Shown here piece by piece: positions 1-64,000 of a DNA stretch of 64,000 nt. Origin of the DNA: Bacteroidia bacterium. GTDB taxonomy: Bacteria > Bacteroidota > Bacteroidia > UKL13-3. The notes under the pieces were generated by a model. It did not search any database and had not been told where the DNA came from. It was given only the letters and a program-made list of their open reading frames with translations. Position numbers and translations under genes: made by a program. Each line of letters starts with the position of its first letter. Positions within the stretch are counted from its first letter, which is position 1. Location: contig JALONP010000004.1 in NCBI GenBank assembly GCA_025454875.1, positions 71,484 to 135,483 on the forward strand, given 5' to 3'.

Positions 1-86
1 AGGGTAGACGTGCTTGCAATGGTTGCAAACAAAATCATTCCGGCCCAGCCTATTGCAAACCCTAACGCTTTTTGCTTTGGCATCAT
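1..86 (-). CDS. N-terminal fragment of an unidentified membrane protein
   Basis: Only the first 28-29 codons are inside the window. They begin with two consecutive ATG codons (86-81) followed by MPKQKALGFAIGWAGM and a hydrophobic stretch that looks like a first transmembrane helix. The gene starts 6 bp after the pgk stop on the same strand, so it is probably co-transcribed behind pgk. Too little is visible to assign a family. Confidence 0.5.
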   Translation of the reverse strand, partial: MMPKQKALGFAIGWAGMILFATIASTST

Positions 87-92
87 ACGGTA

Positions 93-1307
93 TTACGCTT
101 CAATTGCAGCAATTCCAGGAAGCACTTTTCCTTCAAAGTATTCGAGCAATGCGCCTCCTCCGGTAGATACATAACTTACTTGGTTTTGGTAACCAAATTG
201 TGCAACAGCAGCCGCACTGTCTCCACCGCCAATTAAACTAAAGGCTCCATTCTGCGTAGCTGCAACCACAGCATTTGCAACACCTTTTGTTCCGTTTTCA
301 AAATTGGTCATTTCAAAAACGCCCATTGGTCCATTCCATAAAATGGTTTTTGATGCAGCAATTACCTTGGCATACGCAGCAGTAGCCTCGGGACCAATAT
401 CAAGTCCCATCCAACCCTTTTCAATTTGTTTGTTATCGCATACCTTGTGGTTTGCTTCGTTGCTAAATGCATCTGCTACAACTGAATCAACAGGCAATAA
501 CAACTGTACTCCTTTTGACTCCGCCTTTTGCATGAGTTGTTTGCACAATTCAAGTCTGTCGTCTTCACATAATGACGAACCAATTTCGTAACCCATGGCT
601 TTTAAAAAAGTATAGGCCATTCCACCGCCAATAATCAAGTTGTCAACAGTATTAATCAAGTTTTCGAGAATGAGCAGCTTATCCGAAACCTTAGCTCCGC
701 CTGTAATTGCAGTAAACGGTCGCTCGGCATTGTTCATTAATTTTTGGGCGTTGGCAACTTCTTTTGCCATTACATAACCAAAACATTTGGCCTGAGGAAA
801 AAACTGTGCAATTACGGCTGTGCTTGCATGGGCTCGGTGTGCTGTTCCGAAAGCATCGTTTACATAAATGGTTCCGTATGAAGCCAGCTTCTGTGCAAAC
901 GCTGTATCTCCCTTTTCTTCTTCTTTGTAAAAACGGAGGTTTTCCAGTAACAATACTTCCCCTGGTTTTAATGCCGCTGCCTTTGTTGCAGCTTCTTCAC
1001 CCATGCAGTCGCTTGCAAATTGAACCGGCTTGCCTAATGCTGCACTTACAGTATTCACAACATTGTGCAATGTATGCTTGGCTACGTCTACGGTGCCATC
1101 CTCTTTTAATTTTTTGAGTGGCCTGCCCAAATGCGACATCAAAATAACAGCCCCTCCATCATTAAGTATCTTCTGAATGGTAGGTATTGCGGCCTGAATG
1201 CGGGCATCGTCTGTCACCGCCAATGTAGCCTTGTCGAGTGGCACATTAAAATCAACTCGAACCAACGCTTTTTGGCCAGCAAATGAAATAGAATCAACAG
1301 TTTTCAT
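93..1307 (-). CDS. pgk: phosphoglycerate kinase
   Basis: Catalyses ATP-forming transfer of phosphate from 1,3-bisphosphoglycerate to ADP in glycolysis, in the cytoplasm. At 404 residues it has the normal bacterial length. The N-terminal substrate-binding signature RVDFNVPLD is at about residues 17-25, LMSHLGRP lies near residue 56, [13 protein letters not shown] near residue 150, the [11 protein letters not shown] motif near residue 200, and the nucleotide-binding GGGDSAAAV motif near residue 360. The start is the ATG just after a candidate promoter. The identification is secure. Confidence 0.98.
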
Positions 1308-1361
1308 ACGGAATAAAGTAGATATAGTGGGCGAAAATAATTTTTTCTCCTACATTTAAGG

Positions 1362-1369
1362 CAAAATTA
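1362..1369 (-). promoter_or_regulatory. candidate -7 box for pgk
   Basis: Read on the minus strand this is TAATTTTG, a match to the Bacteroidota -7 consensus TAnnTTTG, about 55 bp before the pgk ATG. I see no well-spaced TTG -33 element, so this is only a candidate. Confidence 0.3.
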
Positions 1370-1377
1370 TCTATACA

Positions 1378-1821
1378 ATGAACCCAAAATGGCAGTTGCT
1401 TGCATGTGTCTGTTTATGGTTGGTAAGTTGCAATAACCAACGTGAACAATGGTTATGCAAGCGCTGGCAAGTGAGTGATGTATTATTTGTAAACGAAGGT
1501 GACGCATTGGTGCAAAGTGATACCATGCAAGGCAATTTGCAAGAACATACCAAAACCATCTTGCGTGATGTAATGATGAAAAACGTATACGAATTTAAAA
1601 CAGATGGCACCTACATCACAGCAAATGCCGCGGCATCAGCCGAAGGCGAGTGGGAGTTTAGTGGCCAAAACATTAGATTCATTTCCAAACACAGCGAAGG
1701 TCAAAAAGAAAAAATGGTCCCTATTGAAAAACTTCAAGACGATACCTTAATTGTGCTCTACCAACAGGACCAAACTACCTTGCAAATGAAATTGATATTA
1801 ACACCCATTGAAGTAAAATGA
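1378..1821 (+). CDS. small lipoprotein of unknown function
   Basis: A 147-residue protein with a short N-terminal hydrophobic segment ending in a lipobox (LVSC, Cys at about residue 18), so it should be exported and lipid-anchored. The mature part is polar and predicted beta-rich (phrases such as YEFKTDGTYITAN and GEWEFSGQNIRF), resembling the small lipocalin-like or DUF4488-like lipoproteins common in Bacteroidota. No catalytic motif is visible. Its stop overlaps the next start by 4 bp (ATGA), indicating translational coupling with the following exported protein. Function is unknown. Confidence 0.8.
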   Translation: MNPKWQLLACVCLWLVSCNNQREQWLCKRWQVSDVLFVNEGDALVQSDTMQGNLQEHTKTILRDVMMKNVYEFKTDGTYITANAAASAEGEWEFSGQNIRFISKHSEGQKEKMVPIEKLQDDTLIVLYQQDQTTLQMKLILTPIEVK

Positions 1822-2549
1822 GGTGGCTTGTTGTTTTCGTTTCGTTGATTGGTACAACACAAGCTCAAAACTTGCTTCCAGACGGAGGATTTGAAACCTT
1901 ATTAACTTGTCCAGTGGGCGCTGTTACGGATTCAAAAATCCAATACTTACAACATTGGTCAAGTCCATCAATAGGAACTCCGGATTGCTACCATGTTTGC
2001 AACAAAGGCCTGGTTAGTGTGCCTAATAATGTTGCTGGAAATGCATTTGCAAAAGAAGGAAACGGATACGTAGGGTTAGCATTGCATGTTCAACCTGAGC
2101 CATATTATGCTGAGTACATACAATCTGTTTTAACAACTCCATTGGTTAAAGATTCGTTCTATTGTATCTCTTTATATTACAGGCTTGCCTCAAACAGTGA
2201 GTATGGAATGAGTGGCCTTGGCATTCATCTGTCTGCTTCTCATTTAATTGTAAACCATAATCACAACCTTGTATTAAAACCTGCTGTAGTAAACAAACTA
2301 GAACCAAATGAACAAGATGCCGATAGCTGGCTCTTGCTTGAAGGAATCTACAAAGCATCTGGGAACGAACAGTATTTAGTTATTGGTTATTTTGGCTCAG
2401 AATCAACCAGTCCCAAAAGGTTATTTTTACCCAATAGGCAAAGCATTCGGCCAACTGCGTATTATTACATCGATCAGGTATCGGTACAGTGGATTCAAAC
2501 CAACGCGGTGTATAAATGTTCTCAAACCACATACAATTTTTCGGAGTAA
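1818..2549 (+). CDS. exported protein of unknown function
   Basis: The 243-residue product starts with a signal peptide (MRWLVVFVSLIGTTQA) and continues with NLLPDGGFETLLTCPVG. That layout is typical of Bacteroidota secreted proteins that begin with a carbohydrate-binding-like beta-sandwich domain (conserved N-x-SFE/GGFE and CP elements; the same kind of domain often precedes OmpA domains). Here no OmpA or sorting domain follows. It is coupled to the upstream lipoprotein by a 4-bp overlap, and the downstream Rieske gene begins directly at its stop codon, so the three are probably one operon. Confidence 0.7.
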   Translation: MRWLVVFVSLIGTTQAQNLLPDGGFETLLTCPVGAVTDSKIQYLQHWSSPSIGTPDCYHVCNKGLVSVPNNVAGNAFAKEGNGYVGLALHVQPEPYYAEYIQSVLTTPLVKDSFYCISLYYRLASNSEYGMSGLGIHLSASHLIVNHNHNLVLKPAVVNKLEPNEQDADSWLLLEGIYKASGNEQYLVIGYFGSESTSPKRLFLPNRQSIRPTAYYYIDQVSVQWIQTNAVYKCSQTTYNFSE

Positions 2550-2891
2550 ATGATACGTTGGTATAGAGTATACGATTTTTCAAAACACGGCAATGAGCCA
2601 CAACGCATTAACAGCGTTCGTACCATTGAAATTGAAGGGCAAAAAATTTCACTAGCCCGCACTGCTGATGGGTATTATGCATTGGATGATAAATGTCCGC
2701 ATGCCGGAGCACGTTTTGGGATGGGCGGATATTGCGAGCACGGTATGCTGGTTTGCCCAGTGCACCGTTACAAATATGATTTACAAACTGGGAAAGGGAA
2801 ACAAGGTGATTTTATTAACAGGTATCCTACCCAAGTTAAATCCGATGGTGTGTACGTTGGCCTCACAAAAAAATGGTGGCAGTTTTGGTAA
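2550..2891 (+). CDS. Rieske-type [2Fe-2S] ferredoxin
   Basis: A soluble 113-residue Rieske domain. The cluster ligands are visible as C-P-H (about residues 44-46) and C-P-V-H (about residues 64-67), spaced as in NirD-like and dioxygenase ferredoxins, followed by the expected YKYDLQTG. There is no signal peptide or membrane anchor, so it is probably a cytoplasmic electron carrier. The start codon abuts the previous stop, so translation is likely coupled. The partner oxidoreductase is not identifiable here. Confidence 0.85.
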   Translation: MIRWYRVYDFSKHGNEPQRINSVRTIEIEGQKISLARTADGYYALDDKCPHAGARFGMGGYCEHGMLVCPVHRYKYDLQTGKGKQGDFINRYPTQVKSDGVYVGLTKKWWQFW

Positions 2892-2947
2892 CCGCCACCA
2901 CGTATTCAATGAAAGTTATTGTTTGTTTTTAAAAGCAAAATGCTCCG

Positions 2948-4509
2948 TTACTCAACTACCAGTTTGCGCAAACTGCGTGCACTGGTGTGAGCCACTTCTA
3001 CAAAGTATAATCCCTTAGCATACTCACCAATATTTAATAATGTGTTGCCTTTGATTGGTTGTTGTATCATGATACGCCCAGATACATCATAAATGGTAAG
3101 CACTGCTGCTTCTGCTATATCGGTTTCAATGGTTACAAAGCCAGAACTTGGATTAGGATGCAGCTTAAATGATGCTGCTTTCGGACCTTTTTCACTCAAA
3201 CTGCTATAGAAAAATCCTTGTCGTTGGTACCAATTGGTAACCGAATCAACTGCTGTTTGCAATGCACATACAGAAGCAAATTAATTTCCAGTATCAGCTC
3301 TGCTGTATACATAAGCCAATGTATAATTTAACTCTTGGCCAATGCCCAATGTTTGAGGAGCTGCCGTTGCTAAAATACGTCTATCACCTGGAGTAATGGA
3401 TTCGCCTCCTTCCCACCATCCAGTATTTGCACATGGATTGCCACTAAATGAAAAACGTGTAGCTGTTCCATTACTACCTATTCCAGTGCCCGTTGCAACT
3501 TTAGATGAACCATCTTTCCACAAACCATTCATATAATAAAAATGGTGCAGCGGTGATGTTGGATTACCCGATACAGCATCGTTCGAATTGTTATAATACA
3601 TGGTAGACCATAACGGGTAATTTAAAAAAACACAAGCTTGAGCAGGAGGTGTTGCACCAAACCCTAATGGCCCCGCATCTGTAGGAGAACCATTGTAAGC
3701 GTATACCATCTTTCTCGATGTATCTGTTCCTATATAATCATCTTCATAATTACCAAGATCGAAATCAACCCAAGAGGTAAATAACAATGAGTCATAGTTT
3801 CTTGTTGATTTATTGATAATCTTAATGTCGGCAAAGACCGAATTGTGAATAGCCTTATTGTTGGGCAAATTGAATGCATATAACAATCGGTGAATTTCCA
3901 CTTGCAATTTTTGTCCACCCGATTCAGTATGAACCAAATCATCATTAATAATGGTAAACAATGCTTGATCACCCTTTATTTGTGGATATTCACCTATCAG
4001 CGGTTCATATCTCCCATTTCCATTTAAATCTACAAACGGGGCGTAGGATGCAGAGCTATCTCCAAATTGTATATTTCCTTTTGCTGGCCACTCTATAATA
4101 TCAGTATATGTATTCACTGATTCTCCGTTTTTAATTTTTTCAAGAAATTCGTCAATATCACTTTGCTTAACTGTCCAAATCCGATCCCAATATGCGCGCG
4201 AAGCAGAAGAATAATTTGCCAGTACTGGACCCGGTTGGAAATCTTTCCCAGTTTGTTGGTACGCTTCTGCCGCTAAGTACAATTGCCCATTGCTGAGTCC
4301 ACCAATCCATTGTCCTGCTGCATAAATTGTACTCCTACTTCCCCCAAAGCTTAGCCTTATATCATATCCCCATCACTAAACATGGAGCCTCTATTGTAAA
4401 CTGCAGTGTTAACATTATTAGCGAATAAGGATTCTAAAGCGGTTTGGCCTTGAGCTAAAAAAACGAAAAGGAAAAGATTCGTGATTAATAGCGTGTAATG
4501 CTTTTTCAT
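2948..4509 (-). pseudogene. broken T9SS-secreted protein with C-terminal sorting domain
   Basis: Joined together, three pieces read as one secreted protein of about 520 residues. It begins with a signal peptide (MKKHYTLLITNLFLFVFLAQG, ATG at 4509), continues into a region with AAGQWIGGL and a long beta-rich body (for example FVDLNGNGRYEP), and ends in a classic type A T9SS sorting domain (FKLHPNPSSG, then GLYFVEV and a short basic tail). Two lesions interrupt it. A run of four C (plus strand 4368-4371) needs one more base to restore the frame SDG-G-YDIRLSFGG. An in-frame TAA at 3281-3283 separates RADTGN from FASVCALQ, probably CAA to TAA. The intact part resembles large Bacteroidota cell-surface proteins of unknown function. 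It could be a true pseudogene; the homopolymer lesion alone could be a sequencing error. Confidence 0.8.
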
Positions 4510-4581
4510 AATGATGAGTCAATTAAAGTTTAAGGATAGATGTATATCAAACTTAAACATTAATTCACACAATCGATGAAT

Positions 4582-5979
4582 TTAATTTGCTTGTGCTTTT
4601 TCTTGGTTATAGGTAATATCAAGCGGCAAGGTTTTAATTTTGGCAAACCCACCCAATACATTTTTAACCCGTTGAAACCCTTTTGATTTTAAATAAGAAG
4701 CTGCAATCATGCTACGGTAACCGCCTGCACAGTGAACTAAGTATTCTTCGTCTTTGTTTAAGGTTTCATATTGTTTAGGCAATGCATCAAGTGAATAGTG
4801 CAACGCCTTAGTCAAATGCCCATCATTAAATTCACCTGGCTTGCGAACGTCTAAAATTTTAATATCTGTATGCTTGGCATCAAGTGTAAATTCTTCTTCA
4901 TCAACAGAAATAACCATATCCCAACGTTTGTCGGCATTTTTCCAAGATTCAAATCCACCATCTAGGTAACCGATTATTTGGTCAAATCCCACACGTGCAA
5001 GTCGCTCAATGCTCTCTTTTTCTTTTCCTAGTTCGGCAACAATCATTAACGGTTTACTGATATCAAGCAAGGTAGCTGCCCAGATAGCATACTGCCCGTT
5101 TAGCCCAAAGTTAATGGCTCCAGGAATAAACCCTTGTTCAAACACATCCGGAATACGGGTATCAATAATGGTTGCGCCTTGTTTAAGTTGTTGTTCTACA
5201 TCTGCAACTTTGAGGGGCGTGAGCCCTTTGCTTAAAACATTTTCAATTGGAGCATATCCTTGTTTGTTGAGTTTTGCATCTTTAAAAAAGTATGCTGGTG
5301 CGGGAGCAATACCTTCCGTGACTGTTGCGATAAATTGTTCTTTGCTCATGGGTTGCAATGCGTAATTTTTTGCCCTTTGCTCCCCAATTGTGCTAAACGT
5401 TTCTTTACCAATATTTTTACCACATGCACTTCCTGCTCCATGCGCTGGGTATACAATTACCTCGTCATTCAGTGGCATAAGCTCATTGTGAAGCGAATCA
5501 TACATCATTCCAGCTAATGCTTCTTTTGTCATCACACCATCTAACAAATCTGGCCTGCCAACATCACCAACAAATAACGTATCGCCAGTAAACACGCAAT
5601 GAGGTTTGCCATTTTCATCTATCAACAAATAACAAGTAGATTCAGGTGTGTGACCCGGTGTATGCAGTACCTTGATGGTAACCTTTCCTAGCTTTAATTC
5701 TTCGTGTTGTTTAGCAACATATATTGGATACGAAGTTTGGGTAGTTGGGCCATAAACAATGGTGGCTCCGGTTTGAGTTGCCAAATCAATATGGCCACTC
5801 ACAAAGTCTGCATGAAAATGCGTTTCCATTACATAAGCAATTGACGCGCCTCTTGATTTGGCTAATTCAATATACACATCATAATCGCGTAAAGGATCAA
5901 TGATGGCGGCTTTTCCATCCGACTCAATATAATAAGCTGCCTGTGCAAGGCAATTGGTATAAAGTTGTTGAACAAACAT
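4582..5979 (-). CDS. metallo-beta-lactamase fold hydrolase with two rhodanese domains (persulfide dioxygenase-like)
   Basis: A 465-residue protein with an N-terminal metallo-beta-lactamase domain of the ETHE1/persulfide dioxygenase kind: THFHADFVSGH at about residues 53-63, HTPGHTPES near residue 107, and TGDTLFVGDVGRPDLL near residue 131. Two rhodanese-like domains follow, at roughly 255-350 and 365-455. The first has no active-site cysteine and looks structural. The second has a proper loop (HCAGGYRS), so it should transfer sulfane sulfur. Known relatives oxidise glutathione persulfide or handle sulfide detoxification. It is a single gene without sulfur-metabolism neighbours. Confidence 0.88.
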   Translation of the reverse strand: MFVQQLYTNCLAQAAYYIESDGKAAIIDPLRDYDVYIELAKSRGASIAYVMETHFHADFVSGHIDLATQTGATIVYGPTTQTSYPIYVAKQHEELKLGKVTIKVLHTPGHTPESTCYLLIDENGKPHCVFTGDTLFVGDVGRPDLLDGVMTKEALAGMMYDSLHNELMPLNDEVIVYPAHGAGSACGKNIGKETFSTIGEQRAKNYALQPMSKEQFIATVTEGIAPAPAYFFKDAKLNKQGYAPIENVLSKGLTPLKVADVEQQLKQGATIIDTRIPDVFEQGFIPGAINFGLNGQYAIWAATLLDISKPLMIVAELGKEKESIERLARVGFDQIIGYLDGGFESWKNADKRWDMVISVDEEEFTLDAKHTDIKILDVRKPGEFNDGHLTKALHYSLDALPKQYETLNKDEEYLVHCAGGYRSMIAASYLKSKGFQRVKNVLGGFAKIKTLPLDITYNQEKAQAN

Positions 5980-6042
5980 GACTCTAAAAAATAAACGTAT
6001 ACAAAAGTGCAGATAAATTACAGGATTGCAATTGATTTTCGG

Positions 6043-6732
6043 TTAAACGCGCTTTTTCGGAGTGGTACCAACAAAATCTTTTAAGTAAAAGGGTTCCATA
6101 TAGGCAACATCTTCTACTTGTTGGTTGTTTAACAATGCAAGAGCAGGAGCAAAAAGAGAGGAGGCTGAACACCGAATATCAGGTAAAAAAATAGCATTTG
6201 GATGTTGGATTACTGGGCTGCATTTGGGAGCCCCGGGTCCTGCGAAATAAACTGTGTGTTCATCAAGTATTTCTAAAAATGAATATGAATCCACAACCGT
6301 TGCTTCCGCATTCCCTAACGCGTTTCCATATGCGTTAAATAGCTGATTGTATACCTCCATTCTGCGCGCATCCAACATTGGAATTAATAGGGCTTTCGGT
6401 TCATTTGCCACATATGGAGCCATTTGCAAAGCAAGCCCTTGCAAGGTGCCTACTCCCAATAATGGAATTTTTAATGCATAACAAAAACCCTTTGCTGTTG
6501 ATACACCCACACGCAACCCAGTGTAACTGCCTGGTCCTTTACTTACAGCAATAGCATCCACTTGTTGCAAGTTCAATCCAGCTTGTTGCAAAGCTTGCTC
6601 GATATAAATGGTTAGATGTGATGCATGCCTGTTTTCTGTAACATCTTCTACTAGCGATAACAATCCGCTTTCGGAAGCTATGGCAACAGAGCAAACGGGT
6701 GTTGACGTTTCTAAACACAAAATGACCGGCAT
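6043..6732 (-). CDS. tsaB: tRNA threonylcarbamoyladenosine biosynthesis protein TsaB
   Basis: The 229-residue protein has the ASKHA-fold start ILCLETSTPVCSVA and the diagnostic KGPGSYTGLRVG at about residues 65-76. TsaB is the partner of TsaD and TsaE in making t6A37 of ANN-decoding tRNAs; it has no full active site of its own. A two-part Bacteroidota promoter lies 4 bp before the ATG, so the mRNA may be almost leaderless. It is transcribed divergently from recJ. Confidence 0.95.
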   Translation of the reverse strand: MPVILCLETSTPVCSVAIASESGLLSLVEDVTENRHASHLTIYIEQALQQAGLNLQQVDAIAVSKGPGSYTGLRVGVSTAKGFCYALKIPLLGVGTLQGLALQMAPYVANEPKALLIPMLDARRMEVYNQLFNAYGNALGNAEATVVDSYSFLEILDEHTVYFAGPGAPKCSPVIQHPNAIFLPDIRCSASSLFAPALALLNNQQVEDVAYMEPFYLKDFVGTTPKKRV

Positions 6733-6736
6733 GGGT

Positions 6737-6766
6737 CAAAAATAAACAAAGGGGGTTAAGCATCAA
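6737..6766 (-). promoter_or_regulatory. tsaB promoter (TTG-N19-TAnnTTTG)
   Basis: On the minus strand, TTG (6766-6764), a 19-bp spacer and TATTTTTG (6744-6737) match the Bacteroidota -33/-7 consensus. Only 4 bp separate the -7 box from the tsaB ATG. If transcription starts about 4 bp after the box, the leader is about one base. Confidence 0.5.
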
Positions 6767-6826
6767 GCATCTGCATAAAACATTCACAGCAATGCGAAAA
6801 ATTTGTAAATTCGTCACCCATTCATC

Positions 6827-8533
6827 ATGCAAAAACGCTGGACACATAAACTACCTTCTGATCCTTCCATCATCGAAAGCATATCGACAGCGATTAATGT
6901 AAACAAAACATTATCCGGCATTTTGGCCCAGCGGGGAATTACCCAGTTTGAATCTGCCAAAAAGTTTTTCAGACCACAATTCACTGATTTACACGACCCC
7001 TTTGTAATGAAAGGAATGAATGAAGCAATTATCCGAATTGATTTGGCAATTGCAAAGGGTGAGAAAATATTGATTTATGGTGATTATGATGTGGATGGCA
7101 CAACTTCGGTAGCTGTGGTTTACTCTTTTTTAACCAAACGGTACTCCAATATTGATTTTTATATTCCTGATCGGTACACCGAAGGTTATGGCGTATCTTT
7201 TATTTCGATTGATTGGGCTTCAAATAATGGGTTTTCACTCATTATTGCACTCGATTGTGGAATCAAAGCAGTAGATAAAGTGAAATATGCAAAAGGCAAA
7301 GGAGTAGACTTTATTGTATGTGACCACCACCTTCCTGGTGATGAAGTTCCAGAAGCAGTTGCTATTTTAAATCCCAAACAAGGCGATTGCCCTTATCCAT
7401 TTAAGGAATTATCTGGCTGTGGTATTGGGTTTAAATTGATTCAGGCTTATGCATTAAAACATGGAATTGCATTTGCCGAAATCGAACAATACCTCGATTT
7501 GGTTGCGGTAAGTGTAGCCGCTGATTTGGTTCCAATACTTGACGAAAACAGAATTTTGGTTCACCACGGGCTTAAAAAACTCAAGAGCAACCCCAACCCT
7601 GGATTGCGTGCCTTGTTAGAAGCATACGCTCCCAAACCTGAGTTTTCGGTAAGTGATATTGTGTTTTTTATTGGACCACGCATCAATGCGGCTGGTCGCA
7701 TTGCTGACGCCAAAGACAGTGTTCGGCTGATGATTGCTGATGATTATTCAAAAGCCAAACAAATTGCCGAATTGGTGAACCAACACAATATTGAGCGCAG
7801 GGGTTTTGATTTATCAATCACTGAACAAGCTTTCGAAATGGTGGAAAAAGATGATTCGTTCGCACAACGCAAATCAACTGTTCTTTTTCACAACGAGTGG
7901 CATAAAGGAGTAATCGGAATTGTGGCTTCACGTTTAATTGAAAAATATTACCGCCCCACAATTGTGCTAACGGAATCTAACGGTATGGCTACTGGATCAG
8001 CTCGTTCTGTAGATGGTTTTGATTTGTACCACGCTATTGAGGCTTGTGCTGATTTACTTGAGCAGTATGGAGGACACACACATGCAGCAGGCCTTACGTT
8101 AAAGTTAGATAAGGTGAAACCCTTTGCCGAAAAGTTTGAACAAGTTGTAGCTAGCAACATTCAAGAACGTAGTTTAACACCCGAAATTGAATACGATGCA
8201 TCCATTGCGTTGCGAACCATTACACCCAAGTTTTTCAGTGTGCTTAAGCAGTTTTCGCCATTTGGCCCAGGCAATCCCAACCCAGTGTTTATGAGTAAAC
8301 ATGTATGGGATGTAGGTGATGTAACCATTGTAGGAAACAACCACCTCAAAATGAGTTTAACTCAAGAAGAAGGTGGCCGAATATTTAAGGCTATCGCATT
8401 TGGCTTGGGAGAACATTACGACAAAGTTGCACAAGGCATTTCGTTTGATATTTGCTATACCATCGAAGAGAATCACTTTAATGGCCATGTTAATTTGCAG
8501 CTTAACATTAAAGATATCTTGTTTAAAAACTAG
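6827..8533 (+). CDS. recJ: single-stranded-DNA-specific exonuclease RecJ
   Basis: A 5'-to-3' single-strand exonuclease of recombination and mismatch repair. At 568 residues it has the family's normal length. The DHH-phosphoesterase motifs are all present: YGDYDVDGTTS near residue 84, ALDCG near 141, CDHHLPGDE near 165 and, in the DHHA1 region, GPRINAAGRIADA near 283. A C-terminal OB-like part follows. Its TAG stop shares the palindrome CTAG with the stop of the convergent NlpC/P60 gene. Confidence 0.97.
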   Translation: MQKRWTHKLPSDPSIIESISTAINVNKTLSGILAQRGITQFESAKKFFRPQFTDLHDPFVMKGMNEAIIRIDLAIAKGEKILIYGDYDVDGTTSVAVVYSFLTKRYSNIDFYIPDRYTEGYGVSFISIDWASNNGFSLIIALDCGIKAVDKVKYAKGKGVDFIVCDHHLPGDEVPEAVAILNPKQGDCPYPFKELSGCGIGFKLIQAYALKHGIAFAEIEQYLDLVAVSVAADLVPILDENRILVHHGLKKLKSNPNPGLRALLEAYAPKPEFSVSDIVFFIGPRINAAGRIADAKDSVRLMIADDYSKAKQIAELVNQHNIERRGFDLSITEQAFEMVEKDDSFAQRKSTVLFHNEWHKGVIGIVASRLIEKYYRPTIVLTESNGMATGSARSVDGFDLYHAIEACADLLEQYGGHTHAAGLTLKLDKVKPFAEKFEQVVASNIQERSLTPEIEYDASIALRTITPKFFSVLKQFSPFGPGNPNPVFMSKHVWDVGDVTIVGNNHLKMSLTQEEGGRIFKAIAFGLGEHYDKVAQGISFDICYTIEENHFNGHVNLQLNIKDILFKN

Positions 8534-9069
8534 TTGCAGGCTAGGCGGCCTCCTTGCTTAAAACGTGTTGCAAAATAAGGCTCCTGCAAACTGCTAATCA
8601 TAACTCCCCTTTTTACAGAAGTATGCACAAACTGGTGGTTTGATAAATAAATGCCAACATGGTCAACCTTGCCATTTTGTTTAACACTAAAAAAAACCAA
8701 ATCTCCTTCTGCTAACGATTCACGTTCAACCAACAAAGCTGATTGCAGCAATTTCTGAGTATCGCGAGCGGTATTGCATTGATACACTTCTGCAAAAAGT
8801 TGTTTTACGAGGCACGAACAGTCGACTCCTTCAGGCTTGCAACCCCCAAGCACATGAGGTGTTCCAATCCACTTTTGAATGGCTTTGTACAAAATCAAAT
8901 TATTTTGTGTACCTATCTGAACCCCTAAAGCTTTTGAAAGTTGTTCACGCTGTTGTGCATCTTGGTTGCGTGCTAGTTTTTTGCTTCCAGAACATGAAAC
9001 CAACAACAAACAGGAAACAATAACCAATACAAACTGCGTGAGGTTTATATGAATGTTTTGCTGAGTCAA
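8530..9069 (-). CDS. NlpC/P60 (C40) peptidase, lipoprotein
   Basis: The 179-residue protein starts with a signal peptide ending in a lipobox (LLVSC, Cys at about residue 26). The C40 cysteine-peptidase domain shows the catalytic region GVDCSCLV (Cys in the DCS motif near residue 84), VDHVGIYL with the catalytic His, and a third polar position near FVHTS. These enzymes cut D-Glu-diamino-acid bonds in peptidoglycan stem peptides. The usual DCSG is DCSC here. Its start overlaps the stop of the upstream membrane-protein gene by 4 bp, so the two form an operon. Confidence 0.9.
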   Translation of the reverse strand: MTQQNIHINLTQFVLVIVSCLLLVSCSGSKKLARNQDAQQREQLSKALGVQIGTQNNLILYKAIQKWIGTPHVLGGCKPEGVDCSCLVKQLFAEVYQCNTARDTQKLLQSALLVERESLAEGDLVFFSVKQNGKVDHVGIYLSNHQFVHTSVKRGVMISSLQEPYFATRFKQGGRLACN

Positions 9070-9539
9070 TGTTTAACTTGTTGGTATTTTAAGTTTAAGA
9101 TTACGGAAGTGATTTTTTTGTCGGCAGTAATTAACTTCTTTACTCTATTCCGTTTTCGCGTAAAACCAATTGCAATCAACAACATCAATACCGATGGTAA
9201 AAAGCTAATGATATAGATTCCAAAAGCAATAGTTCTCAAAGGTTCAACTAGGTCATGCCATTCAGAAGGTAACGAAGATGATAGCATCAAAATTTTGCTA
9301 TAATAATCATTGATCCAAAAAACCAGATAACTTGCAGTAATGAACAAACCAACGAAAAGTAAATAACTGCAAATCTCAAGGATTATGCTTACAAACCCTG
9401 CTAAATACTTACTAAACCACGTGACCTCAATAATGGTCTTAGCCTCTTCAAGTAAATGAATATTCAAAGACTTATCTGTTTGTGGCTCATAGGTATCTTC
9501 AAAGTCTTCTAGTCCCTCTAAAATAGTTTTAAAAATCAT
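9066..9539 (-). CDS. two-helix membrane protein of unknown function
   Basis: 157 residues with a polar N-terminus (LEGLEDFEDTYEP), two long hydrophobic segments at roughly residues 46-75 and 106-127, and a short basic cytoplasmic tail. No known domain is recognisable. It is translated just ahead of the peptidoglycan peptidase (4-bp overlap), which suggests a cell-envelope role by context only. Confidence 0.7.
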   Translation of the reverse strand: MIFKTILEGLEDFEDTYEPQTDKSLNIHLLEEAKTIIEVTWFSKYLAGFVSIILEICSYLLFVGLFITASYLVFWINDYYSKILMLSSSLPSEWHDLVEPLRTIAFGIYIISFLPSVLMLLIAIGFTRKRNRVKKLITADKKITSVILNLKYQQVKH

Positions 9540-9586
9540 TAAACTAAGATATAAAAAGAAACTTGGAAAACTTGACCCTAAACATC

Positions 9587-11065
9587 TTAGCTATTTATGA
9601 AATCTTCTGCCAACAACTTCGCTACAATCTTTGCGCTGTTTAAACACAAGGGGATTCCGCCACCAGGATGAACGCTCCCACCACAAAAATACAAACCTTT
9701 TAGTTGGCTGCTAAAATTTTTATGTCGTAAAAAAGCTGCAAACCGATTATTGCTGGCATTGCCGTAAAGCGCTCCTGCAAAAGAAGAGGTTTTGGTTTCG
9801 ATGCTTCGTGGATCCAATACCGACTCTGTTTTAATAAATGGTGCTATTGGCACTTGAAGCAATCGACTCAATTTTTCGATGCAGTTTTTCCGTGTTTCAG
9901 CAATCAAATGATCCCAATCCTGTCCACTGTTATTGGGCACATTTACCATTACAAACCAGTTTTCACAACCTGTTGGCGCATCGTCTGTTTTATATTTACT
10001 TGTAATATTAATGTATATGGTAGGATCGTGGTAAATGGTTTTTTGCTTAAACAAACAATCAAACTCTTGTTTGTAATCGGCACTGAAAAAAATATTGTGC
10101 AAATCGAGCTCTGGAAATTGCCTTGATATTCCCCAATAAAAAATGAGTGCGGAAGATGATTTTTCCTGTTGAAGAATTTTCGTAGGCTGTTTTTCATTGG
10201 GTAACAATTTGGTGAATGTTGGATAAATATCCGCATTGCTTACCACTATGTCAGAAGGATAAAAAACACCATTCGCTTTCACTCCATTTACTTGCTTTTG
10301 TTGTGTTACGATTTGAGCAACCGGTGTCTCAAAATGAAATACTACTCCCAATTCTTTTGCCAATTGGTAAATACTTTGGGTGATGCTGTGCATGCCTTTT
10401 ACCGGAAAAAAAGTTCCAATATTGTGTTCCAAGTGCGGAATCATATTTAACAATGCTGGCGCTGAGTATGGGCTACTGCCGTTGTATGTAGCAAATCGGT
10501 TAAAATACTGAACCAATCGGTTATCATTTAAGGCTGTTTCATTTTCATCATGCATGGTTTTGAATAAATTTAACCGCCATGCATTCAAAATGCCTTTTAA
10601 GGTTTGTACGTTGGTATAATTTTTTAATCGGTGTAAACTGTATTCAATAAAAATAGGCGCTGTTAAATTATACCTGAATGCTGCTTGATCCAACTGCTTA
10701 AAAACGGGTTTAGCATTGTTGATACCAAGTTTGTTCTTTAACTCCTGTTCGAAACGTTCTTTATTGTGGTATGCAGTAAAACGTGTTCCATCTTCATAAA
10801 AATAATTACACGCTTTTTCCAACTGAACGTATTCAAAACAATCTTTGGGATCTTTTCCAGCTAATACAAATAGCTCTTCAACCAAATTGGGCAAGGTAAA
10901 CAAAGAAGGACCTGCATCAAAACGATATCCCTGTTGGTTGATTTCCGATAGTTTTCCGCCAGGGTAACTGTTCGCTTCAAATACCTGCACCTTATGTCCG
11001 GCACAAGCCAAACGAACAGCCGAAGCTAGTCCTGCAATACCGGAACCAATGATGGAAATAATCAT
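9587..11065 (-). CDS. crtD: CrtI-family carotenoid desaturase, CrtD-like (1-hydroxycarotenoid 3,4-desaturase)
   Basis: A 492-residue FAD-dependent amine-oxidase-fold enzyme. The dinucleotide motif IIGSGIAGLASAVRLA is at the N-terminus, followed by PGGKLSEI, and the C-terminal signature CGGSVHPGGGIPLCLNSAKI is the version seen in CrtD and methoxyneurosporene/1-hydroxycarotenoid desaturases rather than in phytoene desaturase. A second, clearly different family member with the CrtI signature lies at 14383-15906. A cruF-like hydratase gene is also in the cluster, so a 3,4-desaturation of the hydrated psi end is the likely reaction. Overlaps marR by 4 bp. The subfamily call is an inference from motif and context. 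Confidence 0.8.
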   Translation of the reverse strand: MIISIIGSGIAGLASAVRLACAGHKVQVFEANSYPGGKLSEINQQGYRFDAGPSLFTLPNLVEELFVLAGKDPKDCFEYVQLEKACNYFYEDGTRFTAYHNKERFEQELKNKLGINNAKPVFKQLDQAAFRYNLTAPIFIEYSLHRLKNYTNVQTLKGILNAWRLNLFKTMHDENETALNDNRLVQYFNRFATYNGSSPYSAPALLNMIPHLEHNIGTFFPVKGMHSITQSIYQLAKELGVVFHFETPVAQIVTQQKQVNGVKANGVFYPSDIVVSNADIYPTFTKLLPNEKQPTKILQQEKSSSALIFYWGISRQFPELDLHNIFFSADYKQEFDCLFKQKTIYHDPTIYINITSKYKTDDAPTGCENWFVMVNVPNNSGQDWDHLIAETRKNCIEKLSRLLQVPIAPFIKTESVLDPRSIETKTSSFAGALYGNASNNRFAAFLRHKNFSSQLKGLYFCGGSVHPGGGIPLCLNSAKIVAKLLAEDFINS

Positions 11066-11700
11066 AACTTACGAAGATTTTCACCAATTGCTGCCTCATG
11101 CTGTTGGTGGTGTTGAGCCAATTTGTTTAAGGCTGCAAACAAGTGCTGCTTTTCATTTATGGTTAAATTTCCGACTACCGCTTTTGATACAGCACTCATT
11201 CGAGCATATGACATGCCTATAGTTTTTTTTCCTTTCGCTGTTATGCGCAACAGCTTACTGCGCTTGTCTTCTGGGTTGTCTATTTCCCTTGCGAGCCCTT
11301 GCATAACCAACCTGCGAATAATGTCCATACCTGTTGTTTTTCCGTCCATGCTTTTTGCAATTAATGCTGTTTTGGTTAGCTGTTCATGTGACGATAATTG
11401 TGCGAGGTAACCAAACTCTTCTACTGTATTTAAGGGTAAACCGTCCATTGCAATTTTACTGTATAAACGTGCATATTTATTCATCATTCCAAGCAAAATC
11501 CCAATTGCATTATCAAGCTCGTTTACTTTTTGCACAGCAACAGCGTCAGCATTGCCTATTTGAATTCGCTGCTCTATTTCAGAACGATTGGTTTGTTTGT
11601 GAATCCAAGCTGCGAAACCTGCTAAGGTTGGTAACTTCACCTCCTGTTCATATGCTTCAAATTGTATAATTAACTCGCTTATAATCTTCGTATTCGACAT
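11062..11700 (-). CDS. MarR-family transcriptional regulator
   Basis: 212 residues, longer than typical MarR proteins (about 140-160), with extra N-terminal residues before the winged helix. The central segment LTKTALIAKSMDGKTTGMDIIRRLVMQGLARE contains the recognition-helix region, and the wing follows in DNPEDKRSKLLRITAKGKK. A 10-bp inverted repeat lies 28-53 bp before its start codon, so it probably represses itself and the divergent TonB receptor/crt operon. MarR proteins regulate carotenoid genes in other bacteria (for example CrtR of Corynebacterium). Confidence 0.9.
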   Translation of the reverse strand: MSNTKIISELIIQFEAYEQEVKLPTLAGFAAWIHKQTNRSEIEQRIQIGNADAVAVQKVNELDNAIGILLGMMNKYARLYSKIAMDGLPLNTVEEFGYLAQLSSHEQLTKTALIAKSMDGKTTGMDIIRRLVMQGLAREIDNPEDKRSKLLRITAKGKKTIGMSYARMSAVSKAVVGNLTINEKQHLFAALNKLAQHHQQHEAAIGENLRKL

Positions 11701-11727
11701 TATCTTATCAAAATAGTTTCACAATAT

Positions 11728-11753
11728 AAAACAATTTTGTACCAAATTGTTTT
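11728..11753. promoter_or_regulatory. inverted repeat, probable MarR operator
   Basis: A perfect inverted repeat with 10-bp arms (AAAACAATTT and AAATTGTTTT) and a 6-bp spacer, in the 171-bp space between the divergent marR and TonB-receptor genes. A second shorter palindrome, TTGTACAA, is at 11768-11775. The size and place fit the footprint of a dimeric winged-helix regulator. The binding protein is inferred, not shown. Confidence 0.6.
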
Positions 11754-11871
11754 TACATGATACAAGATTGTACAAACTTATGAATTCACAAACAGCAATT
11801 GTTCGGTTACTGGTTAAAAATATCGGCTACCTTATTACTGGAATCATTCACATTGTTAAAAACCAACTTAT

Positions 11872-14307
11872 ATGAATAAACACATTATCCTATTGCTAAG
11901 TTTTAGCGTATTGCTTTTACACAGTAGCATTGCCCAAAACACGGCAATTATTAGTGGATCTGTTAAAGACAAAAATACCCAAGAACCGCTGATTGGCGCC
12001 ACGGTTATGCTCGAAGGCACAACACTTGGAGCCTTAACTGATGCTGATGGTGCTTTCCGAATTGCGGGCATCCCGCCTAAATCATATAACCTCAAGGTGC
12101 AATATTTAGGGTATGCCACCAAAACGGTTTTTAATATTGTGGCAACAACCGGAAACATCCAAACATTTTCGATTGAACTGGAACCCGAAGGTAAAAACTT
12201 GAGTGAAGTGGTCGTACAAAGCAGGAGTTTTGGTAAAAAAACAGAAACACCGCTTTCGGTACAAAGCTTAACTGCTGAAGAAATCAAGAGTAATCCTGGC
12301 GGGAACTTTGATATCAGCAGGGTAATACAAGCACTGCCTGGTGTTGGCGGAAACACAGGCGGTGGCGCGTTCAGAAACGATATTGTGATTCGTGGTGGCG
12401 GACCAAATGAAAATGTGTTTTACCTGGACGGAATAGAGATTCCAGTAATCAACCATTTTAGTACACAAGGTGCAAGTGGTGGCCCGCAAGGTATATTAAA
12501 TGTAAGCTTTATAGAAGATGTGACGCTTAGTTCGAGTAGTTTCAAAGCCAATGTAGATAACGCCTTGTCTTCTGTACTCAGTTTTAAACAACGCGATGGA
12601 AACAATGAACGTTTGCAAGGGAACGTGCGGTTAAGTGCATCAGAGTTTGGAGTAACCCTTGATGGACCGCTCACTAAAAACACTACCTTTTTAGCATCCG
12701 CCCGCAGAAGTTACCTTCAATTGTTATTTAGTGCACTCGATTTACCAATCAGACCAAACTATTGGGACTTTCAATATAAAACAACCACAAAACTGAACGA
12801 CAAAACCACCTTAACCACTTTAGGCGTTGGAGCCATCGATGAGTTTAGTTTTGCTGTGCCTAAAAATTCGACTCCCGAAGCAGAATACATTATCCGAGCA
12901 AATCCCATTATCAACCAATGGAATTATACAATTGGAGCTGTGCTTAAACGCAGGATAACGAATGGCGTGTTCAATGTTGCAGTGAGCCGAAACATGTTCG
13001 AAAACAGACTCGATCGTTTCAGAGATGGGCAAACAAACAACGAAGCGTTCCGCTCTCAGAAAATTGTATCACAGGAAATCGAAAACAAATTGAGGCTTGA
13101 TGTAAACAAATACATTGGTAAATGGAAATACAGTTATGGTGGTGTGATGCAATACGTAAAGTTTAACAACAATGGGTTCTCACAAATTACCAACCCTATA
13201 TTGGGAACCAGCGGACAAGATTCAATTCCGGCCACTACGGTTCAATTCAATACGGCCATAGCCTTTTTTAGATACGGCTTTTTTGGTGATGTGAGTAGAA
13301 AACTCTTAGGCGACAGGCTCACATTAACATTTGGGTTGCGCGCAGATGGAAATACCTTTACCAACACTGGAAATGAAATATGGCGAACCTTCTCTCCACG
13401 GTTTTCATCAAGTTATGCGTTGTTAGCCAACTTTAATGTAAATGCAAGTATTGGGCGTTATTACCGTTTGCCTATTTACACCGTACTCGGATTTAAAGAT
13501 CCCAATGGAAACTTGGTGAATAAAAACAACGAGTATATTGGTGTGGATCATTATGTTGCTGGAGTTGAGTGGCTACCTTCAAAAACAACACGCATTACTT
13601 TTGAAGGGTTTTATAAGCAATACTTTAACTATGCGGTTTCTGCCCGTGATGGAATTTCGCTTGCCAATCAAGGAACCGAGTTTGGTGCTATTGGCAATGA
13701 GCAAGTAAATAGCGTTGGTAAAGGCCGGGCTTATGGTTTTGAAGCGTTTGTTCAGCAAAAACTAACGAAAAATTTTTACACCACGATATCGTATACCTTC
13801 TTTTACAGCAAGTTTAGCGGAAGCAATTCACAGTATGTTGCCTCTGCTTGGGACACGCGCCACCTGATTTCAGCTATTGCAGGATACAAGTTCAAAAAAG
13901 GATGGGAACTTGGTATCAAACATCGCTTCGCAGGAGGTTCTCCATATACACCTTTTAATGAAGTCGCATCGCGGCAAAACTATTTGCTAACGGGTACCGG
14001 AACACTCGACTTTGCACAATTAAACACATTGCGGTTGGGCCCTTTTAACCAAACCGATATCCGAGTTGATAAAAAATGGAATTTCAAACGCATAACACTT
14101 GATGTGTTTTTAGATGTACAGAACATTTTGAGGATAAAAAGTGATGCAATACCCGCTTACAACTTCGAACGCAATGCTGACAATACCGGGTGGGCAACAA
14201 CTGATGGGCAACCAATTCGAATTGACGGGTCTAATGGAATACCGATAATCATTCCAAATTTCAACGATACATTCCTACCTACATTTGGATTTATTGTTGA
14301 GTTTTAA
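11872..14307 (+). CDS. TonB-dependent outer-membrane receptor with carboxypeptidase-like N-terminal domain
   Basis: An 811-residue receptor. A signal peptide ends near SIAQ (about residue 21). The CarboxypepD_reg-like domain (SGSVKDKNTQEPLIGATVMLEGT) covers about residues 28-110. The plug follows, with ALPGVGGNTGGGAFRNDIVIRGGGPNENVFYLDG, and then the 22-strand-type barrel, which ends in the aromatic FLPTFGFIVEF. It takes up an unknown substrate through the outer membrane by the TonB system. No SusD-like lipoprotein accompanies it. It is first in the rightward unit that includes crtI, crtB and idi, and is probably under MarR control. Confidence 0.92.
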   Translation: MNKHIILLLSFSVLLLHSSIAQNTAIISGSVKDKNTQEPLIGATVMLEGTTLGALTDADGAFRIAGIPPKSYNLKVQYLGYATKTVFNIVATTGNIQTFSIELEPEGKNLSEVVVQSRSFGKKTETPLSVQSLTAEEIKSNPGGNFDISRVIQALPGVGGNTGGGAFRNDIVIRGGGPNENVFYLDGIEIPVINHFSTQGASGGPQGILNVSFIEDVTLSSSSFKANVDNALSSVLSFKQRDGNNERLQGNVRLSASEFGVTLDGPLTKNTTFLASARRSYLQLLFSALDLPIRPNYWDFQYKTTTKLNDKTTLTTLGVGAIDEFSFAVPKNSTPEAEYIIRANPIINQWNYTIGAVLKRRITNGVFNVAVSRNMFENRLDRFRDGQTNNEAFRSQKIVSQEIENKLRLDVNKYIGKWKYSYGGVMQYVKFNNNGFSQITNPILGTSGQDSIPATTVQFNTAIAFFRYGFFGDVSRKLLGDRLTLTFGLRADGNTFTNTGNEIWRTFSPRFSSSYALLANFNVNASIGRYYRLPIYTVLGFKDPNGNLVNKNNEYIGVDHYVAGVEWLPSKTTRITFEGFYKQYFNYAVSARDGISLANQGTEFGAIGNEQVNSVGKGRAYGFEAFVQQKLTKNFYTTISYTFFYSKFSGSNSQYVASAWDTRHLISAIAGYKFKKGWELGIKHRFAGGSPYTPFNEVASRQNYLLTGTGTLDFAQLNTLRLGPFNQTDIRVDKKWNFKRITLDVFLDVQNILRIKSDAIPAYNFERNADNTGWATTDGQPIRIDGSNGIPIIIPNFNDTFLPTFGFIVEF

Positions 14308-14382
14308 AAAAAATGACACGGTTTATAAACCTTTAAGCTGTAACCTTGTTTAACTTTATTATCTAAATACTTAAACAAACCC

Positions 14383-15906
14383 ATGCCCACTCAACGCGTA
14401 ATCATCATTGGTTCAGGAGTATCTGGTTTATCAGCCGCTTGTTACCTTGCCCAAGCAGGATACGCTGTTACTGTTTTGGAAAAAAATGACCAAACAGGTG
14501 GCCGTGCTCGACAATTTGAAGCCGATGGATTTGTGTTTGATATGGGACCAAGTTGGTATTGGATGCCAGATGTGTTTGAAAAGTTCTACAACGATTTCGG
14601 GCATACCACATCTGATTTTTATGAACTCAAGCGCTTAGATCCCAGTTACCAAGTTTATTGGAAGGAAAAAACTGGTATTGACATCCCAGCCGATATGGGT
14701 GCACTTGAGAACTTATTTGAGCAATATGAGCCTGGAAGCGCCCCTAAATTAAGGCAGTTTTTAAAAGAGGCCGCCTACAAATACACAGTGGGGATGAATG
14801 ATTTGGTGTATAAACCCAGTTTGAGTTTATTGGAATTTGCTGATTTGCGCTTGTTAAATGGCATGTTGAAAATGGATGTGCTTACCAGCATGAAAAAGCA
14901 TATTCGCCAATTTGTATCGCACCCATTTCTGATAGAACTTCTTGAATTTCCAATCTTATTCCTTGGAGCCTTACCTCAAAATACGCCTGCCTTGTACAGT
15001 TTAATGAATTACGCAGACATGAGTCTTGGCACTTGGTATCCGATGGGTGGCATGCGAAAAATAATTGATGCGTTCGAAAAAATAGCTGTCCAAAATGGTG
15101 TTTCCATTGTTACCAATGCCGAGGTTACCAAAATCATTGCCAACAAGGGCCACGTAAATGCTGTAATTACCTCAACCAAAACATACGAAGCGGATATTGT
15201 TGTGGGTGCAGGCGATTACCATCATATTGAACAACATTTATTACCGGAAAAATGCAGGCAGTATGATGAGTCGTATTGGAACAAACGAAAGCTAGCCCCT
15301 TCGAGCTTATTGTATTATGTAGGGTTAAATAAAAAACTAAAGAACCTACGTCACCATAATTTATTTTTTGACGAAGACTTTAACCAACATGCTAACGAAA
15401 TTTACACAGATATTAAATGGCCAGAAAAGCCGCTGTTTTACGCTTCAGTTCCTTCCATAACGGATGCGAGTGTTGCTCCTACAGGCAGCGAAAACTTGTT
15501 CTTGCTAATCCCAGTGAGCACTGAACTCACAGATGATTCTGAAGAAATTAGAGCGCATTATTTTAACATGATAATAGAACGACTGGAGCGGTTAACTAAC
15601 CAGTCAATTAAAGATCATATTGTGTACAAACGCTCCTATGCAAAAAGAGAGTTTGTAAGCGACTACCATTCGTTTAAAGGTAATGCTTATGGATTGGCAA
15701 ACACCCTTGATCAAACTGCCATTTTGAAGCCTCGCATTAAAAGCAAAAAACTCAACAACATGTACTATGCCGGTCAACTTACCGTACCCGGACCAGGATT
15801 GCCACCAAGTATTATTAGTGGAAATGTGGTTGCAAAAATGATTGCAAAAGAACATGCTTTGAATATAACTCACATAAACAACATTCACGCTGAACAACCA
15901 GCATAA
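14383..15906 (+). CDS. crtI: phytoene desaturase CrtI
   Basis: 507 residues. The FAD-binding motif IIGSGVSGLSAACYLA is at the N-terminus and is followed by TGGRARQFEADGFVFDMGPSW. The C-terminal bacterial-type phytoene dehydrogenase signature AGQLTVPGPGLPPSIISG is near residue 465. It converts phytoene to lycopene by successive desaturation at the membrane. A perfect 12-bp palindrome (GGTTTATAAACC, 14320-14331) lies in the 75-bp space before it. crtB follows after 12 bp. Confidence 0.93.
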   Translation: MPTQRVIIIGSGVSGLSAACYLAQAGYAVTVLEKNDQTGGRARQFEADGFVFDMGPSWYWMPDVFEKFYNDFGHTTSDFYELKRLDPSYQVYWKEKTGIDIPADMGALENLFEQYEPGSAPKLRQFLKEAAYKYTVGMNDLVYKPSLSLLEFADLRLLNGMLKMDVLTSMKKHIRQFVSHPFLIELLEFPILFLGALPQNTPALYSLMNYADMSLGTWYPMGGMRKIIDAFEKIAVQNGVSIVTNAEVTKIIANKGHVNAVITSTKTYEADIVVGAGDYHHIEQHLLPEKCRQYDESYWNKRKLAPSSLLYYVGLNKKLKNLRHHNLFFDEDFNQHANEIYTDIKWPEKPLFYASVPSITDASVAPTGSENLFLLIPVSTELTDDSEEIRAHYFNMIIERLERLTNQSIKDHIVYKRSYAKREFVSDYHSFKGNAYGLANTLDQTAILKPRIKSKKLNNMYYAGQLTVPGPGLPPSIISGNVVAKMIAKEHALNITHINNIHAEQPA

Positions 15907-15918
15907 CCATATTGAAAC

Positions 15919-16755
15919 ATGAAAGCATTATTTGACAACCTATCGCGTAAAACCAGCAAAATGGTTACCAATGCCTACAGTACTTCTTTTTCATTAGGCA
16001 TTCGCTTTTTGGCTAAAAAATTTCACAACCCCATTTATGCAATCTACGGCTTTGTGCGTTTTGCAGATGAAATTGTAGACACATTTCACGACTTTAACAA
16101 AAGAGAGCTGCTCGAAGAATTTAAACGTGATACTTATAAAGCAATTGATTTGGGTATAAGCTTAAACCCTATTTTAAATGCATTTCAAGAAGTAGTGCGT
16201 AATTACAATATCGATCGTGAATTAATTGACACTTTTTTGTATAGCATGGAAATGGATTTAGACGACCGAAACTACGACCAACAATTGTATGAGAAATACA
16301 TTTTAGGATCAGCAGAAGTAGTTGGGCTTATGTGCTTAAAGGTTTTTGTAGAAGGGGACCATGACCGCTATGCAGAACTTAAACCATACGCAATGAAGCT
16401 TGGATCAGCTTTTCAAAAAATTAATTTTTTACGCGATTACAAGGCAGATACTGAACATTTAGGTCGTGTATATTTCCCACAGTTGCAATTCAGTCAGCTG
16501 GATGAAGCAACCAAAGTAGAAATTGAAGCTGATATAGAAAAAGACTTTGCCATGGGTTATGAAGGAATCAAAAAACTTCCAAAAGATGCAAGGTTTGGTG
16601 TGTATGTAGCTTATATCTACTATTCGAACTTGCTACGAAAAATTATGGAAATGCCTCCACAACAAATTATGCAAAACCGGGTTCGGATTCCAAATAACGA
16701 AAAGTATGCACTGTTTTTTGGTTCCTACTTGCGTCACAGTTTTAACCTACTTTAG
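15919..16755 (+). CDS. crtB: phytoene synthase CrtB (trans-isoprenyl diphosphate synthase)
   Basis: 278 residues, the usual length. It shows the two aspartate-rich motifs of squalene/phytoene synthases: GFVRFADEIVDTF near residue 45 (DEIVD) and NFLRDYKAD near residue 172 (DxxxD-type). SFSLGIRFLAKKF near the start matches the YSTSF region of the family. It condenses two GGPP molecules to phytoene. It lies directly after crtI, so the two form the core carotenoid operon. Confidence 0.94.
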   Translation: MKALFDNLSRKTSKMVTNAYSTSFSLGIRFLAKKFHNPIYAIYGFVRFADEIVDTFHDFNKRELLEEFKRDTYKAIDLGISLNPILNAFQEVVRNYNIDRELIDTFLYSMEMDLDDRNYDQQLYEKYILGSAEVVGLMCLKVFVEGDHDRYAELKPYAMKLGSAFQKINFLRDYKADTEHLGRVYFPQLQFSQLDEATKVEIEADIEKDFAMGYEGIKKLPKDARFGVYVAYIYYSNLLRKIMEMPPQQIMQNRVRIPNNEKYALFFGSYLRHSFNLL

Positions 16756-16761
16756 TAAATT

Positions 16762-17259
16762 GTGGGCACATTCGTTTCAATTTGTTTAGGTTTGATGTTA
16801 ACTGTATACAATCCTTCAGCAATCAACCTTGTTGCATTAAGGGTAGCTTATCAACAAGCTTCTTCAAGTGAAGAACGTGCATTGGCTTTATTGGCAGAAT
16901 TAGAAAAAGACAAATCGAAAAACTCAACATTGGAAGGGTACAGAGGTGCTGTAACCATGATGCTTGCCAAATTCCAACTGAATCCCATTAGTAAATTAAG
17001 CTACTTTAATAATGGCAAAACAATACTTGAAGCAGCTATTGCAAAAGATCCCGACAATATAGAATTGGTGTTTATCCGTCATACGGTTCAATGCAATGCA
17101 CCTTCGTTTTTGCAATACAACAACAAGCTCAGCAGCGACAAACAACAATTGCTTGTTGAACTGAAATATGTGAAAGATGCTGATTTAAAAAACCGAATTC
17201 TTCAATTTTTAAAATCTTCTCCTTATCTTACCCATGCAGAACGCAGCAATTTACCATAA
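16762..17259 (+). CDS. unknown protein between crtB and idi
   Basis: 165 residues from a GTG start 7 bp after the crtB stop. The first 15-20 residues are hydrophobic (FVSICLGLMLTVY) and could be an export signal or anchor. The rest is helical and resembles a short TPR-like or solenoid protein, with SSSEERALALLAELEKDKS and GKTILEAAIAKDPDNIELVF. No catalytic motif is visible. It ends 4 bp before idi, which makes co-expression with carotenoid synthesis very likely. I do not recognise the family beyond that. Confidence 0.75.
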   Translation: MGTFVSICLGLMLTVYNPSAINLVALRVAYQQASSSEERALALLAELEKDKSKNSTLEGYRGAVTMMLAKFQLNPISKLSYFNNGKTILEAAIAKDPDNIELVFIRHTVQCNAPSFLQYNNKLSSDKQQLLVELKYVKDADLKNRILQFLKSSPYLTHAERSNLP

Positions 17260-17263
17260 ACCA

Positions 17264-17776
17264 ATGACAACCGAATTTGTAGTACTTGTTGATGAATACA
17301 ACAACGAAATCGGATTGATGGAGAAACAAGAAGCCCATCAAAAAGCATTGCTGCACCGTGCATTTTCTGTATTCATCTTTAACAGCGCAGGCGAGTTATT
17401 GCTTCAACAACGCTCTTGGGATAAATACCACAGCGCAGGTTTATGGACCAATACGTGTTGCAGTCACCCACGTTCGGGTGAAACAACGCTGAGTGCCGCG
17501 CATCGTAGGTTGCAAGAAGAAATGGGATTTGATTGTGCACTTACCGAAAAATTTAGCTTTGTATACCGAACTCCTTTTGATAATGGCTTATGTGAACACG
17601 AACTTGATTTTGTGCTTACCGGAACCTTTGATGGTATACCTCAACTTAATACCGAAGAAGTTGCTAACTACAAATGGATTACCTTAGATAACCTGATTGC
17701 CGAAGTGCATTTGCACCCTGAACGATTCACAACTTGGTTTCAAATTATTTTGAAACAATACCTTGAGCATTTATGA
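17264..17776 (+). CDS. idi: isopentenyl-diphosphate delta-isomerase, type I
   Basis: 170 residues. The Nudix-fold isomerase motifs are clear: HRAFSVFIFN near residue 28, SAGLWTNTCCSHPRSGET near residue 58 (the catalytic Cys is in TNTCCSHP) and ELDFVL near residue 110. It interconverts IPP and DMAPP, feeding GGPP synthesis. The ATG at 17264 is preferred to an upstream in-frame ATG at 17234, which would lie inside the previous gene. Last gene of the rightward carotenoid unit. Confidence 0.95.
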   Translation: MTTEFVVLVDEYNNEIGLMEKQEAHQKALLHRAFSVFIFNSAGELLLQQRSWDKYHSAGLWTNTCCSHPRSGETTLSAAHRRLQEEMGFDCALTEKFSFVYRTPFDNGLCEHELDFVLTGTFDGIPQLNTEEVANYKWITLDNLIAEVHLHPERFTTWFQIILKQYLEHL

Positions 17777-17903
17777 AGTAGTTGTTTGTACAACTGACTC
17801 ATATTACAAAACACTTCACCACATTCTTGTTTCATTTCACTTGGTTCAATGATGCTTGCTGTTGGCCTTTCCTCATTTTTGTTCCAACAATTTGTTCAAT
17901 TAC

Positions 17904-18251
17904 ATGAAAACACTAGTCTTTACAATCATGATGGTGGCCTTTGCCATCTGTGCAAATGCTTGGTTAACATCAACAACATTCATCGATCCATACAAAACAT
18001 TTAAACTTGGCGATGGCGAACACAGCTCCTTTAAAGCAACTGTAGTAAACAAGGGTAAGGGTTCCATTGGCATTTATACAACGTTACTAGGCAAGCAACC
18101 CGAACGAGTAGGAACACTTGAAAGTGGTGAGAAAAAAACTTACACAATCGGTTCGAATACAATGGTTTCGTTCGAAAACAACAATCCATACAAAGCAACA
18201 TTGCATATTGAGTTAAGTGGTGCACGCAACTTGAGCATGACCTATCAATAA
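17904..18251 (+). CDS. small exported protein of unknown function
   Basis: 115 residues from the ATG at 17904. A signal peptide (MKTLVFTIMMVAFAICANA) is followed by a short beta-rich domain with TFKLGDGEHSSFKATVVNKG and GTLESGEKKTYTIG. I see no lipobox or catalytic residues, and I do not recognise the family. It stands alone, 127 bp after idi, and is convergent with the EF-hand gene 16 bp downstream. Confidence 0.7.
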   Translation: MKTLVFTIMMVAFAICANAWLTSTTFIDPYKTFKLGDGEHSSFKATVVNKGKGSIGIYTTLLGKQPERVGTLESGEKKTYTIGSNTMVSFENNNPYKATLHIELSGARNLSMTYQ

Positions 18252-18267
18252 AAAAGATGGCAGGTAA

Positions 18268-20436
18268 CTAAAGATGCACATAACCCAATTTCCAGAGTAA
18301 ATAATACAATCCCATTACCAACAACACCAAAGCAACCATAATTGGCCAAAGTGGGCGCTTCTTTTTGGTAAATGGATCGTTCAGGTTAATTTTAGCACCT
18401 GCAGGCAACGATGCCAAATGCGTAAGCAAGTTTCCGAAATGAATATTAACTGTTGCCCTAGCGTTAATAGCCCATCCATTTGCATCAAGCAAGGGTGCTA
18501 AATTTCGCTTTCGCAGTTTAAGATAAGCCATAATCATTGCCGGTCCGCTGATAAGCAACATAATACCTGCAACAGCAAGTGGCATTTTCCACCAGGCCAA
18601 AGCCATAAACCCAGAAACAACCGATGCTACAGCAGTACCTAATGCTCCCAAGGCAAGGCTAATTGCCGCAAAAATTCCTACAAATTTTCCTACATCAAAA
18701 GGTTGTGCAGGTGGTTTCGGTGGTTCGTTAACTGGAGCTGCTGTAATTTTACCTTGTGCATCTTCAATATTTTTGGTTGCATCAGCAGTAACTTTTGAGT
18801 CTTGCTCAGCAGCAAATTTGTTTACTTGTGTTTCAATAAAACGTGAAACTTTGCGGTAAGGCGACCAAAATGCTTGCCTAATGCTAATTGGATTGTCAAT
18901 GATTTTTACAACTGTGGCATCCCAATCATGTCCTTTACGGTCATAAAACAAAGCATTACGGCCCACAACCAAATTGTCGATATCACCATTGGTAAGAGCC
19001 GCTACAACCATCATCTTTTCATTAGTAGCCCTCGAAGTACACTCGCAGTACATTAAAAACATGCCGCTGTATGAGGCCATGGTTGAATGCTTAGGCATAT
19101 CGGTTACTTTGATACACAAGTTGCAACTGCGCTGATCAATATACAAGGTGCCCGCTTGGAAAATGGCTTTGTGTTGGGGTGAATAAAAATCGTAAAAAGT
19201 AACGAAGTTCTTAAGAAGGGTATACAAATCACGGTAATATCTTACCAACTGATCTACAAGTATGATATTGTTGGCCTCTGTTTCAAGTGCCTTATCCTGT
19301 TCAATTAAATCAAATAATGTTTGGTGAATATTGGGATTGCAGAGTTCGATTACACGCTCAGGCCCTAAAATTTCAACAATAGCTCCTTCCTTTTCTGCTT
19401 TCCATTGCACATAAGGCGCAAATAATTGTACCAACGATTTCCAATCAGCTTCCGTTATTTCTTGCTTTCCTGCAAATACTTGTTTCCCAATTAATGATTC
19501 AAACAACTGCATTTGCGACTCCCATGCAGGGTTGATTCCCTTCAGAAGTGGTAGCGGTTTGCCTGCGGCAATTTTTGCAATGGGATAAGCCGCAATCTCA
19601 TCAAGCGCAACCGATAAATCTTTGGCGCTAATGGCCAATACCCGTTCCACTGATAAGTTTAATGCATCTGTTGTTTGCTCATCAAAAGCAGCCAAGCGAC
19701 AACGGATAAAATAATCGTCTATTTTACCTTGTAAGGCGGTATAGTTTAAATAGGCTTCTTCAGTGCGCGCTCCAAATGGAAGAATCAAATGATCTTGTTC
19801 GGCCTTGTGATACCATTTTTGATAGGCAGTAGCAGCTTCTATAAACAGGTTTAGCTTTTCGCTATCCAACCCTTGTTCTCCGCTCCTGTCGGTCGTAGAA
19901 CCCACACAGTTGATTATATCTGCCAAAATGGTTTGCAGCATTTCGGTTTCAACTGTTTTAGCGGTAATTACACCATCGCCATTAAAACGCGAGGCTGCAA
20001 ATATGTTAGTGGTGTCAGATGTTTCTTCAACCGTTAACGCATCCGCATCCCCTTTGCCAAGGTTTTTTAAAATAACCCTCGCTGAGGCTAGCAAGGTACG
20101 TCCGGTTTCGGTTTCTGTATTGACTGCGGATAATGGAAAAACATCCGCTTGTTTCAATAAATCATCAGCATTGTTTAAGATACCCAATATCCATTTAACA
20201 GCTGCCAACACTTCGGGAACACGAATTTGTCCATCGTGATCAAGGTCGATTAACGCTAAGGTTTTCGGATCTATTTCGAGGTTGTTCACCGGACAACTCA
20301 AGGCGGTCCAAAGTTTTTGGTCAAGGTGTTCAAGATTCAACAAATCAGAACCTGATTCTAAGTTTACACGTTTAACTCCTCCTACTGTTGAGAAGCTCCA
20401 AGTATGTTGTTGCATAGGTGATGGCTGTTTGAACAA
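18268..20436 (-). CDS. EF-hand membrane protein of unknown function
   Basis: A 722-residue protein without a signal peptide. A canonical EF-hand calcium loop, DLDHDGQIRVPE, is at residues 64-75, and a weaker one, with NGDGVIT, is near residues 152-158. A long helical and mixed middle region follows (a short cysteine cluster, CNLCIK, lies near residue 450). A low-complexity linker (APVNEPPKPPAQPFD) leads to two or three hydrophobic helices at about 575-630 and one at the C-terminus, near residues 697-718. The layout suggests a cytoplasmic calcium-responsive domain tethered by a C-terminal membrane part. It lies between the two carotenoid units. No enzyme family is recognised. Confidence 0.75.
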   Translation of the reverse strand: MFKQPSPMQQHTWSFSTVGGVKRVNLESGSDLLNLEHLDQKLWTALSCPVNNLEIDPKTLALIDLDHDGQIRVPEVLAAVKWILGILNNADDLLKQADVFPLSAVNTETETGRTLLASARVILKNLGKGDADALTVEETSDTTNIFAASRFNGDGVITAKTVETEMLQTILADIINCVGSTTDRSGEQGLDSEKLNLFIEAATAYQKWYHKAEQDHLILPFGARTEEAYLNYTALQGKIDDYFIRCRLAAFDEQTTDALNLSVERVLAISAKDLSVALDEIAAYPIAKIAAGKPLPLLKGINPAWESQMQLFESLIGKQVFAGKQEITEADWKSLVQLFAPYVQWKAEKEGAIVEILGPERVIELCNPNIHQTLFDLIEQDKALETEANNIILVDQLVRYYRDLYTLLKNFVTFYDFYSPQHKAIFQAGTLYIDQRSCNLCIKVTDMPKHSTMASYSGMFLMYCECTSRATNEKMMVVAALTNGDIDNLVVGRNALFYDRKGHDWDATVVKIIDNPISIRQAFWSPYRKVSRFIETQVNKFAAEQDSKVTADATKNIEDAQGKITAAPVNEPPKPPAQPFDVGKFVGIFAAISLALGALGTAVASVVSGFMALAWWKMPLAVAGIMLLISGPAMIMAYLKLRKRNLAPLLDANGWAINARATVNIHFGNLLTHLASLPAGAKINLNDPFTKKKRPLWPIMVALVLLVMGLYYLLWKLGYVHL

Positions 20437-20493
20437 ACTAAAATACAGAAAATATCCATTTAACCTAAAGCGCCAAAACTATCTTCAAATTGC

Positions 20494-21189
20494 CTAGATT
20501 TTTTGTTGGCTGTTGCGGCCCTGCACCCATTCCATAATAGTTATTGGCAGTAAAAGACACGTTAGTGCATAAACGGTATCTTCTACGGGTATGGTAAATA
20601 AACGAACCCCCAAATTTTCTTGGTTGTTGTACCAAACTACAGGCTCTGGAGTGGCTATCCCTGTAAGGATTCCATTTACCACAAAAAAAGGAACGAGATG
20701 AATAAAATAAGCTAGCCAAAAATAGCCCATCCAGTTTTTTTTCAAGAATAAATAATGAATAAACAACAATACTGAGGCGATAAGACAATTGTAAAAGGTA
20801 TATGCCTTATCGCTGTTTAACAATGCCATGGTAAAGGTTGCCACCAAAAAAAACAAAGTAAGTTGGTGTTGGATGGAATCCAAAAAAGTAGACTTAAAAT
20901 AGGCTTTGAGGCAAGCATAAATAAACACACTACAATAAGGAATCACAACAAAAAAAGCCCATTCTTCTATTGGCAAATCATTTAACCGAATATCCCAAAC
21001 ATAGCTTGAATTAAACCCCCAAACTCCGGTACGTGCAAACCATCCATCCCAAATGATAAATAATATCCCATTTGCTAAGATACCCAAACCCAATGCTGGC
21101 CACTGCTTGTAAAAAGCTACCTTCTTATCGAAACTGAGGGCTAAAGGCCCAACAAGGGCAGCTAATAAAATGATGGCATATAACGACAT
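20494..21189 (-). CDS. crtYcd: lycopene cyclase, fused CrtYc-CrtYd type
   Basis: 231 residues, about seven hydrophobic helices. It contains the duplicated lycopene-cyclase domain of the heterodimeric bacterial/archaeal class in one chain. The paired carboxylate motifs are visible as LPIEEWAFF (about residue 73) and IPVEDTVYALTCLL (about residue 199). The enzyme forms beta-ionone rings from the psi ends of lycopene. It is 6 bp from crtZ in a leftward operon with cruF. The class is certain; whether it closes one end or both is not readable from sequence. Confidence 0.9.
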   Translation of the reverse strand: MSLYAIILLAALVGPLALSFDKKVAFYKQWPALGLGILANGILFIIWDGWFARTGVWGFNSSYVWDIRLNDLPIEEWAFFVVIPYCSVFIYACLKAYFKSTFLDSIQHQLTLFFLVATFTMALLNSDKAYTFYNCLIASVLLFIHYLFLKKNWMGYFWLAYFIHLVPFFVVNGILTGIATPEPVVWYNNQENLGVRLFTIPVEDTVYALTCLLLPITIMEWVQGRNSQQKI

Positions 21190-21195
21190 CTTCTG

Positions 21196-21654
21196 TTATT
21201 TAGTGGTATTTGGATCTTTCCAATACTTGAGCGGAACAATCAACATTCCGAAGTTTTCTCCTTGTTCTTTTCCTAAGTGTTTATGGTGCATTTTATGTGC
21301 CCTGCGTATTGCACGAACATAACGATTGTTCCAGTGGGTCCATATTTTAAAGCGCTGGTGAATAATGATATCGTGAACCAAAAAATAACACAAGCCATAT
21401 AACGAAATGCCTATACCAATATAGAGTCTGAAGTCGCCCCCTGCCATTAACCCCGACATGTAACAATAGGCACTCGGAACGGCAAAAATGAGGAAGAAAG
21501 CATCGTTTTTTTCAAAAAACCCTGGCTCCACTTGGTGATGGTCTTTATGTAGATACCATAACAAACCATGCATTACATATTTATGGGTGAACCAAGCCAT
21601 AAACTCCATGAAAAAAAATGTTGCGATGACTATCAATGTATTTACCAAAAACAT
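21196..21654 (-). CDS. crtZ: beta-carotene hydroxylase CrtZ
   Basis: 152 residues of a small membrane di-iron hydroxylase of the fatty-acid hydroxylase superfamily. All histidine motifs are present: HKYVMHG near residue 24, HKDHHQ near residue 37, HDIIIHQR near residue 95 and HKMHHKH near residue 120. It adds the 3-hydroxyl to the beta ring. It lies in an operon with the lycopene cyclase (6 bp) and, upstream, the cruF-like gene. Confidence 0.93.
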   Translation of the reverse strand: MFLVNTLIVIATFFFMEFMAWFTHKYVMHGLLWYLHKDHHQVEPGFFEKNDAFFLIFAVPSAYCYMSGLMAGGDFRLYIGIGISLYGLCYFLVHDIIIHQRFKIWTHWNNRYVRAIRRAHKMHHKHLGKEQGENFGMLIVPLKYWKDPNTTK

Positions 21655-21751
21655 AAAATATAAACCAATTAAAAGGGCTAAAAGTTTAAGCCGGCCTCAA
21701 AATATTGCTGAATGCTTGTGTACAAAAGTAGCAAAAGCGCGTGCATTGGTA

Positions 21752-22408
21752 CTACGGAAATTGATAAAATGCTACGCATAAACTTCCGAAAAAAATGAAT
21801 TGCAACGCAAGTAACCATGAAGCCACTCGGTTATCTGTTCCTATTTGCAATTGTTGAAACATGAAATTAAATGCAAACGAAAATGCAAACCAAGCAGTGT
21901 AGTTTTGCAATGGTGCAACTTGGTTTTTAAAATACCAAAAATCAACCATTGGTGCAACTTGCTCCATTAGTAAGTCTAATACTACCATAGTTAAAGCTGC
22001 AATTAGTGCTTTGGCAAACCGACTGTTTAACACCGAAGTTTGTGCAGTAACTTGTGATGCAAAACCGGAACTACAATAACAAAGCATCAACCAATTAATT
22101 CCTATCAATAACGGTGTATCCCAAAGCTTGTATCCTAAATTTTCGCCATAAAAGTATTGCCCAAAAATAGCCCCCGTTGCAACGCCCAATGCCTCAAACG
22201 CAAAACTGCCAACAAACACAACCGCACAAAATACAAGTAAATTCGAGTCAAACTTTTTGTGGTTAAGTCCAACCAAAAATATACTCACCAATAAATTGAT
22301 AGGCGTGAGTTTCAGAATGGAAGAGTCAAAGGCTATGGTTCCAATTAAACCAACCGCATACAATACAACAAGAATAGCAATGGATAGTTGAACTTTGTTG
22401 GGTTTCAT
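21752..22408 (-). CDS. cruF: carotenoid 1,2-hydratase family protein (CruF-like)
   Basis: 218 residues from the ATG at 22408 (an upstream ATG at 22459 would lie within the marC coding end). Seven or so membrane helices, with the family pattern FGQYFYGENLGYKLWDTP followed by LLIGINWLMLCYCSSG and, late in the protein, LLMEQVAPMVDFW. This is the DUF422/CruF family, which hydrates the psi end of gamma-carotene or bacterioruberin precursors. Together with a CrtD-like desaturase and CrtZ in the same cluster it predicts a 1'-hydroxy monocyclic carotenoid. The family is firm; the exact substrate is inferred. Confidence 0.85.
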   Translation of the reverse strand: MKPNKVQLSIAILVVLYAVGLIGTIAFDSSILKLTPINLLVSIFLVGLNHKKFDSNLLVFCAVVFVGSFAFEALGVATGAIFGQYFYGENLGYKLWDTPLLIGINWLMLCYCSSGFASQVTAQTSVLNSRFAKALIAALTMVVLDLLMEQVAPMVDFWYFKNQVAPLQNYTAWFAFSFAFNFMFQQLQIGTDNRVASWLLALQFIFFGSLCVAFYQFP

Positions 22409-22427
22409 GAATACGTTAAACAATAGA

Positions 22428-22988
22428 TTAAATATTTGCTTTAAACAATTTAACCGCAATGGCTAAAAGCACTATTCCAAAAAACTTACGTAACAATGAA
22501 AGGCCTGCTTTGCCTAATAATTTTTCAATTTTCCCTGTGGATTTAAGGGCAATGTACACCACAAGCAAATTAATAACTACTCCTACCAAAATATTTTGGT
22601 AACTGTATACCGCCTTAAGTGAAATTAATGTAGTGAGTGTGCCTGAACCCGCAATAATCGGAAATGCAATTGGAATAATACTTCCAGCCTTGTCATTAGG
22701 ATCGGCCCTAAAGATATCAATACCTAGAATCATCTCGAGGGCAATGATAAAGATAACAATTGAACCAGCGAGTGCAAACGATGCCACATCAATACCAAAA
22801 AGGCCCAAGAGTTTTTCTCCTAAAAACAAAAACACCAGCATTAATGCTCCGGCAGCAATGGTAGCCCATCCTGAATCAATATGGGTAGACTTTTGTTTGA
22901 TATTGATGATAATAGGAAGTGCTCCTAAAATATCAATAACTGCAAATAAAGTAAGGGCAATGGTTGAAATATCTTGTACTGAAAACAT
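22428..22988 (-). CDS. MarC-family membrane protein
   Basis: 186 residues with six hydrophobic helices. The MarC family (UPF0056) features are FAVIDILGALPIIINI near residue 16 and IPIAFPIIAGSGTLTTLISL near residue 106. Function is uncertain; the family was once linked to multiple antibiotic resistance without firm proof. A TAGTTTTG -7-type box ends 4 bp before the ATG. cruF starts 20 bp after the stop, so marC may drive the crt genes downstream. Confidence 0.9.
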   Translation of the reverse strand: MFSVQDISTIALTLFAVIDILGALPIIINIKQKSTHIDSGWATIAAGALMLVFLFLGEKLLGLFGIDVASFALAGSIVIFIIALEMILGIDIFRADPNDKAGSIIPIAFPIIAGSGTLTTLISLKAVYSYQNILVGVVINLLVVYIALKSTGKIEKLLGKAGLSLLRKFFGIVLLAIAVKLFKANI

Positions 22989-23009
22989 AAAGCAAAACTA
23001 CACGATTTA

Positions 23010-24230
23010 TTATTGCCTTAACGTTTTGAAAAAGAAAAGTGTTTGCATCACTGCAAAAAGGGTAACACCCATTTGGCGGTTTAGGTAATTCTCTGTCATG
23101 AAACAAATGCCCATAAACAATAGAAAATAGAGGTGAGGCCAATTTCGCTGCTTCAATGCCAATACAAAACTGACGAGCAAACACCCAACAAAAATCATAA
23201 AACCAAACAGGCCACACGTGATCCACGCATTTAAATATTCGTTATGGGTATTATAGTCAAATTGCTTGTATACATGCGTATCAAATTGGCTCAAACAATT
23301 ATTTAATGCTTGTTGTACATTTCCAGTTCCTACCCCTACCAACCAATATTGTTTCAACAATTCCATATCGCAAGCCATAATGCCTGATCGCACGTTGGTT
23401 CCATTATCATTATTCCCTTTTGGTGCTTCCATATTGGATGTGTTCATCTCCTTCAGCCTGTTTTGAACTGTAGGTGTCAAAAACAACAAAATACCTGCTA
23501 TAAGAACCAATGAAAGGATGTACCAGCGCTTTGGGTGGTAGTAAAATTGTTGAACAATCATACATACTACAACAATGATATAAGCGAGAAAAGTGGCTCG
23601 CGAAGCAGCCATTACGCCACCAAAACTACAGAGTATAACAATCCCAATTGCTAATACCAATTGCCAGCGCTCCTTTAATTGTTTATGAAACAATGCATAT
23701 AGCGAGATTATGGCGGCTGTATATACAATTGCACAATAATAGGTAGGATGTAAGGAACTGTATTGCTCGAGCGCAATGCGGTAAGAAAACGTAAAATCGG
23801 CACCATTTACCCCAATAGGATGGGTAAAACCTCTGAAGGCAATCTGCAAATTGGTAGCAACTACCAAAAGTGCTGCCGAGATTGAAAATATTGCAAAAGC
23901 AAGGTGTTGTTGTTTGGCAAATAAGCGCAGTTGGCTGAATGAAAAAACAAGTGGGACAATTACTAAAAGTAATTTCACTTGCACACTGCGGAGTCCAGCC
24001 GTTACATCATTTGAAAATACCAACCAAATCATGTACACCCACACAATACCAGAGATGAGCAAAAAAAAGCTTTTGTTAAATCGCCAATCTCTTGAAAAAA
24101 TGAGCAAAGCCAAGCCAGAAAGACCTAGTATAGCCGCTGAAAGCGAAACCCAATGCACTGGTAATATTGGGAAAGCACAAAGCAAAAAAAGTGCGTTATG
24201 ATTGACTTGCCTGAGCCACTTGGCTACCAT
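23010..24230 (-). CDS. O-antigen ligase/polymerase-like membrane protein
   Basis: 406 residues with about ten to twelve hydrophobic helices. The Wzy_C-type periplasmic loop is recognisable late in the protein with GVGTGNVQQALN and NTHNEYLNAWITCGLFGF (about residues 295-345); this H-N-x-(Y/F)-L element is typical of WaaL and Wzy enzymes. It would join or polymerise lipid-linked glycan in the periplasm. Next to an ABC-type exporter it is more likely a ligase. The start overlaps the upstream GT4 gene by 35 bp, so a slightly later start is possible. Confidence 0.82.
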   Translation of the reverse strand: MVAKWLRQVNHNALFLLCAFPILPVHWVSLSAAILGLSGLALLIFSRDWRFNKSFFLLISGIVWVYMIWLVFSNDVTAGLRSVQVKLLLVIVPLVFSFSQLRLFAKQQHLAFAIFSISAALLVVATNLQIAFRGFTHPIGVNGADFTFSYRIALEQYSSLHPTYYCAIVYTAAIISLYALFHKQLKERWQLVLAIGIVILCSFGGVMAASRATFLAYIIVVVCMIVQQFYYHPKRWYILSLVLIAGILLFLTPTVQNRLKEMNTSNMEAPKGNNDNGTNVRSGIMACDMELLKQYWLVGVGTGNVQQALNNCLSQFDTHVYKQFDYNTHNEYLNAWITCGLFGFMIFVGCLLVSFVLALKQRNWPHLYFLLFMGICFMTENYLNRQMGVTLFAVMQTLFFFKTLRQ

Positions 24231-25392
24231 ACAATACTTTTTTTACGTGTGATACGAAATGTTTATTAAAAATATGCTCAGAAAAACGAAGTGCATTTTC
24301 TCGAATCTGTTCGGGTACAAAATGCGCCTGTTGGTTTTCAAAATGGTGTACTGCCTCATTAATGGATTGTGCTGATTGCTTTTCAAAAAACACCCCTGTC
24401 TTACCATTAACAACAGTTTCCAAATATCCGCCTTTTTGATAGGCTATAATTGGCGTACCACAACTTTGAGCCTCAACAGTGGTGATACCAAAATCTTCTT
24501 CTGCTGCAAGAATAAACGCTTTGGCTTGTTGTATGTATTTCACCATTCGGTCTTTAGGTTGGTACCCCAACAGCACCACATTTTTACCCGCATACTTGGC
24601 CACCTTGTGTTTATCAGGTCCATCACCAATAATGTAAAGGTTTTTATCGGGCATTTTACTAAATGCTTCTGCAATCAGTTCTACATTTTTATAAGGTACC
24701 AAACGCCCGGCAGTAACATAAAAATCCTTACGAGGAAGCCCCGCTAACGCAAACGAGTTGGTATCAACCGGAGGATATACTACGGCTGCTTCTCTATTGT
24801 ATATTCGCTTAATGCGCTCCGCTACAAATGCGGAATTAGCTAAGAAATAATCAACATTAGGTGTATTGGCTAAGTCCCATTTACGCAACGAACCCAGTAC
24901 CCACTTGATTAAAAACGTAAATGGCTTCAATGCTGGATTTAGGTTTTTTAAATATGCCTCTTGCAAATCCCATGCATATCTGATTGGCGTATGGCAATAA
25001 CAAATGTGGATTTGTCCGGGTTGTTTACGCACATTTTTACTGACTGCGGCTGAAGAGCTAATAATTAAATCATAGCCGCTTAAATCAATGGATTGGGTAG
25101 CAGCCTTGAAAAAAGGCAGATAGTTACGGTAGTAAGTTCTGGCTAATGGAAAATGCTGCAAAAAAGTAGTTTTTACTTTGCGCCCATTTAACAAATATTG
25201 GCGATCTGATTTACGTAAAAAATCAATTAAACTAAATACATCAATTTGATCTACCTCTATTTTATCCCAATCCGTTGTGAAAGGGCTTTCGTGAGGATAA
25301 CTTTTGTCAGTAAAACTATTCAAGATAGCACGCATCACCTTCTCGCCTCCGGCACTCACATTATACCAATCATGTATCAAGGCTACTTTCAT
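24196..25392 (-). CDS. glycosyltransferase family 4 (WbaZ-like)
   Basis: 398 residues, starting MKVALIHDWYNVSAGGEKV (ATG at 25392). A GT-B fold retaining enzyme: the N-terminal domain carries CYCHTPIRYAWDL near residue 122; the C-terminal domain has GRLVPYKNVELIAEA near 229 and the E-x7-E donor site EEDFGITTVEAQSCGTPIIA near 296. It resembles mannosyltransferases of lipopolysaccharide loci, but the sugar cannot be read from sequence. It follows another GT4 gene by 11 bp on the same strand. Confidence 0.9.
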   Translation of the reverse strand: MKVALIHDWYNVSAGGEKVMRAILNSFTDKSYPHESPFTTDWDKIEVDQIDVFSLIDFLRKSDRQYLLNGRKVKTTFLQHFPLARTYYRNYLPFFKAATQSIDLSGYDLIISSSAAVSKNVRKQPGQIHICYCHTPIRYAWDLQEAYLKNLNPALKPFTFLIKWVLGSLRKWDLANTPNVDYFLANSAFVAERIKRIYNREAAVVYPPVDTNSFALAGLPRKDFYVTAGRLVPYKNVELIAEAFSKMPDKNLYIIGDGPDKHKVAKYAGKNVVLLGYQPKDRMVKYIQQAKAFILAAEEDFGITTVEAQSCGTPIIAYQKGGYLETVVNGKTGVFFEKQSAQSINEAVHHFENQQAHFVPEQIRENALRFSEHIFNKHFVSHVKKVLYGSQVAQASQS

Positions 25393-25403
25393 GCTTTCCA
25401 AAC

Positions 25404-26444
25404 CTACTGATTTTTCACCGCATCATCTACCCATTGCATTAATTTTTTTGCCGTATGCGGATAGTTGTAGGTGTCAAGCATCCATTGAGGCAATCTGGTT
25501 TTTCGTGGTTGTGCTACCGAACGAGCCAATGCCTGTGAGGCTTCACTTGTGTTTATAGGTGAACAAAACAAGGCCTCTTCTGCAAAACACTCTTTGTATA
25601 CTGGTATATCTGACAAAAGCACCGGACAACCACTGTATAAGGCCTCCCAAACTGGAATTCCGAAACCTTCGTCAAATGATAAAGAAACAAAAAGAGATGC
25701 TTGCTTATACAATTGAACCAATTCTTCATTTGTTAAATACCCTGCGTAAACTACACGTTGGTGGTATGCTTGCTGTTCCTTTTTAAACACTGATTGTTTA
25801 GCTCCAACTACTACTAATTCATAATTGGTTAACCCGCTTTGATCAAAGGCCGCTATCAGTCCACTTAAATTTTTACGCGGATTGATAGATGATACCGTTA
25901 GTATAATTTTTTTAGGTGTATCCGTATTACTTGCCCGTTGTGTCACCAAATATTGCGCAATACCATTGTACAACACATCTGCACGAACCCCAATTGTTTG
26001 TTGAATTTGTTCTGCAATGGTCTGACTAACCGTTATCACTTTTTGGCTTCGTTTCGCAATTCGGGGAATCATAAAACGGTATACTTGTGCAAACGATTTT
26101 GAAAACCACTCTGGGTGGTGCATAAATGCTAGGTCATGAATTGTTACCCATTGTTTTGAGTAAAACAAAGGCGCAGTATTACAAAAATTAATAAGCAATG
26201 GATTTCCATTTTGTTGCAAGAAAAAAGGCAATTCAACTTGTTCCCAAAAATAACCCTTACCCACTCCAATGGTTTTAAAATGAAGGTGCTGTAAATAAGC
26301 AGGACAGTGTGTACCTTTTGGCGCCAAGAGTATGTACTCAACCTCAGCGTTGTGCAGGTTACGGCAAATTTCGTGAGCAAATTGCTGAACGCCCGTAATT
26401 TGCTGTGTAAGAAACCTCGCGTTTATGTATACAGGTATTGACAA
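25404..26444 (-). CDS. glycosyltransferase family 4
   Basis: 346 residues if translation starts at the TTG at 26444 (giving SIPVYINARFLTQQITGVQQF, the normal GT4 beginning). Longer open frames upstream would overlap the divergent gene and have no family similarity. A TACATTTG box at 26464-26471 (minus strand) supports this start. The C-terminal domain shows LTVSSINPRKNLSGLIAAF and the E-x7-E motif SFDEGFGIPVWEALYSGCPV. It probably transfers a hexose to the surface glycan. Acceptor and donor are unknown. Confidence 0.85.
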   Translation of the reverse strand: MSIPVYINARFLTQQITGVQQFAHEICRNLHNAEVEYILLAPKGTHCPAYLQHLHFKTIGVGKGYFWEQVELPFFLQQNGNPLLINFCNTAPLFYSKQWVTIHDLAFMHHPEWFSKSFAQVYRFMIPRIAKRSQKVITVSQTIAEQIQQTIGVRADVLYNGIAQYLVTQRASNTDTPKKIILTVSSINPRKNLSGLIAAFDQSGLTNYELVVVGAKQSVFKKEQQAYHQRVVYAGYLTNEELVQLYKQASLFVSLSFDEGFGIPVWEALYSGCPVLLSDIPVYKECFAEEALFCSPINTSEASQALARSVAQPRKTRLPQWMLDTYNYPHTAKKLMQWVDDAVKNQ

Positions 26445-26517
26445 ATATGAACTTGAATTTATGCAAATGTAATATGAACAATGAATTTTAGAGATTAAAC
26501 TGCCATATTCGCAATTA

Positions 26518-28299
26518 ATGAATACTGCCATCATCCGTTTTAAATTGCTAAAAGTGCTTACCATCATCAAAGAACATGGGCCAAAGTATGCGTTGCAATT
26601 TTTATGGGGAAAATTGAAGAAAAGACTGAACAATGCACGTTATTATAAAAATTATTTAAAACAAACTGCTTTTACTGAAGCGCAAATTGAAGAAGCAAAA
26701 TTGGAAATTAGAAAGCTAAGCATTCAACCGTTAATTTCCATATTAATGCCTGTATACAATGTTGATGAAAAATGGTTAGTTAAAGCAATTGATTCTGTTC
26801 GAAACCAAGTATACCAAAATTGGGAACTCTGCATTGCTGACGATGCAAGCAATAAACCACATATCAAACCGGTACTGGAAAAATACGCTTCGATGGATTC
26901 ACGTATCAAAATCACCTATCGAGAGCAAAGTGGTAATATTTCAGCTGCCAGCAATACTGCATTGAGCTTGGCACAAGGTGAATACGTTGGACTCTTGGAT
27001 CATGATGATGAACTCACTCCAAATGCACTCTTTGAGGTTGTAAAATGGATTAACTATTATCCTGATGCAGATTTATTGTATAGTGATGAAGATAAAATAG
27101 ACGAAAACAACAACCATTTTGATGCTTGGTTTAAACCTAACTGGTCGCCTGAGTATTTATATTCCCATATGTATGTTTGTCACTTTTCTGTATACCGCAA
27201 ATCACTCATAATAGAGGTAGGTGGCTTTAGAAGTGAATTTGATGGAGCCCAAGATTATGATTTGTGTTTACGAGTGGCTACTAAAACCAATGCTATCTAT
27301 CATATCCCTAAAATATTATACCATTGGCGTACCATTGCAACATCAACAGCAGCCAATCCGCTCGCAAAAACTTATGCATATGAAGCAGGACGAAAGGCAG
27401 TTGAAGAACACTTGAAACGACTACAGCTAGTCGGCAAGGTTTCCAATACCAGTTATTATGGTGTATATGAAACAACGTTTACCATAGAAGCAAATCCGCT
27501 TGTTAGTATCATTATTCCTAGCGCTGGTAAAAGAGCAATGATTAAGGGAAAAGAAATTTGCTTGCTTATGAACTGTATTGACTCCATCAAAAAGAGTTCG
27601 TACCATAATATTGAAATTATTGTTGTGGATGGCAATGATTTGAATGCCGATATTATTGCATTCTGTGAATCAAACAAGGTACGAGTTGTTCATGTGAATG
27701 CTCCGTTCAATTTTTCAGAAAGAATGAATAAAGGAGTCTCCGAGAGCAAAGGCGACTATTTGTTGTTATTGAATGATGATACAGAAATCGCTTCGAACAA
27801 TTGGATAGAAGGGCTGCTTGGTTTTGCGCAACAACAAGCAATTGGAGCAGTTGGGGCAAAACTAATAACGGAACAAGACCGCATTCAACATGCTGGAATT
27901 ATTTGTATTGATGGTGCGCCTGGACATATATACTATAACCAACCCAATATAGGCCAAGGATATTTTAACGCATTGTGCTCTTACAAAAATTACCTTGCAG
28001 TAACAGGTGCTTGTTTAATGATCAGCCGAACAAAATGGAATGAAGTAAAAGGAATGGATGAATCGTTTCCTGTTAATTATAATGATGTAGACTTTTGTTT
28101 AAAATTACACCAACAAGGTTATCGCAATGTGTTTAATGCGCATGTTGTATTATACCATTATGAATCGATTTCGCGAGGCAAAGGTTTTAAGCCTGAAGAA
28201 TTGCTTAAGTTTCGAAACAAATGGAAACAATACGAGCCTGCGATATCAGATCCTTATTACCACCAAACACTTGTTGCTTATCCACATCTGCTAAGGTAA
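26518..28299 (+). CDS. two-domain glycosyltransferase family 2
   Basis: 593 residues with two GT-A domains in tandem. The first (about 71-300) has ISILMPVYNVDEKWL and the metal-binding LLDHDDELTP; the second (about 330-560) has VSIIIPSAGKR and LLLLNDDTEIASNNW. Between and after the domains, long helical parts are present. Such bifunctional enzymes add two sugars in succession in O-antigen and rhamnan synthesis. Its second domain is clearly related to the single-domain enzyme at 29859-30845. It is the first gene of a rightward unit that includes the ABC exporter. Confidence 0.9.
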   Translation: MNTAIIRFKLLKVLTIIKEHGPKYALQFLWGKLKKRLNNARYYKNYLKQTAFTEAQIEEAKLEIRKLSIQPLISILMPVYNVDEKWLVKAIDSVRNQVYQNWELCIADDASNKPHIKPVLEKYASMDSRIKITYREQSGNISAASNTALSLAQGEYVGLLDHDDELTPNALFEVVKWINYYPDADLLYSDEDKIDENNNHFDAWFKPNWSPEYLYSHMYVCHFSVYRKSLIIEVGGFRSEFDGAQDYDLCLRVATKTNAIYHIPKILYHWRTIATSTAANPLAKTYAYEAGRKAVEEHLKRLQLVGKVSNTSYYGVYETTFTIEANPLVSIIIPSAGKRAMIKGKEICLLMNCIDSIKKSSYHNIEIIVVDGNDLNADIIAFCESNKVRVVHVNAPFNFSERMNKGVSESKGDYLLLLNDDTEIASNNWIEGLLGFAQQQAIGAVGAKLITEQDRIQHAGIICIDGAPGHIYYNQPNIGQGYFNALCSYKNYLAVTGACLMISRTKWNEVKGMDESFPVNYNDVDFCLKLHQQGYRNVFNAHVVLYHYESISRGKGFKPEELLKFRNKWKQYEPAISDPYYHQTLVAYPHLLR

Positions 28300-28338
28300 G
28301 CTAATGCTAAAAAATGATTACGTTTGTACTGAATAACC

Positions 28339-29109
28339 ATGAGTATCGCGTTTAAACTGCAAAATTTATATACACTGGTATACACTATTGGCCTTAAAAA
28401 CATCAAGGTTAAATATAAAAATTCAGTGTTGGGGTTCATGTGGAGCATGCTGCACCCATTGGCATACCTAGTTATTTTTGTATTCGTATTTAGCCAAGCC
28501 TTTGGAACAATTGAGCGTTATCCATTATACGCCCTTATTGGGTTAGTGTTTTGGACCTACTTCAATAATTCCATGAATCAAATTATTCAATCTATTATCA
28601 ACAACGGAAGCATCATTAAAACGATTGCGCTGCCAAATATCTTATTTCCTTTAAGCGCGGCTTTTGCAGAATTTGTAACCTTACTGCTATCGTTGATTCC
28701 TTTTGTTGGCCTTATGCTCTTTTTTGGCCTGAACCTAAGTGCCGTGTCACTTTTAATTATTCCAGCAATTCTTGTTTTTGGCATATTCACGTTTGGAGTC
28801 GGAACTTTTTTGGCCACGTTTAATGTGTTTTTTAGAGATGTGGGGATTTTGTGGAACACGTTGGCTCCAGCGCTGTTCTATTTTACACCCATTGCCTATC
28901 TATCAAACTTGATTCCTGAAAAATACTTGGTGTTTGTAAAGCTGAACCCACTATATCACTTTATGGTACTCTTTAGAGACATCTTATTCTACAACCAAAT
29001 GCCTTCGGCAAATACCCTGTTCATTACGTGTAGCTTAGCAACAGTGATGTTTGTGCTTGGATTGTTTGTTTTTAACCGATACAAAAGGGGATTCGTATCT
29101 AACTTGTAG
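28339..29109 (+). CDS. polysaccharide ABC exporter, membrane subunit (Wzm/TagG-like)
   Basis: 256 residues with six membrane helices in the ABC-2 arrangement. The family pattern is visible in RYPLYALIGLVFWTYFNNSMNQ, in IKTIALPNILFPLSA, and in LAPALFYFTPIAY toward the end. It forms the channel that carries undecaprenyl-linked polysaccharide across the inner membrane. The ATPase follows after 5 bp. A TACGTTTG -7-like box (28319-28326) is 12 bp before the start. Confidence 0.92.
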   Translation: MSIAFKLQNLYTLVYTIGLKNIKVKYKNSVLGFMWSMLHPLAYLVIFVFVFSQAFGTIERYPLYALIGLVFWTYFNNSMNQIIQSIINNGSIIKTIALPNILFPLSAAFAEFVTLLLSLIPFVGLMLFFGLNLSAVSLLIIPAILVFGIFTFGVGTFLATFNVFFRDVGILWNTLAPALFYFTPIAYLSNLIPEKYLVFVKLNPLYHFMVLFRDILFYNQMPSANTLFITCSLATVMFVLGLFVFNRYKRGFVSNL

Positions 29110-29114
29110 TAAAT

Positions 29115-29858
29115 ATGGGAACAGAAAGTGTAATTACAGTTAAAGATTTATACGTTAACTTTTGGATCAGCGGCACGGGTATCAATTCATTTAAAGATGT
29201 GGTGATGTCGATTGGAAAACAAAAAGCTCTTGAAAAAAAACAAGTATTGAAGGGGTTAAACCTAGAGATTAAGAGAGGGGAATGTTTTGCGCTGATGGGC
29301 AAAAACGGGTCTGGCAAAAGTACGTTATTGCGAACGTTAGCCGGAATTATAACTCCCGAAAGTGGCGCAATTGAAATAAAAGGAAGTGTTGCTCCGCTCC
29401 TTACCATTGGTGCAGGCTTAGAATATGAGTTATCTGGCTATGAAAACATCAAGATTGTAGGCACCCTCATCGGACTGCGTGGTGCTGAACTTAAAGCAGC
29501 AGTACAAACCATTAAAGACTTTTCAGAGCTTTCGGATACCGATCTCAATATGCAAATCAAACGGTACTCGGCTGGAATGATGGCGCGGTTGGCATTTAGC
29601 ATATCAGTTTGCCGAATACCCGATATTTTAATTGTAGATGAAGCACTTTCAGTAGGCGACCAGGGATTTCAAGTTAAATGTGCCGACCGTATCAATGAAA
29701 TGAAAGCCGCAGGAACAACAATTATTTATGTGTCGCACAGCCTCACCGAACTTAAGCGCATTTGTACAAGAGGAGCATGTCTTGAAAATGGCCAAATTGC
29801 TAAAATCGGGCCTATTGATGAAGTTGGAGAATATTATACTCAATCTTTCTTACACTAG
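29115..29858 (+). CDS. polysaccharide ABC exporter, ATPase subunit (Wzt/TagH-like)
   Basis: 247 residues with Walker A GKNGSGKST near residue 62, signature YSAGMMARLAF near residue 151, and Walker B ILIVDEALSVGDQGF near residue 172. An extended N-terminal strand region (VKDLYVNFWISGTGINSF) is typical of the polysaccharide-export subfamily. It lacks the C-terminal glycan-binding domain of Escherichia coli O9a Wzt, so export should not depend on recognising a terminal cap. The next gene starts at the base after its stop. Confidence 0.93.
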   Translation: MGTESVITVKDLYVNFWISGTGINSFKDVVMSIGKQKALEKKQVLKGLNLEIKRGECFALMGKNGSGKSTLLRTLAGIITPESGAIEIKGSVAPLLTIGAGLEYELSGYENIKIVGTLIGLRGAELKAAVQTIKDFSELSDTDLNMQIKRYSAGMMARLAFSISVCRIPDILIVDEALSVGDQGFQVKCADRINEMKAAGTTIIYVSHSLTELKRICTRGACLENGQIAKIGPIDEVGEYYTQSFLH

Positions 29859-30845
29859 GTGGCTTCTATTCGCAATAGGTTAATTACCATTACAGGTGAC
29901 GATGCGGGGTTGTTAGACTCCATAAAACGAATTGCCTATTACCTATGGGCAATTAATTTGCCTAAAAAGTTGTTTCAAAAACTTGGCTTATTTCCTACAG
30001 CCAAAGCAATTGCCATTGAGCAGGTTTTTACTGACCTTGGCGCTAACCAACCAATCTATTCAGGTAATGCAATTGTTAGCATAATCATCCCAACCAAAAA
30101 TAAATTTGCGTTAGTAAAAGCCTGCATTGATTCCATTATTCAAAAATCAACATATACCCATTACGAAATTCTTGTTGTGAACAACCAAAGCACTGACGAA
30201 GCAATGCTTGATTGGCTTGCTGAAACAAAAAAGTTGAACCCGAATTTTTTAACCATTGACGCTCCCATTGAATTTAACTTCTCGCGTTTGGTGAATCTAG
30301 GCGTAGCGCACGCTTCTGGCGAGTATATTATTTTGTTAAATAACGATACAGAAGTAATTAGTCCGGATTGGATAGAGTTCCTCTTAACCTATGCTCAACA
30401 TGATAAGGCAGGCGTTGTGGGTTGCAAATTGCTGTATTCGAATCGCACCATACAACATGCTGGTATCGCTATTTTTGAAGATGGAACAGCAGGACATGTG
30501 CACGTAGGATTACAAGAGCACGACCCATTGGTAAATAGCGTGCGCAATTATGGCGCTGTTACTGCTGCAGCCATGTTGTTTTCGAAAAAAATATTTGATC
30601 AAGTGAATGGGTTTGATGAGGCATTTAAAGTTGAGTTTAATGACCTCGACTTTTGCTTGAAAGTGCTAGTTAGTGGATACCATAATGTATATGTTCCAAA
30701 CTGCGTGCTTTTCCATCATGAGTCAGCTTCACGCAGGCATCCTTTTTCTGACCCAAAAAACCATGCACGTTATAGTAATGAACAAGAACTTTTCTCCACC
30801 AAATGGCACGATGAATTAAAAAAGCGGGTGGATAAATCGCCTTAG
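29859..30845 (+). CDS. glycosyltransferase family 2
   Basis: 328 residues from a GTG that abuts the stop of the ABC ATPase gene. A single GT-A domain begins with VSIIIPTKNKFALVKACIDS near residue 70, followed by ILLNNDTEVISPDWIE (the metal-binding D-x-D equivalent) and QHAGIAIFEDGTAGH. The first 60 residues are a helical leader. It matches the second half of the enzyme at 26518-28299 along its length, so it is probably a paralog by domain duplication. The 3' end overlaps the convergent glycosyltransferase by 30 bp. Confidence 0.88.
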   Translation: MASIRNRLITITGDDAGLLDSIKRIAYYLWAINLPKKLFQKLGLFPTAKAIAIEQVFTDLGANQPIYSGNAIVSIIIPTKNKFALVKACIDSIIQKSTYTHYEILVVNNQSTDEAMLDWLAETKKLNPNFLTIDAPIEFNFSRLVNLGVAHASGEYIILLNNDTEVISPDWIEFLLTYAQHDKAGVVGCKLLYSNRTIQHAGIAIFEDGTAGHVHVGLQEHDPLVNSVRNYGAVTAAAMLFSKKIFDQVNGFDEAFKVEFNDLDFCLKVLVSGYHNVYVPNCVLFHHESASRRHPFSDPKNHARYSNEQELFSTKWHDELKKRVDKSP

Positions 30846-32888
30846 CCTAGCCATGTATGTAATTTTCAAAAATGTATACCGGTTTACATGCAATTCTTCA
30901 ACAGCATTGTCTTTCACAAAAAGGAATGTTAGAGCTGTAAATCCGTTTATGCCCAATACTTGTAAATCTCCCTTAAAACCCAATTTTGTATTTGTTGATT
31001 GAAATTTTCGTTGAATATCTCTTCTGTTCTGGAATGAGAGTTTGTAATACTGCGTTCTGTTTCCAAGCTGAACTTTCAGGTATACCCTGTCAACATTTTC
31101 CTTCTTATCAATAACAGCCCACCCAAAAATAGCGATACAATTAATTCCATACAATATCAAATCAATATGCCTTTTGAGTTTGCCAGCAGGCATCGATTTC
31201 AACTCTTTAAAATGATCAATAGCCGCCTCCAACTCATGCTTTTCTTGCACATAATTATGTGCGTAATGCGATAGAACATACTCCCTTGTTGAGAATAATT
31301 GGTTCATTCTTGTTTTAAACTGCTTAATGTTTGCGGGAACTCGGTACAAACTTGTAACTTTATCAATGTATTCTATCGAAGAGTTATAAGCATATTTAAG
31401 CCAAAGCGCCCAGTCCTCTAAGTAATCAATGCTTTCGTCAAAACCACCTAATTCTGTAAACAATTTTTTCTCGAACAAAACTGCCTGAATAGGAAACAGG
31501 TTGTTGTTTAACAGTTCTTCTTTATCGGCAGGATAATCATGTTTGGTTTCATACATTGTTTCAGAAAAACGATAAGGTTCAGTGCTGTATGTATGGGTTG
31601 TAACACAAAAAGCAGGAACATGTACCATATTGTGTTTAACGGTTTGCAATCCACTCACCAACGTTTGTATATGGTCTGCATAAACTAAATCATCATCATC
31701 TAAAAAGCATAAATAATCTCCTGATGCTAATTGCATTCCCATATTGCCAGCGTGACTTCTACCTTTATTCACACCAGTTGCTTGGTATACAACTCTTTTA
31801 TCATGTTGATATTTGTTAATGATTGATTGAGCTGTAGGTTCACCATCTTCAATCACAACAATTTCAATATTTGGATAGGTTTGGTTTAATAAACTTTTGA
31901 GTGCACATTCCATCACCAATGGGCGTTTGTAGGTACGCACAATGATTGAAACAAGAGGTTTATAAGTAAATTCTTGCCACAGCTTATTAACAAAAAACGC
32001 TCCCTTCCGAACAGTTTCATAGTCAAAGCCCATAAAAAGGGGCTTAAAATCAGATGAAGCAGAAATGGGCAGTCGGTTTTTCCTGAATGCAAGTCCCGCC
32101 TTTAAAGATCCCTTAAGCATTTTTTTGAGTGTAACACGTTGATCAGCAAACTGAGGATTTACACTGTTCATCACCTGCCTAACCAAACTGTATCCTTTCA
32201 AAATATCCCAATATGAGCCATACTTGTAGCGCAACATGAGGTTATTGTAAATGCTATAATAAAACTGGGTTGGCTTAACCTCCTCAGCCTCGCTATAGCT
32301 GTAATGGTACACAACGCTTTTAGGGCAATATTGGATTGAATAACCCGCACTCCGTATTGCCCAACTCAAATCAACATCTTCACCGTACATAAATATCTTT
32401 TCATCAAACCCATGCACTTCTTCAAAAACAGTGCGTTTCACACACAAAGCCGCTGCACTCGCCCAAGATACCTGTTGTGAAACAGGATCGTAAATTTTGG
32501 GGTGCTCATATGGGAACTGCCTCATTTCCCATGCACCTACATTTGTTGAAGCCTTTTCAATAGCCTCTTTGAGCTCAATCATTGCTGAGGAAGTAAGTGC
32601 GGTATCAATATTTAAAAACAAGACATATTCAGAGTCCCCTATTGCAACACCTTGATTATTGGCTTTACCAAACCCTACGTTGTCCGCGTTTTCTATAAAT
32701 GAAAATCGTCCCAACTTGGTAAACACAGAATGGGAATTCAATTCTAAAGTATAGGATTGCTTAGGATTATTATCAATAAAAATTAAGTGTACCTGTTCAA
32801 GCGGGTATTCACTCCTTTCGAGCGCATCTAGATATCCAGAGAGCCATTTTTCTGAGTTATATAATATCGTAACAATATCTAGTTTCAT
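30816..32888 (-). CDS. large two-domain glycosyltransferase family 2
   Basis: 690 residues from the ATG at 32888 (MKLDIVTILYNSEKWLSGYL). The first GT-A domain (about 1-270) resembles rhamnosyltransferases (VLFLNIDTAL for the D-x-D region, FMYGEDVDLSWAI). The second (about 316-560) starts VSIIVRTYKRPLVMECAL and has CFLDDDDLVY. A C-terminal beta-rich extension of about 80 residues follows. It is the only leftward gene between the rightward ABC unit and the methyltransferase. The sugars are unknown. Confidence 0.87.
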   Translation of the reverse strand: MKLDIVTILYNSEKWLSGYLDALERSEYPLEQVHLIFIDNNPKQSYTLELNSHSVFTKLGRFSFIENADNVGFGKANNQGVAIGDSEYVLFLNIDTALTSSAMIELKEAIEKASTNVGAWEMRQFPYEHPKIYDPVSQQVSWASAAALCVKRTVFEEVHGFDEKIFMYGEDVDLSWAIRSAGYSIQYCPKSVVYHYSYSEAEEVKPTQFYYSIYNNLMLRYKYGSYWDILKGYSLVRQVMNSVNPQFADQRVTLKKMLKGSLKAGLAFRKNRLPISASSDFKPLFMGFDYETVRKGAFFVNKLWQEFTYKPLVSIIVRTYKRPLVMECALKSLLNQTYPNIEIVVIEDGEPTAQSIINKYQHDKRVVYQATGVNKGRSHAGNMGMQLASGDYLCFLDDDDLVYADHIQTLVSGLQTVKHNMVHVPAFCVTTHTYSTEPYRFSETMYETKHDYPADKEELLNNNLFPIQAVLFEKKLFTELGGFDESIDYLEDWALWLKYAYNSSIEYIDKVTSLYRVPANIKQFKTRMNQLFSTREYVLSHYAHNYVQEKHELEAAIDHFKELKSMPAGKLKRHIDLILYGINCIAIFGWAVIDKKENVDRVYLKVQLGNRTQYYKLSFQNRRDIQRKFQSTNTKLGFKGDLQVLGINGFTALTFLFVKDNAVEELHVNRYTFLKITYMARLRRFIHPLF

Positions 32889-33041
32889 GGAGGCATTGCA
32901 ATAATAATACAAGTTACGTAAACAACCGAAAGCCAAAAACATTTCTTCACTATGGCAATATAATTTAAGCAGAGAGTTGGCAGAAACATTTGATTGAATT
33001 GTTCACTCACGTAAATCAATATATTTATATACTTTTGTTTA

Positions 33042-33785
33042 ATGATTAAAAGCATTCTTAAAAAAGCATTTGGAATCAACAAACCCGAAGTTGCGCCAGA
33101 GCCTATTACCCAAGCCACTATCGATACAGTTAATCGAAATCCGCGCATCAAACGTTTTGATATCATCAATGCATTAATTGAAAAGCATGGATACAACAGT
33201 TATGTAGAAATTGGTGTAAGAAATCCAAACGAATGCTTTGCATTTATTAATTGCAAAGAAAAATATGGCGTTGATCCTGGTGTTGAAGCCGACTTTCCTG
33301 TTGATTTTAACATGACCTCAGATGCTTTTTTTGCGCAAAACAATCGAAAATATGATCTGATTTTTATTGATGGATTGCATGTTGACGAACAAGTAAAACG
33401 AGACATTGCAAATGCGCTCAACGCCATTACTCCGAATGGAACAATCGTATTGCACGATTGTAATCCACCAGATTTGCATCATGCACGCGAAGATTATTAT
33501 GACTTCAATACTCCTGCAACCGTATATTGGAATGGAACAGTGTGGAAAGCAATAGTCGACTTTAGAGCCTCAGATGAAGCAACCAAATATTCATGTGTTG
33601 TAGTAAATACAGATTATGGTATTGGTGTAATCAGGCCAACTACCCAAGGAGCAAAAATTGAAAACGACAATCCGTTTTATGCTTTTCGAAAATTTGAAAA
33701 GGACCGTGAACGGTATATTGGATTAATAAGTATTGAGGAATTTGAAAAAGAGTACATCGGTAAACCTATTGTGGCTCACCATTGA
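33042..33785 (+). CDS. class I SAM-dependent methyltransferase (Methyltransf_24-like)
   Basis: 247 residues. The Rossmann beginning GYNSYVEIGVRN (near residue 50) and YDLIFIDGLHVDEQVKRDI near residue 106, followed by TPNGTIVLHDCNPP, fit the family of small methyltransferases in glycan loci, which often methylate sugars or terminate chains. A TACTTTTG -7-type box ends 4 bp before the ATG. The gene abuts the convergent GT-C gene with no gap. Confidence 0.8.
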   Translation: MIKSILKKAFGINKPEVAPEPITQATIDTVNRNPRIKRFDIINALIEKHGYNSYVEIGVRNPNECFAFINCKEKYGVDPGVEADFPVDFNMTSDAFFAQNNRKYDLIFIDGLHVDEQVKRDIANALNAITPNGTIVLHDCNPPDLHHAREDYYDFNTPATVYWNGTVWKAIVDFRASDEATKYSCVVVNTDYGIGVIRPTTQGAKIENDNPFYAFRKFEKDRERYIGLISIEEFEKEYIGKPIVAHH

Positions 33786-35057
33786 TTAACCCATCCATTT
33801 ACCCATCCAATAATTAGTTAACAAAAAAACCTGTGAAAGCAGCCCAACAAAAAGGGCAACATACCACAACCATTTACGGTTAACCAAGTTTGGCAAATAC
33901 AATATAGCACCTGGTATAATAATAATAAATGACGTTACCAGTAGGTAATGTTCTATGTAAGTTTGGCGAGGCATAATCACACCTATTGCAACACAGAACA
34001 GGACATAAAAACCAAACTTCCAATTGAGCCTAAAAGCATTTGTGTAAATTAGATTTAACAAAACCAAGAAAAAAGGTGTGGAGAAAACATACCTATTCAA
34101 GCTGTGTAAATTACCTCCCTGAAACAACAAAATGGTTGCAGTTGTACCTGCCAAATAAAACAATGAAAACAACTCAAATAATTTCAGATCGGCTGCTAAA
34201 ACCACGATTTGCCACTTTGATAATTGCACTGATGTGAGCATTGACAAACAAAGTTGCATACAAGCCAACATGCAAAAAAAACCAATAATGAGTGCTGAAG
34301 AATCGCTGATATGAGTTGGCCAATGCCAAGATGTAAATGGAAAAGAAGGAAAACGTAAGTGGTGATCCCAAAAAGCCTGCGCATCAAAAAAAGCGAAGAA
34401 ATTGCCCGTTTGAAGGTACTGAATATAAAATACACTAACCGTTGCTACTACCGTGGCTGCCAATGCGCTCATGAGTAAGTTAACCCATTGGCCCCTTTTG
34501 TGCACTACGCTGTATACAAACAATATGATGCTCGCAGCAACAAATAAAATTGCGGCTGACCTTGCCAGCACAGCAATCAGAAAACCAACCCAAATAAGAA
34601 GATGACTTTGTTTGTGAAACCCAACGATAAACAAACTACTCCCTAAAAAAAACAAACTTTCTGAATACGGGACCATGAAAAAGGTTACCAATCCAAAACA
34701 AAAAAAAGAGAGAAGCAGGGGAGTTGATAATTTCAATTGATAGAGCAGCAGCAGCATAGACAGCAAGAAGAACCCAAGATTCACTAAACTTATACCAACA
34801 ACTCCTAAATCCAACAACCGCCATACATAAGGAAATAATGGAAAAAAAGCAGGATTGCTTTCTGCATTTGGATTAAAAACGTATCCGCTCTCTTTTATAG
34901 ATTGATACCACCCGCAATCCCAACCACAAAATGCATTGAATAAGTAAGGCATATTGCCTACCCTAATATAATACAGTATTATTGCTAATAGTTGGATGCA
35001 TAAAAAACCGATGAGAACAATACCAACTTGTTGTAGAACCTTATTTTTCATAAGCAT
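33786..35057 (-). CDS. PIG-V/Gpi18-like membrane mannosyltransferase
   Basis: 423 residues with about ten hydrophobic helices. Near the N-terminus it has GWDCGWYQSIKESGYVFN and then ESNPAFFPLFPYVWRLLD (about residues 42-78). The D-x-x-WY and AFFPLYP pattern is the mark of the PIG-V family of GT-C enzymes, which use polyprenyl-phosphate mannose. A matching donor synthase (GtrB/DPM1-like) is the next, divergent gene. The initiator could be the ATG at 35057 or that at 35051. Confidence 0.8.
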   Translation of the reverse strand: MLMKNKVLQQVGIVLIGFLCIQLLAIILYYIRVGNMPYLFNAFCGWDCGWYQSIKESGYVFNPNAESNPAFFPLFPYVWRLLDLGVVGISLVNLGFFLLSMLLLLYQLKLSTPLLLSFFCFGLVTFFMVPYSESLFFLGSSLFIVGFHKQSHLLIWVGFLIAVLARSAAILFVAASIILFVYSVVHKRGQWVNLLMSALAATVVATVSVFYIQYLQTGNFFAFFDAQAFWDHHLRFPSFPFTSWHWPTHISDSSALIIGFFCMLACMQLCLSMLTSVQLSKWQIVVLAADLKLFELFSLFYLAGTTATILLFQGGNLHSLNRYVFSTPFFLVLLNLIYTNAFRLNWKFGFYVLFCVAIGVIMPRQTYIEHYLLVTSFIIIIPGAILYLPNLVNRKWLWYVALFVGLLSQVFLLTNYWMGKWMG

Positions 35058-35984
35058 ATGATTCGAGAACTCAGCATTGTGGCTCCCGTCTTTAACGAAG
35101 AAGCGAATATAGAACTTTTATTTAACAGGCTTCATCAGGTGCTTCAAAATCAAAACTACGAAGTCATTTTTGTAAATGATGGAAGCGCAGATCAATCGCT
35201 AATAGAAATCAAGAAGCTAGCTTCAAATCACGCGCAAATAAAATACTTATCGTTTTCGCGTAACTTCGGACATCAGCTAGCAGTATTTGCCGGATTGCAA
35301 AAAGCCAAAGGAAATTATGTTGTGATTATCGATGCCGATTTACAGGATCCACCCGAATTGATTCATGATATGTTAGCAAAAGCTAAAGAAGGATACGATG
35401 TGGTTTATGCAAAACGACTTAATCGGAAAGGGGAAAGTTTTTTTAAACGTATTACTGCAAAATGGTTTTACAGGTTAATGCGTGCGGTTACCAGCATCAA
35501 TATTCCACTAGATACGGGCGACTTTAGAATCATGACCCAACGGGTTTGTAAAATTGTGACTTCGATGCCCGAAAAAAATAAATTCTTACGAGGTCAAATT
35601 TCATGGATTGGCTTTAAACAAACCTATGTAGAGTATGAACGTGACCCGAGAATTTATGGAGAAACAGGTTATACACTTAAAAAAATGATCAATTTCGCCA
35701 TTGATGGAATAACCGCTTTCTCTCATTTCCCAATCCGACTTGTAACGTATATTGGCTTAAGTATGGCCTTTCTATCGAGCATCGCAATTGCATACGCTTT
35801 ATATTCAAAGTTTATTGCTGGCGAAACAGTAAAAGGTTGGACATCGATGTTTATTTTATTTACCCTTATTGGTGGAACACAACTCTTTTGTATGGGAATT
35901 ATTGGCGAATACATTAGCCGAATTATGAACAATGTGCTGCAAAGACCCGATTACCTTATTGACGAATCAAATATTGATGATTAA
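35058..35984 (+). CDS. polyprenyl-phosphate glycosyltransferase (GtrB/DPM1-like, GT2)
   Basis: 308 residues. The catalytic domain contains LSIVAPVFNEEANIELLF, VNDGSADQS, IIDADLQDPPELI and FRIMT, all typical of the DPM1/GtrB/ArnC group. Two C-terminal membrane helices are present at about 228-255 and 265-290. It loads a hexose (often glucose or mannose) onto undecaprenyl phosphate for use by a membrane GT-C enzyme. The divergent PIG-V-like gene, whose start is one base away, is the natural partner. Its TAA stop shares the palindrome TTAA with the convergent WYL gene. Confidence 0.92.
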   Translation: MIRELSIVAPVFNEEANIELLFNRLHQVLQNQNYEVIFVNDGSADQSLIEIKKLASNHAQIKYLSFSRNFGHQLAVFAGLQKAKGNYVVIIDADLQDPPELIHDMLAKAKEGYDVVYAKRLNRKGESFFKRITAKWFYRLMRAVTSINIPLDTGDFRIMTQRVCKIVTSMPEKNKFLRGQISWIGFKQTYVEYERDPRIYGETGYTLKKMINFAIDGITAFSHFPIRLVTYIGLSMAFLSSIAIAYALYSKFIAGETVKGWTSMFILFTLIGGTQLFCMGIIGEYISRIMNNVLQRPDYLIDESNIDD

Positions 35985-36985
35985 TGGTACTGGGCCAATG
36001 CCTCTTGGTGTTCATTTGCCATTTCTTTTTGGAGCCATTCAGGTGTAAGTACTTTTACACCTTTACCATAACTCAACAACTGAGCTTTTAACTCAAATGA
36101 AGGAATTACTTCGATACTAAATATACTGTAATTTTCGGTGGTAGAAACAGCTTGTTGTGTATGATGCAATGGTTGTGACTTTATATACTCAGCTTGGGTT
36201 TTATCGAATTGTAATACGATGATTTCAGGCTGCAGTTCGTTACGCACCGAAATACCGAACGAATATTTAAAATAATCCGAGGCATTAAAGTGTGGGTCCA
36301 TTATAAAAGAATCACCTGTTTCCTTAACAGCGAGCATTCGGTCTAATCCGAATGTGATTGGGTGCTCGCTTGTGGTTGTTTTACCTGTTACATACCAGCG
36401 ATTTCGGTACTCCTTGAGAACATAAGGATCAAATTGGTATTGCTTCTCAATAGCCGCATCAAAACGCTTGTAAATACAAATCACCCTCTTACGCTCTTTA
36501 ATTGCACGTAACAATAAATTCAAGTATTGCTGCCCGGTTCTGCTTGTGCTTTGTTCAAGCTGAATAATCTGTTCCATATCCTGCTCACCCATCAAAGACC
36601 GCACATTTACATAATCTTCAATCTTATTTACGGCCTCACCAAATTGAGCTACAGTGTCAATTCCTTCAAATTGCTTTAACAATGCAACCGCAAACTCCAA
36701 CGCATACAAATCATTTTCTTTAAGTGGAATATTGCTAATAGAATAATCCGGGTCCTCATAATGGTACCCCTTTTCTTTTTTATTATACTTAATAGGTGCA
36801 AAATATCCCAGCTCTTCATCGTGTTGCATATCGTACAAATCTTGCTCAATGGTGCGCAACGAAATGGTTCCAATTACCTCACAGGCTTTGATAAGTTCTT
36901 CTTTGGTTGGAAATGGCTTTTGCTTATTGCGAAGACTTGCATCAATAATACGGTAGCGTATGTAGGCTTGTTTGTTTTTGGGCAT
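35981..36985 (-). CDS. WYL-domain transcriptional regulator
   Basis: 334 residues from the ATG at 36985 (MPKNKQAYIRYRIIDASL). The N-terminal winged-helix part covers about 1-80 (TKEELIKACEVIG, SLRTIEQDLYDMQ). The WYL domain, at about 150-260, has the YRNRWYVTGKTT form of the ligand-binding motif. WYL regulators bind nucleic-acid fragments or small ligands. It is not near a defence locus here. An extended open frame upstream to 37087 is less likely, since homologs start at MPKNKQ. Confidence 0.88.
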   Translation of the reverse strand: MPKNKQAYIRYRIIDASLRNKQKPFPTKEELIKACEVIGTISLRTIEQDLYDMQHDEELGYFAPIKYNKKEKGYHYEDPDYSISNIPLKENDLYALEFAVALLKQFEGIDTVAQFGEAVNKIEDYVNVRSLMGEQDMEQIIQLEQSTSRTGQQYLNLLLRAIKERKRVICIYKRFDAAIEKQYQFDPYVLKEYRNRWYVTGKTTTSEHPITFGLDRMLAVKETGDSFIMDPHFNASDYFKYSFGISVRNELQPEIIVLQFDKTQAEYIKSQPLHHTQQAVSTTENYSIFSIEVIPSFELKAQLLSYGKGVKVLTPEWLQKEMANEHQEALAQYH

Positions 36986-37163
36986 TGAGCAATATACAAT
37001 AATTGGTCTGTTTTTGGTCAAATGAGAATTACCCTTTGACAAATGGCAATGTATTTGCAACAAATTATGTGATTTATAATCAAGCATTTATAAAAAATAA
37101 ACTTGCCCGCAAATAGGCTGCGGACTACTGCTCAAATTTTGAATCATCAAATAAACACAAACC

Positions 37164-37811
37164 ATGAAAACCATTCACAACACCGAAAACATTGTTAGAA
37201 CAGAAGCACAAATTTTTTCAAAAGGAATAGCGTTAATGGAGCGTAAAAAATACAGTGCTGCACAAAAGAATTTTGATATCCTGCTATTGCTTCATCCACA
37301 ACATATCGAATCGTTATTGAATAGAGGCATTTGTAAAATGCATGCAGGAATGGTACATGCGGCATTGGATGATTTTTCAGAAATTATGATGCATGCCAAC
37401 GGAAAACCAGAGGCCTATGCAGCCATGGCAGAAGCATACTGGATGCTTGCAGATTACCAACTTGCAAAACAATATATTGAAGAAGCATTTAAATGCCATA
37501 CTACACTCAAATCAGAATGGTATGCACTGGCTTGCAATATTTACACTAAACTTAATGATATCGCAACTGCATACGCTTGCATTAACCGTGCAATTGTTTG
37601 TGATCCATTTGAACCTGTTTTGTATTACAAAAGAGCGCGTTTACTATACCGCATGGGCAAAACACAAGTAGCATTAAATGACCTTAATAAAGCCATCGGA
37701 TTTGACTCAGAATTCAGAAGCGCTTATGCTTTACGTGCTCGTTGCAAAGAAGCATTAGGCGATGAACAAGGTGCTCGCTACGACCAACTAAAATCAGGAG
37801 CTCACTCGTAA
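37164..37811 (+). CDS. tetratricopeptide-repeat protein
   Basis: 215 residues built of about five TPR units; examples are SKGIALMERKKYSAAQKNFD, EAYAAMAEAYWMLADYQLA and EPVLYYKRARLLYRMGKTQ. There is no signal peptide, so it is probably a cytoplasmic scaffold. Partners are not evident. A perfect hairpin terminator follows 19 bp after the stop codon. Confidence 0.85.
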   Translation: MKTIHNTENIVRTEAQIFSKGIALMERKKYSAAQKNFDILLLLHPQHIESLLNRGICKMHAGMVHAALDDFSEIMMHANGKPEAYAAMAEAYWMLADYQLAKQYIEEAFKCHTTLKSEWYALACNIYTKLNDIATAYACINRAIVCDPFEPVLYYKRARLLYRMGKTQVALNDLNKAIGFDSEFRSAYALRARCKEALGDEQGARYDQLKSGAHS

Positions 37812-37830
37812 TGCCTGTTTGGATTGATAC

Positions 37831-37857
37831 ACTGCGGCCGCTTTATGCGGCCGCAGT
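37831..37857 (+). terminator. hairpin terminator after the TPR gene
   Basis: Perfect 11-bp stem ACTGCGGCCGC/GCGGCCGCAGT with a 5-nt TTTAT loop. The tail is CATTTTAG, so the U tract is short. It is GC-rich in an AT-rich setting. Confidence 0.75.
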
Positions 37858-37895
37858 CATTTTAGCGGGATGCAACATTCATTCAAAAAATGCGT

Positions 37896-37903
37896 TAGAT
37901 TTG
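37896..37903 (+). promoter_or_regulatory. candidate -7 box for the beta-barrel gene
   Basis: TAGATTTG, an exact TAnnTTTG match, ends 7 bp before the ATG at 37911. No good -33 TTG is seen at the usual distance. Confidence 0.35.
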
Positions 37904-37910
37904 AACAACC

Positions 37911-38582
37911 ATGAAAGTTGGACTCTTTATCATTTTATTTTTAACTGTCACCGGTTTGTTTGGCCAAACAGACTCAACTTCATCAACTGAAGACGAATCA
38001 GACGCACCAGCACAATTTGTTATCCCACCTGTAAATGAACAAACAAAAATTGGAATAAAGTTAGGAAGCGGCATGTGTATGTTCACGGGTGGCGCTATGC
38101 AAAAACCTGTTCCACATATTCTGTTATCAGGAGGGTTATACGTGCGGTATCGATTTAAAAAACATTGGAGTATCCAACCAGAAATGAATGTTTCTTCACG
38201 TGGAAGCAGTTTTAACCTTAAAGAGTCGGGCGATTACAGGCAAGTAAAATTATACACCCTCGACTTTCCAGTTTTGCTTTTTTGGGGTTGGACCGAACAA
38301 AATACCCGCAACGTTGTATTTGGATTGCAATACTCGAGGCAGCTTAGTGCATCACTTTATTTGTATTCATCAGCTGTTCCTGAACCTTCTACACCCGCCC
38401 TTCAAAAAAACGATTTACTTTTGATAGCAGGAACCCACTTTCAAACACCCTTTGTAGGTGTTCAAATTTTAGCTAAATATGGTTTTATTGATTTAAATAA
38501 CGGATTATTGCCTCAACTTCAGCCTGCACTTCAACCGGGAAGTATTCACCAGGCAATACTTGAACTTAACTTGTTATTTTAA
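37911..38582 (+). CDS. outer-membrane beta-barrel protein
   Basis: 223 residues with a signal peptide (MKVGLFIILFLTVTGLFG) and an acidic Ser/Thr-rich linker. The rest alternates hydrophobic and polar residues as in an eight-stranded barrel, with HWSIQPEMNVSSRGSSFNL and an aromatic C-terminal end (LELNLLF). It resembles the PorT/OmpW-like barrels of Bacteroidota without a clear function. pyrF starts 2 bp after the stop. Confidence 0.8.
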   Translation: MKVGLFIILFLTVTGLFGQTDSTSSTEDESDAPAQFVIPPVNEQTKIGIKLGSGMCMFTGGAMQKPVPHILLSGGLYVRYRFKKHWSIQPEMNVSSRGSSFNLKESGDYRQVKLYTLDFPVLLFWGWTEQNTRNVVFGLQYSRQLSASLYLYSSAVPEPSTPALQKNDLLLIAGTHFQTPFVGVQILAKYGFIDLNNGLLPQLQPALQPGSIHQAILELNLLF

Positions 38583-38584
38583 TT

Positions 38585-39400
38585 GTGAAACGCATCGATC
38601 TTGTACATACGATTAAACAAAAAGGAAACTTTTTATGTGTTGGGCTAGATAGTGATTTAACCAAAATCCCCGACCATTTAAGAAATGACCCGAATCCGAT
38701 ATTGCGCTTTAACAAGGCAATTATTGATGCAACCCATCCTTATTGTGTATCCTATAAAATCAATACCGCGTTTTATGAAGCATTAGGTGCTGATGGTTGG
38801 AAAATAATGGAAGAAACCCTTAACTATATTCCCAAAACGCACTTCACCATTGCTGATGCTAAACGTGGAGACATAGGCAATACAAGCAATATGTACGCAA
38901 AAGCCTTTTTCGAAACTTTATCGTTTGATGCTGTTACGTTAGCTCCTTACATGGGCAAAGACTCAATTGCTCCCTTTTTCGAATATCCCGGTAAATGGGG
39001 TATTGTACTTGCTCTTACCTCTAACCCTGGCAGTGCCGATTATGAGCAACGTACGCTTGACAACAAACCGCTATTCGAACATGTAATTCAAACAACCGCA
39101 TCATTTACTACTCCAGAAAATGCAATGTTCGTGATTGGCGCAACCAAAGCAACTGAATTAGCTCAAATTAGAACAGTTATTCCCAATCATTTTTTACTCG
39201 TTCCGGGAGTTGGTGCACAAGGAGGAAGTTTAGAAGATGTTGCCAAATATGGAATGAATGCTGATTGTGGCTTGTTGATTAATGCTTCGCGTAGCATTAT
39301 TTACGCAAGTAGCGGAATTGACTTTGCCGAAAAAGCAGCACTTGAAGCAAAAACTATGGCACAAGAAATGGCTTCGTTGTTAAGCCTCTACGCGGGCTAA
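38585..39400 (+). CDS. pyrF: orotidine 5'-phosphate decarboxylase (type 2)
   Basis: 271 residues from a GTG start 2 bp after the preceding stop. Family motifs: FLCVGLDSDLTKIP near residue 17, FTIADAKRGDIGNTS near residue 88 (the DxKRxDI active-site triad), and FLLVPGVGAQGG near residue 205. It makes UMP from OMP in pyrimidine synthesis. Its last 21 bp overlap the convergent unknown gene. Confidence 0.96.
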   Translation: MKRIDLVHTIKQKGNFLCVGLDSDLTKIPDHLRNDPNPILRFNKAIIDATHPYCVSYKINTAFYEALGADGWKIMEETLNYIPKTHFTIADAKRGDIGNTSNMYAKAFFETLSFDAVTLAPYMGKDSIAPFFEYPGKWGIVLALTSNPGSADYEQRTLDNKPLFEHVIQTTASFTTPENAMFVIGATKATELAQIRTVIPNHFLLVPGVGAQGGSLEDVAKYGMNADCGLLINASRSIIYASSGIDFAEKAALEAKTMAQEMASLLSLYAG

Positions 39401-40984
39401 TACCTTCAACAAAGCATGTTGGTATGCGTGCCAATCTGTTTGTTTTCTTTTTGCCAAATCAATAATTTCTGATTGTGTTATAGCTCTTTTTGGTAAAACA
39501 GAAGCCATTAAAACTAGGTCTTCAATTGTTTGAAGCATTGACTTATTGGTGCTTCGTATTACCTCTTGTTCCATCCAATTATTAACTAACCACTTTACAG
39601 CCTTTGTGCGATTGTCTTTAGCGATTGAGTTTAATTTTTTCTGAACCTTTATACTCAAATCATACACACTCATTGGAACTTTCTGCTCTTTCAATTGCAA
39701 AGCAATATTGCTGTGGGTAAATTGCATCAACGTACGCTTTGAAGAACGATAAGCAGGATTCACCCTCATTTTTTCGAACTCTGCAGCCGCTAATTTCTGC
39801 AAGTTTTTATCAGTTGGCCTAAATCCCAATCGGTAATAAAACCAAAATGCACCCGTTGTAATTCCTTCTGGATTATCTAAACCATATTGATAAGGTTCAA
39901 CTTCAATATAACTCACTTCCATATATTGATGGTATACCCTCAAGAGTTGAACAATCATATTGGTTGATTCTCCACCTCTAAACCAAGGCGAAATATTGAT
40001 TCCAAAAAGTGCGCGTTTACCAAACACCCAAGCACCGCCATAAGCTGCCGGATAACCATTTTTAAATAGCGTGTATCCAATATAAGACTCAAGTGGTAAT
40101 TGCCTTTCCGGTTGCATAGTATAAAGGGCTATTCCAATCCCCCGATCAAGTTTAAAATACGTTAATGACTGCTCGTCCATATACGTGGCGGGATCTGTCT
40201 CCCTTGCCATTAATACCAATGATTGTTTGATTGTATTTGCTAAGCGACTACGCTCATCAACATTCAACAAATATGGACTAACGGGCATATTTACGTTCGT
40301 TGTTAGTTCCGTTTTCTTTTCTAAGTGTTTGTGAAAAAAATAAGCCCCCAACGAATAACGGTTAAACAGAATGCTTGACTGAGTATTGGTAACTTGTAGC
40401 TTGGTTTGCAAACCTATTTGGTCCCAAAGTTGATCAGCCAAAAATGGAAGATGCCCCAACTTTTGGATTTGTTCCATTAAAAAATTCAGGTTGTTTTGAG
40501 GAGACACCCCTAACGCCTCAAGCAACTGTAAATTGGTATAACCTGCTGTTGTGTGAATGACTTCAAGCGCAGGTAGTGTATGTTTAAGTACATTGTTTAA
40601 ACTGTATTCGTTTGTTAACTCAACTCCTTTAATAGAGATACCTTTATGCTTTATCAGCCATTGATTGCATATAAACGAGAACGTACTTTGAATGGCTGTA
40701 AATGGCAAGCCTGTATTTGCAAAACTCTTGGTTTGCTTTTGCTGTTTAAGGTTAGCCGCTAAATAAGTGAGCGCTTTTTCTGCTTGCTTTTGTTCTGTTT
40801 CAGAGGAAGCATGTGCAGCAATAAAAAGAACCCAATGTAAAAGTTGTTCCATTTGGCTGGCTTTCCCTTTTAAGTTCTTGGTGATTGAGCGTAATGCTTG
40901 GCTTTTGAGCGCTAACGATTCTTGATCAAACTTGTTAAAAGAAGCCTGTATTGCCGTATACGTTTTTTTAAATGATTGGGCCAT
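39380..40984 (-). CDS. 534-residue protein of unknown function with a possible acetyltransferase-like part
   Basis: From the ATG at 40984 (MAQSFKKTYTAIQ), 534 residues, no signal peptide or membrane helix. The first half is helical. The region around 330-400 (GYPAAYGGAWVFGKRALFG, then YIEVEPYQYGLDNPEGI and FWFYYRLGFRP) has the feel of a GNAT acetyltransferase fold, with the F-Y-x-x-L-G-F end typical of GNAT strands. This is a weak inference. The gene is the only member of its unit and overlaps pyrF at the 3' end. I do not recognise the family. Confidence 0.7.
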   Translation of the reverse strand: MAQSFKKTYTAIQASFNKFDQESLALKSQALRSITKNLKGKASQMEQLLHWVLFIAAHASSETEQKQAEKALTYLAANLKQQKQTKSFANTGLPFTAIQSTFSFICNQWLIKHKGISIKGVELTNEYSLNNVLKHTLPALEVIHTTAGYTNLQLLEALGVSPQNNLNFLMEQIQKLGHLPFLADQLWDQIGLQTKLQVTNTQSSILFNRYSLGAYFFHKHLEKKTELTTNVNMPVSPYLLNVDERSRLANTIKQSLVLMARETDPATYMDEQSLTYFKLDRGIGIALYTMQPERQLPLESYIGYTLFKNGYPAAYGGAWVFGKRALFGINISPWFRGGESTNMIVQLLRVYHQYMEVSYIEVEPYQYGLDNPEGITTGAFWFYYRLGFRPTDKNLQKLAAAEFEKMRVNPAYRSSKRTLMQFTHSNIALQLKEQKVPMSVYDLSIKVQKKLNSIAKDNRTKAVKWLVNNWMEQEVIRSTNKSMLQTIEDLVLMASVLPKRAITQSEIIDLAKRKQTDWHAYQHALLKVLARVEA

Positions 40985-41071
40985 AAACGAATTTACTGTT
41001 TTGGTATGACACTTTTTTGGGTTTACCCATACTTGGTAAATGTTTACCTTCACCTACTCATTTAAACTACC

Positions 41072-42301
41072 ATGAAAGAAGAGTTGCTTCATTTCATTTG
41101 GCAGAGTAAATTATTGTTGGGAAAACCGTTAACCACTATTGCAGGCGATCGTATCCACATAAGGCAGCTAGGAAAGCCAAACCGTGATGCTGGACCTGAC
41201 TTTACAAATGCCAAAATTGAACTAACCGGCACATTATGGGCTGGTAATATCGAAATTCATGTACGCTCTTCTGATTGGGAATTGCATAAACACCAAAACG
41301 ATTTGGCATACAATAATGTGATTTTGCACGTAGTGTATTACCATGACAAACCTGCTTATACCCAAGAAGGAAGAGAATTGGAAACACTGGAGTTGAGGCA
41401 GTATATTCCAGGAACATTACTTGCTAAATATGCTCATTTAGAAAAATACGCCAAACACCATATTCCATGTGAAGCGATAGCGGTAAAACCCGACTTACAA
41501 AAGCAATTGTTTTGGTATGATCGGTTGCTTGTTGAGCGAATTGAAACGCGTTTTGAACAAATACAATATTTGCTTGACCAAACACAATCACATTGGGAAG
41601 AATCCTATTACCGCTTTCTTATGTACTATCTTGGTATGAAAATCAATGCGCAGCCAATGGCCTTGTTGGCTGCAAAACTTCCACTTAATATTTTGACGAA
41701 GCACCAACAACAACCAGAACTGTTATTGGCGTTGGTCATTGGCGTTTCCAGTTTGTGGAACAAATTTGAGCACTCACATAAAGCAGAACTAATCTCTTTA
41801 TTTAAGCACTATGCGCATAAATACAACTTGGAACCTATGGAAAGCAGCATTTGGAAATTCTCTCAAACCCGACCAGGAAATTTTCCAACCGCTCGGTTGT
41901 TTCAATTTTCATTACTCTTTCAATATGGCGCATTTCATTTGCCCAATGTATTAGCATGCTCAAACACAAAACAACTTGAGCAATTATTTACTTTGCCTGC
42001 CCAAATAACACATTCTATGGGACGTGAGTCTGTACGTTTACTATTGGTAAATGCAGTATTGCCTTTTGTATTTGCCTATGGTAAACACCAGCACCAACCG
42101 GAACTCATGGATAAAGCACTTCAATGGTATACTGAATTTCCTCCAGAGAAAAACGCCATCACGCGCCAGTTTAAAACAATTCAACTTATTCCTCAACACG
42201 CAGGTGAGGCCCAAGCGTTAATTCAATTAAAAAATGCATATTGCAATTCGTTGCGTTGCTTGCATTGCGCAATCGGACACCAAACCTTGCTCTATGTATA
42301 A
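41072..42301 (+). CDS. DUF2851 family protein
   Basis: 409 residues. The sequence shows the family's N-terminal features: MKEELLHFIWQSKLLL, then PNRDAGPDFTNAKI and GNIEIHVRSSDWELHKH (about residues 33-77). The C-terminus carries a Cys-x-x-Cys-like cluster (CNSLRCLHCAIG) that could bind metal. The family is widespread in Bacteroidota; its function is unknown. The next gene starts 8 bp before its stop. Confidence 0.85.
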   Translation: MKEELLHFIWQSKLLLGKPLTTIAGDRIHIRQLGKPNRDAGPDFTNAKIELTGTLWAGNIEIHVRSSDWELHKHQNDLAYNNVILHVVYYHDKPAYTQEGRELETLELRQYIPGTLLAKYAHLEKYAKHHIPCEAIAVKPDLQKQLFWYDRLLVERIETRFEQIQYLLDQTQSHWEESYYRFLMYYLGMKINAQPMALLAAKLPLNILTKHQQQPELLLALVIGVSSLWNKFEHSHKAELISLFKHYAHKYNLEPMESSIWKFSQTRPGNFPTARLFQFSLLFQYGAFHLPNVLACSNTKQLEQLFTLPAQITHSMGRESVRLLLVNAVLPFVFAYGKHQHQPELMDKALQWYTEFPPEKNAITRQFKTIQLIPQHAGEAQALIQLKNAYCNSLRCLHCAIGHQTLLYV

Positions 42302-42836
42302 ATTTTGGCTTATTCTCTGTTTATGTATTTGCAACACAAGTATGGCACAGCGTGCCTTGCTGTTTACAAAGCCCAACACTTCAGATAGCATTTTATTGCA
42401 AGTTGGGCAAAAGGCAACATTGTTATACAAGGGTTACCAAGGCCAAATAGAAGTGTTTAACCAACTTGTAACTGATATTAACGACTCAACCATTACCCTC
42501 GGATTTGACCATGGGTTATCACATAAAAATCAACGGCAATTAGGAAAAAAATTGAGGGCCGCACACAAAACCATCCGCATTGCCGATATTATAGGCTTTA
42601 GGCGCATCACCATTGGAAGGCAATTGGCTAAAAGTGCAGTAAATATAGGTCTATTGGTTGGCTCAGTATTGTTATTGCAATCCGTTTACAATACCCCCAA
42701 CTTAAACGCAACAGCCGACTTTTTCATCTCAATGGGTATTGGGTTTTCGGTATTTGGCATTCAACATATTGTGTTACCCGAGAATATCAAACACTACATG
42801 GCTGATGGATGGCAGGTAACTGTTGTTCGTGATTAA
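42294..42836 (+). CDS. exported membrane-associated protein of unknown function
   Basis: 180 residues from the ATG at 42294, which overlaps the DUF2851 gene by 8 bp. It begins with a signal peptide (MYKFWLILCLCICNTSMAQ) and has a beta-rich middle (KATLLYKGYQGQIEVFNQLV) plus two hydrophobic helices at about 117-135 and 140-160. Earlier in-frame starts lie inside DUF2851. No known family is recognised. Confidence 0.75.
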   Translation: MYKFWLILCLCICNTSMAQRALLFTKPNTSDSILLQVGQKATLLYKGYQGQIEVFNQLVTDINDSTITLGFDHGLSHKNQRQLGKKLRAAHKTIRIADIIGFRRITIGRQLAKSAVNIGLLVGSVLLLQSVYNTPNLNATADFFISMGIGFSVFGIQHIVLPENIKHYMADGWQVTVVRD

Positions 42837-42847
42837 CTAAAAAATGA

Positions 42848-42880
42848 TTTGAAATCGTTGGTGTTTATGCTATACATTTG
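42848..42880 (+). promoter_or_regulatory. pspC promoter (TTTG-N21-TAnnTTTG)
   Basis: TTTG at 42848-42851, a 21-bp spacer and TACATTTG at 42873-42880 fit the Bacteroidota consensus. The ATG at 42887 is only 6 bp beyond the -7 box, giving a leader of a few bases. Confidence 0.5.
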
Positions 42881-42886
42881 TGTACA

Positions 42887-43102
42887 ATGGAAACTTTCAA
42901 ATATTTTGTAGAAAAACAGGTGTATGGCGTTTGCACCTATTTGGGCGAAAAGTTTGGGATTTCTACTTCCCGAATTCGGCTTTATTTTATCTATACTTCC
43001 TTTATCACGATGGGCTCGCCTATCATCATTTACCTGGTGATGGCATTTTGGATAAATATTAAAAAGTACCTTCGAATAGGCCGCACCACTTGGGACTTGT
43101 AA
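42887..43102 (+). CDS. PspC-domain protein
   Basis: 71 residues. The PspC pattern is visible: VYGVCTYLGEKFGISTSRIRLYF, then a hydrophobic helix (YIYTSFITMGSPIIIYLVMAF). It is a small inner-membrane protein. In Bacteroidota, stand-alone PspC domains are often found beside signalling genes. Here a sensor kinase starts 37 bp downstream. Envelope stress sensing is possible but only by family name. Confidence 0.85.
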   Translation: METFKYFVEKQVYGVCTYLGEKFGISTSRIRLYFIYTSFITMGSPIIIYLVMAFWINIKKYLRIGRTTWDL

Positions 43103-43139
43103 GTTCTTGCATTATTAAATCGTAGTAATTAACCATTAA

Positions 43140-44249
43140 TTGAAGCTAACTAAAACCCAAATCGTTTTTGCCATCGTAACGGTTTACATTGTTGCTGCCT
43201 TTGGCTGGTGGACGTACGCTCACGTGCGATCTAGTAATGAATTATACCAAGAACAAAAGGCCATGCTTGAACTTTTGTGTTACAAAGCTACCCTTGAAGT
43301 AAATGGTGCTGCAAGCCAAGAGTTGTTTAACGACACTACCGATATGCAACGGTTTCTGGCAATCAATTTTCCACAACTGGAAATTGTGTATGACCAAACG
43401 CTTGCTCCAATGGACAACTTCTTAATCAGGCCTAAAAAAGATGCTTATGAGCATTTAGAGAGCAAACACAATGGGGCTGTGCGCATGTATGCCTTAGAAG
43501 GCCTAGTAATGATGGGGCTCCTTTTTTGGGGACTTATTTGGATTTACCGCAACCTACAAAACAAACTCAAACTCAAAAGGCAACAGAGTAATTTTTTACT
43601 ATCTATCACCCACGAACTTAAAACACCGTTGGCCTCACTCAAATTGTACCTCGACACCTTGCTTAAACGCGAATTGGGTAAAGAACAAACGCAAACCATC
43701 TTAACAAACTCACAGGCAGACGTAATGCGCTTAAGGGAGTTGGTTGAAAACATTTTAACAGCTGCCCAGCTTGATACCCAAAAGTATGAGCTGCAACTTT
43801 ATGAGACCAATATTACCGAATTAGTTACACAAATTGTTGAACGTTTTAGTTTACCTCGAAATTTGGCCCACCGCATCAGGCTTAACCTAGAACAAGAAGT
43901 TTTTATGGATACGGATGTGCAAGCATTCGAAATTATTCTGAATAACTTGCTTACCAATGCGGTTAAGTATTCGCCAGCTAATGGAATGATTGATATTGTT
44001 TTAACTACCCAAGATTCGTTGGTGAAACTGTGTATTAGTGATGAAGGTGCAGGAATTAAAGATACTGAGAAAGAGCTCGTGTTTTCCCAATTTTATCGAT
44101 CAGGAGATGAGCAAACACGCAAAACAAAAGGGACCGGACTTGGTCTGTTTATTGTCAAAAACCTGTTAAACTTAATGGGGGCAGAAATTAAAGTGCGAAA
44201 CAACCAAACTAAAGGTACCACTTTCGAGTTATCGTTTCAATATGCATAG
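43140..44249 (+). CDS. membrane sensor histidine kinase
   Basis: 369 residues, from a TTG start. Two membrane helices (about 8-27 and 115-137) enclose a small periplasmic domain of about 85 residues. The H box is SNFLLSITHELKTPLASLKL (His near residue 160). The N box is NNLLTNAVKYSP, and the ATP lid carries DEGAGIKD and GTGLGLFIVKNLL. It pairs with the response regulator that overlaps it by 8 bp. Confidence 0.94.
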   Translation: MKLTKTQIVFAIVTVYIVAAFGWWTYAHVRSSNELYQEQKAMLELLCYKATLEVNGAASQELFNDTTDMQRFLAINFPQLEIVYDQTLAPMDNFLIRPKKDAYEHLESKHNGAVRMYALEGLVMMGLLFWGLIWIYRNLQNKLKLKRQQSNFLLSITHELKTPLASLKLYLDTLLKRELGKEQTQTILTNSQADVMRLRELVENILTAAQLDTQKYELQLYETNITELVTQIVERFSLPRNLAHRIRLNLEQEVFMDTDVQAFEIILNNLLTNAVKYSPANGMIDIVLTTQDSLVKLCISDEGAGIKDTEKELVFSQFYRSGDEQTRKTKGTGLGLFIVKNLLNLMGAEIKVRNNQTKGTTFELSFQYA

Positions 44250-44937
44250 AATTTTATTAGTAGAAGACGAAGAAAACCTTCAACATGCCATTAAACTTAA
44301 CCTTGAAATGGAAGGTTACACTGTAATTATTGCTGGTGATGGAAACGCAGCTATCAAAGCATTTAGAGAACAGAAGTTTGATTTGGTTGTATTGGATATC
44401 ATGTTGCCCGAGATGGATGGCTTAATGGTTTGTGAGCATATCCGGTTATATGATTCAGACGTACCTGTATTGTTTTTATCTGCTAAAAATACCCCTAGTG
44501 ATCGTATTGCTGGGTTGCGAAAAGGTGCTGATGATTACCTAACCAAACCTTTTGAACTTGAAGAATTGTTATTGCGTATTCAGAAACTTATTCAAAAAAT
44601 GGATAAGCTCTCAAAATCTGATAGCATGAAAGTGCCTGTTGAATTTATGTTTGGCGAAAACAGGATAAACTTTGATAGCTATGAAGCCTGGGGGGTTAAA
44701 GGTAAAATTGAACTGACCAAAAAAGAAATTTTGCTTATGAAGTTGCTTATTGAAAATACCAACGAAGTAGTGAGCAGAGAGCATATATTAAAAGTAGTTT
44801 GGGACTATACCGTAATTCCAAATACCCGCACCATTGACAATTTTATCCTAGCCCTGCGCAAGTATTTTGAGCGTGACCCAAGAAATCCTCAGTATATTCA
44901 ATCGGTAAGAGGTGTGGGGTACAAGTTTGTTGCCTAG
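44242..44937 (+). CDS. OmpR/PhoB-type response regulator
   Basis: 231 residues. The receiver domain has LVEDEENL at the N-terminus and the phosphoacceptor in [13 protein letters not shown] (Asp near residue 52). A conserved K ([12 protein letters not shown]) follows. The C-terminal winged helix is of OmpR type ([28 protein letters not shown] and VRGVGYKF). It controls unknown genes in answer to the partner kinase. Its stop codon shares the palindrome CTAG with that of purE. Confidence 0.96.
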
Positions 44938-45446
44938 TGTTTAAAGCCAATAGCTCCTCGGCCTTGTTCAACTTTGGCCGCTTTTTCAAGTACTTCCACT
45001 TTCATTTTTTCTTTGTAAGCAGCCATTTGATTGCTCAAGGTATCGTTTGACGTTGCCAATATTTGTACAGCTAATAAACCTGCATTTTTTGCATTGTTAA
45101 TTGCTACAGTTGCCACAGGAACACCGCCTGGCATTTGCACAATCGAAAGCAACGAATCCATGCCATCTAATGCCTTCAGTTTTACTGGAACACCAATAAC
45201 GGGCAAGGTTGTTATAGAAGCAACCATACCTGGTAAATGAGCAGCTCCACCTGCACCAGCAATAATTACTTTTAGCCCTCGGTCTTTTGCCGTTGTAGCA
45301 TAATCCATCATGCGCTCAGGTGTGCGATGTGCCGAAACCACTGTGATTTCATATGCAACACCAAACTCCTCTAGTACTTTTGCGGCCTCATGCATTACCT
45401 CCAAATCGGAGTCGCTGCCCATGATTATTCCTATTTGCTTGCTCAT
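44934..45446 (-). CDS. purE: 5-(carboxyamino)imidazole ribonucleotide mutase
   Basis: 170 residues. Family motifs [31 protein letters not shown] near residue 39, and [14 protein letters not shown] near residue 67 are complete. It converts N5-CAIR to CAIR in purine synthesis. It is a single gene, convergent with the two-component system; purK is not nearby. Confidence 0.97.
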
Positions 45447-45481
45447 TTTGCTTATAACTAACTTATTGCGAAATACGCTAT

Positions 45482-46246
45482 TTACTGCCGTAAAGAAAAA
45501 TCAAACAAATCATACTTTATATACATGACCAAATAGCTTGGGCGAATATCATATGTCAAGTTATAATCCCTTTGGTTGCTTGCATTTCCGGTCCATATAG
45601 ATGTTCCAATATTGGCCTTGGCTCCCCCTTGCCATTGGGTGTTGTAATAACAGCCTATTGAAAACTGTTTCAAAAATTTACGCGGTTGCACCTGGATTCC
45701 GGCTATGGTGCCTATTGAAAAAAAAGGCTCTTGGTTTGTTCCTATAAAAGAGCCAATCTCAACCGCACCCGAGTCAATTACTGCCAAACTGCTGCTAGTA
45801 GACCAACTGGTTGTGCTGTTGTAATTAAAGCTTGCGCCTAGGCTTGCCGTCAATCTAAATGCCTTTGGTTCCCATATTTTGTATGAAAACAATAATGGGA
45901 TTTCAATAGTGCTCATAAAGTAATTTACCTTGGAACTAGCCCTCACGCTTGGTTCATTGTAGCTTGTATAAGATGCTATGTGGTTAGTACCAATATACCT
46001 TACCCCACTTTGAAGCTGCATTTTTTTATACTCAAAAGCCATATCAATTCCGATGGCATAAGGGAAACTTGAAATATCATCAAACATTTTAGAATACAAA
46101 TCCCATTGAGGAGCGCCAACCCTGTTGTATATGGAATTGCTTACGCTCCCATGTGCAAGACCCAATGATCCGCTAACAATAAACTTTTGAGCCAACCCTT
46201 GTATTGCAGTTAGCAATAATATCATTAAGCCAACGTATGTTCTCAT
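45482..46246 (-). CDS. outer-membrane beta-barrel protein of unknown function
   Basis: 254 residues from the ATG at 46246. A signal peptide ([20 protein letters not shown]) is followed by amphipathic beta strands such as [15 protein letters not shown] and [16 protein letters not shown], and an aromatic end ([14 protein letters not shown]). It looks like a PorT-like outer-membrane barrel. It starts 8 bp after the polA stop on the same strand, so it may be co-transcribed with polA. Confidence 0.78.
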
Positions 46247-46254
46247 ATTATTCG

Positions 46255-49074
46255 TTAATGTGCTTCGAGCCAATTATCGCCAATACCAACCTCGGCCACA
46301 ATAGGCACATCCAACTTCACCGCATTTTCCATTTCGTGTTTCACCAATTGTTTCATTGGTTCAATCTCATTTTTATGTACATCAAACAACAACTCATCAT
46401 GCACTTGAAGTATTAATTTCGAATGCCGAATGCCTGATACCGAATGCCGAACTGCTTGATCCACTTTTATCATCGCAACTTTAATCATATCGGCTGCACT
46501 GCCTTGTATGGGTGCATTGATGGCATTTCGCTCTGCAAACCCTCTAACGGTAAAATTCTTCGAATTGATATCCCGTAGGTACCGTCTTCTTCCTAAAATT
46601 GTTTCCACATATCCATGTTCCTGTGCAAAATGCACCATATCGCTCATGTAATTTTTGATTCGTGGATACTGTTTAAAGTACTCATCAATAATGGCGGCAG
46701 CTTCTTTGCGCCCGATGCCTAAGCCTTGGGAAAGTCCAAAAGCTGATTGGCCATAAATAATTCCAAAGTTTACAGCCTTGGCATTTCTGCGCTCAGTAGG
46801 GGTTACCTCTTCAATGCTTTTACCATATACTTTTGCGGCCGTTGCGGTATGAATATCAATGCCATTCACAAATGATTCAATCATATTTTCTTCTTTGGCA
46901 ATAGAAGCAATCACACGCAGTTCTATTTGTGAGTAATCAACACTCATTAATATATAATCATCGTTTCGAGGAACAAATGCTTTTCTGATTTCGCGCCCTT
47001 TGTCGGTTTTAATTGGAATGTTTTGCAAATTGGGATCGGTTGATGAAAGCCTTCCGGTAGCTGCCACCGCTTGGTTAAATGACGTATGCACACGCCCTGT
47101 TTTAGGATGTATTAATGCGGGCAAGGCGTCCACATAGGTTGATTTTAATTTTTGCAATTGCCTTACATCTAAAATGCATCGGGCAATTTCATGCTCACTT
47201 AATCCTTGCAAAATATCTTCACCCGTTTGGTATTGACCCGTTTTGGTTTTTTTCGCCTTAGGATCAAGCTTTAAATGATCAAACAATACCTCGCCCAGTT
47301 GCTTTGGCGATGCAATGTTAAAATTCACTCCTGCCAATTCATGAATGCGTTTTTCAAGTGTTCCAATTTCTTTTGCCAACTCAACCGAATATTCATTTAA
47401 AAATTGCGCATTCACGCGAATGCCTTCACGCTCCATTTCATTCAACACATTGATTAGTGGAATTTCTACTTCTTCAAATAATTTTTTTGCGTTGCGTTGC
47501 TCCAGTTGTGGTGCGAATAAATTGTGAAGTTGCAAGGTAATGTCGGCATCTTCGGCTGCATATTCTTTTATCTTTTCGAGTTCTACATTGCGCATGCTCA
47601 ATTGGTTCTTGCCCTTTTTACCAATAAGTGTTTCTATCGAAACTGGTTCGTAGTTTAAATAATTGGTGGCTAAAAAATCCATTCCATGGCGTAAATCCGC
47701 ATCAATTAAATAATGTGCCAACATGGTATCAAACCATTTTCCCCTGAGCTCAACTCCGTAGTTTTTAAGAATGCTTAAATCATATTTAATGTTCTGACCA
47801 ATTTTGATGATGCTGTCATTTTCAAATACCACTTTAAACTCATTCATCATGGCTTGTGCTTCATCTCTATTTTCAGGAAATGGCACATAATAAGCTTCTC
47901 CTGTTTTGTATGAAAAAGACAACCCAACCACTTCGGCTGTTAGTTCATCTAGGCTCGTGGTTTCACTATCAAAACAAATGGCCGTTTGTTGCAGTAATTG
48001 CTCGAGAAGGCTTTTTCGCTTTTCCAAAGTATCAATTAAATGATACGAATGCGGGGTGTTTTCAATGGTGTTTTTAGGAATACTTGGTTCTTCTTCGGTT
48101 GCAACCTCTGCTTTAGTTGCTACACTTCCTTGGTTAAACAAATCAAATGCTCCTGAATTACTTCCAGCTGTTTTGCTTTCAATAACAGATTGGCCGGGCT
48201 CTTCGCCAAATAGGCGTTTGGCCATTGTTTTAAATTCAAGTTCTGCAAACAGCTTTTCGCATGCGTCTTTATCTGCTGGTTCTAATATGAGTTTGTCTTC
48301 TTCGAGTTCAATGGGTACCTGAATATCGATAGTAGCTAAGCGTTTGCTTAAAAAAGCCTGCTCGCGATTGTTTTCTACATTCTCTTTTTGTTTTCCTTTA
48401 AGCTCATGTGTGTGCTCGTATAACCCTTCCATGCTCCCATACTTCTGCACCAAGAGCTTTGCAGTTTTTTCACCAATACCGGGTATTCCCGGGATATTGT
48501 CAACAGCATCGCCCCACATTCCCAAAATATCAATTACTTGTTTTACATCGGTAATCTCCCATTTTTTTAACACTTCAGGCACTCCCATTATTTCATAATC
48601 GTTGCCCATACGTGCAGGTTTGTAGATAAAGATATGTTCGCTCACCAGTTGCCCAAAATCTTTATCGGGTGTCATCATGTACACATCAAAGTTTTGTTTT
48701 TCCGCTTTTTTGGCCAGTGTGCCAATAATATCATCGGCTTCGTATCCATCAAGTGTAAGTATTGGAATGCGCAAAGCTTCGGTTACCCGCATAATGTATG
48801 GAAGCGCTTTGGTAATATCTTCCGGTTGTTCTTCGCGGTGAGCTTTGTAATGTTCGTATTCTTCATGACGTGCAGTTGGTGCAGCCGTATCAAACGAAAC
48901 ACCGATATGCGTTGGTTTTTCCTTTTTTAAAATATCTAAAACCGTATTGGTGTATCCAAAAATTGCTGAGGTATTAAAGCCATAAGATGTAATGCGTGGA
49001 TTTTGGCTAAAGGCAAAATATGCCCTATAAACCAAAGCCATACCATCTAATAAAAAAAGTTTTTTGCGAGTCAT
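46255..49074 (-). CDS. polA: DNA polymerase I
   Basis: 939 residues with all three domains. The 5'-nuclease, at about 1-300, has LLDGMALVYRAYFAF and TLDGYEADDIIGTLA. The 3'-5' exonuclease, at about 345-530, has CFDSETTSLDEL and the proofreading DxE pair. The polymerase, at about 560-939, has VDYSQIELRVIA, KAVNFGIIYGQS and LQVHDELLFDV. It fills gaps and removes RNA primers. A TATATTTG -7-type box (minus strand, 49096-49103) lies 22 bp upstream. Confidence 0.98.
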   Translation of the reverse strand: MTRKKLFLLDGMALVYRAYFAFSQNPRITSYGFNTSAIFGYTNTVLDILKKEKPTHIGVSFDTAAPTARHEEYEHYKAHREEQPEDITKALPYIMRVTEALRIPILTLDGYEADDIIGTLAKKAEKQNFDVYMMTPDKDFGQLVSEHIFIYKPARMGNDYEIMGVPEVLKKWEITDVKQVIDILGMWGDAVDNIPGIPGIGEKTAKLLVQKYGSMEGLYEHTHELKGKQKENVENNREQAFLSKRLATIDIQVPIELEEDKLILEPADKDACEKLFAELEFKTMAKRLFGEEPGQSVIESKTAGSNSGAFDLFNQGSVATKAEVATEEEPSIPKNTIENTPHSYHLIDTLEKRKSLLEQLLQQTAICFDSETTSLDELTAEVVGLSFSYKTGEAYYVPFPENRDEAQAMMNEFKVVFENDSIIKIGQNIKYDLSILKNYGVELRGKWFDTMLAHYLIDADLRHGMDFLATNYLNYEPVSIETLIGKKGKNQLSMRNVELEKIKEYAAEDADITLQLHNLFAPQLEQRNAKKLFEEVEIPLINVLNEMEREGIRVNAQFLNEYSVELAKEIGTLEKRIHELAGVNFNIASPKQLGEVLFDHLKLDPKAKKTKTGQYQTGEDILQGLSEHEIARCILDVRQLQKLKSTYVDALPALIHPKTGRVHTSFNQAVAATGRLSSTDPNLQNIPIKTDKGREIRKAFVPRNDDYILMSVDYSQIELRVIASIAKEENMIESFVNGIDIHTATAAKVYGKSIEEVTPTERRNAKAVNFGIIYGQSAFGLSQGLGIGRKEAAAIIDEYFKQYPRIKNYMSDMVHFAQEHGYVETILGRRRYLRDINSKNFTVRGFAERNAINAPIQGSAADMIKVAMIKVDQAVRHSVSGIRHSKLILQVHDELLFDVHKNEIEPMKQLVKHEMENAVKLDVPIVAEVGIGDNWLEAH

Positions 49075-49305
49075 TTAGTAATTTGGAAAAGAAATCAAAT
49101 ATAATAATCAGTTGCAGGAGGAAACTAATTTGTGTAAAACTTATACCGCTTAAAGAGAACACATAGTCCAGAATTTTTTGTGGCTCCCGATAGCTACCTG
49201 GAAAACACCATCTAATCCCGATAACTAACGAGACAAGCGCATTGACCTATTTTGAAAATCAAAGTGGTCTTATCTTTTAGTCCAATTTTAGTTTATTTGT
49301 TCCTT

Positions 49306-49962
49306 ATGAATAGGTACAAATCAAAACAATTGGTTGCATTTTTAAAGCGCATTACACCTAAAACAATTGGCGGTTTAAATAGAATCAAAATAATTTACAG
49401 GCCTTACATATGCCCGCTAAATGATATTTTATTGTATATCCCACCAAATGCTGCATTGTTTGATATTGGCTGTGGTAATGGCAGTTTTTTAGCGTTAACG
49501 GCTCATTTTAATAAAGTGCACAAACTTGGCGGTATTGAAATAGCGCAACAATTGGTAGATAACGCAAATAAACTCCTTCAAGAAGTTGCTCCATTTGCAA
49601 GTAGCGATATAAAAAAATTTGATGGGAAGATAGTGCCTGCTTTAAAAGGATACTCTCATGTGACATTAACGGATGTGTATCATCATGTTCCAGCATTACA
49701 ACAAGTTGATTTTTTACAACAACTATTTACACAAATGGACTCTGGAACAGTTTTCATACTTAAAGATATTGATGCGAGTAAAAAACCTTGGATTTGGTTT
49801 AATAAACTGCACGACCTAGCCGCTGCAGGCGAAATTGGGAATGAAATTTCGTTGCAAAAAATGAGTACTTATTTGCAAAAAATTGGCTTTGTTATTGAAT
49901 ATAGCGATTACACTAGAATGCTCTGGTATCCGCATTACCTAATTGTGTGTAAAAGGCCTTAA
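49306..49962 (+). CDS. class I SAM-dependent methyltransferase
   Basis: 218 residues from the ATG at 49306. The SAM-binding motif ALFDIGCGNGSFLAL is near residue 55, followed by GGIEIAQQLVDNA; the acidic LTDVYHHVPA is motif II. It is likely to methylate a lipid or glycan; the substrate is not readable. An in-frame TTG at 49252 would add a hydrophobic N-terminus and is less likely. It belongs by position to the pentose-donor-like group; its stop shares TTAA with the HAD gene. Confidence 0.85.
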   Translation: MNRYKSKQLVAFLKRITPKTIGGLNRIKIIYRPYICPLNDILLYIPPNAALFDIGCGNGSFLALTAHFNKVHKLGGIEIAQQLVDNANKLLQEVAPFASSDIKKFDGKIVPALKGYSHVTLTDVYHHVPALQQVDFLQQLFTQMDSGTVFILKDIDASKKPWIWFNKLHDLAAAGEIGNEISLQKMSTYLQKIGFVIEYSDYTRMLWYPHYLIVCKRP

Positions 49963-50555
49963 GCATAAGACACAACCGATTGTCCCTTTACTTTGTATGA
50001 TTTTTGAGCAAGGTGTAAGATTGGTTTATCGCTATCACTATCCGAATAAGCTGCAATAACCTCTGCATTGCTATTTACAATTTTTTTAAACTCAATCACC
50101 TTTTGTTGCCCTTTACAATTTTCTCCTTCTATAAAGTAAATGCCATTTCTTTGTGTTAAAATAGTTCCAATAAGTTTTACATTTTTAAACTTCTTAACTA
50201 TAGGCTTCAGGTATAAAATAGGAGATGCCGTAATAATCACAATTTGGTGTTCTGTTCGATGAATGAGGTTTACCAATTCTTTATTAAAATGTTTTGGGTA
50301 CTGATTTTCCCAGAATAGAGTTGCTGACTCTTCAATTGCTGATTCAGATTTAAAACTCAAAAAAAGTAGGTAAAGATTTTTAAATTGTTTGGTGGAAATA
50401 ATACCAAATGCATAAAGAACAGCTCCCAACAACTGCATAGGAAAGAAAAAAAGTAATAATGGATTTTTTGAAACACAAAACAAATAAAAGTGTATCAAAG
50501 AGTCTCGAGTATAGAGTGTTTTATCAAAATCAAGTATGATGTATTTATTATCCAT
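49959..50555 (-). CDS. HAD-IB family phosphatase
   Basis: 198 residues. The HAD motif I, YIILDFDKTLYTRDS, is at the N-terminus; motif II follows in IVIITASPILYLKPI, and motif III/IV in VIAAYSDSDSDKPIL. Such phosphatases work on small phosphorylated compounds. It overlaps the UbiA-type prenyltransferase gene by 8 bp, and HAD-UbiA pairs or fusions are known in decaprenyl-phosphoribose pathways. A role in dephosphorylating polyprenyl-phosphoryl-ribose 5-phosphate is therefore plausible. Confidence 0.85.
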   Translation of the reverse strand: MDNKYIILDFDKTLYTRDSLIHFYLFCVSKNPLLLFFFPMQLLGAVLYAFGIISTKQFKNLYLLFLSFKSESAIEESATLFWENQYPKHFNKELVNLIHRTEHQIVIITASPILYLKPIVKKFKNVKLIGTILTQRNGIYFIEGENCKGQQKVIEFKKIVNSNAEVIAAYSDSDSDKPILHLAQKSYKVKGQSVVSYA

Positions 50556-51423
50556 AAATAACCCAAATAGTATAGGATAGCCATAATAAAATAACTATTT
50601 GTAATGGTTTATCTTTTAATACTAAGGCTGTCGGGTCGCCTTCATCCTTATAAACATTGCTTTCCTGAATTTGAAAATACCTAAAAAATCCAGTTACAAC
50701 AAAAACAACGGAATACTTCAAGTTATCATTATGAAAAGTATTTACCACCCGAAAGTCAAAACTGTAAAACAAATACGCAGTTAAACATGTAACGGCACAA
50801 ATTATCATATAGGTATCTAACATTTTTATCGAATATCCATTTAAAACGCTTCTATGCATGCCTGATTGGTCTTTAAGTACAACCAGTTCGGATTTTCGTT
50901 TTGAGAACGCTAAATACAAAGCAAGAAAAAAAGTTGTTGCTAAAATCCAATCGGAAGGTGTTACATGTATTGCAGCGCAACCAACTAATACCCTAAGCAC
51001 AAAGCCCATTGAAATGCTTATACAATCCACTATGCTTATTTTTTTAAGATAAAAAGAATAAGCAATATTAAGAACAAGATAACACCCGAGAAGTTGTAAA
51101 AGCGATATTGATAAATAACTCATTATTAATAATGAAACACTCAAAAGAAAAAGGCCAATCAAAAGAGCTCTTGTAATACCAATTTCGCCAGATGCGATTG
51201 GGCGAAGCTTCTTTACAGGGTGTAGCGCATCTTTATTTTTATCAACTATATCGTTGATAATATAAATAAATGAACTAGCGAAACTAAATGCCAAAATGGT
51301 TAAAAAAATACGAAGCCAATAGGTTGAATCTTGTAGTTGGGTAGAAAAAACAAGTGGCAAAAGAATAAATACATTTTTTATCCAATTGGTAATACGTATG
51401 AGTTTAAAATATTTACTTCGCAT
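50548..51423 (-). CDS. UbiA-family prenyltransferase (decaprenyl-phosphate phosphoribosyltransferase-like)
   Basis: 291 residues with about nine membrane helices. Diagnostic motifs are RITNWIKNVFILLP near the start, NDIVDKNKDALHPVKKLRPI (the first D-rich motif, about 56-75, with the HPxKxxRPIA form) and AYSFYLKKISIVDCISI near residue 124. This form is that of DPPR synthase (as in mycobacterial UbiA), which attaches 5-phosphoribose to polyprenyl phosphate, rather than of menaquinone MenA. A TATATTTG -7-type box is 12 bp upstream (51436-51443). Confidence 0.82.
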   Translation of the reverse strand: MRSKYFKLIRITNWIKNVFILLPLVFSTQLQDSTYWLRIFLTILAFSFASSFIYIINDIVDKNKDALHPVKKLRPIASGEIGITRALLIGLFLLSVSLLIMSYLSISLLQLLGCYLVLNIAYSFYLKKISIVDCISISMGFVLRVLVGCAAIHVTPSDWILATTFFLALYLAFSKRKSELVVLKDQSGMHRSVLNGYSIKMLDTYMIICAVTCLTAYLFYSFDFRVVNTFHNDNLKYSVVFVVTGFFRYFQIQESNVYKDEGDPTALVLKDKPLQIVILLWLSYTIWVIYG

Positions 51424-51462
51424 GTTTACTTTTCACAAATATAAGCGAAGGTATAATAAACC

Positions 51463-53139
51463 ATGAATGAAAAAGATGAATCAATAACTCGAATTATAAT
51501 GGCGACCGGGCTAATTTTTTTGCTTTTATGCATAATGCCTTTTATTGTTCAATCGCTTCTTTTTTTTATTCAAGTTGGCGTCACAAAGTATACTCTACCT
51601 GCTGTTTGTTTTGGATTAGGTATTTTTGCTATTGGTAATTTTATAATTTGGAAAATAAAATATTCTTATATTTTCTTATGGCTTACGTCTATTGTAGTTA
51701 TTGTTTTTCTATCAACCTGGTTATGTATTTCTGTCTATGATTTTTCGTATGATGGCATGTGGTATCATCAAGATGCTGTTTTTCTTTTGGCTAAAGGTTG
51801 GAATCCTGCTCAACATATTTTATCAGAAAACGAAACCGCAAGAAGTGCGCTTTTTGTCAATCACTACCCTAAAGCGGTTTGGATATCGCAAGCTTGCTTC
51901 TATGCGGTAACTAACCTATTAGAATCGGCAAAGGTGGTTAACTGGTTTATTATGTATGCTACTTTTTGTTTATCAGTTATTGCCATCAAACATTTTTTAC
52001 AAGCTAATTGGTTTCTATCAATTTTTATCGCGCTAATTATTACGCTTAATCCTGTAGTAGTGTGCCAACTATTTTCATTTTATGTTGACGGCATTGTTGC
52101 CAATGTATTGGCTTGTATTATTCTGCTTACTTTACTTTGGATTAAAGGGCTAATTACCACAAGGCTTTTCGCTTTCTGCATTATTGTTACTTCCATTTTT
52201 TGCATCAATATTAAGTTTACCACAATAATATATCTTGGTGTATTTGCTACTGGCTTTTTAATTTACACATATATTTTTAATCGTTCTATATGGCTTAGAA
52301 TAGCTGGTGGCATAGCACTTACTTTTATACTGGGAACTCTCGCATTTGGTTACTCAACTTATTTACGAAACACCATTGAAAAAGGCCATCCATTTTACCC
52401 TATTATGGGTGAGAAGAATCTTGGAAAAGAAATTCAAAATGTTCCCTTACCAGCCAATTTTATTGATGTGAATCGATTTCAGCAATTTAATTTGGCAACT
52501 TTTGCAAAGCCAGTTTGGTCGAGAGCACCCTTAGAAAGCAGGCCTAAAGCCTTATTCACTTTTAATGGCATAAAAGAATATGATGAGTTTAGACGTGCAG
52601 ATGCAGAAATGAGCGGATTTGGGCCATTGTTTGCTGAAGTTATTTTAGTTGTATTATTTGGACTAATTATGCTGTTAGTGATAAATAGAAAAGCATTTAC
52701 CGTTCCGTTTATTATATTTTTCTTTACACTTATAATTTCAATAATAATCAACCCCTCATTTTGGTATGCCCGTTATGTTCCTCAACTATGGCTGCTTATT
52801 ATTCTACTTGCTTTGTTTTTATATGTAAGTAAACCATCAAAAAAGCTTTCATTAGTTATACTAATTGGAATGCTTATAAATATTGGCCTTGTAATGCAGC
52901 AGAACTTTATTACTCATTTTAAAAAAACACACGACCTTAATGATGATCTTGTTCTTATTAAAGCACAAGAAGGAAAATGCATCCTTCATCCAGGATGGAT
53001 GAGGTCTTTTAATGTGAAACTTGTTGAAAAAGAAATTCCTTACACAAAAGCAATAAATACATATTCCGCGGATTCGATTAAGTTGATTAGGAATATGGAG
53101 ATAACAGGTGCATTTTATGTTATTTCTTCGGTCAAATAA
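51463..53139 (+). CDS. large polytopic membrane protein, probable GT-C type glycosyltransferase
   Basis: 558 residues with eleven or so hydrophobic helices. It begins with two to four helices, then a periplasmic stretch with YDGMWYHQDAVFLLAKGWNP, and has an R-rich loop near WSRAPLESRPKALF and the WYARYVPQLWLLIILL end. D-x-x-W-Y-H-x-D early in the protein resembles the metal or substrate site of GT-C enzymes (EmbC/ArnT-like or oligosaccharyl types). The 40-bp divergent space with the UbiA gene supports a shared pathway. Family assignment is by architecture only. Confidence 0.65.
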   Translation: MNEKDESITRIIMATGLIFLLLCIMPFIVQSLLFFIQVGVTKYTLPAVCFGLGIFAIGNFIIWKIKYSYIFLWLTSIVVIVFLSTWLCISVYDFSYDGMWYHQDAVFLLAKGWNPAQHILSENETARSALFVNHYPKAVWISQACFYAVTNLLESAKVVNWFIMYATFCLSVIAIKHFLQANWFLSIFIALIITLNPVVVCQLFSFYVDGIVANVLACIILLTLLWIKGLITTRLFAFCIIVTSIFCINIKFTTIIYLGVFATGFLIYTYIFNRSIWLRIAGGIALTFILGTLAFGYSTYLRNTIEKGHPFYPIMGEKNLGKEIQNVPLPANFIDVNRFQQFNLATFAKPVWSRAPLESRPKALFTFNGIKEYDEFRRADAEMSGFGPLFAEVILVVLFGLIMLLVINRKAFTVPFIIFFFTLIISIIINPSFWYARYVPQLWLLIILLALFLYVSKPSKKLSLVILIGMLINIGLVMQQNFITHFKKTHDLNDDLVLIKAQEGKCILHPGWMRSFNVKLVEKEIPYTKAINTYSADSIKLIRNMEITGAFYVISSVK

Positions 53140-53148
53140 ATTTATCTC

Positions 53149-53490
53149 TTAAGCATTCAATGCCTCCCAATATTCAACCGCCCTGCGTGTGTGCGGAATT
53201 ACAATGGTTCCGCCAACGATATTGGCAACAGCAAATATTTCAAACAGTTGTGGTGTGGTTACGCCTAATTCGTGGCATTTTCCTAAATGATATTTTACGC
53301 AATCATCGCAACGTAAAACCATGCTCGCAACCAAGCCAAGCATTTCTTTTGTTTGAGCAGAAAGCGCTCCTTCTTCGTAAGTATTGGTATCAAGGTTAAA
53401 CAATCTTTTTAATACTAGGTTGTCGGCAGCCATCATTTTATCGTTCATGCGACTCCGGTAGTCGTTAAATTCGGTTACCAAATCAGTCAT
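53149..53490 (-). CDS. AhpD-like/carboxymuconolactone decarboxylase-family protein
   Basis: 113 residues. The CMD fold has the active-site Cys-x-x-Cys motif RCDDCVKYHLGKCHELG near residue 60, which matches the alkylhydroperoxidase AhpD group (peroxidase activity with a dithiol). It overlaps the toxin stop by 8 bp and must be translated from the toxin-antitoxin message. There is no alkyl hydroperoxide reductase gene nearby. Confidence 0.87.
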   Translation of the reverse strand: MTDLVTEFNDYRSRMNDKMMAADNLVLKRLFNLDTNTYEEGALSAQTKEMLGLVASMVLRCDDCVKYHLGKCHELGVTTPQLFEIFAVANIVGGTIVIPHTRRAVEYWEALNA

Positions 53491-53806
53491 TTCTTGCCTT
53501 TTTAATTTTTACTTTTTTCAATTTAGGATTGCTACGTGTGTCAATAAATGTAAGCAGATAAACTTGCTTTAATGATTCATTTATCTCATAAATCAAAAGA
53601 TTGTGCTTGGATATTATAACCTCAAACACATTTTGTTTTTTAGAAAAGCGAAATAAATATGGAGACCTTTCAAGTAGAGAGAGAATCTCATTGGTTTTTT
53701 CAAGAAAGTTAAAAATATCTGACTCATACCAATTATCATTTAGGTACTCAATAATCTTATCATAAACACGAGCTGACTCAGAAGACCAAATTATTTGGTA
53801 AGCCAT
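53483..53806 (-). CDS. RelE/ParE-family toxin
   Basis: 107 residues with the RelE/ParE form: YQIIWSSESARVYDKIIEYL at the N-terminus, a basic middle and a C-terminal VYLLTFIDTRSNPKLKKVK. Toxins of this fold either cleave ribosome-bound mRNA or poison gyrase. It overlaps the antitoxin gene by 16 bp and the AhpD-like gene by 8 bp, all in the same direction. The family is reasonably certain; the target is not known. Confidence 0.8.
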   Translation of the reverse strand: MAYQIIWSSESARVYDKIIEYLNDNWYESDIFNFLEKTNEILSLLERSPYLFRFSKKQNVFEVIISKHNLLIYEINESLKQVYLLTFIDTRSNPKLKKVKIKKARND

Positions 53807-54024
53807 TTTTTATATTTAGCCATTACTTGTTTAGTAGTTTTAATTTTACCTGCTTTTATGTCGCTTCGCCCTTTTAAAGCACTTTCTCGTTGTTCATCTG
53901 TAAGCTCATCCCAAAAATCCTCTTCCGAAGCAGATAATATTGCTTCGACTCTTTTTAGAAGAGTCTTATTTTTTGAACTTAAAACCTGTTGAGCAAGTTT
54001 TACTTTTAATTGATTTGACTGCAT
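53791..54024 (-). CDS. antitoxin partner of the RelE/ParE-type toxin
   Basis: 77 residues from the ATG at 54024 (MQSNQLKVKLAQQVLSSKNK). The sequence is helical and charged, with SASEEDFWDELTDEQRESA in the middle and KAGKIKTTKQVMAKYKKW near the end, like the short helical antitoxins that precede ParE/RelE toxins in Bacteroidota. A complete promoter (TTTG-N19-TATATTTG) sits 3 bp before the ATG, so the mRNA is likely leaderless. The fold is inferred from size, position and composition. Confidence 0.75.
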   Translation of the reverse strand: MQSNQLKVKLAQQVLSSKNKTLLKRVEAILSASEEDFWDELTDEQRESALKGRSDIKAGKIKTTKQVMAKYKKWLTK

Positions 54025-54027
54025 AAT

Positions 54028-54058
54028 CAAATATACATTTAAACCAGTTTTTCGCAAA
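54028..54058 (-). promoter_or_regulatory. toxin-antitoxin promoter (TTTG-N19-TAnnTTTG)
   Basis: On the minus strand, TTTG (54058-54055), 19 bp and TATATTTG (54035-54028) form the best two-part Bacteroidota promoter in the window. The ATG begins 3 bp later, so a start 4 bp after the box would fall on the A of the ATG. The -33 element lies in the end of gpsA. Confidence 0.6.
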
Positions 54059-55064
54059 GTTGCTGAATCGCCTTTTTTACAGGCTCGCCTTTGTAAATGA
54101 TATTGTAAACAGCCTCAGCAATTGGCATGTCTACGTGTAATTGTTCTTGGTTGAGTTCATACATACTTTTGGTAGCATAAAACCCTTCAGCCACCATGTT
54201 CATTTCCAATTGTGCCGACTTCACGGAATAGCCTTTACCAAGCATGTTTCCAAAAGTGCGGTTACGTGAATGTTGCGAATAAGCTGTAACCAATAAATCT
54301 CCTAAATAAGCTGAGTGGTTAATTTCGCGTGGATGTGCGTGTACCTTGTACAAAAAGGCTTCCATCTCGCGAATGGAATTACTGATTAAAACCGCTTGAA
54401 AATTATCGCCATAACCAATGCCATGGCAAATTCCACTTGCTACTGCATAAATATTTTTAAGTACAGCACCATACTCCGTTCCAGTAATATCATTTGAAAT
54501 GATTGTTTTGATAAACCTGCATTGCAACATAGCTGCAAAGGCAACCGCTGCTTGCTCTGTTAACGAAGCAATAGTTAAATATGACAACTTCTCGGCTGCT
54601 ACTTCTTCTGCATGGCAAGGACCACTAATTACCATCATCCTTTCATGAGGAATGTCAAAATCACTCATTAAGTAATCAGCTACAATTTGTTTGCTGTGCG
54701 GTAATAATCCCTTAATTGCAGATACAATCCACTTGCCTTGCAACGCAGTAGCATTAAGAGGTGATAATGCCTCTTTTAAAAACGCGGATGGAATAGCTAA
54801 TACAATTAAGTCGGCATGAAGAACTGCATCCTGAATATTGCTCGTTACCTTTACAAGCTCTGGATGAATTTCAACAGAACTGATATAACGCGGGTTGTGT
54901 TTTTGTGTACGAATATAAGAAGCGGTTTCTTCATCGCGCACCCACCAAAACAACGATTCTATTGCCTCAGGATGGTTGCGCTTGTGTTCACTTACGATTT
55001 TGGTAAGGGCTGTACCCCAGCTACCTCCTCCCAACACTGCAATCTTTTTTATTGGTTGATCCAT
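54039..55064 (-). CDS. gpsA: glycerol-3-phosphate dehydrogenase [NAD(P)+]
   Basis: 341 residues. The Rossmann motif KIAVLGGGSWGTALTKIV is at the N-terminus, KGLLPHSKQIV and SGPCHAEEVA (about residue 143) follow, and NIYAVASGICHGIGYGDN near residue 200 includes the catalytic region. It makes sn-glycerol-3-phosphate from dihydroxyacetone phosphate for phospholipids. The toxin-antitoxin operon promoter overlaps its 3' end. Confidence 0.97.
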   Translation of the reverse strand: MDQPIKKIAVLGGGSWGTALTKIVSEHKRNHPEAIESLFWWVRDEETASYIRTQKHNPRYISSVEIHPELVKVTSNIQDAVLHADLIVLAIPSAFLKEALSPLNATALQGKWIVSAIKGLLPHSKQIVADYLMSDFDIPHERMMVISGPCHAEEVAAEKLSYLTIASLTEQAAVAFAAMLQCRFIKTIISNDITGTEYGAVLKNIYAVASGICHGIGYGDNFQAVLISNSIREMEAFLYKVHAHPREINHSAYLGDLLVTAYSQHSRNRTFGNMLGKGYSVKSAQLEMNMVAEGFYATKSMYELNQEQLHVDMPIAEAVYNIIYKGEPVKKAIQQLCEKLV

Positions 55065-55142
55065 GAGGTAAAAATAGCATTTTCACTAAAAAAGCCTATT
55101 CCAAAAAAGAAATAGGCTCTTCAAGAAATATCCTTGCTTGGC

Positions 55143-55706
55143 TTATATTACCATGGCTACTAATACAAGCCATAAAACCAAACCAACCACACCCAAAATA
55201 ACCCCTGCAATGGCCAACCCTCGATAATCTGATTTAATTCCAATGGCACTGAAAATAATTCCGAGTGTACAAAACAATATTGGGAAGAAGAAAAGCCCAA
55301 CAAGCGAAAAAATAAATCCTGCAATTGCGAAACCATTCTGACTTTGAGTTTTAGACTTCTTTTGTTTCTTTTCAACTTGCTTTTCTTGCTTCGGTTTAGC
55401 TACTTCCTCCTTCCATATTTGTTCGTTTTCAATGGGAGCAGAAGGCCCGGCCGAAAGCTGTTCGGCAGGTAATGCAGCACTTGGGTTATTGTAATCTGCA
55501 CTTGCTGTTGCCGTATCGAGTATTGGTGTTTCACTGGCTGTGGCAACTTCCTTTTGTTGCTTTGCAACTTTGGATTTTGTTGGCTTACTGGCTTGTGCCA
55601 ATTGTTCTTCTTTGTCTACGCGTACTTTTTTACGAAAGGCAAAGCGTTTTTCGGAACAAGCACTTAATAATACTAATGATAAAAGGATTAGATACAGGTT
55701 TTTCAT
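55143..55706 (-). CDS. lipoprotein with a C-terminal DUF4190-like two-helix domain
   Basis: 187 residues. The N-terminus has a lipobox (LLSACSEKRFAF). A low-complexity, Lys/Glu/Ala-rich linker (about 25-125) is followed by two hydrophobic helices with GFAIAGFIFSLVGLFFFPILF and GLAIAGVILGVVGLVLWLV, the DUF4190-like pattern of small membrane proteins. Bacteroidota often have this arrangement. Function is unknown. Confidence 0.8.
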   Translation of the reverse strand: MKNLYLILLSLVLLSACSEKRFAFRKKVRVDKEEQLAQASKPTKSKVAKQQKEVATASETPILDTATASADYNNPSAALPAEQLSAGPSAPIENEQIWKEEVAKPKQEKQVEKKQKKSKTQSQNGFAIAGFIFSLVGLFFFPILFCTLGIIFSAIGIKSDYRGLAIAGVILGVVGLVLWLVLVAMVI

Positions 55707-55866
55707 ATGGTTAATTTTTTTGCATTATCTAACTCTTTCGTTAAAAATACAACTCTTGTCAACCACAATTAGATTTCGCTAGGCAACACGTTCTTTAGGC
55801 GATAAAAAGATCTGTTATCACTTCAAATTGTATTAGATGAGTTTCCGAATCGTTGTAATAGCTTTC

Positions 55867-57210
55867 CTACTCTGTCTTCGCCTCTTTGGCTTCAAACAGC
55901 TCTTCTTTCTTAACCTTTTGAAGTATTTGGCCGCTTTTAAGTGTACGCGAAACAGCGCTGTATGGACCTGATACAATTTCGACACCTTCTTCTACACCAC
56001 TTATTTCAATATACTTATCATCTTGTACACCTGTTGAAACTCTTTGAATAGCCGATTTATTATCACTATCAACTACAAATACCACTTCAACTTCTTCAGT
56101 TAGACCCGTTATGGCTGAGTCCGGTTCTAACTCTTTCAAACTTCTTGTTGTAACTGCTTCAATCGGAACCGCCAATACATTGTTTTTGCGCTCTGTTTGA
56201 ATCTCAACTGATGCGCTCATGCCCGGCCTAAAAACCGAACGTTTGCTTCCAAAAAGTTTAGCTAAATCTTCATATGAGCTTCTCAAAATTCGAATCTTTA
56301 CCACAAAATTGGTTACCTGATCAGAAGTGGTGGCACTGCTAGTAGTAGCTGAGTTGGCTATTTCAGTAACCACACCAGTGAACTTCCTGTTATTATAAGC
56401 ATCCACTTCAACCATGCACGTATCGCCAATACTTACCTTTACAATATCGTTCTCATTTACATCAACGCTAACTTCCATATCGTTTAAGTTGGCAATACGC
56501 ATCATTTCGGTACCAGCCATTTGAGATGTTCCTACCACACGCTCCCCTTTTTCGACATTCAGTTTTGAAACAATGCCGCTCACAGGGGCAAATATTTCCG
56601 TACGTGTTAAGTTTTTACGTGCTTCTTTTAACCCCGCTTCCTGTGTTTTTACAGTGTATTGGGCTCCGATAATCGTTTGTTTCGAAGCCTCAACATCAGC
56701 CTTGGCAGTGAGGTATGCCGATTGTGATGCTTGAAACTCTTGATCTGATATTAACTGCTGTTGGTGCATTTTTTGGTTACGGGTGTATTGTTGTTCCACC
56801 TCGGTAAACTTTGCTTCGGCTTGTAACAACCGCGCTTTGGCGTTGGCCAAATTGGCTTTTGAATTGTTTAGTGCCGCCTCAGCACGATCCAATGCAGATT
56901 GGTACAACTCTGGATCAATGCGGGCTAATAACGTTCCAGCCCTAACCGAGTCGCCTTCTTTCACATACAAATCTGTTATCTCTCCAGATACGTCACTACT
57001 CATCTTAACCTCCACTTCGGGTTGAATTTTACCATTGGCCGAAACGGATTCGATAATGGTTTTTCGTTCAGCCTTTGCAATACTTACCTTAATGCCTTCA
57101 GTTTTGCCAATCACCCCTTTCTTTTTCCCTATTATTACAATAACAAACAATAGCAGCACAGCGCCTGCTAAATACCAAATTAAACGGTTCTTTGATTTTA
57201 CTGCCTTCAT
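55867..57210 (-). CDS. efflux periplasmic adaptor (HlyD/MacA-like membrane-fusion protein)
   Basis: 447 residues. One N-terminal membrane helix (about 12-29) leads to a periplasmic protein with barrel-sandwich hybrid (SVSANGKIQPEVEVKMSSD), long coiled-coil hairpin (about 100-190) and beta-barrel domains. The MacA subgroup is suggested by PVSGIVSKLNVEKGERV and AVPIEAVTTR. It joins an inner-membrane transporter to TolC. A TolC-like gene lies 4 bp away upstream, but no ABC or RND pump gene is in the operon. Confidence 0.92.
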   Translation of the reverse strand: MKAVKSKNRLIWYLAGAVLLLFVIVIIGKKKGVIGKTEGIKVSIAKAERKTIIESVSANGKIQPEVEVKMSSDVSGEITDLYVKEGDSVRAGTLLARIDPELYQSALDRAEAALNNSKANLANAKARLLQAEAKFTEVEQQYTRNQKMHQQQLISDQEFQASQSAYLTAKADVEASKQTIIGAQYTVKTQEAGLKEARKNLTRTEIFAPVSGIVSKLNVEKGERVVGTSQMAGTEMMRIANLNDMEVSVDVNENDIVKVSIGDTCMVEVDAYNNRKFTGVVTEIANSATTSSATTSDQVTNFVVKIRILRSSYEDLAKLFGSKRSVFRPGMSASVEIQTERKNNVLAVPIEAVTTRSLKELEPDSAITGLTEEVEVVFVVDSDNKSAIQRVSTGVQDDKYIEISGVEEGVEIVSGPYSAVSRTLKSGQILQKVKKEELFEAKEAKTE

Positions 57211-57214
57211 GATT

Positions 57215-58642
57215 TTAGTATAGTGGTTTCCCTAAATAAAAGTCGAGTACTTTTTTACGCAGCATTAACTCATACTTGGATTGCAGCATTGTTGTTTGCG
57301 CCTGTAAAAACTGGTTTTTGGTTACGATAAAATCTGCTGTATTAATAGCACCTAAAGTAAATTGGTTTTGTGCCAACTCAAATGATTCGGCATTGGCTTC
57401 GTAATTGCGCATATTAGCTTCGTACCGTTTTTGTGCTGACTGGTAATCAAGGTAAGCCTGATTCACGTTTTTAAACACATCCAATTCGGCTTGTTTTTGG
57501 TTTAGCTCGTTGCTTATTTCATTAATCTTTGCTTTTTGAACATTGGTGTTTACTTGCCATCCATTAAAAATGGGAACACTCAATGTAAAGCCAAAGTTCT
57601 TTCCAATATTGCGGTTGAACTGTGTACTAAAAGGCACCACTTCCGATTGGCTATAAGTGGTTATGGGAATAAAATAGGGCGCAGGATTTCCAAATGCATC
57701 GATACCTACTGGGCGTAAGGTAATATTAGGGTCTCCCACGCCTTGTTGGTTTTGGGTAGTGTAAAATGAGTTGAGCCCACCACTTAAAGTTAGCCTTGGA
57801 CTACGGCCTCCAGCCGCTACCGTATGGCCAATTGCTGCTGCTTCCCTGCGCTTTTGCGCTGCGCGTATTTCCGGACTCTGCGATTTAAAAGTATTGTAAA
57901 TTTGGTTTGCAGCCGTTGCATCGGTTGTTAATTGCAACATCGATACACTATCAGGTGTGATAATTTTGTTGTTGGTATCTGGGTTGATATTCATCAATTG
58001 CCACAAGTTTAAATAGGCTTGGTCCAATTGTGTTTTAGCGGCAATCACCTGCGATTCCTCTGTAGCCATTTGTGCTTTAAGCTGTAAAAAACGCACCTTG
58101 TTAATCCCTCCCAATTCAAATAGTTTTTCTTGGCGTTTTACTTGCTCTGCTGTTCCAGTTAATTGAAACACACGCGAGCTCAAAACTTCTGTATTTAACA
58201 ATACTTGCAAATAGGCATTCGACACCGATAAAGCGATGTTGTTTTTGGTGGCTTCTAAATCAGCCTCCGTAGCTTGTGCATTAAACGATTGTTGCCTGAT
58301 GGTATTAATGTTTTGAAAACCATTAAACAACACTACCGAACTGTTAATACCGAATGTGTTATTTCTAAATGTAGCATCGCGGGTGGTGGTATTGGTAACA
58401 GGATTAATGGCAAAACCAATATTGTAGTTATTGGTAAGCTGGCCATTTAAATTGGGCAATAAATTAAGCTTGCTTTGAAGCACATCTGCTTTGGCGCTCT
58501 GCTGGTTTAACGCGCGCTGCTTTATAGTAATATTGTTTGTAAAAGCAGTTTCAATACATTGCTGCAACGAATAGGTTTGTTGCGCACTTGCTCCCCAAGT
58601 AATCAAGCTTGCCAAAGCAATAATCAGATATTTACATTGCAT
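57215..58642 (-). CDS. TolC-family outer-membrane efflux protein
   Basis: 475 residues from the ATG at 58642, with a signal peptide (MQCKYLIIALASLITWGASA). The duplicated outer-membrane efflux domain begins at TYSLQQCIETAFTNNI and repeats with long helices (for example NALNDYQSAQKR-like segments near 400). It forms the outer-membrane exit duct of a tripartite pump and is followed by the adaptor gene. The 50-bp region before it is shared with the divergent deacetylase gene. Confidence 0.93.
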   Translation of the reverse strand: MQCKYLIIALASLITWGASAQQTYSLQQCIETAFTNNITIKQRALNQQSAKADVLQSKLNLLPNLNGQLTNNYNIGFAINPVTNTTTRDATFRNNTFGINSSVVLFNGFQNINTIRQQSFNAQATEADLEATKNNIALSVSNAYLQVLLNTEVLSSRVFQLTGTAEQVKRQEKLFELGGINKVRFLQLKAQMATEESQVIAAKTQLDQAYLNLWQLMNINPDTNNKIITPDSVSMLQLTTDATAANQIYNTFKSQSPEIRAAQKRREAAAIGHTVAAGGRSPRLTLSGGLNSFYTTQNQQGVGDPNITLRPVGIDAFGNPAPYFIPITTYSQSEVVPFSTQFNRNIGKNFGFTLSVPIFNGWQVNTNVQKAKINEISNELNQKQAELDVFKNVNQAYLDYQSAQKRYEANMRNYEANAESFELAQNQFTLGAINTADFIVTKNQFLQAQTTMLQSKYELMLRKKVLDFYLGKPLY

Positions 58643-58692
58643 GTTTGCTAAAAGTACTGTTAATTGAACCCTGTTAAAGGCAAACAAAAGTA

Positions 58693-59313
58693 ATGTTTAA
58701 ACACACAATCCCAACCTTTCTTCGGGTTCTGTTTCCAACGCTTACATGGAGGGTCAAAACACAGGACCAAGCGGTGTTTTTAACATTTGATGATGGCCCA
58801 CACCCCCAAATTACGCACTGGGTTTTGCAACAACTTAAACGATACCAAGCCAAAGCAACTTTTTTTTGTGTTGGCGAAAATGCACAAAAATACCCCGAAC
58901 TTCTTTCGGCAATCACTGCTAATGGGCACCGTTTGGGTAACCACACCATGAACCACCTGAGTGGTTGGAGTACACCAAACCATTACTATTATCAAAATAT
59001 TCAAGCATGCGAAAAAGTGGTTGCCTCCAATCTGTTTAGGCCACCTTACGGACGCATTACACTTAACCAAATACGCAACCTTAAACGTATGGGATACCAA
59101 ATAATAATGTGGGATATACTCACACGTGATTATGATGCGAACCTACCTATTCAACAAACCTTTACCCAGTGCATGCGGCATATTAAGCCTGGTTCGGTTG
59201 TGGTTTTTCACGACAGCGAAAAAGCACAGAACCAACTTTACCAATTGTTACCCCTGTTTTTGCAACATCTATCACAACAAGGCTACCAATTTGCCCCTTT
59301 GCCCAATGCTTAG
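58693..59313 (+). CDS. polysaccharide deacetylase (NodB-homology)
   Basis: 206 residues. NodB motifs: VFLTFDDGPHPQ (Asp-Asp) near residue 27, LGNHTMNH (the zinc-binding His pair) near residue 79, LFRPPYGRI near residue 111, MWDILTRDYD and VVFHDSEK. It removes N-acetyl groups from peptidoglycan or other polysaccharides. There is no clear signal peptide; a hydrophobic start could be an anchor. The GT2 gene starts 8 bp before its stop. Confidence 0.92.
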   Translation: MFKHTIPTFLRVLFPTLTWRVKTQDQAVFLTFDDGPHPQITHWVLQQLKRYQAKATFFCVGENAQKYPELLSAITANGHRLGNHTMNHLSGWSTPNHYYYQNIQACEKVVASNLFRPPYGRITLNQIRNLKRMGYQIIMWDILTRDYDANLPIQQTFTQCMRHIKPGSVVVFHDSEKAQNQLYQLLPLFLQHLSQQGYQFAPLPNA

Positions 59314-60421
59314 TACCATTACCACCATATTGCTTATTGCCTACATTGCCATACAATGCTGCTGCTTGCTTGCGTTGGTATTAAGTACCCCCGACCAAAC
59401 CCAGCCCGTTCCTGAAAAAGAATTGCCCCATGTAAGTATCCTAATTGCTGCACGCAACGAAGAGCGCAATATTGCCAAAAGCCTCAAAGCCATTCATCAA
59501 TTGTATTACCCAACGCACCTACTTGATGTATGGATTGGAAATGATGCATCAGAAGACAAAACAGCCGACATCATTCAAAAATTCATTGCAGATAAGCCAC
59601 ATATGCACTTGCTTAACATTACCCAGCATGTTGGCAACGCAAAGGGCAAAGCCAATGTTTTGGCCCAACTTGCTGCACAAGCACAAGGCGAAATTTTGTT
59701 TATCACTGATGCCGATATCACCGTTAACCGCAATTGGATTTCGTCTATTGTTCCCTATTTCGCTGATAAAACAATGGGATTGGTTTCGGGCACTACCGTG
59801 GTTAAAGACAAAGGGTATATGGGCCGAATGCAAGAAGTAGACTGGCTGTATTTTATGGGCATGCTTAAAGCGTTTGCAAACTTAGGCATCAAGTGCACAG
59901 CAGTAGGAAATAATATGGCTGTGCGTAAAACTGCCTACTTGCAAACTGGAGGGTACGAACACCTTCCATTTTCCATCACCGAAGATTATACCTTGTACAA
60001 AGAAGTGCGCAAACACAAATGGCAAACTGCCAATATTTTAAATGCTCCATCTCTTAACCGGTCGGCAGCCGTATGCACCTTTGCAACATTATTACAACAG
60101 CGAAAACGATGGCTTACCGGAGCCAAACAATTACCCTGGTATTGGTGGTTGGTATTTGGTTTGTTCGGTTTGTTTTGGCCAGCTTTGTTGCTATTGGCTT
60201 ATTACAATCCTGTTGGTGCAGCAATTATTTATGGGTTTAAACTTAGTTTGCAAACCGCCACCATTGTATGGTTGCAACACCGACTTCAAATTAAAAAAAA
60301 CATCGATTACCTATTGGGTTTCGAGTACTACTCTGCATTGGTATCACTGGCAACACAAATTTTCTTTTTGCTCCCCATCCGCGTTCAGTGGAAAAAACGC
60401 AGTTATCCAAGCATAGGTTGA
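59306..60421 (+). CDS. membrane glycosyltransferase family 2
   Basis: 371 residues from the ATG at 59306, which overlaps the deacetylase by 8 bp; a longer upstream frame lies within the deacetylase gene. It has an N-terminal membrane helix (TITTILLIAYIAIQCCCLLAL), the GT-A domain with VSILIAARNEERNIAKSLKA and FITDADITVNRNW, a Q/R-x-x-R-W-like element (LLQQRKRWLTGAKQ) and several C-terminal membrane helices. This is the architecture of processive or chitin/hyaluronan-synthase-like GT2 enzymes. Coupled with a deacetylase, it may build an N-acetylhexosamine polymer that is then deacetylated. Confidence 0.88.
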   Translation: MLSTITTILLIAYIAIQCCCLLALVLSTPDQTQPVPEKELPHVSILIAARNEERNIAKSLKAIHQLYYPTHLLDVWIGNDASEDKTADIIQKFIADKPHMHLLNITQHVGNAKGKANVLAQLAAQAQGEILFITDADITVNRNWISSIVPYFADKTMGLVSGTTVVKDKGYMGRMQEVDWLYFMGMLKAFANLGIKCTAVGNNMAVRKTAYLQTGGYEHLPFSITEDYTLYKEVRKHKWQTANILNAPSLNRSAAVCTFATLLQQRKRWLTGAKQLPWYWWLVFGLFGLFWPALLLLAYYNPVGAAIIYGFKLSLQTATIVWLQHRLQIKKNIDYLLGFEYYSALVSLATQIFFLLPIRVQWKKRSYPSIG

Positions 60422-60433
60422 TTCAATTATTTT

Positions 60434-60590
60434 GGGCGCCCACCAGCGATGCTGTTACCGAACTGTTCTTGTTTTGCCGAACTTAAGTGGAGCACGGCTT
60501 GCCTTCGCGTAGCTTAAGCGAAGCAAGGTGCTCTTTCTGTCGCGCTGCAAGAGGATGCCGCTGCCACCCCTGGCACAAGTGCCACGTTTA
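60434..60590. repeat. GC-rich intergenic element with a long hairpin
   Basis: A block between the GT2 and arylsulfatase genes that is visibly richer in G and C than the genes around it. It contains GGGCGCCC (60434-60441), a long imperfect hairpin (GAGCAC..CTTGC..TTCGC at 60491-60509 paired with GCGAAGCAAG-GTGCTC at 60519-60534), and a TGGCAC-AA-GTGCCA stem (60571-60584). No convincing coding frame is present. It looks like a dispersed repeat or a small structured RNA. Confidence 0.5.
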
Positions 60591-60741
60591 CCTTTACGTA
60601 TTGTTCCTATCCGATTTTATCCGTTTAACTTCGCTTAATTTCAAACTTCTTTTGGATTTTATTGTTTTGTGTCGTATTTCTGAAGTGGCTAAAAAAAGAA
60701 ACTCTCTACTATCAATGTCATATTCCCCTGTGTGTTGCATG

Positions 60742-60788
60742 AAAGTCCTGTTCGTTAATCCTTATGTTACGACAGGACTTTTCATTTT
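60742..60788. terminator. hairpin terminator between the GT2 and arylsulfatase genes
   Basis: A perfect 10-bp stem AAAGTCCTGT/ACAGGACTTT (60742-60751 and 60772-60781) with a 20-nt loop, followed by a T-rich tail (TTCATTTTT). It would end transcription of the deacetylase-GT2 operon; being near symmetrical it may work in both directions. Confidence 0.6.
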
Positions 60789-60864
60789 TACATCCTTACA
60801 CTAGAACCAAAAAAAGGATACATTGTCATTTTTTTGCTTGCAACATTTATTGAGCAACAGTTGT

Positions 60865-60872
60865 TATATTTG
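60865..60872 (+). promoter_or_regulatory. candidate -7 box for the arylsulfatase gene
   Basis: TATATTTG, an exact TAnnTTTG match 45 bp before the ATG at 60918. The nearest TTG upstream (60838-60840) is 24 bp away, somewhat long for a -33 element. Confidence 0.35.
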
Positions 60873-60917
60873 GTATAGGCTTTATTTAACAAACACCACC
60901 AACCAAAACAACCTACC

Positions 60918-62432
60918 ATGCACAAACCATTTTTGTTTTTATTGATGCTTTGCTTTGCAATAACAAATGCTCAAACCAAAACCACTAAACCATCTAAACC
61001 CAATATCCTCCTCATTTGCACGGATGATGTAGGAATGTGGAACGTAGGCGCCTATAGCCACGGAATGATGGTGCCCACTCCCAATATTGACCGACTTGCC
61101 AAAGAGGGCATGTTGTTCACCGACCATTATTCTGCTCCAACCTGCACTCCCGGACGCGCTATGATTATAACCGGACAATTACCCATTCGCACCGGATTAA
61201 CCACTGTAGGTATGGCAGGCTCTCCAGTTGGTTTAAGCCAAAAAGACCCAACACTTGCCGAAGTACTTAAACCATTGGGTTACCGCACTGCACAGTTCGG
61301 AAAAAACCATTTAGGCGACCGCAATGAGCACCTTCCAACAGTGCATGGCTTTGACGAATTTTATGGAAACTTATACCACTTAAATACAGAAGAAGAACCA
61401 TTTCTTGCTGCTTGGCCTACTGATTCAGGTTTTAACCAACGATACAAACCCAGAGGTGTGCTCGATTGCAAAGCATCTACCAAAGATGATCCAACCATTG
61501 ATGGTCGTTTTGGTAAAGTAGGAAAACAAACCATTAAAGATACCGGACCACTAGACCCCAAACGCATGGAAACGGTAGACGATGAATTTAACGCTAGAGC
61601 GATGGATTTTATGGAACAGGCAGTAAAAGCCGGAGAACCTTTTTTTGTATGGCATAACCCAACGCGCATGCATATTTACACGCACCTCAGACCCGAACGC
61701 AAAAACCTTGCAACACCCTATTCTTCTGAGTTTGATGTGTATGGAAGTGGCATGATGGAATTGGATATGCTGGTTGGTGCCATGCTCAAAAAACTTGATG
61801 ATTTGGGGGTTGCAGAAAACACCATTGTTATTTTCACAACGGATAACGGCCCTATGTCTGATTGGTTTCCTGATGGAGGAACTTCTCCGTTTAGAGGTGA
61901 AAAAGCAACAACTTGGGAGGGTGGCGTACGTGTACCATTGCTTATTCGCTGGCCTGCACAAATTAGAGCAGGAAGTGTTTCAAATGGAATTCAAGACCAA
62001 ACAGATTTGTTTACAACACTCGCTGCCGCAGCTGGTGCCGACCAAATTCACGACAAATTAAAACAAAGCCACAAAGTGTATATTGATGGGATTAACAACC
62101 TCAATCACTGGACAGGCAAAAGTCCTTCTAATCGTAATTTTATCATTTATTACAACGAAAAACAACTGACCGCTGTGCGTATTGGAAACTGGAAATCGCA
62201 TATGATGCAACGTGATGGTTTTTTTGATTACAACAAACCAAGTGCTTTGATTTTTAACCTGCGCACAGATCCGTTTGAACGACATGATGAATGGAAATCC
62301 CGTGATATAGCCATGAAACTCGGTGTAGCATGGGGAGGGCAAATACAAGATGTATTGCGTGAACATTACAAATCACTTATAGATTTTCCACCAAGGCAAG
62401 AAGGTGGCACGCTTCGTATGGGTGAGAAATAG
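60918..62432 (+). CDS. secreted arylsulfatase-family sulfatase
   Basis: 504 residues with a signal peptide (MHKPFLFLLMLCFAITNA). The formylglycine signature is APTCTPGRAMIITG near residues 72-85; Cys in C-T-P-G-R would be oxidised to formylglycine (C-x-P-x-R). Calcium ligands are in NILLICTDDVGMWN near residue 30 and IFTTDNGP near residue 310, and GVRVPLLIRWPA follows. Such sulfatases release sulfate from algal or other glycans and sterol-like esters. A matching FGE or anSME gene is not in the window. Confidence 0.93.
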   Translation: MHKPFLFLLMLCFAITNAQTKTTKPSKPNILLICTDDVGMWNVGAYSHGMMVPTPNIDRLAKEGMLFTDHYSAPTCTPGRAMIITGQLPIRTGLTTVGMAGSPVGLSQKDPTLAEVLKPLGYRTAQFGKNHLGDRNEHLPTVHGFDEFYGNLYHLNTEEEPFLAAWPTDSGFNQRYKPRGVLDCKASTKDDPTIDGRFGKVGKQTIKDTGPLDPKRMETVDDEFNARAMDFMEQAVKAGEPFFVWHNPTRMHIYTHLRPERKNLATPYSSEFDVYGSGMMELDMLVGAMLKKLDDLGVAENTIVIFTTDNGPMSDWFPDGGTSPFRGEKATTWEGGVRVPLLIRWPAQIRAGSVSNGIQDQTDLFTTLAAAAGADQIHDKLKQSHKVYIDGINNLNHWTGKSPSNRNFIIYYNEKQLTAVRIGNWKSHMMQRDGFFDYNKPSALIFNLRTDPFERHDEWKSRDIAMKLGVAWGGQIQDVLREHYKSLIDFPPRQEGGTLRMGEK

Positions 62433-62506
62433 CGCTATCTGGCTCGAGCATTAAACAAGTTAACCACGAAAGAATAAATCCGATTACCGAAACACACCTT
62501 AAGCTT

Positions 62507-63331
62507 ATGAATAAAAAAACAATTGCTATTACCGGAAGCCAATCTGGAATGGGCCTGGCTTTTCGAAACTCGCTTGAAGAGTTGGGAAATACCGTTATTG
62601 GCATTGACCTGCCAGGAAAAGGAGCCGAAGTAGAAGGCGACTTAACACAGCATGATGAAAGAATGCATGTGGTTGGCTTGGTTAAAGAACAATGCAATGG
62701 TTCACTTGATGGTATTATTGCCAATGCCGGAATAGACAATACCAATGTCCCCTTGGTGTTTCAATTAAACTATTTTGGTGTGATTGAATTGTTACAAGGC
62801 TTACAAGAAGTACTTGCTGCCAATGGTAATTCACGTGTGGTAATTACTGCATCCAATTCTGTAGTGATTACACCTGGCATTCCCGAATTACCTGCCAACG
62901 AATTGTTGAATAACAACATAGATGCTGCTATCGCAGCATTGGGCGAAGCACACCATATGGCATACCAAGTGAGTAAACTTGCAGTATTACGTTGGATGCG
63001 AAACAAAGCACATACGCATGAATGGGCAGGATCGGGAATTACAATGAATGCAGTATCACCTGGTGCTGTGCTTACCCCACTATTGGAAAAAGATTTAGCC
63101 GACCCACATAAAGGTCCTTTTATTCGAAAGCTTCCTCAACCTTTGGGCTCATTTGCCAAACCAAATGATATTACTGGATTGGTAACATTTATGGTAAGTG
63201 ATGCTGCCAAATTTATTATTGGCCAAAACATCATTATTGATGGTGGAATGGAATCAGCATGGCGCCAAAAAGATAGCCCTGCTTTATGGAATATTGCACA
63301 AGATGACTTCATGAATTTGATTATGAAATAA
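62507..63331 (+). CDS. short-chain dehydrogenase/reductase
   Basis: 274 residues. The NAD(P) motif AITGSQSGMGLAFRN (TGxxxGxG) is at the N-terminus, with IIANAGID near residue 72 and the catalytic Ser in VVITASNS near residue 107. The Y-x-x-x-K pair is in YQVSKLAVLRWMRNK near residue 152. The C-terminal part SPGAVLTPLLEKDLADP resembles 3-alpha-hydroxysteroid or related dehydrogenases. Whether it works with the neighbouring sulfatase (74 bp upstream, same strand) is unknown. Confidence 0.92.
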   Translation: MNKKTIAITGSQSGMGLAFRNSLEELGNTVIGIDLPGKGAEVEGDLTQHDERMHVVGLVKEQCNGSLDGIIANAGIDNTNVPLVFQLNYFGVIELLQGLQEVLAANGNSRVVITASNSVVITPGIPELPANELLNNNIDAAIAALGEAHHMAYQVSKLAVLRWMRNKAHTHEWAGSGITMNAVSPGAVLTPLLEKDLADPHKGPFIRKLPQPLGSFAKPNDITGLVTFMVSDAAKFIIGQNIIIDGGMESAWRQKDSPALWNIAQDDFMNLIMK

Positions 63332-63568
63332 AATGTTCGTGCTTAGCATTATCAGATTGCCAGCAATTACTTTTACGGGGGGGAAAACAAACCGTCCAAC
63401 ACGATGATAGTATAAAAAGCCCTAAAAAAGCCCGATTTTAAAGGGAATGAGGCCAAAAAAAGGGCCTAAATGCATATTGGTACGAAATGTCCGTTAGTTT
63501 AATTTTGGTTGAATTTGAGTTGAATTATGCCAGTTAGTAAGTGAAATAACCTAAAACCAAATAAAAAC

Positions 63569-63589
63569 AGCCCTGTACGGGCTTTTTTT
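63569..63589 (+). terminator. hairpin terminator
   Basis: AGCCC (63569-63573), loop TGTAC, GGGCT (63579-63583), then six T. An A-rich left flank would also allow it to act on the minus strand. It is 238 bp after the SDR stop. Confidence 0.6.
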
Positions 63590-63650
63590 ATGCTCTAAAA
63601 ACACCAATAACCGGGTGCCATAAAAGACAAAAATAGACGGACAAGTTGAT

Positions 63651-63684
63651 TTAGGCCGAGCATTAGACCGAGTATTAGACCGAG
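63651..63684. repeat. 12-bp tandem repeat, nearly three copies
   Basis: TTAGGCCGAGCA, TTAGACCGAGTA and TTAGACCGAG follow without a gap. This is too short and unspaced to be a CRISPR. Confidence 0.8.
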
Positions 63685-63830
63685 TTTTTTTATGTAAAAA
63701 ACAAGTTTTAAATAGTATAAATTACCTTTTTTAGGCGTAAAAAATAGCTTTAAAAGCCGTTTCGAGGGGTGGTATTCCCAACCCTTGAAAACACAAGCCA
63801 CTAGAAAACACAAGGGCTTACAGGTGTATT

Positions 63831-63850
63831 GTGGCGAAAAGTGGCGAAAA
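63831..63850. repeat. perfect tandem 10-bp repeat GTGGCGAAAA
   Basis: Two adjacent copies of GTGGCGAAAA immediately before the end of the partial gene at the window edge. Such short direct repeats can be recombinase or regulator binding sites, but no recombinase is visible. Confidence 0.7.
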
Positions 63851-63873
63851 AATGTTGTATGAATACGGACAAG

Positions 63874-63999
63874 TTACTTGTTTCGCTCTACCCGAACTAC
63901 GTTAAAGAGCTGCCAAACGTCTTTGAGATTCATATGAATATCGTCATATTGAGAATTAAGCGAATGTGCGATAATATCACCAGTAACCGGATTGTGTTG
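63874..63999 (-). CDS. C-terminal fragment of an unidentified protein (cut by the window end)
   Basis: An open frame of 41 codons enters from the right edge and ends in TAA at 63874-63876, with a protein-like end (NPVTGDIIAHSLNSQYDDIH and DVWQLFNVVRVERNK). The opposite strand is also open over the same stretch from an ATG at 63860, so the strand is not certain. The minus frame has the more natural composition. The family is unknown. Confidence 0.4.
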   Translation of the reverse strand, partial: QHNPVTGDIIAHSLNSQYDDIHMNLKDVWQLFNVVRVERNK

Positions 64000-64000
64000 G

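What the first reader, a model, noticed from the sequence alone, without database searches (positions are those of the whole stretch)
53149..54024. AhpD-like gene locked into a toxin-antitoxin operon
Antitoxin, RelE/ParE toxin and a C-x-x-C AhpD-like gene overlap by 16 and 8 bp in one unit driven by a strong two-part promoter. The third gene should be translated from the toxin message. This could be a third element of the module (redox control of the toxin?), or a neighbour whose promoter was captured.
Basis: partly seen in the sequence, partly recalled or inferred. Interest (0 to 1): 0.55.

Follow-up and report, generated by a model that had tools for sequence, protein, structure and literature searches.

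The report
Toxin-antitoxin pair inserted between operon genes
A small bacterial toxin-antitoxin pair sits so tightly between two neighbouring genes that reading frames overlap; comparison with relatives suggests the AhpD-like gene was there first and is a bystander, an event of a kind already known from other bacteria.

Summary
In detail: antitoxin (53791-54024), ParE/RelE-fold toxin (53483-53806) and a CxxC AhpD/CMD gene (53149-53490) lie on the minus strand, overlapping by 16 and 8 bp, behind a consensus Bacteroidetes promoter. But ahpD does not look like a third component. In 6 of 6 genomes of a related genus where both genes were found, ahpD follows gpsA directly (4-6 bp gap) without a toxin-antitoxin pair. 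In another genus (2 of 2) a PKD-domain gene of 907-941 codons fills the same slot. In the one congener held, an antitoxin homologue (50% identity) follows gpsA, then an IS4-transposase remnant; toxin and ahpD are missing there. Among 103 distinct toxin ORFs and 71 distinct CMD ORFs collected with about 1.5 kb flanks, the two meet only at this locus. The toxin runs 8 codons past the point where 15 of 19 aligned relatives stop (3 stop earlier, 1 one residue later), into the ahpD start. Best reading: a type II module inserted into a gpsA-ahpD pair before the two congeners split; ahpD is now probably co-transcribed with it, perhaps translationally coupled. This repeats described cases (mazEF in relA-mazG, yafNO in dinB-yafP, higBA before higX). 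No evidence was found for redox control of the toxin.

The parts
54039..55064 (-). gpsA, NAD(P)H-dependent glycerol-3-phosphate dehydrogenase; ancestral upstream partner
   Evidence: Pfam PF07479, PF01210 and NCBIfam NF000942; matches in 94 of 97 relatives
54028..54058 (-). Bacteroidetes-type promoter match TTTG-N19-TATATTTG (-33/-7); the -33 part lies in the gpsA end, the -7 part in the 14-bp gap
   Evidence: consensus seen in passages of PMC6847099 and PMC9723704
53791..54024 (-). antitoxin, 77 aa, RelB/ParD-like only by weak score and by position
   Evidence: NCBIfam NF050811 E 0.15, far under its cut-off; homologues in 31 of 97 relatives; alignment A2
53483..53806 (-). toxin, ParE/RelE superfamily, 107 aa; residues 100-107 are an extension into the ahpD start
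   Evidence: fold match to PaaA2-ParE2 toxin, TM 0.76/0.86, Z 13.2; 16 of 20 alignment members match PF05016, the window protein itself does not; C-terminal ends counted
53149..53490 (-). AhpD-like / CMD protein, 113 aa, E-x11-C-x2-C-x3-H; older tail gene behind gpsA
   Evidence: PF02627 55.2 bits against cut-off 23; TIGR00778; PDB 1vke E 2.2e-30; gpsA-ahpD adjacency in relatives

Best explanation
A two-gene type II toxin-antitoxin module of the ParE/RelE superfamily has inserted into the few bases between gpsA and the AhpD-like gene ahpD. gpsA and ahpD were already neighbours on one strand in the common ancestor of this genus and its sister genera (shown by relatives; the ancestry itself is inferred). 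The module brought its own -7 box; the -33 box lies in the end of gpsA. ahpD now lies downstream of the toxin on what is probably a gpsA-antitoxin-toxin-ahpD transcript plus a shorter one from the module's promoter (inferred, no RNA data). The toxin frame runs 8 codons past its family's usual end and stops inside the ahpD start (ATGACTGA), so ribosomes ending the toxin could re-initiate on ahpD (inferred). ahpD keeps its ancestral protein and presumably its own peroxidase-like job, with expression now partly tied to the module's autoregulation; it is not needed for the module as such, since the relatives of the pair examined carry no such gene nearby.
For: gpsA followed directly by ahpD, 4-6 bp gap, no toxin-antitoxin pair, in G002, G015, G024, G032, G037 and G044, 6 of 6 genomes of genus g2 in which both were found (9 g2 genomes searched; G041 has gpsA but no ahpD orthologue; in G047 and G049 neither was found). 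The same slot holds a 907- or 941-aa ORF with a PKD-domain match in G021 and G010, 2 of 2 of genus g10, ahpD following by 3 bp. In the congener G001 an antitoxin homologue (50% identity) starts 18 bp after gpsA, behind a TATCTTTG box, followed by the first third of an IS4 transposase; an IS30 transposase lies about 2.2 kb further; no ahpD at E<=0.001 and no toxin there. Toxin and CMD ORFs meet only at this place. Toxin 29.0% and antitoxin 32.1% GC against 40.4% gpsA and 41.5% ahpD. 15 of 19 aligned toxin relatives stop at the residue aligned with V99, 3 stop 2-3 residues earlier, 1 one residue later; the window toxin goes on for 8. Elsewhere ahpD sits behind unrelated genes: of 22 upstream proteins printed, 12 resemble the O6-methylguanine methyltransferase-like protein (2 tested, PF01035) and 5 resemble TatC (1 tested, PF00902).
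Against: No target-site duplication was found around the pair, so insertion is inferred from relatives only. The ahpD protein tree is too poorly resolved to show vertical descent, and the window's ahpD is slightly closer to orthologues outside its clade (85-86% in G280, G028) than to g2 and g10 (76-83%). The clade of g1, g2, g9 and g10 in the gpsA tree has 88/92 support, below the 95/80 mark, and g9 (2 genomes) has gpsA but no ahpD. The antitoxin's GC lies inside the range of 39 large window ORFs picked by hand (31.4-43.5%); only the toxin lies below it. Only one congener was available. The insert could have removed some original spacer, so the exact edges are unknown.
Confidence: 0.87

Rival explanations
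1. ahpD is a real third component of the module, for example a redox-active modulator or sensor that acts on toxin or antitoxin.
For: Tight 8-bp overlap, same strand, conserved CxxC motif. In G001 the toxin and ahpD are both absent from the slot.
Against: No other toxin ORF of 103 distinct ones collected has a CMD gene in its fetched flank, and no other CMD ORF of 71 has such a toxin or antitoxin. 0 of 12 other genomes with both proteins have them on one contig. ahpD occurs without the module in 6 of 6 g2 genomes.
Confidence: 0.04
2. Module and ahpD came in together as one unit behind gpsA, or ahpD was gained after the module.
For: The window's ahpD is marginally closer to orthologues outside the clade than to g2 or g10.
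Against: ahpD lies behind gpsA in g2 and, past one other gene, in g10, without any module, so a joint arrival needs the same place to be hit independently. ahpD base composition (41.5% GC) is like gpsA's and unlike the pair's.
Confidence: 0.08
3. The arrangement is an assembly artefact of a metagenome bin.
For: The genome has 37 contigs; reads were not available.
Against: The locus lies well inside a 140,898-base contig, and the congener G001, one contig, has the antitoxin homologue behind gpsA at the same place.
Confidence: 0.01

Closest known systems
mazEF in relA-mazG, yafNO in dinB-yafP, parDE in relA-mazG of Salmonella, ccd in folA-apaH (passages of review PMC7167474)
   Same: A type II module inserted in the intercistronic gap of a housekeeping operon that is intact without it in other strains; the same slot takes different inserts (here also a PKD-domain gene in g10).
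   Different: Other host operon (gpsA-ahpD), a Bacteroidia host, and a frame overlap with the downstream gene.
higBA-higX of Caulobacter crescentus (passages of PMC13384398)
   Same: A gene close behind a module looked like a third component, but proved older and with a main function of its own; the module is the late arrival, and its promoter changed control of the older gene.
   Different: higX is a LytTR-family transcription factor that can act on the module's promoter and lies 42 bp downstream; here the downstream gene is AhpD-like and overlaps the toxin by 8 bp; nothing was tested at the bench here.
PaaA2-ParE2 of Escherichia coli O157 (PDB 5czf, 5cw7)
   Same: Closest solved fold to the modelled toxin (TM 0.76/0.86, Z 13.2, rmsd 2.0 over 91 residues).
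   Different: 16% sequence identity; that system has a regulator, PaaR2, as third gene (recalled), not an AhpD-like gene.
Thermotoga maritima CMD-family protein, PDB 1vke and 1p8c
   Same: Nearest solved relative of the AhpD-like protein, E 2.2e-30 over 105 residues, same CDDC.
   Different: No toxin-antitoxin link is known to me for it (recalled; its neighbourhood was not examined).

Membership tests
Type II toxin-antitoxin module, RelE/ParE superfamily | small toxin with the RelE/ParE (BECR) fold | tested here: met
   AlphaFold2 model, mean pLDDT 89.1; best PDB matches are ParE/RelE toxins. By sequence the window toxin itself reaches no Pfam or NCBIfam family; 16 of 20 alignment members reach PF05016 at E<=0.01.
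Type II toxin-antitoxin module, RelE/ParE superfamily | cognate antitoxin gene adjacent, with conserved co-occurrence | tested here: met
   Antitoxin homologues lie beside toxin homologues in many of the fetched loci, e.g. L032-L039.
Type II toxin-antitoxin module, RelE/ParE superfamily | toxin activity neutralised by the antitoxin; autoregulation | not testable with these tools
   Needs expression and DNA-binding tests.
AhpD-like / carboxymuconolactone decarboxylase family (PF02627) | CMD domain above the curated score, with C-x-x-C | tested here: met
   PF02627 55.2 bits against 23; TIGR00778 32.3 bits against 27.8; motif in 50 of 50 rows. That E-x11-C-x2-C-x3-H equals the catalytic set of mycobacterial AhpD is recalled.
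AhpD-like / carboxymuconolactone decarboxylase family (PF02627) | alkyl hydroperoxidase activity | not testable with these tools
Three-component toxin-antitoxin system | third gene conserved with the pair across genomes | tested here: not met
   Only at this place among 103 distinct toxin ORFs with flanks of about 1.5 kb, some cut by contig ends.
Three-component toxin-antitoxin system | third protein acts on toxin, antitoxin or their promoter | not testable with these tools
   Bench test needed.
Type II module inserted in an operon's intercistronic gap | relatives have the two flanking genes directly adjacent (empty site) | tested here: met
   6 of 6 g2 genomes with both genes.

The most novel reading that the evidence does not exclude
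The insertion has made a new regulatory circuit: the module's autoregulated promoter and the toxin-ahpD stop-start overlap make output of a peroxidase-like protein follow toxin derepression, so that a stress that frees the toxin also raises an antioxidant protein, and loss of the module would cut ahpD expression (which would help fix the module in the genome).
Probability: 0.1. Interest if true: 0.45.

Novelty: new member of a known kind. Interest (0 to 1): 0.22.

Why it matters
It shows, with an empty site in sister species, another filled slot, and a decayed copy in the congener, how a toxin-antitoxin module can drop into an operon and entangle its frames with an older gene. It warns against calling a tightly overlapping downstream gene a third component without checking relatives. 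If expression proves coupled, it is a natural test of whether modules persist because they take over the expression of the gene behind them.

Tried and rejected
Third-component reading: looked for CMD genes near toxin and antitoxin homologues and for toxins near CMD genes with profiles; only the window's own place came up.

Sequence-only naming of the toxin and antitoxin: no Pfam, NCBIfam, PADLOC or PDB-sequence family for the toxin, except chance-level matches; solved by fold prediction. Whether the toxin hits gyrase or mRNA was not decided; a passage in PMC11980606 says this is hard to predict from the shared fold.

Target-site duplication at the edges: none found; the 18-nt direct repeat (53552-53569 and 53928-53945) lies inside toxin and antitoxin genes, not at the edges.

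A private ahpD promoter: no exact TAnnTTTG within 150 bp upstream in the window; 14 of 65 distinct orthologues elsewhere have one, and 3 of 6 in g2 have one 133 bp upstream, inside gpsA, so a weak or non-consensus promoter is not excluded.

Vertical descent of ahpD: the protein tree of 50 rows was unresolved around the window's gene.

Literature: 0 papers held all of toxin-antitoxin, third gene, operon and AhpD; 6 held carboxymuconolactone decarboxylase, toxin-antitoxin, operon and RelE, of which I saw only the listing; (9 papers with 4 of 5 terms, 8 listed) gave nothing on the point in the listing.

Dropped rows: toxin homologues that were broken, cut or repeated (for example L038, L040, L046, L054, L055, L061, and L044 and L045, which nearly repeat L043) were left out of alignment A1, which has 19 relatives. 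Of the toxin matches listed, 40 extra neighbourhoods were fetched besides the automatic loci; the rest, and those the tool did not list, were not examined.

Full report
Observation. The three ORFs, their strand, and the 16- and 8-bp overlaps are as described. The promoter match TTTG-N19-TATATTTG lies at 54058-54028 and is the only one of its form on the minus strand of the window. With the -7 box at -12 to -5 (passages of PMC9723704 and PMC6847099) the start of transcription would fall on the antitoxin start codon, so a transcript from it would be leaderless at best. Sites at -13 in G001 and L061 imply about one leader base; many more distant relatives have the box at -22 to -30.

What the parts are. 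The third gene is a CMD/AhpD-like protein: PF02627 55.2 bits against a cut-off of 23, TIGR00778 above its cut-off, closest solved relatives 1vke and 1p8c. The toxin matches no family by its own sequence, but 16 of 20 alignment members match PF05016, and the AlphaFold2 model (mean pLDDT 89.1, pTM 0.77) matches the ParE2 toxin of PaaA2-ParE2 (TM 0.76/0.86, E 6.0e-06; Z 13.2, rmsd 2.0 over 91 residues). The antitoxin is known by position, homologues (31 of 97 relatives) and a weak RelB/ParD score (E 0.15).

Relatives. ahpD was found in 50 of 97 relatives at E<=0.001, a few of these only distant CMD proteins; toxin homologues in 33 of 97. Thirteen genomes have both, the window's own included; in the other 12 the two are never on one contig. 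Profiles run over 242 fetched loci found 103 distinct toxin ORFs and 71 distinct CMD ORFs, and both together only at the window's own place, which occurs in 5 overlapping loci. The flanks were about 1.5 kb and some were cut by contig ends.

The slot. In genus g2, 9 genomes were searched; 6 have gpsA and the ahpD orthologue, and in 6 of 6 ahpD starts 4-6 bp after the gpsA stop with no module. In genus g10 (2 of 2) a 907- or 941-aa ORF with a PKD-domain match stands between gpsA and ahpD, 3 bp before ahpD. In G001, the only congener held and a single contig, an antitoxin homologue with 50% identity starts 18 bp after gpsA; behind it lies an ORF matching positions 3-118 of the 332-position IS4 transposase model, and about 2.2 kb further an IS30 transposase. 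G001 has no ahpD match, and its toxin homologue lies elsewhere, beside another antitoxin. A gpsA tree of 23 rows puts g1, g2, g9 and g10 together with 88/92 support. Both g9 genomes and the outgroup G007 lack ahpD.

Edges. 15 of 19 aligned toxin relatives stop at the residue aligned with V99 of the window toxin, 3 stop 2-3 residues earlier and 1 stops one residue later; the window toxin continues for 8 residues and stops inside the start of ahpD. The ahpD protein keeps its native length at the N-terminus compared with g2. The pair is A+T-rich (29.0% and 32.1% GC) beside gpsA (40.4%) and ahpD (41.5%); among 39 large window ORFs chosen by hand the range is 31.4-43.5%, so only the toxin is outside it. 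No target-site duplication was found.

ahpD elsewhere. In other genera ahpD also tends to sit close behind an unrelated gene. Of 22 upstream proteins printed, 12 look like one 110-116-aa protein (2 tested: PF01035, O6-methylguanine methyltransferase DNA-binding domain) and 5 like TatC (1 tested: PF00902). So lying as a tail gene behind an unrelated gene is this gene's habit, not a sign of partnership.

Reading. The simplest account is insertion of a complete type II module between gpsA and ahpD before G000 and G001 split, followed in G001 by loss of toxin and ahpD with insertion-sequence activity. Shown: gene order, empty slot, second filler, remnant in the congener, lack of recurrence. Inferred: direction and time of insertion, co-transcription, coupling. 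Against it: unresolved ahpD tree, slightly closer ahpD outside the clade, moderate clade support, one congener only.

Known kind. A review describes the same pattern: relA-mazG and dinB-yafP are undisturbed two-gene operons in strains without mazEF or yafNO, and a parDE can occupy the relA-mazG gap (passages of PMC7167474). In Caulobacter, higBA is a recent arrival upstream of an older gene, higX, first suspected to be a third component, whose main function proved independent (passages of PMC13384398). The present case is a new member of that kind.

Noticed in passing
window 54024-54035; L063 (G001) and L061 upstream of the antitoxin: The -7 box ends 3 bp (window) or 5 bp (G001, L061) before the antitoxin ATG, so transcription would start at or next to the start codon; many more distant relatives have it 22-30 bp upstream. 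Leaderless antitoxin messages may mark this subgroup.
   Followed up: partly
L002, L004, L015, L220, L225, L234 and others, upstream of ahpD: ahpD orthologues often lie 3-40 bp behind an O6-methylguanine methyltransferase-like or a TatC gene: the same small gene trails different unrelated genes in different genera.
   Followed up: partly
L124:11835-15692 (G001 behind gpsA): Antitoxin homologue with an open frame but no toxin behind it, an IS4 transposase remnant and an IS30 transposase: an orphaned antitoxin in the congener.
   Followed up: partly
L040 (G028:C8): Two toxin-like stretches lie next to each other, at least one of them interrupted in frame.
   Followed up: no
window 53552-53569 and 53928-53945: An 18-nt direct repeat (89%) shared by the toxin and antitoxin genes; may be chance.
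   Followed up: no
L131:3114-4384 (G032): Two tandem copies of the small lipoprotein-like gene upstream of gpsA, both matching window 55143-55706.
   Followed up: no
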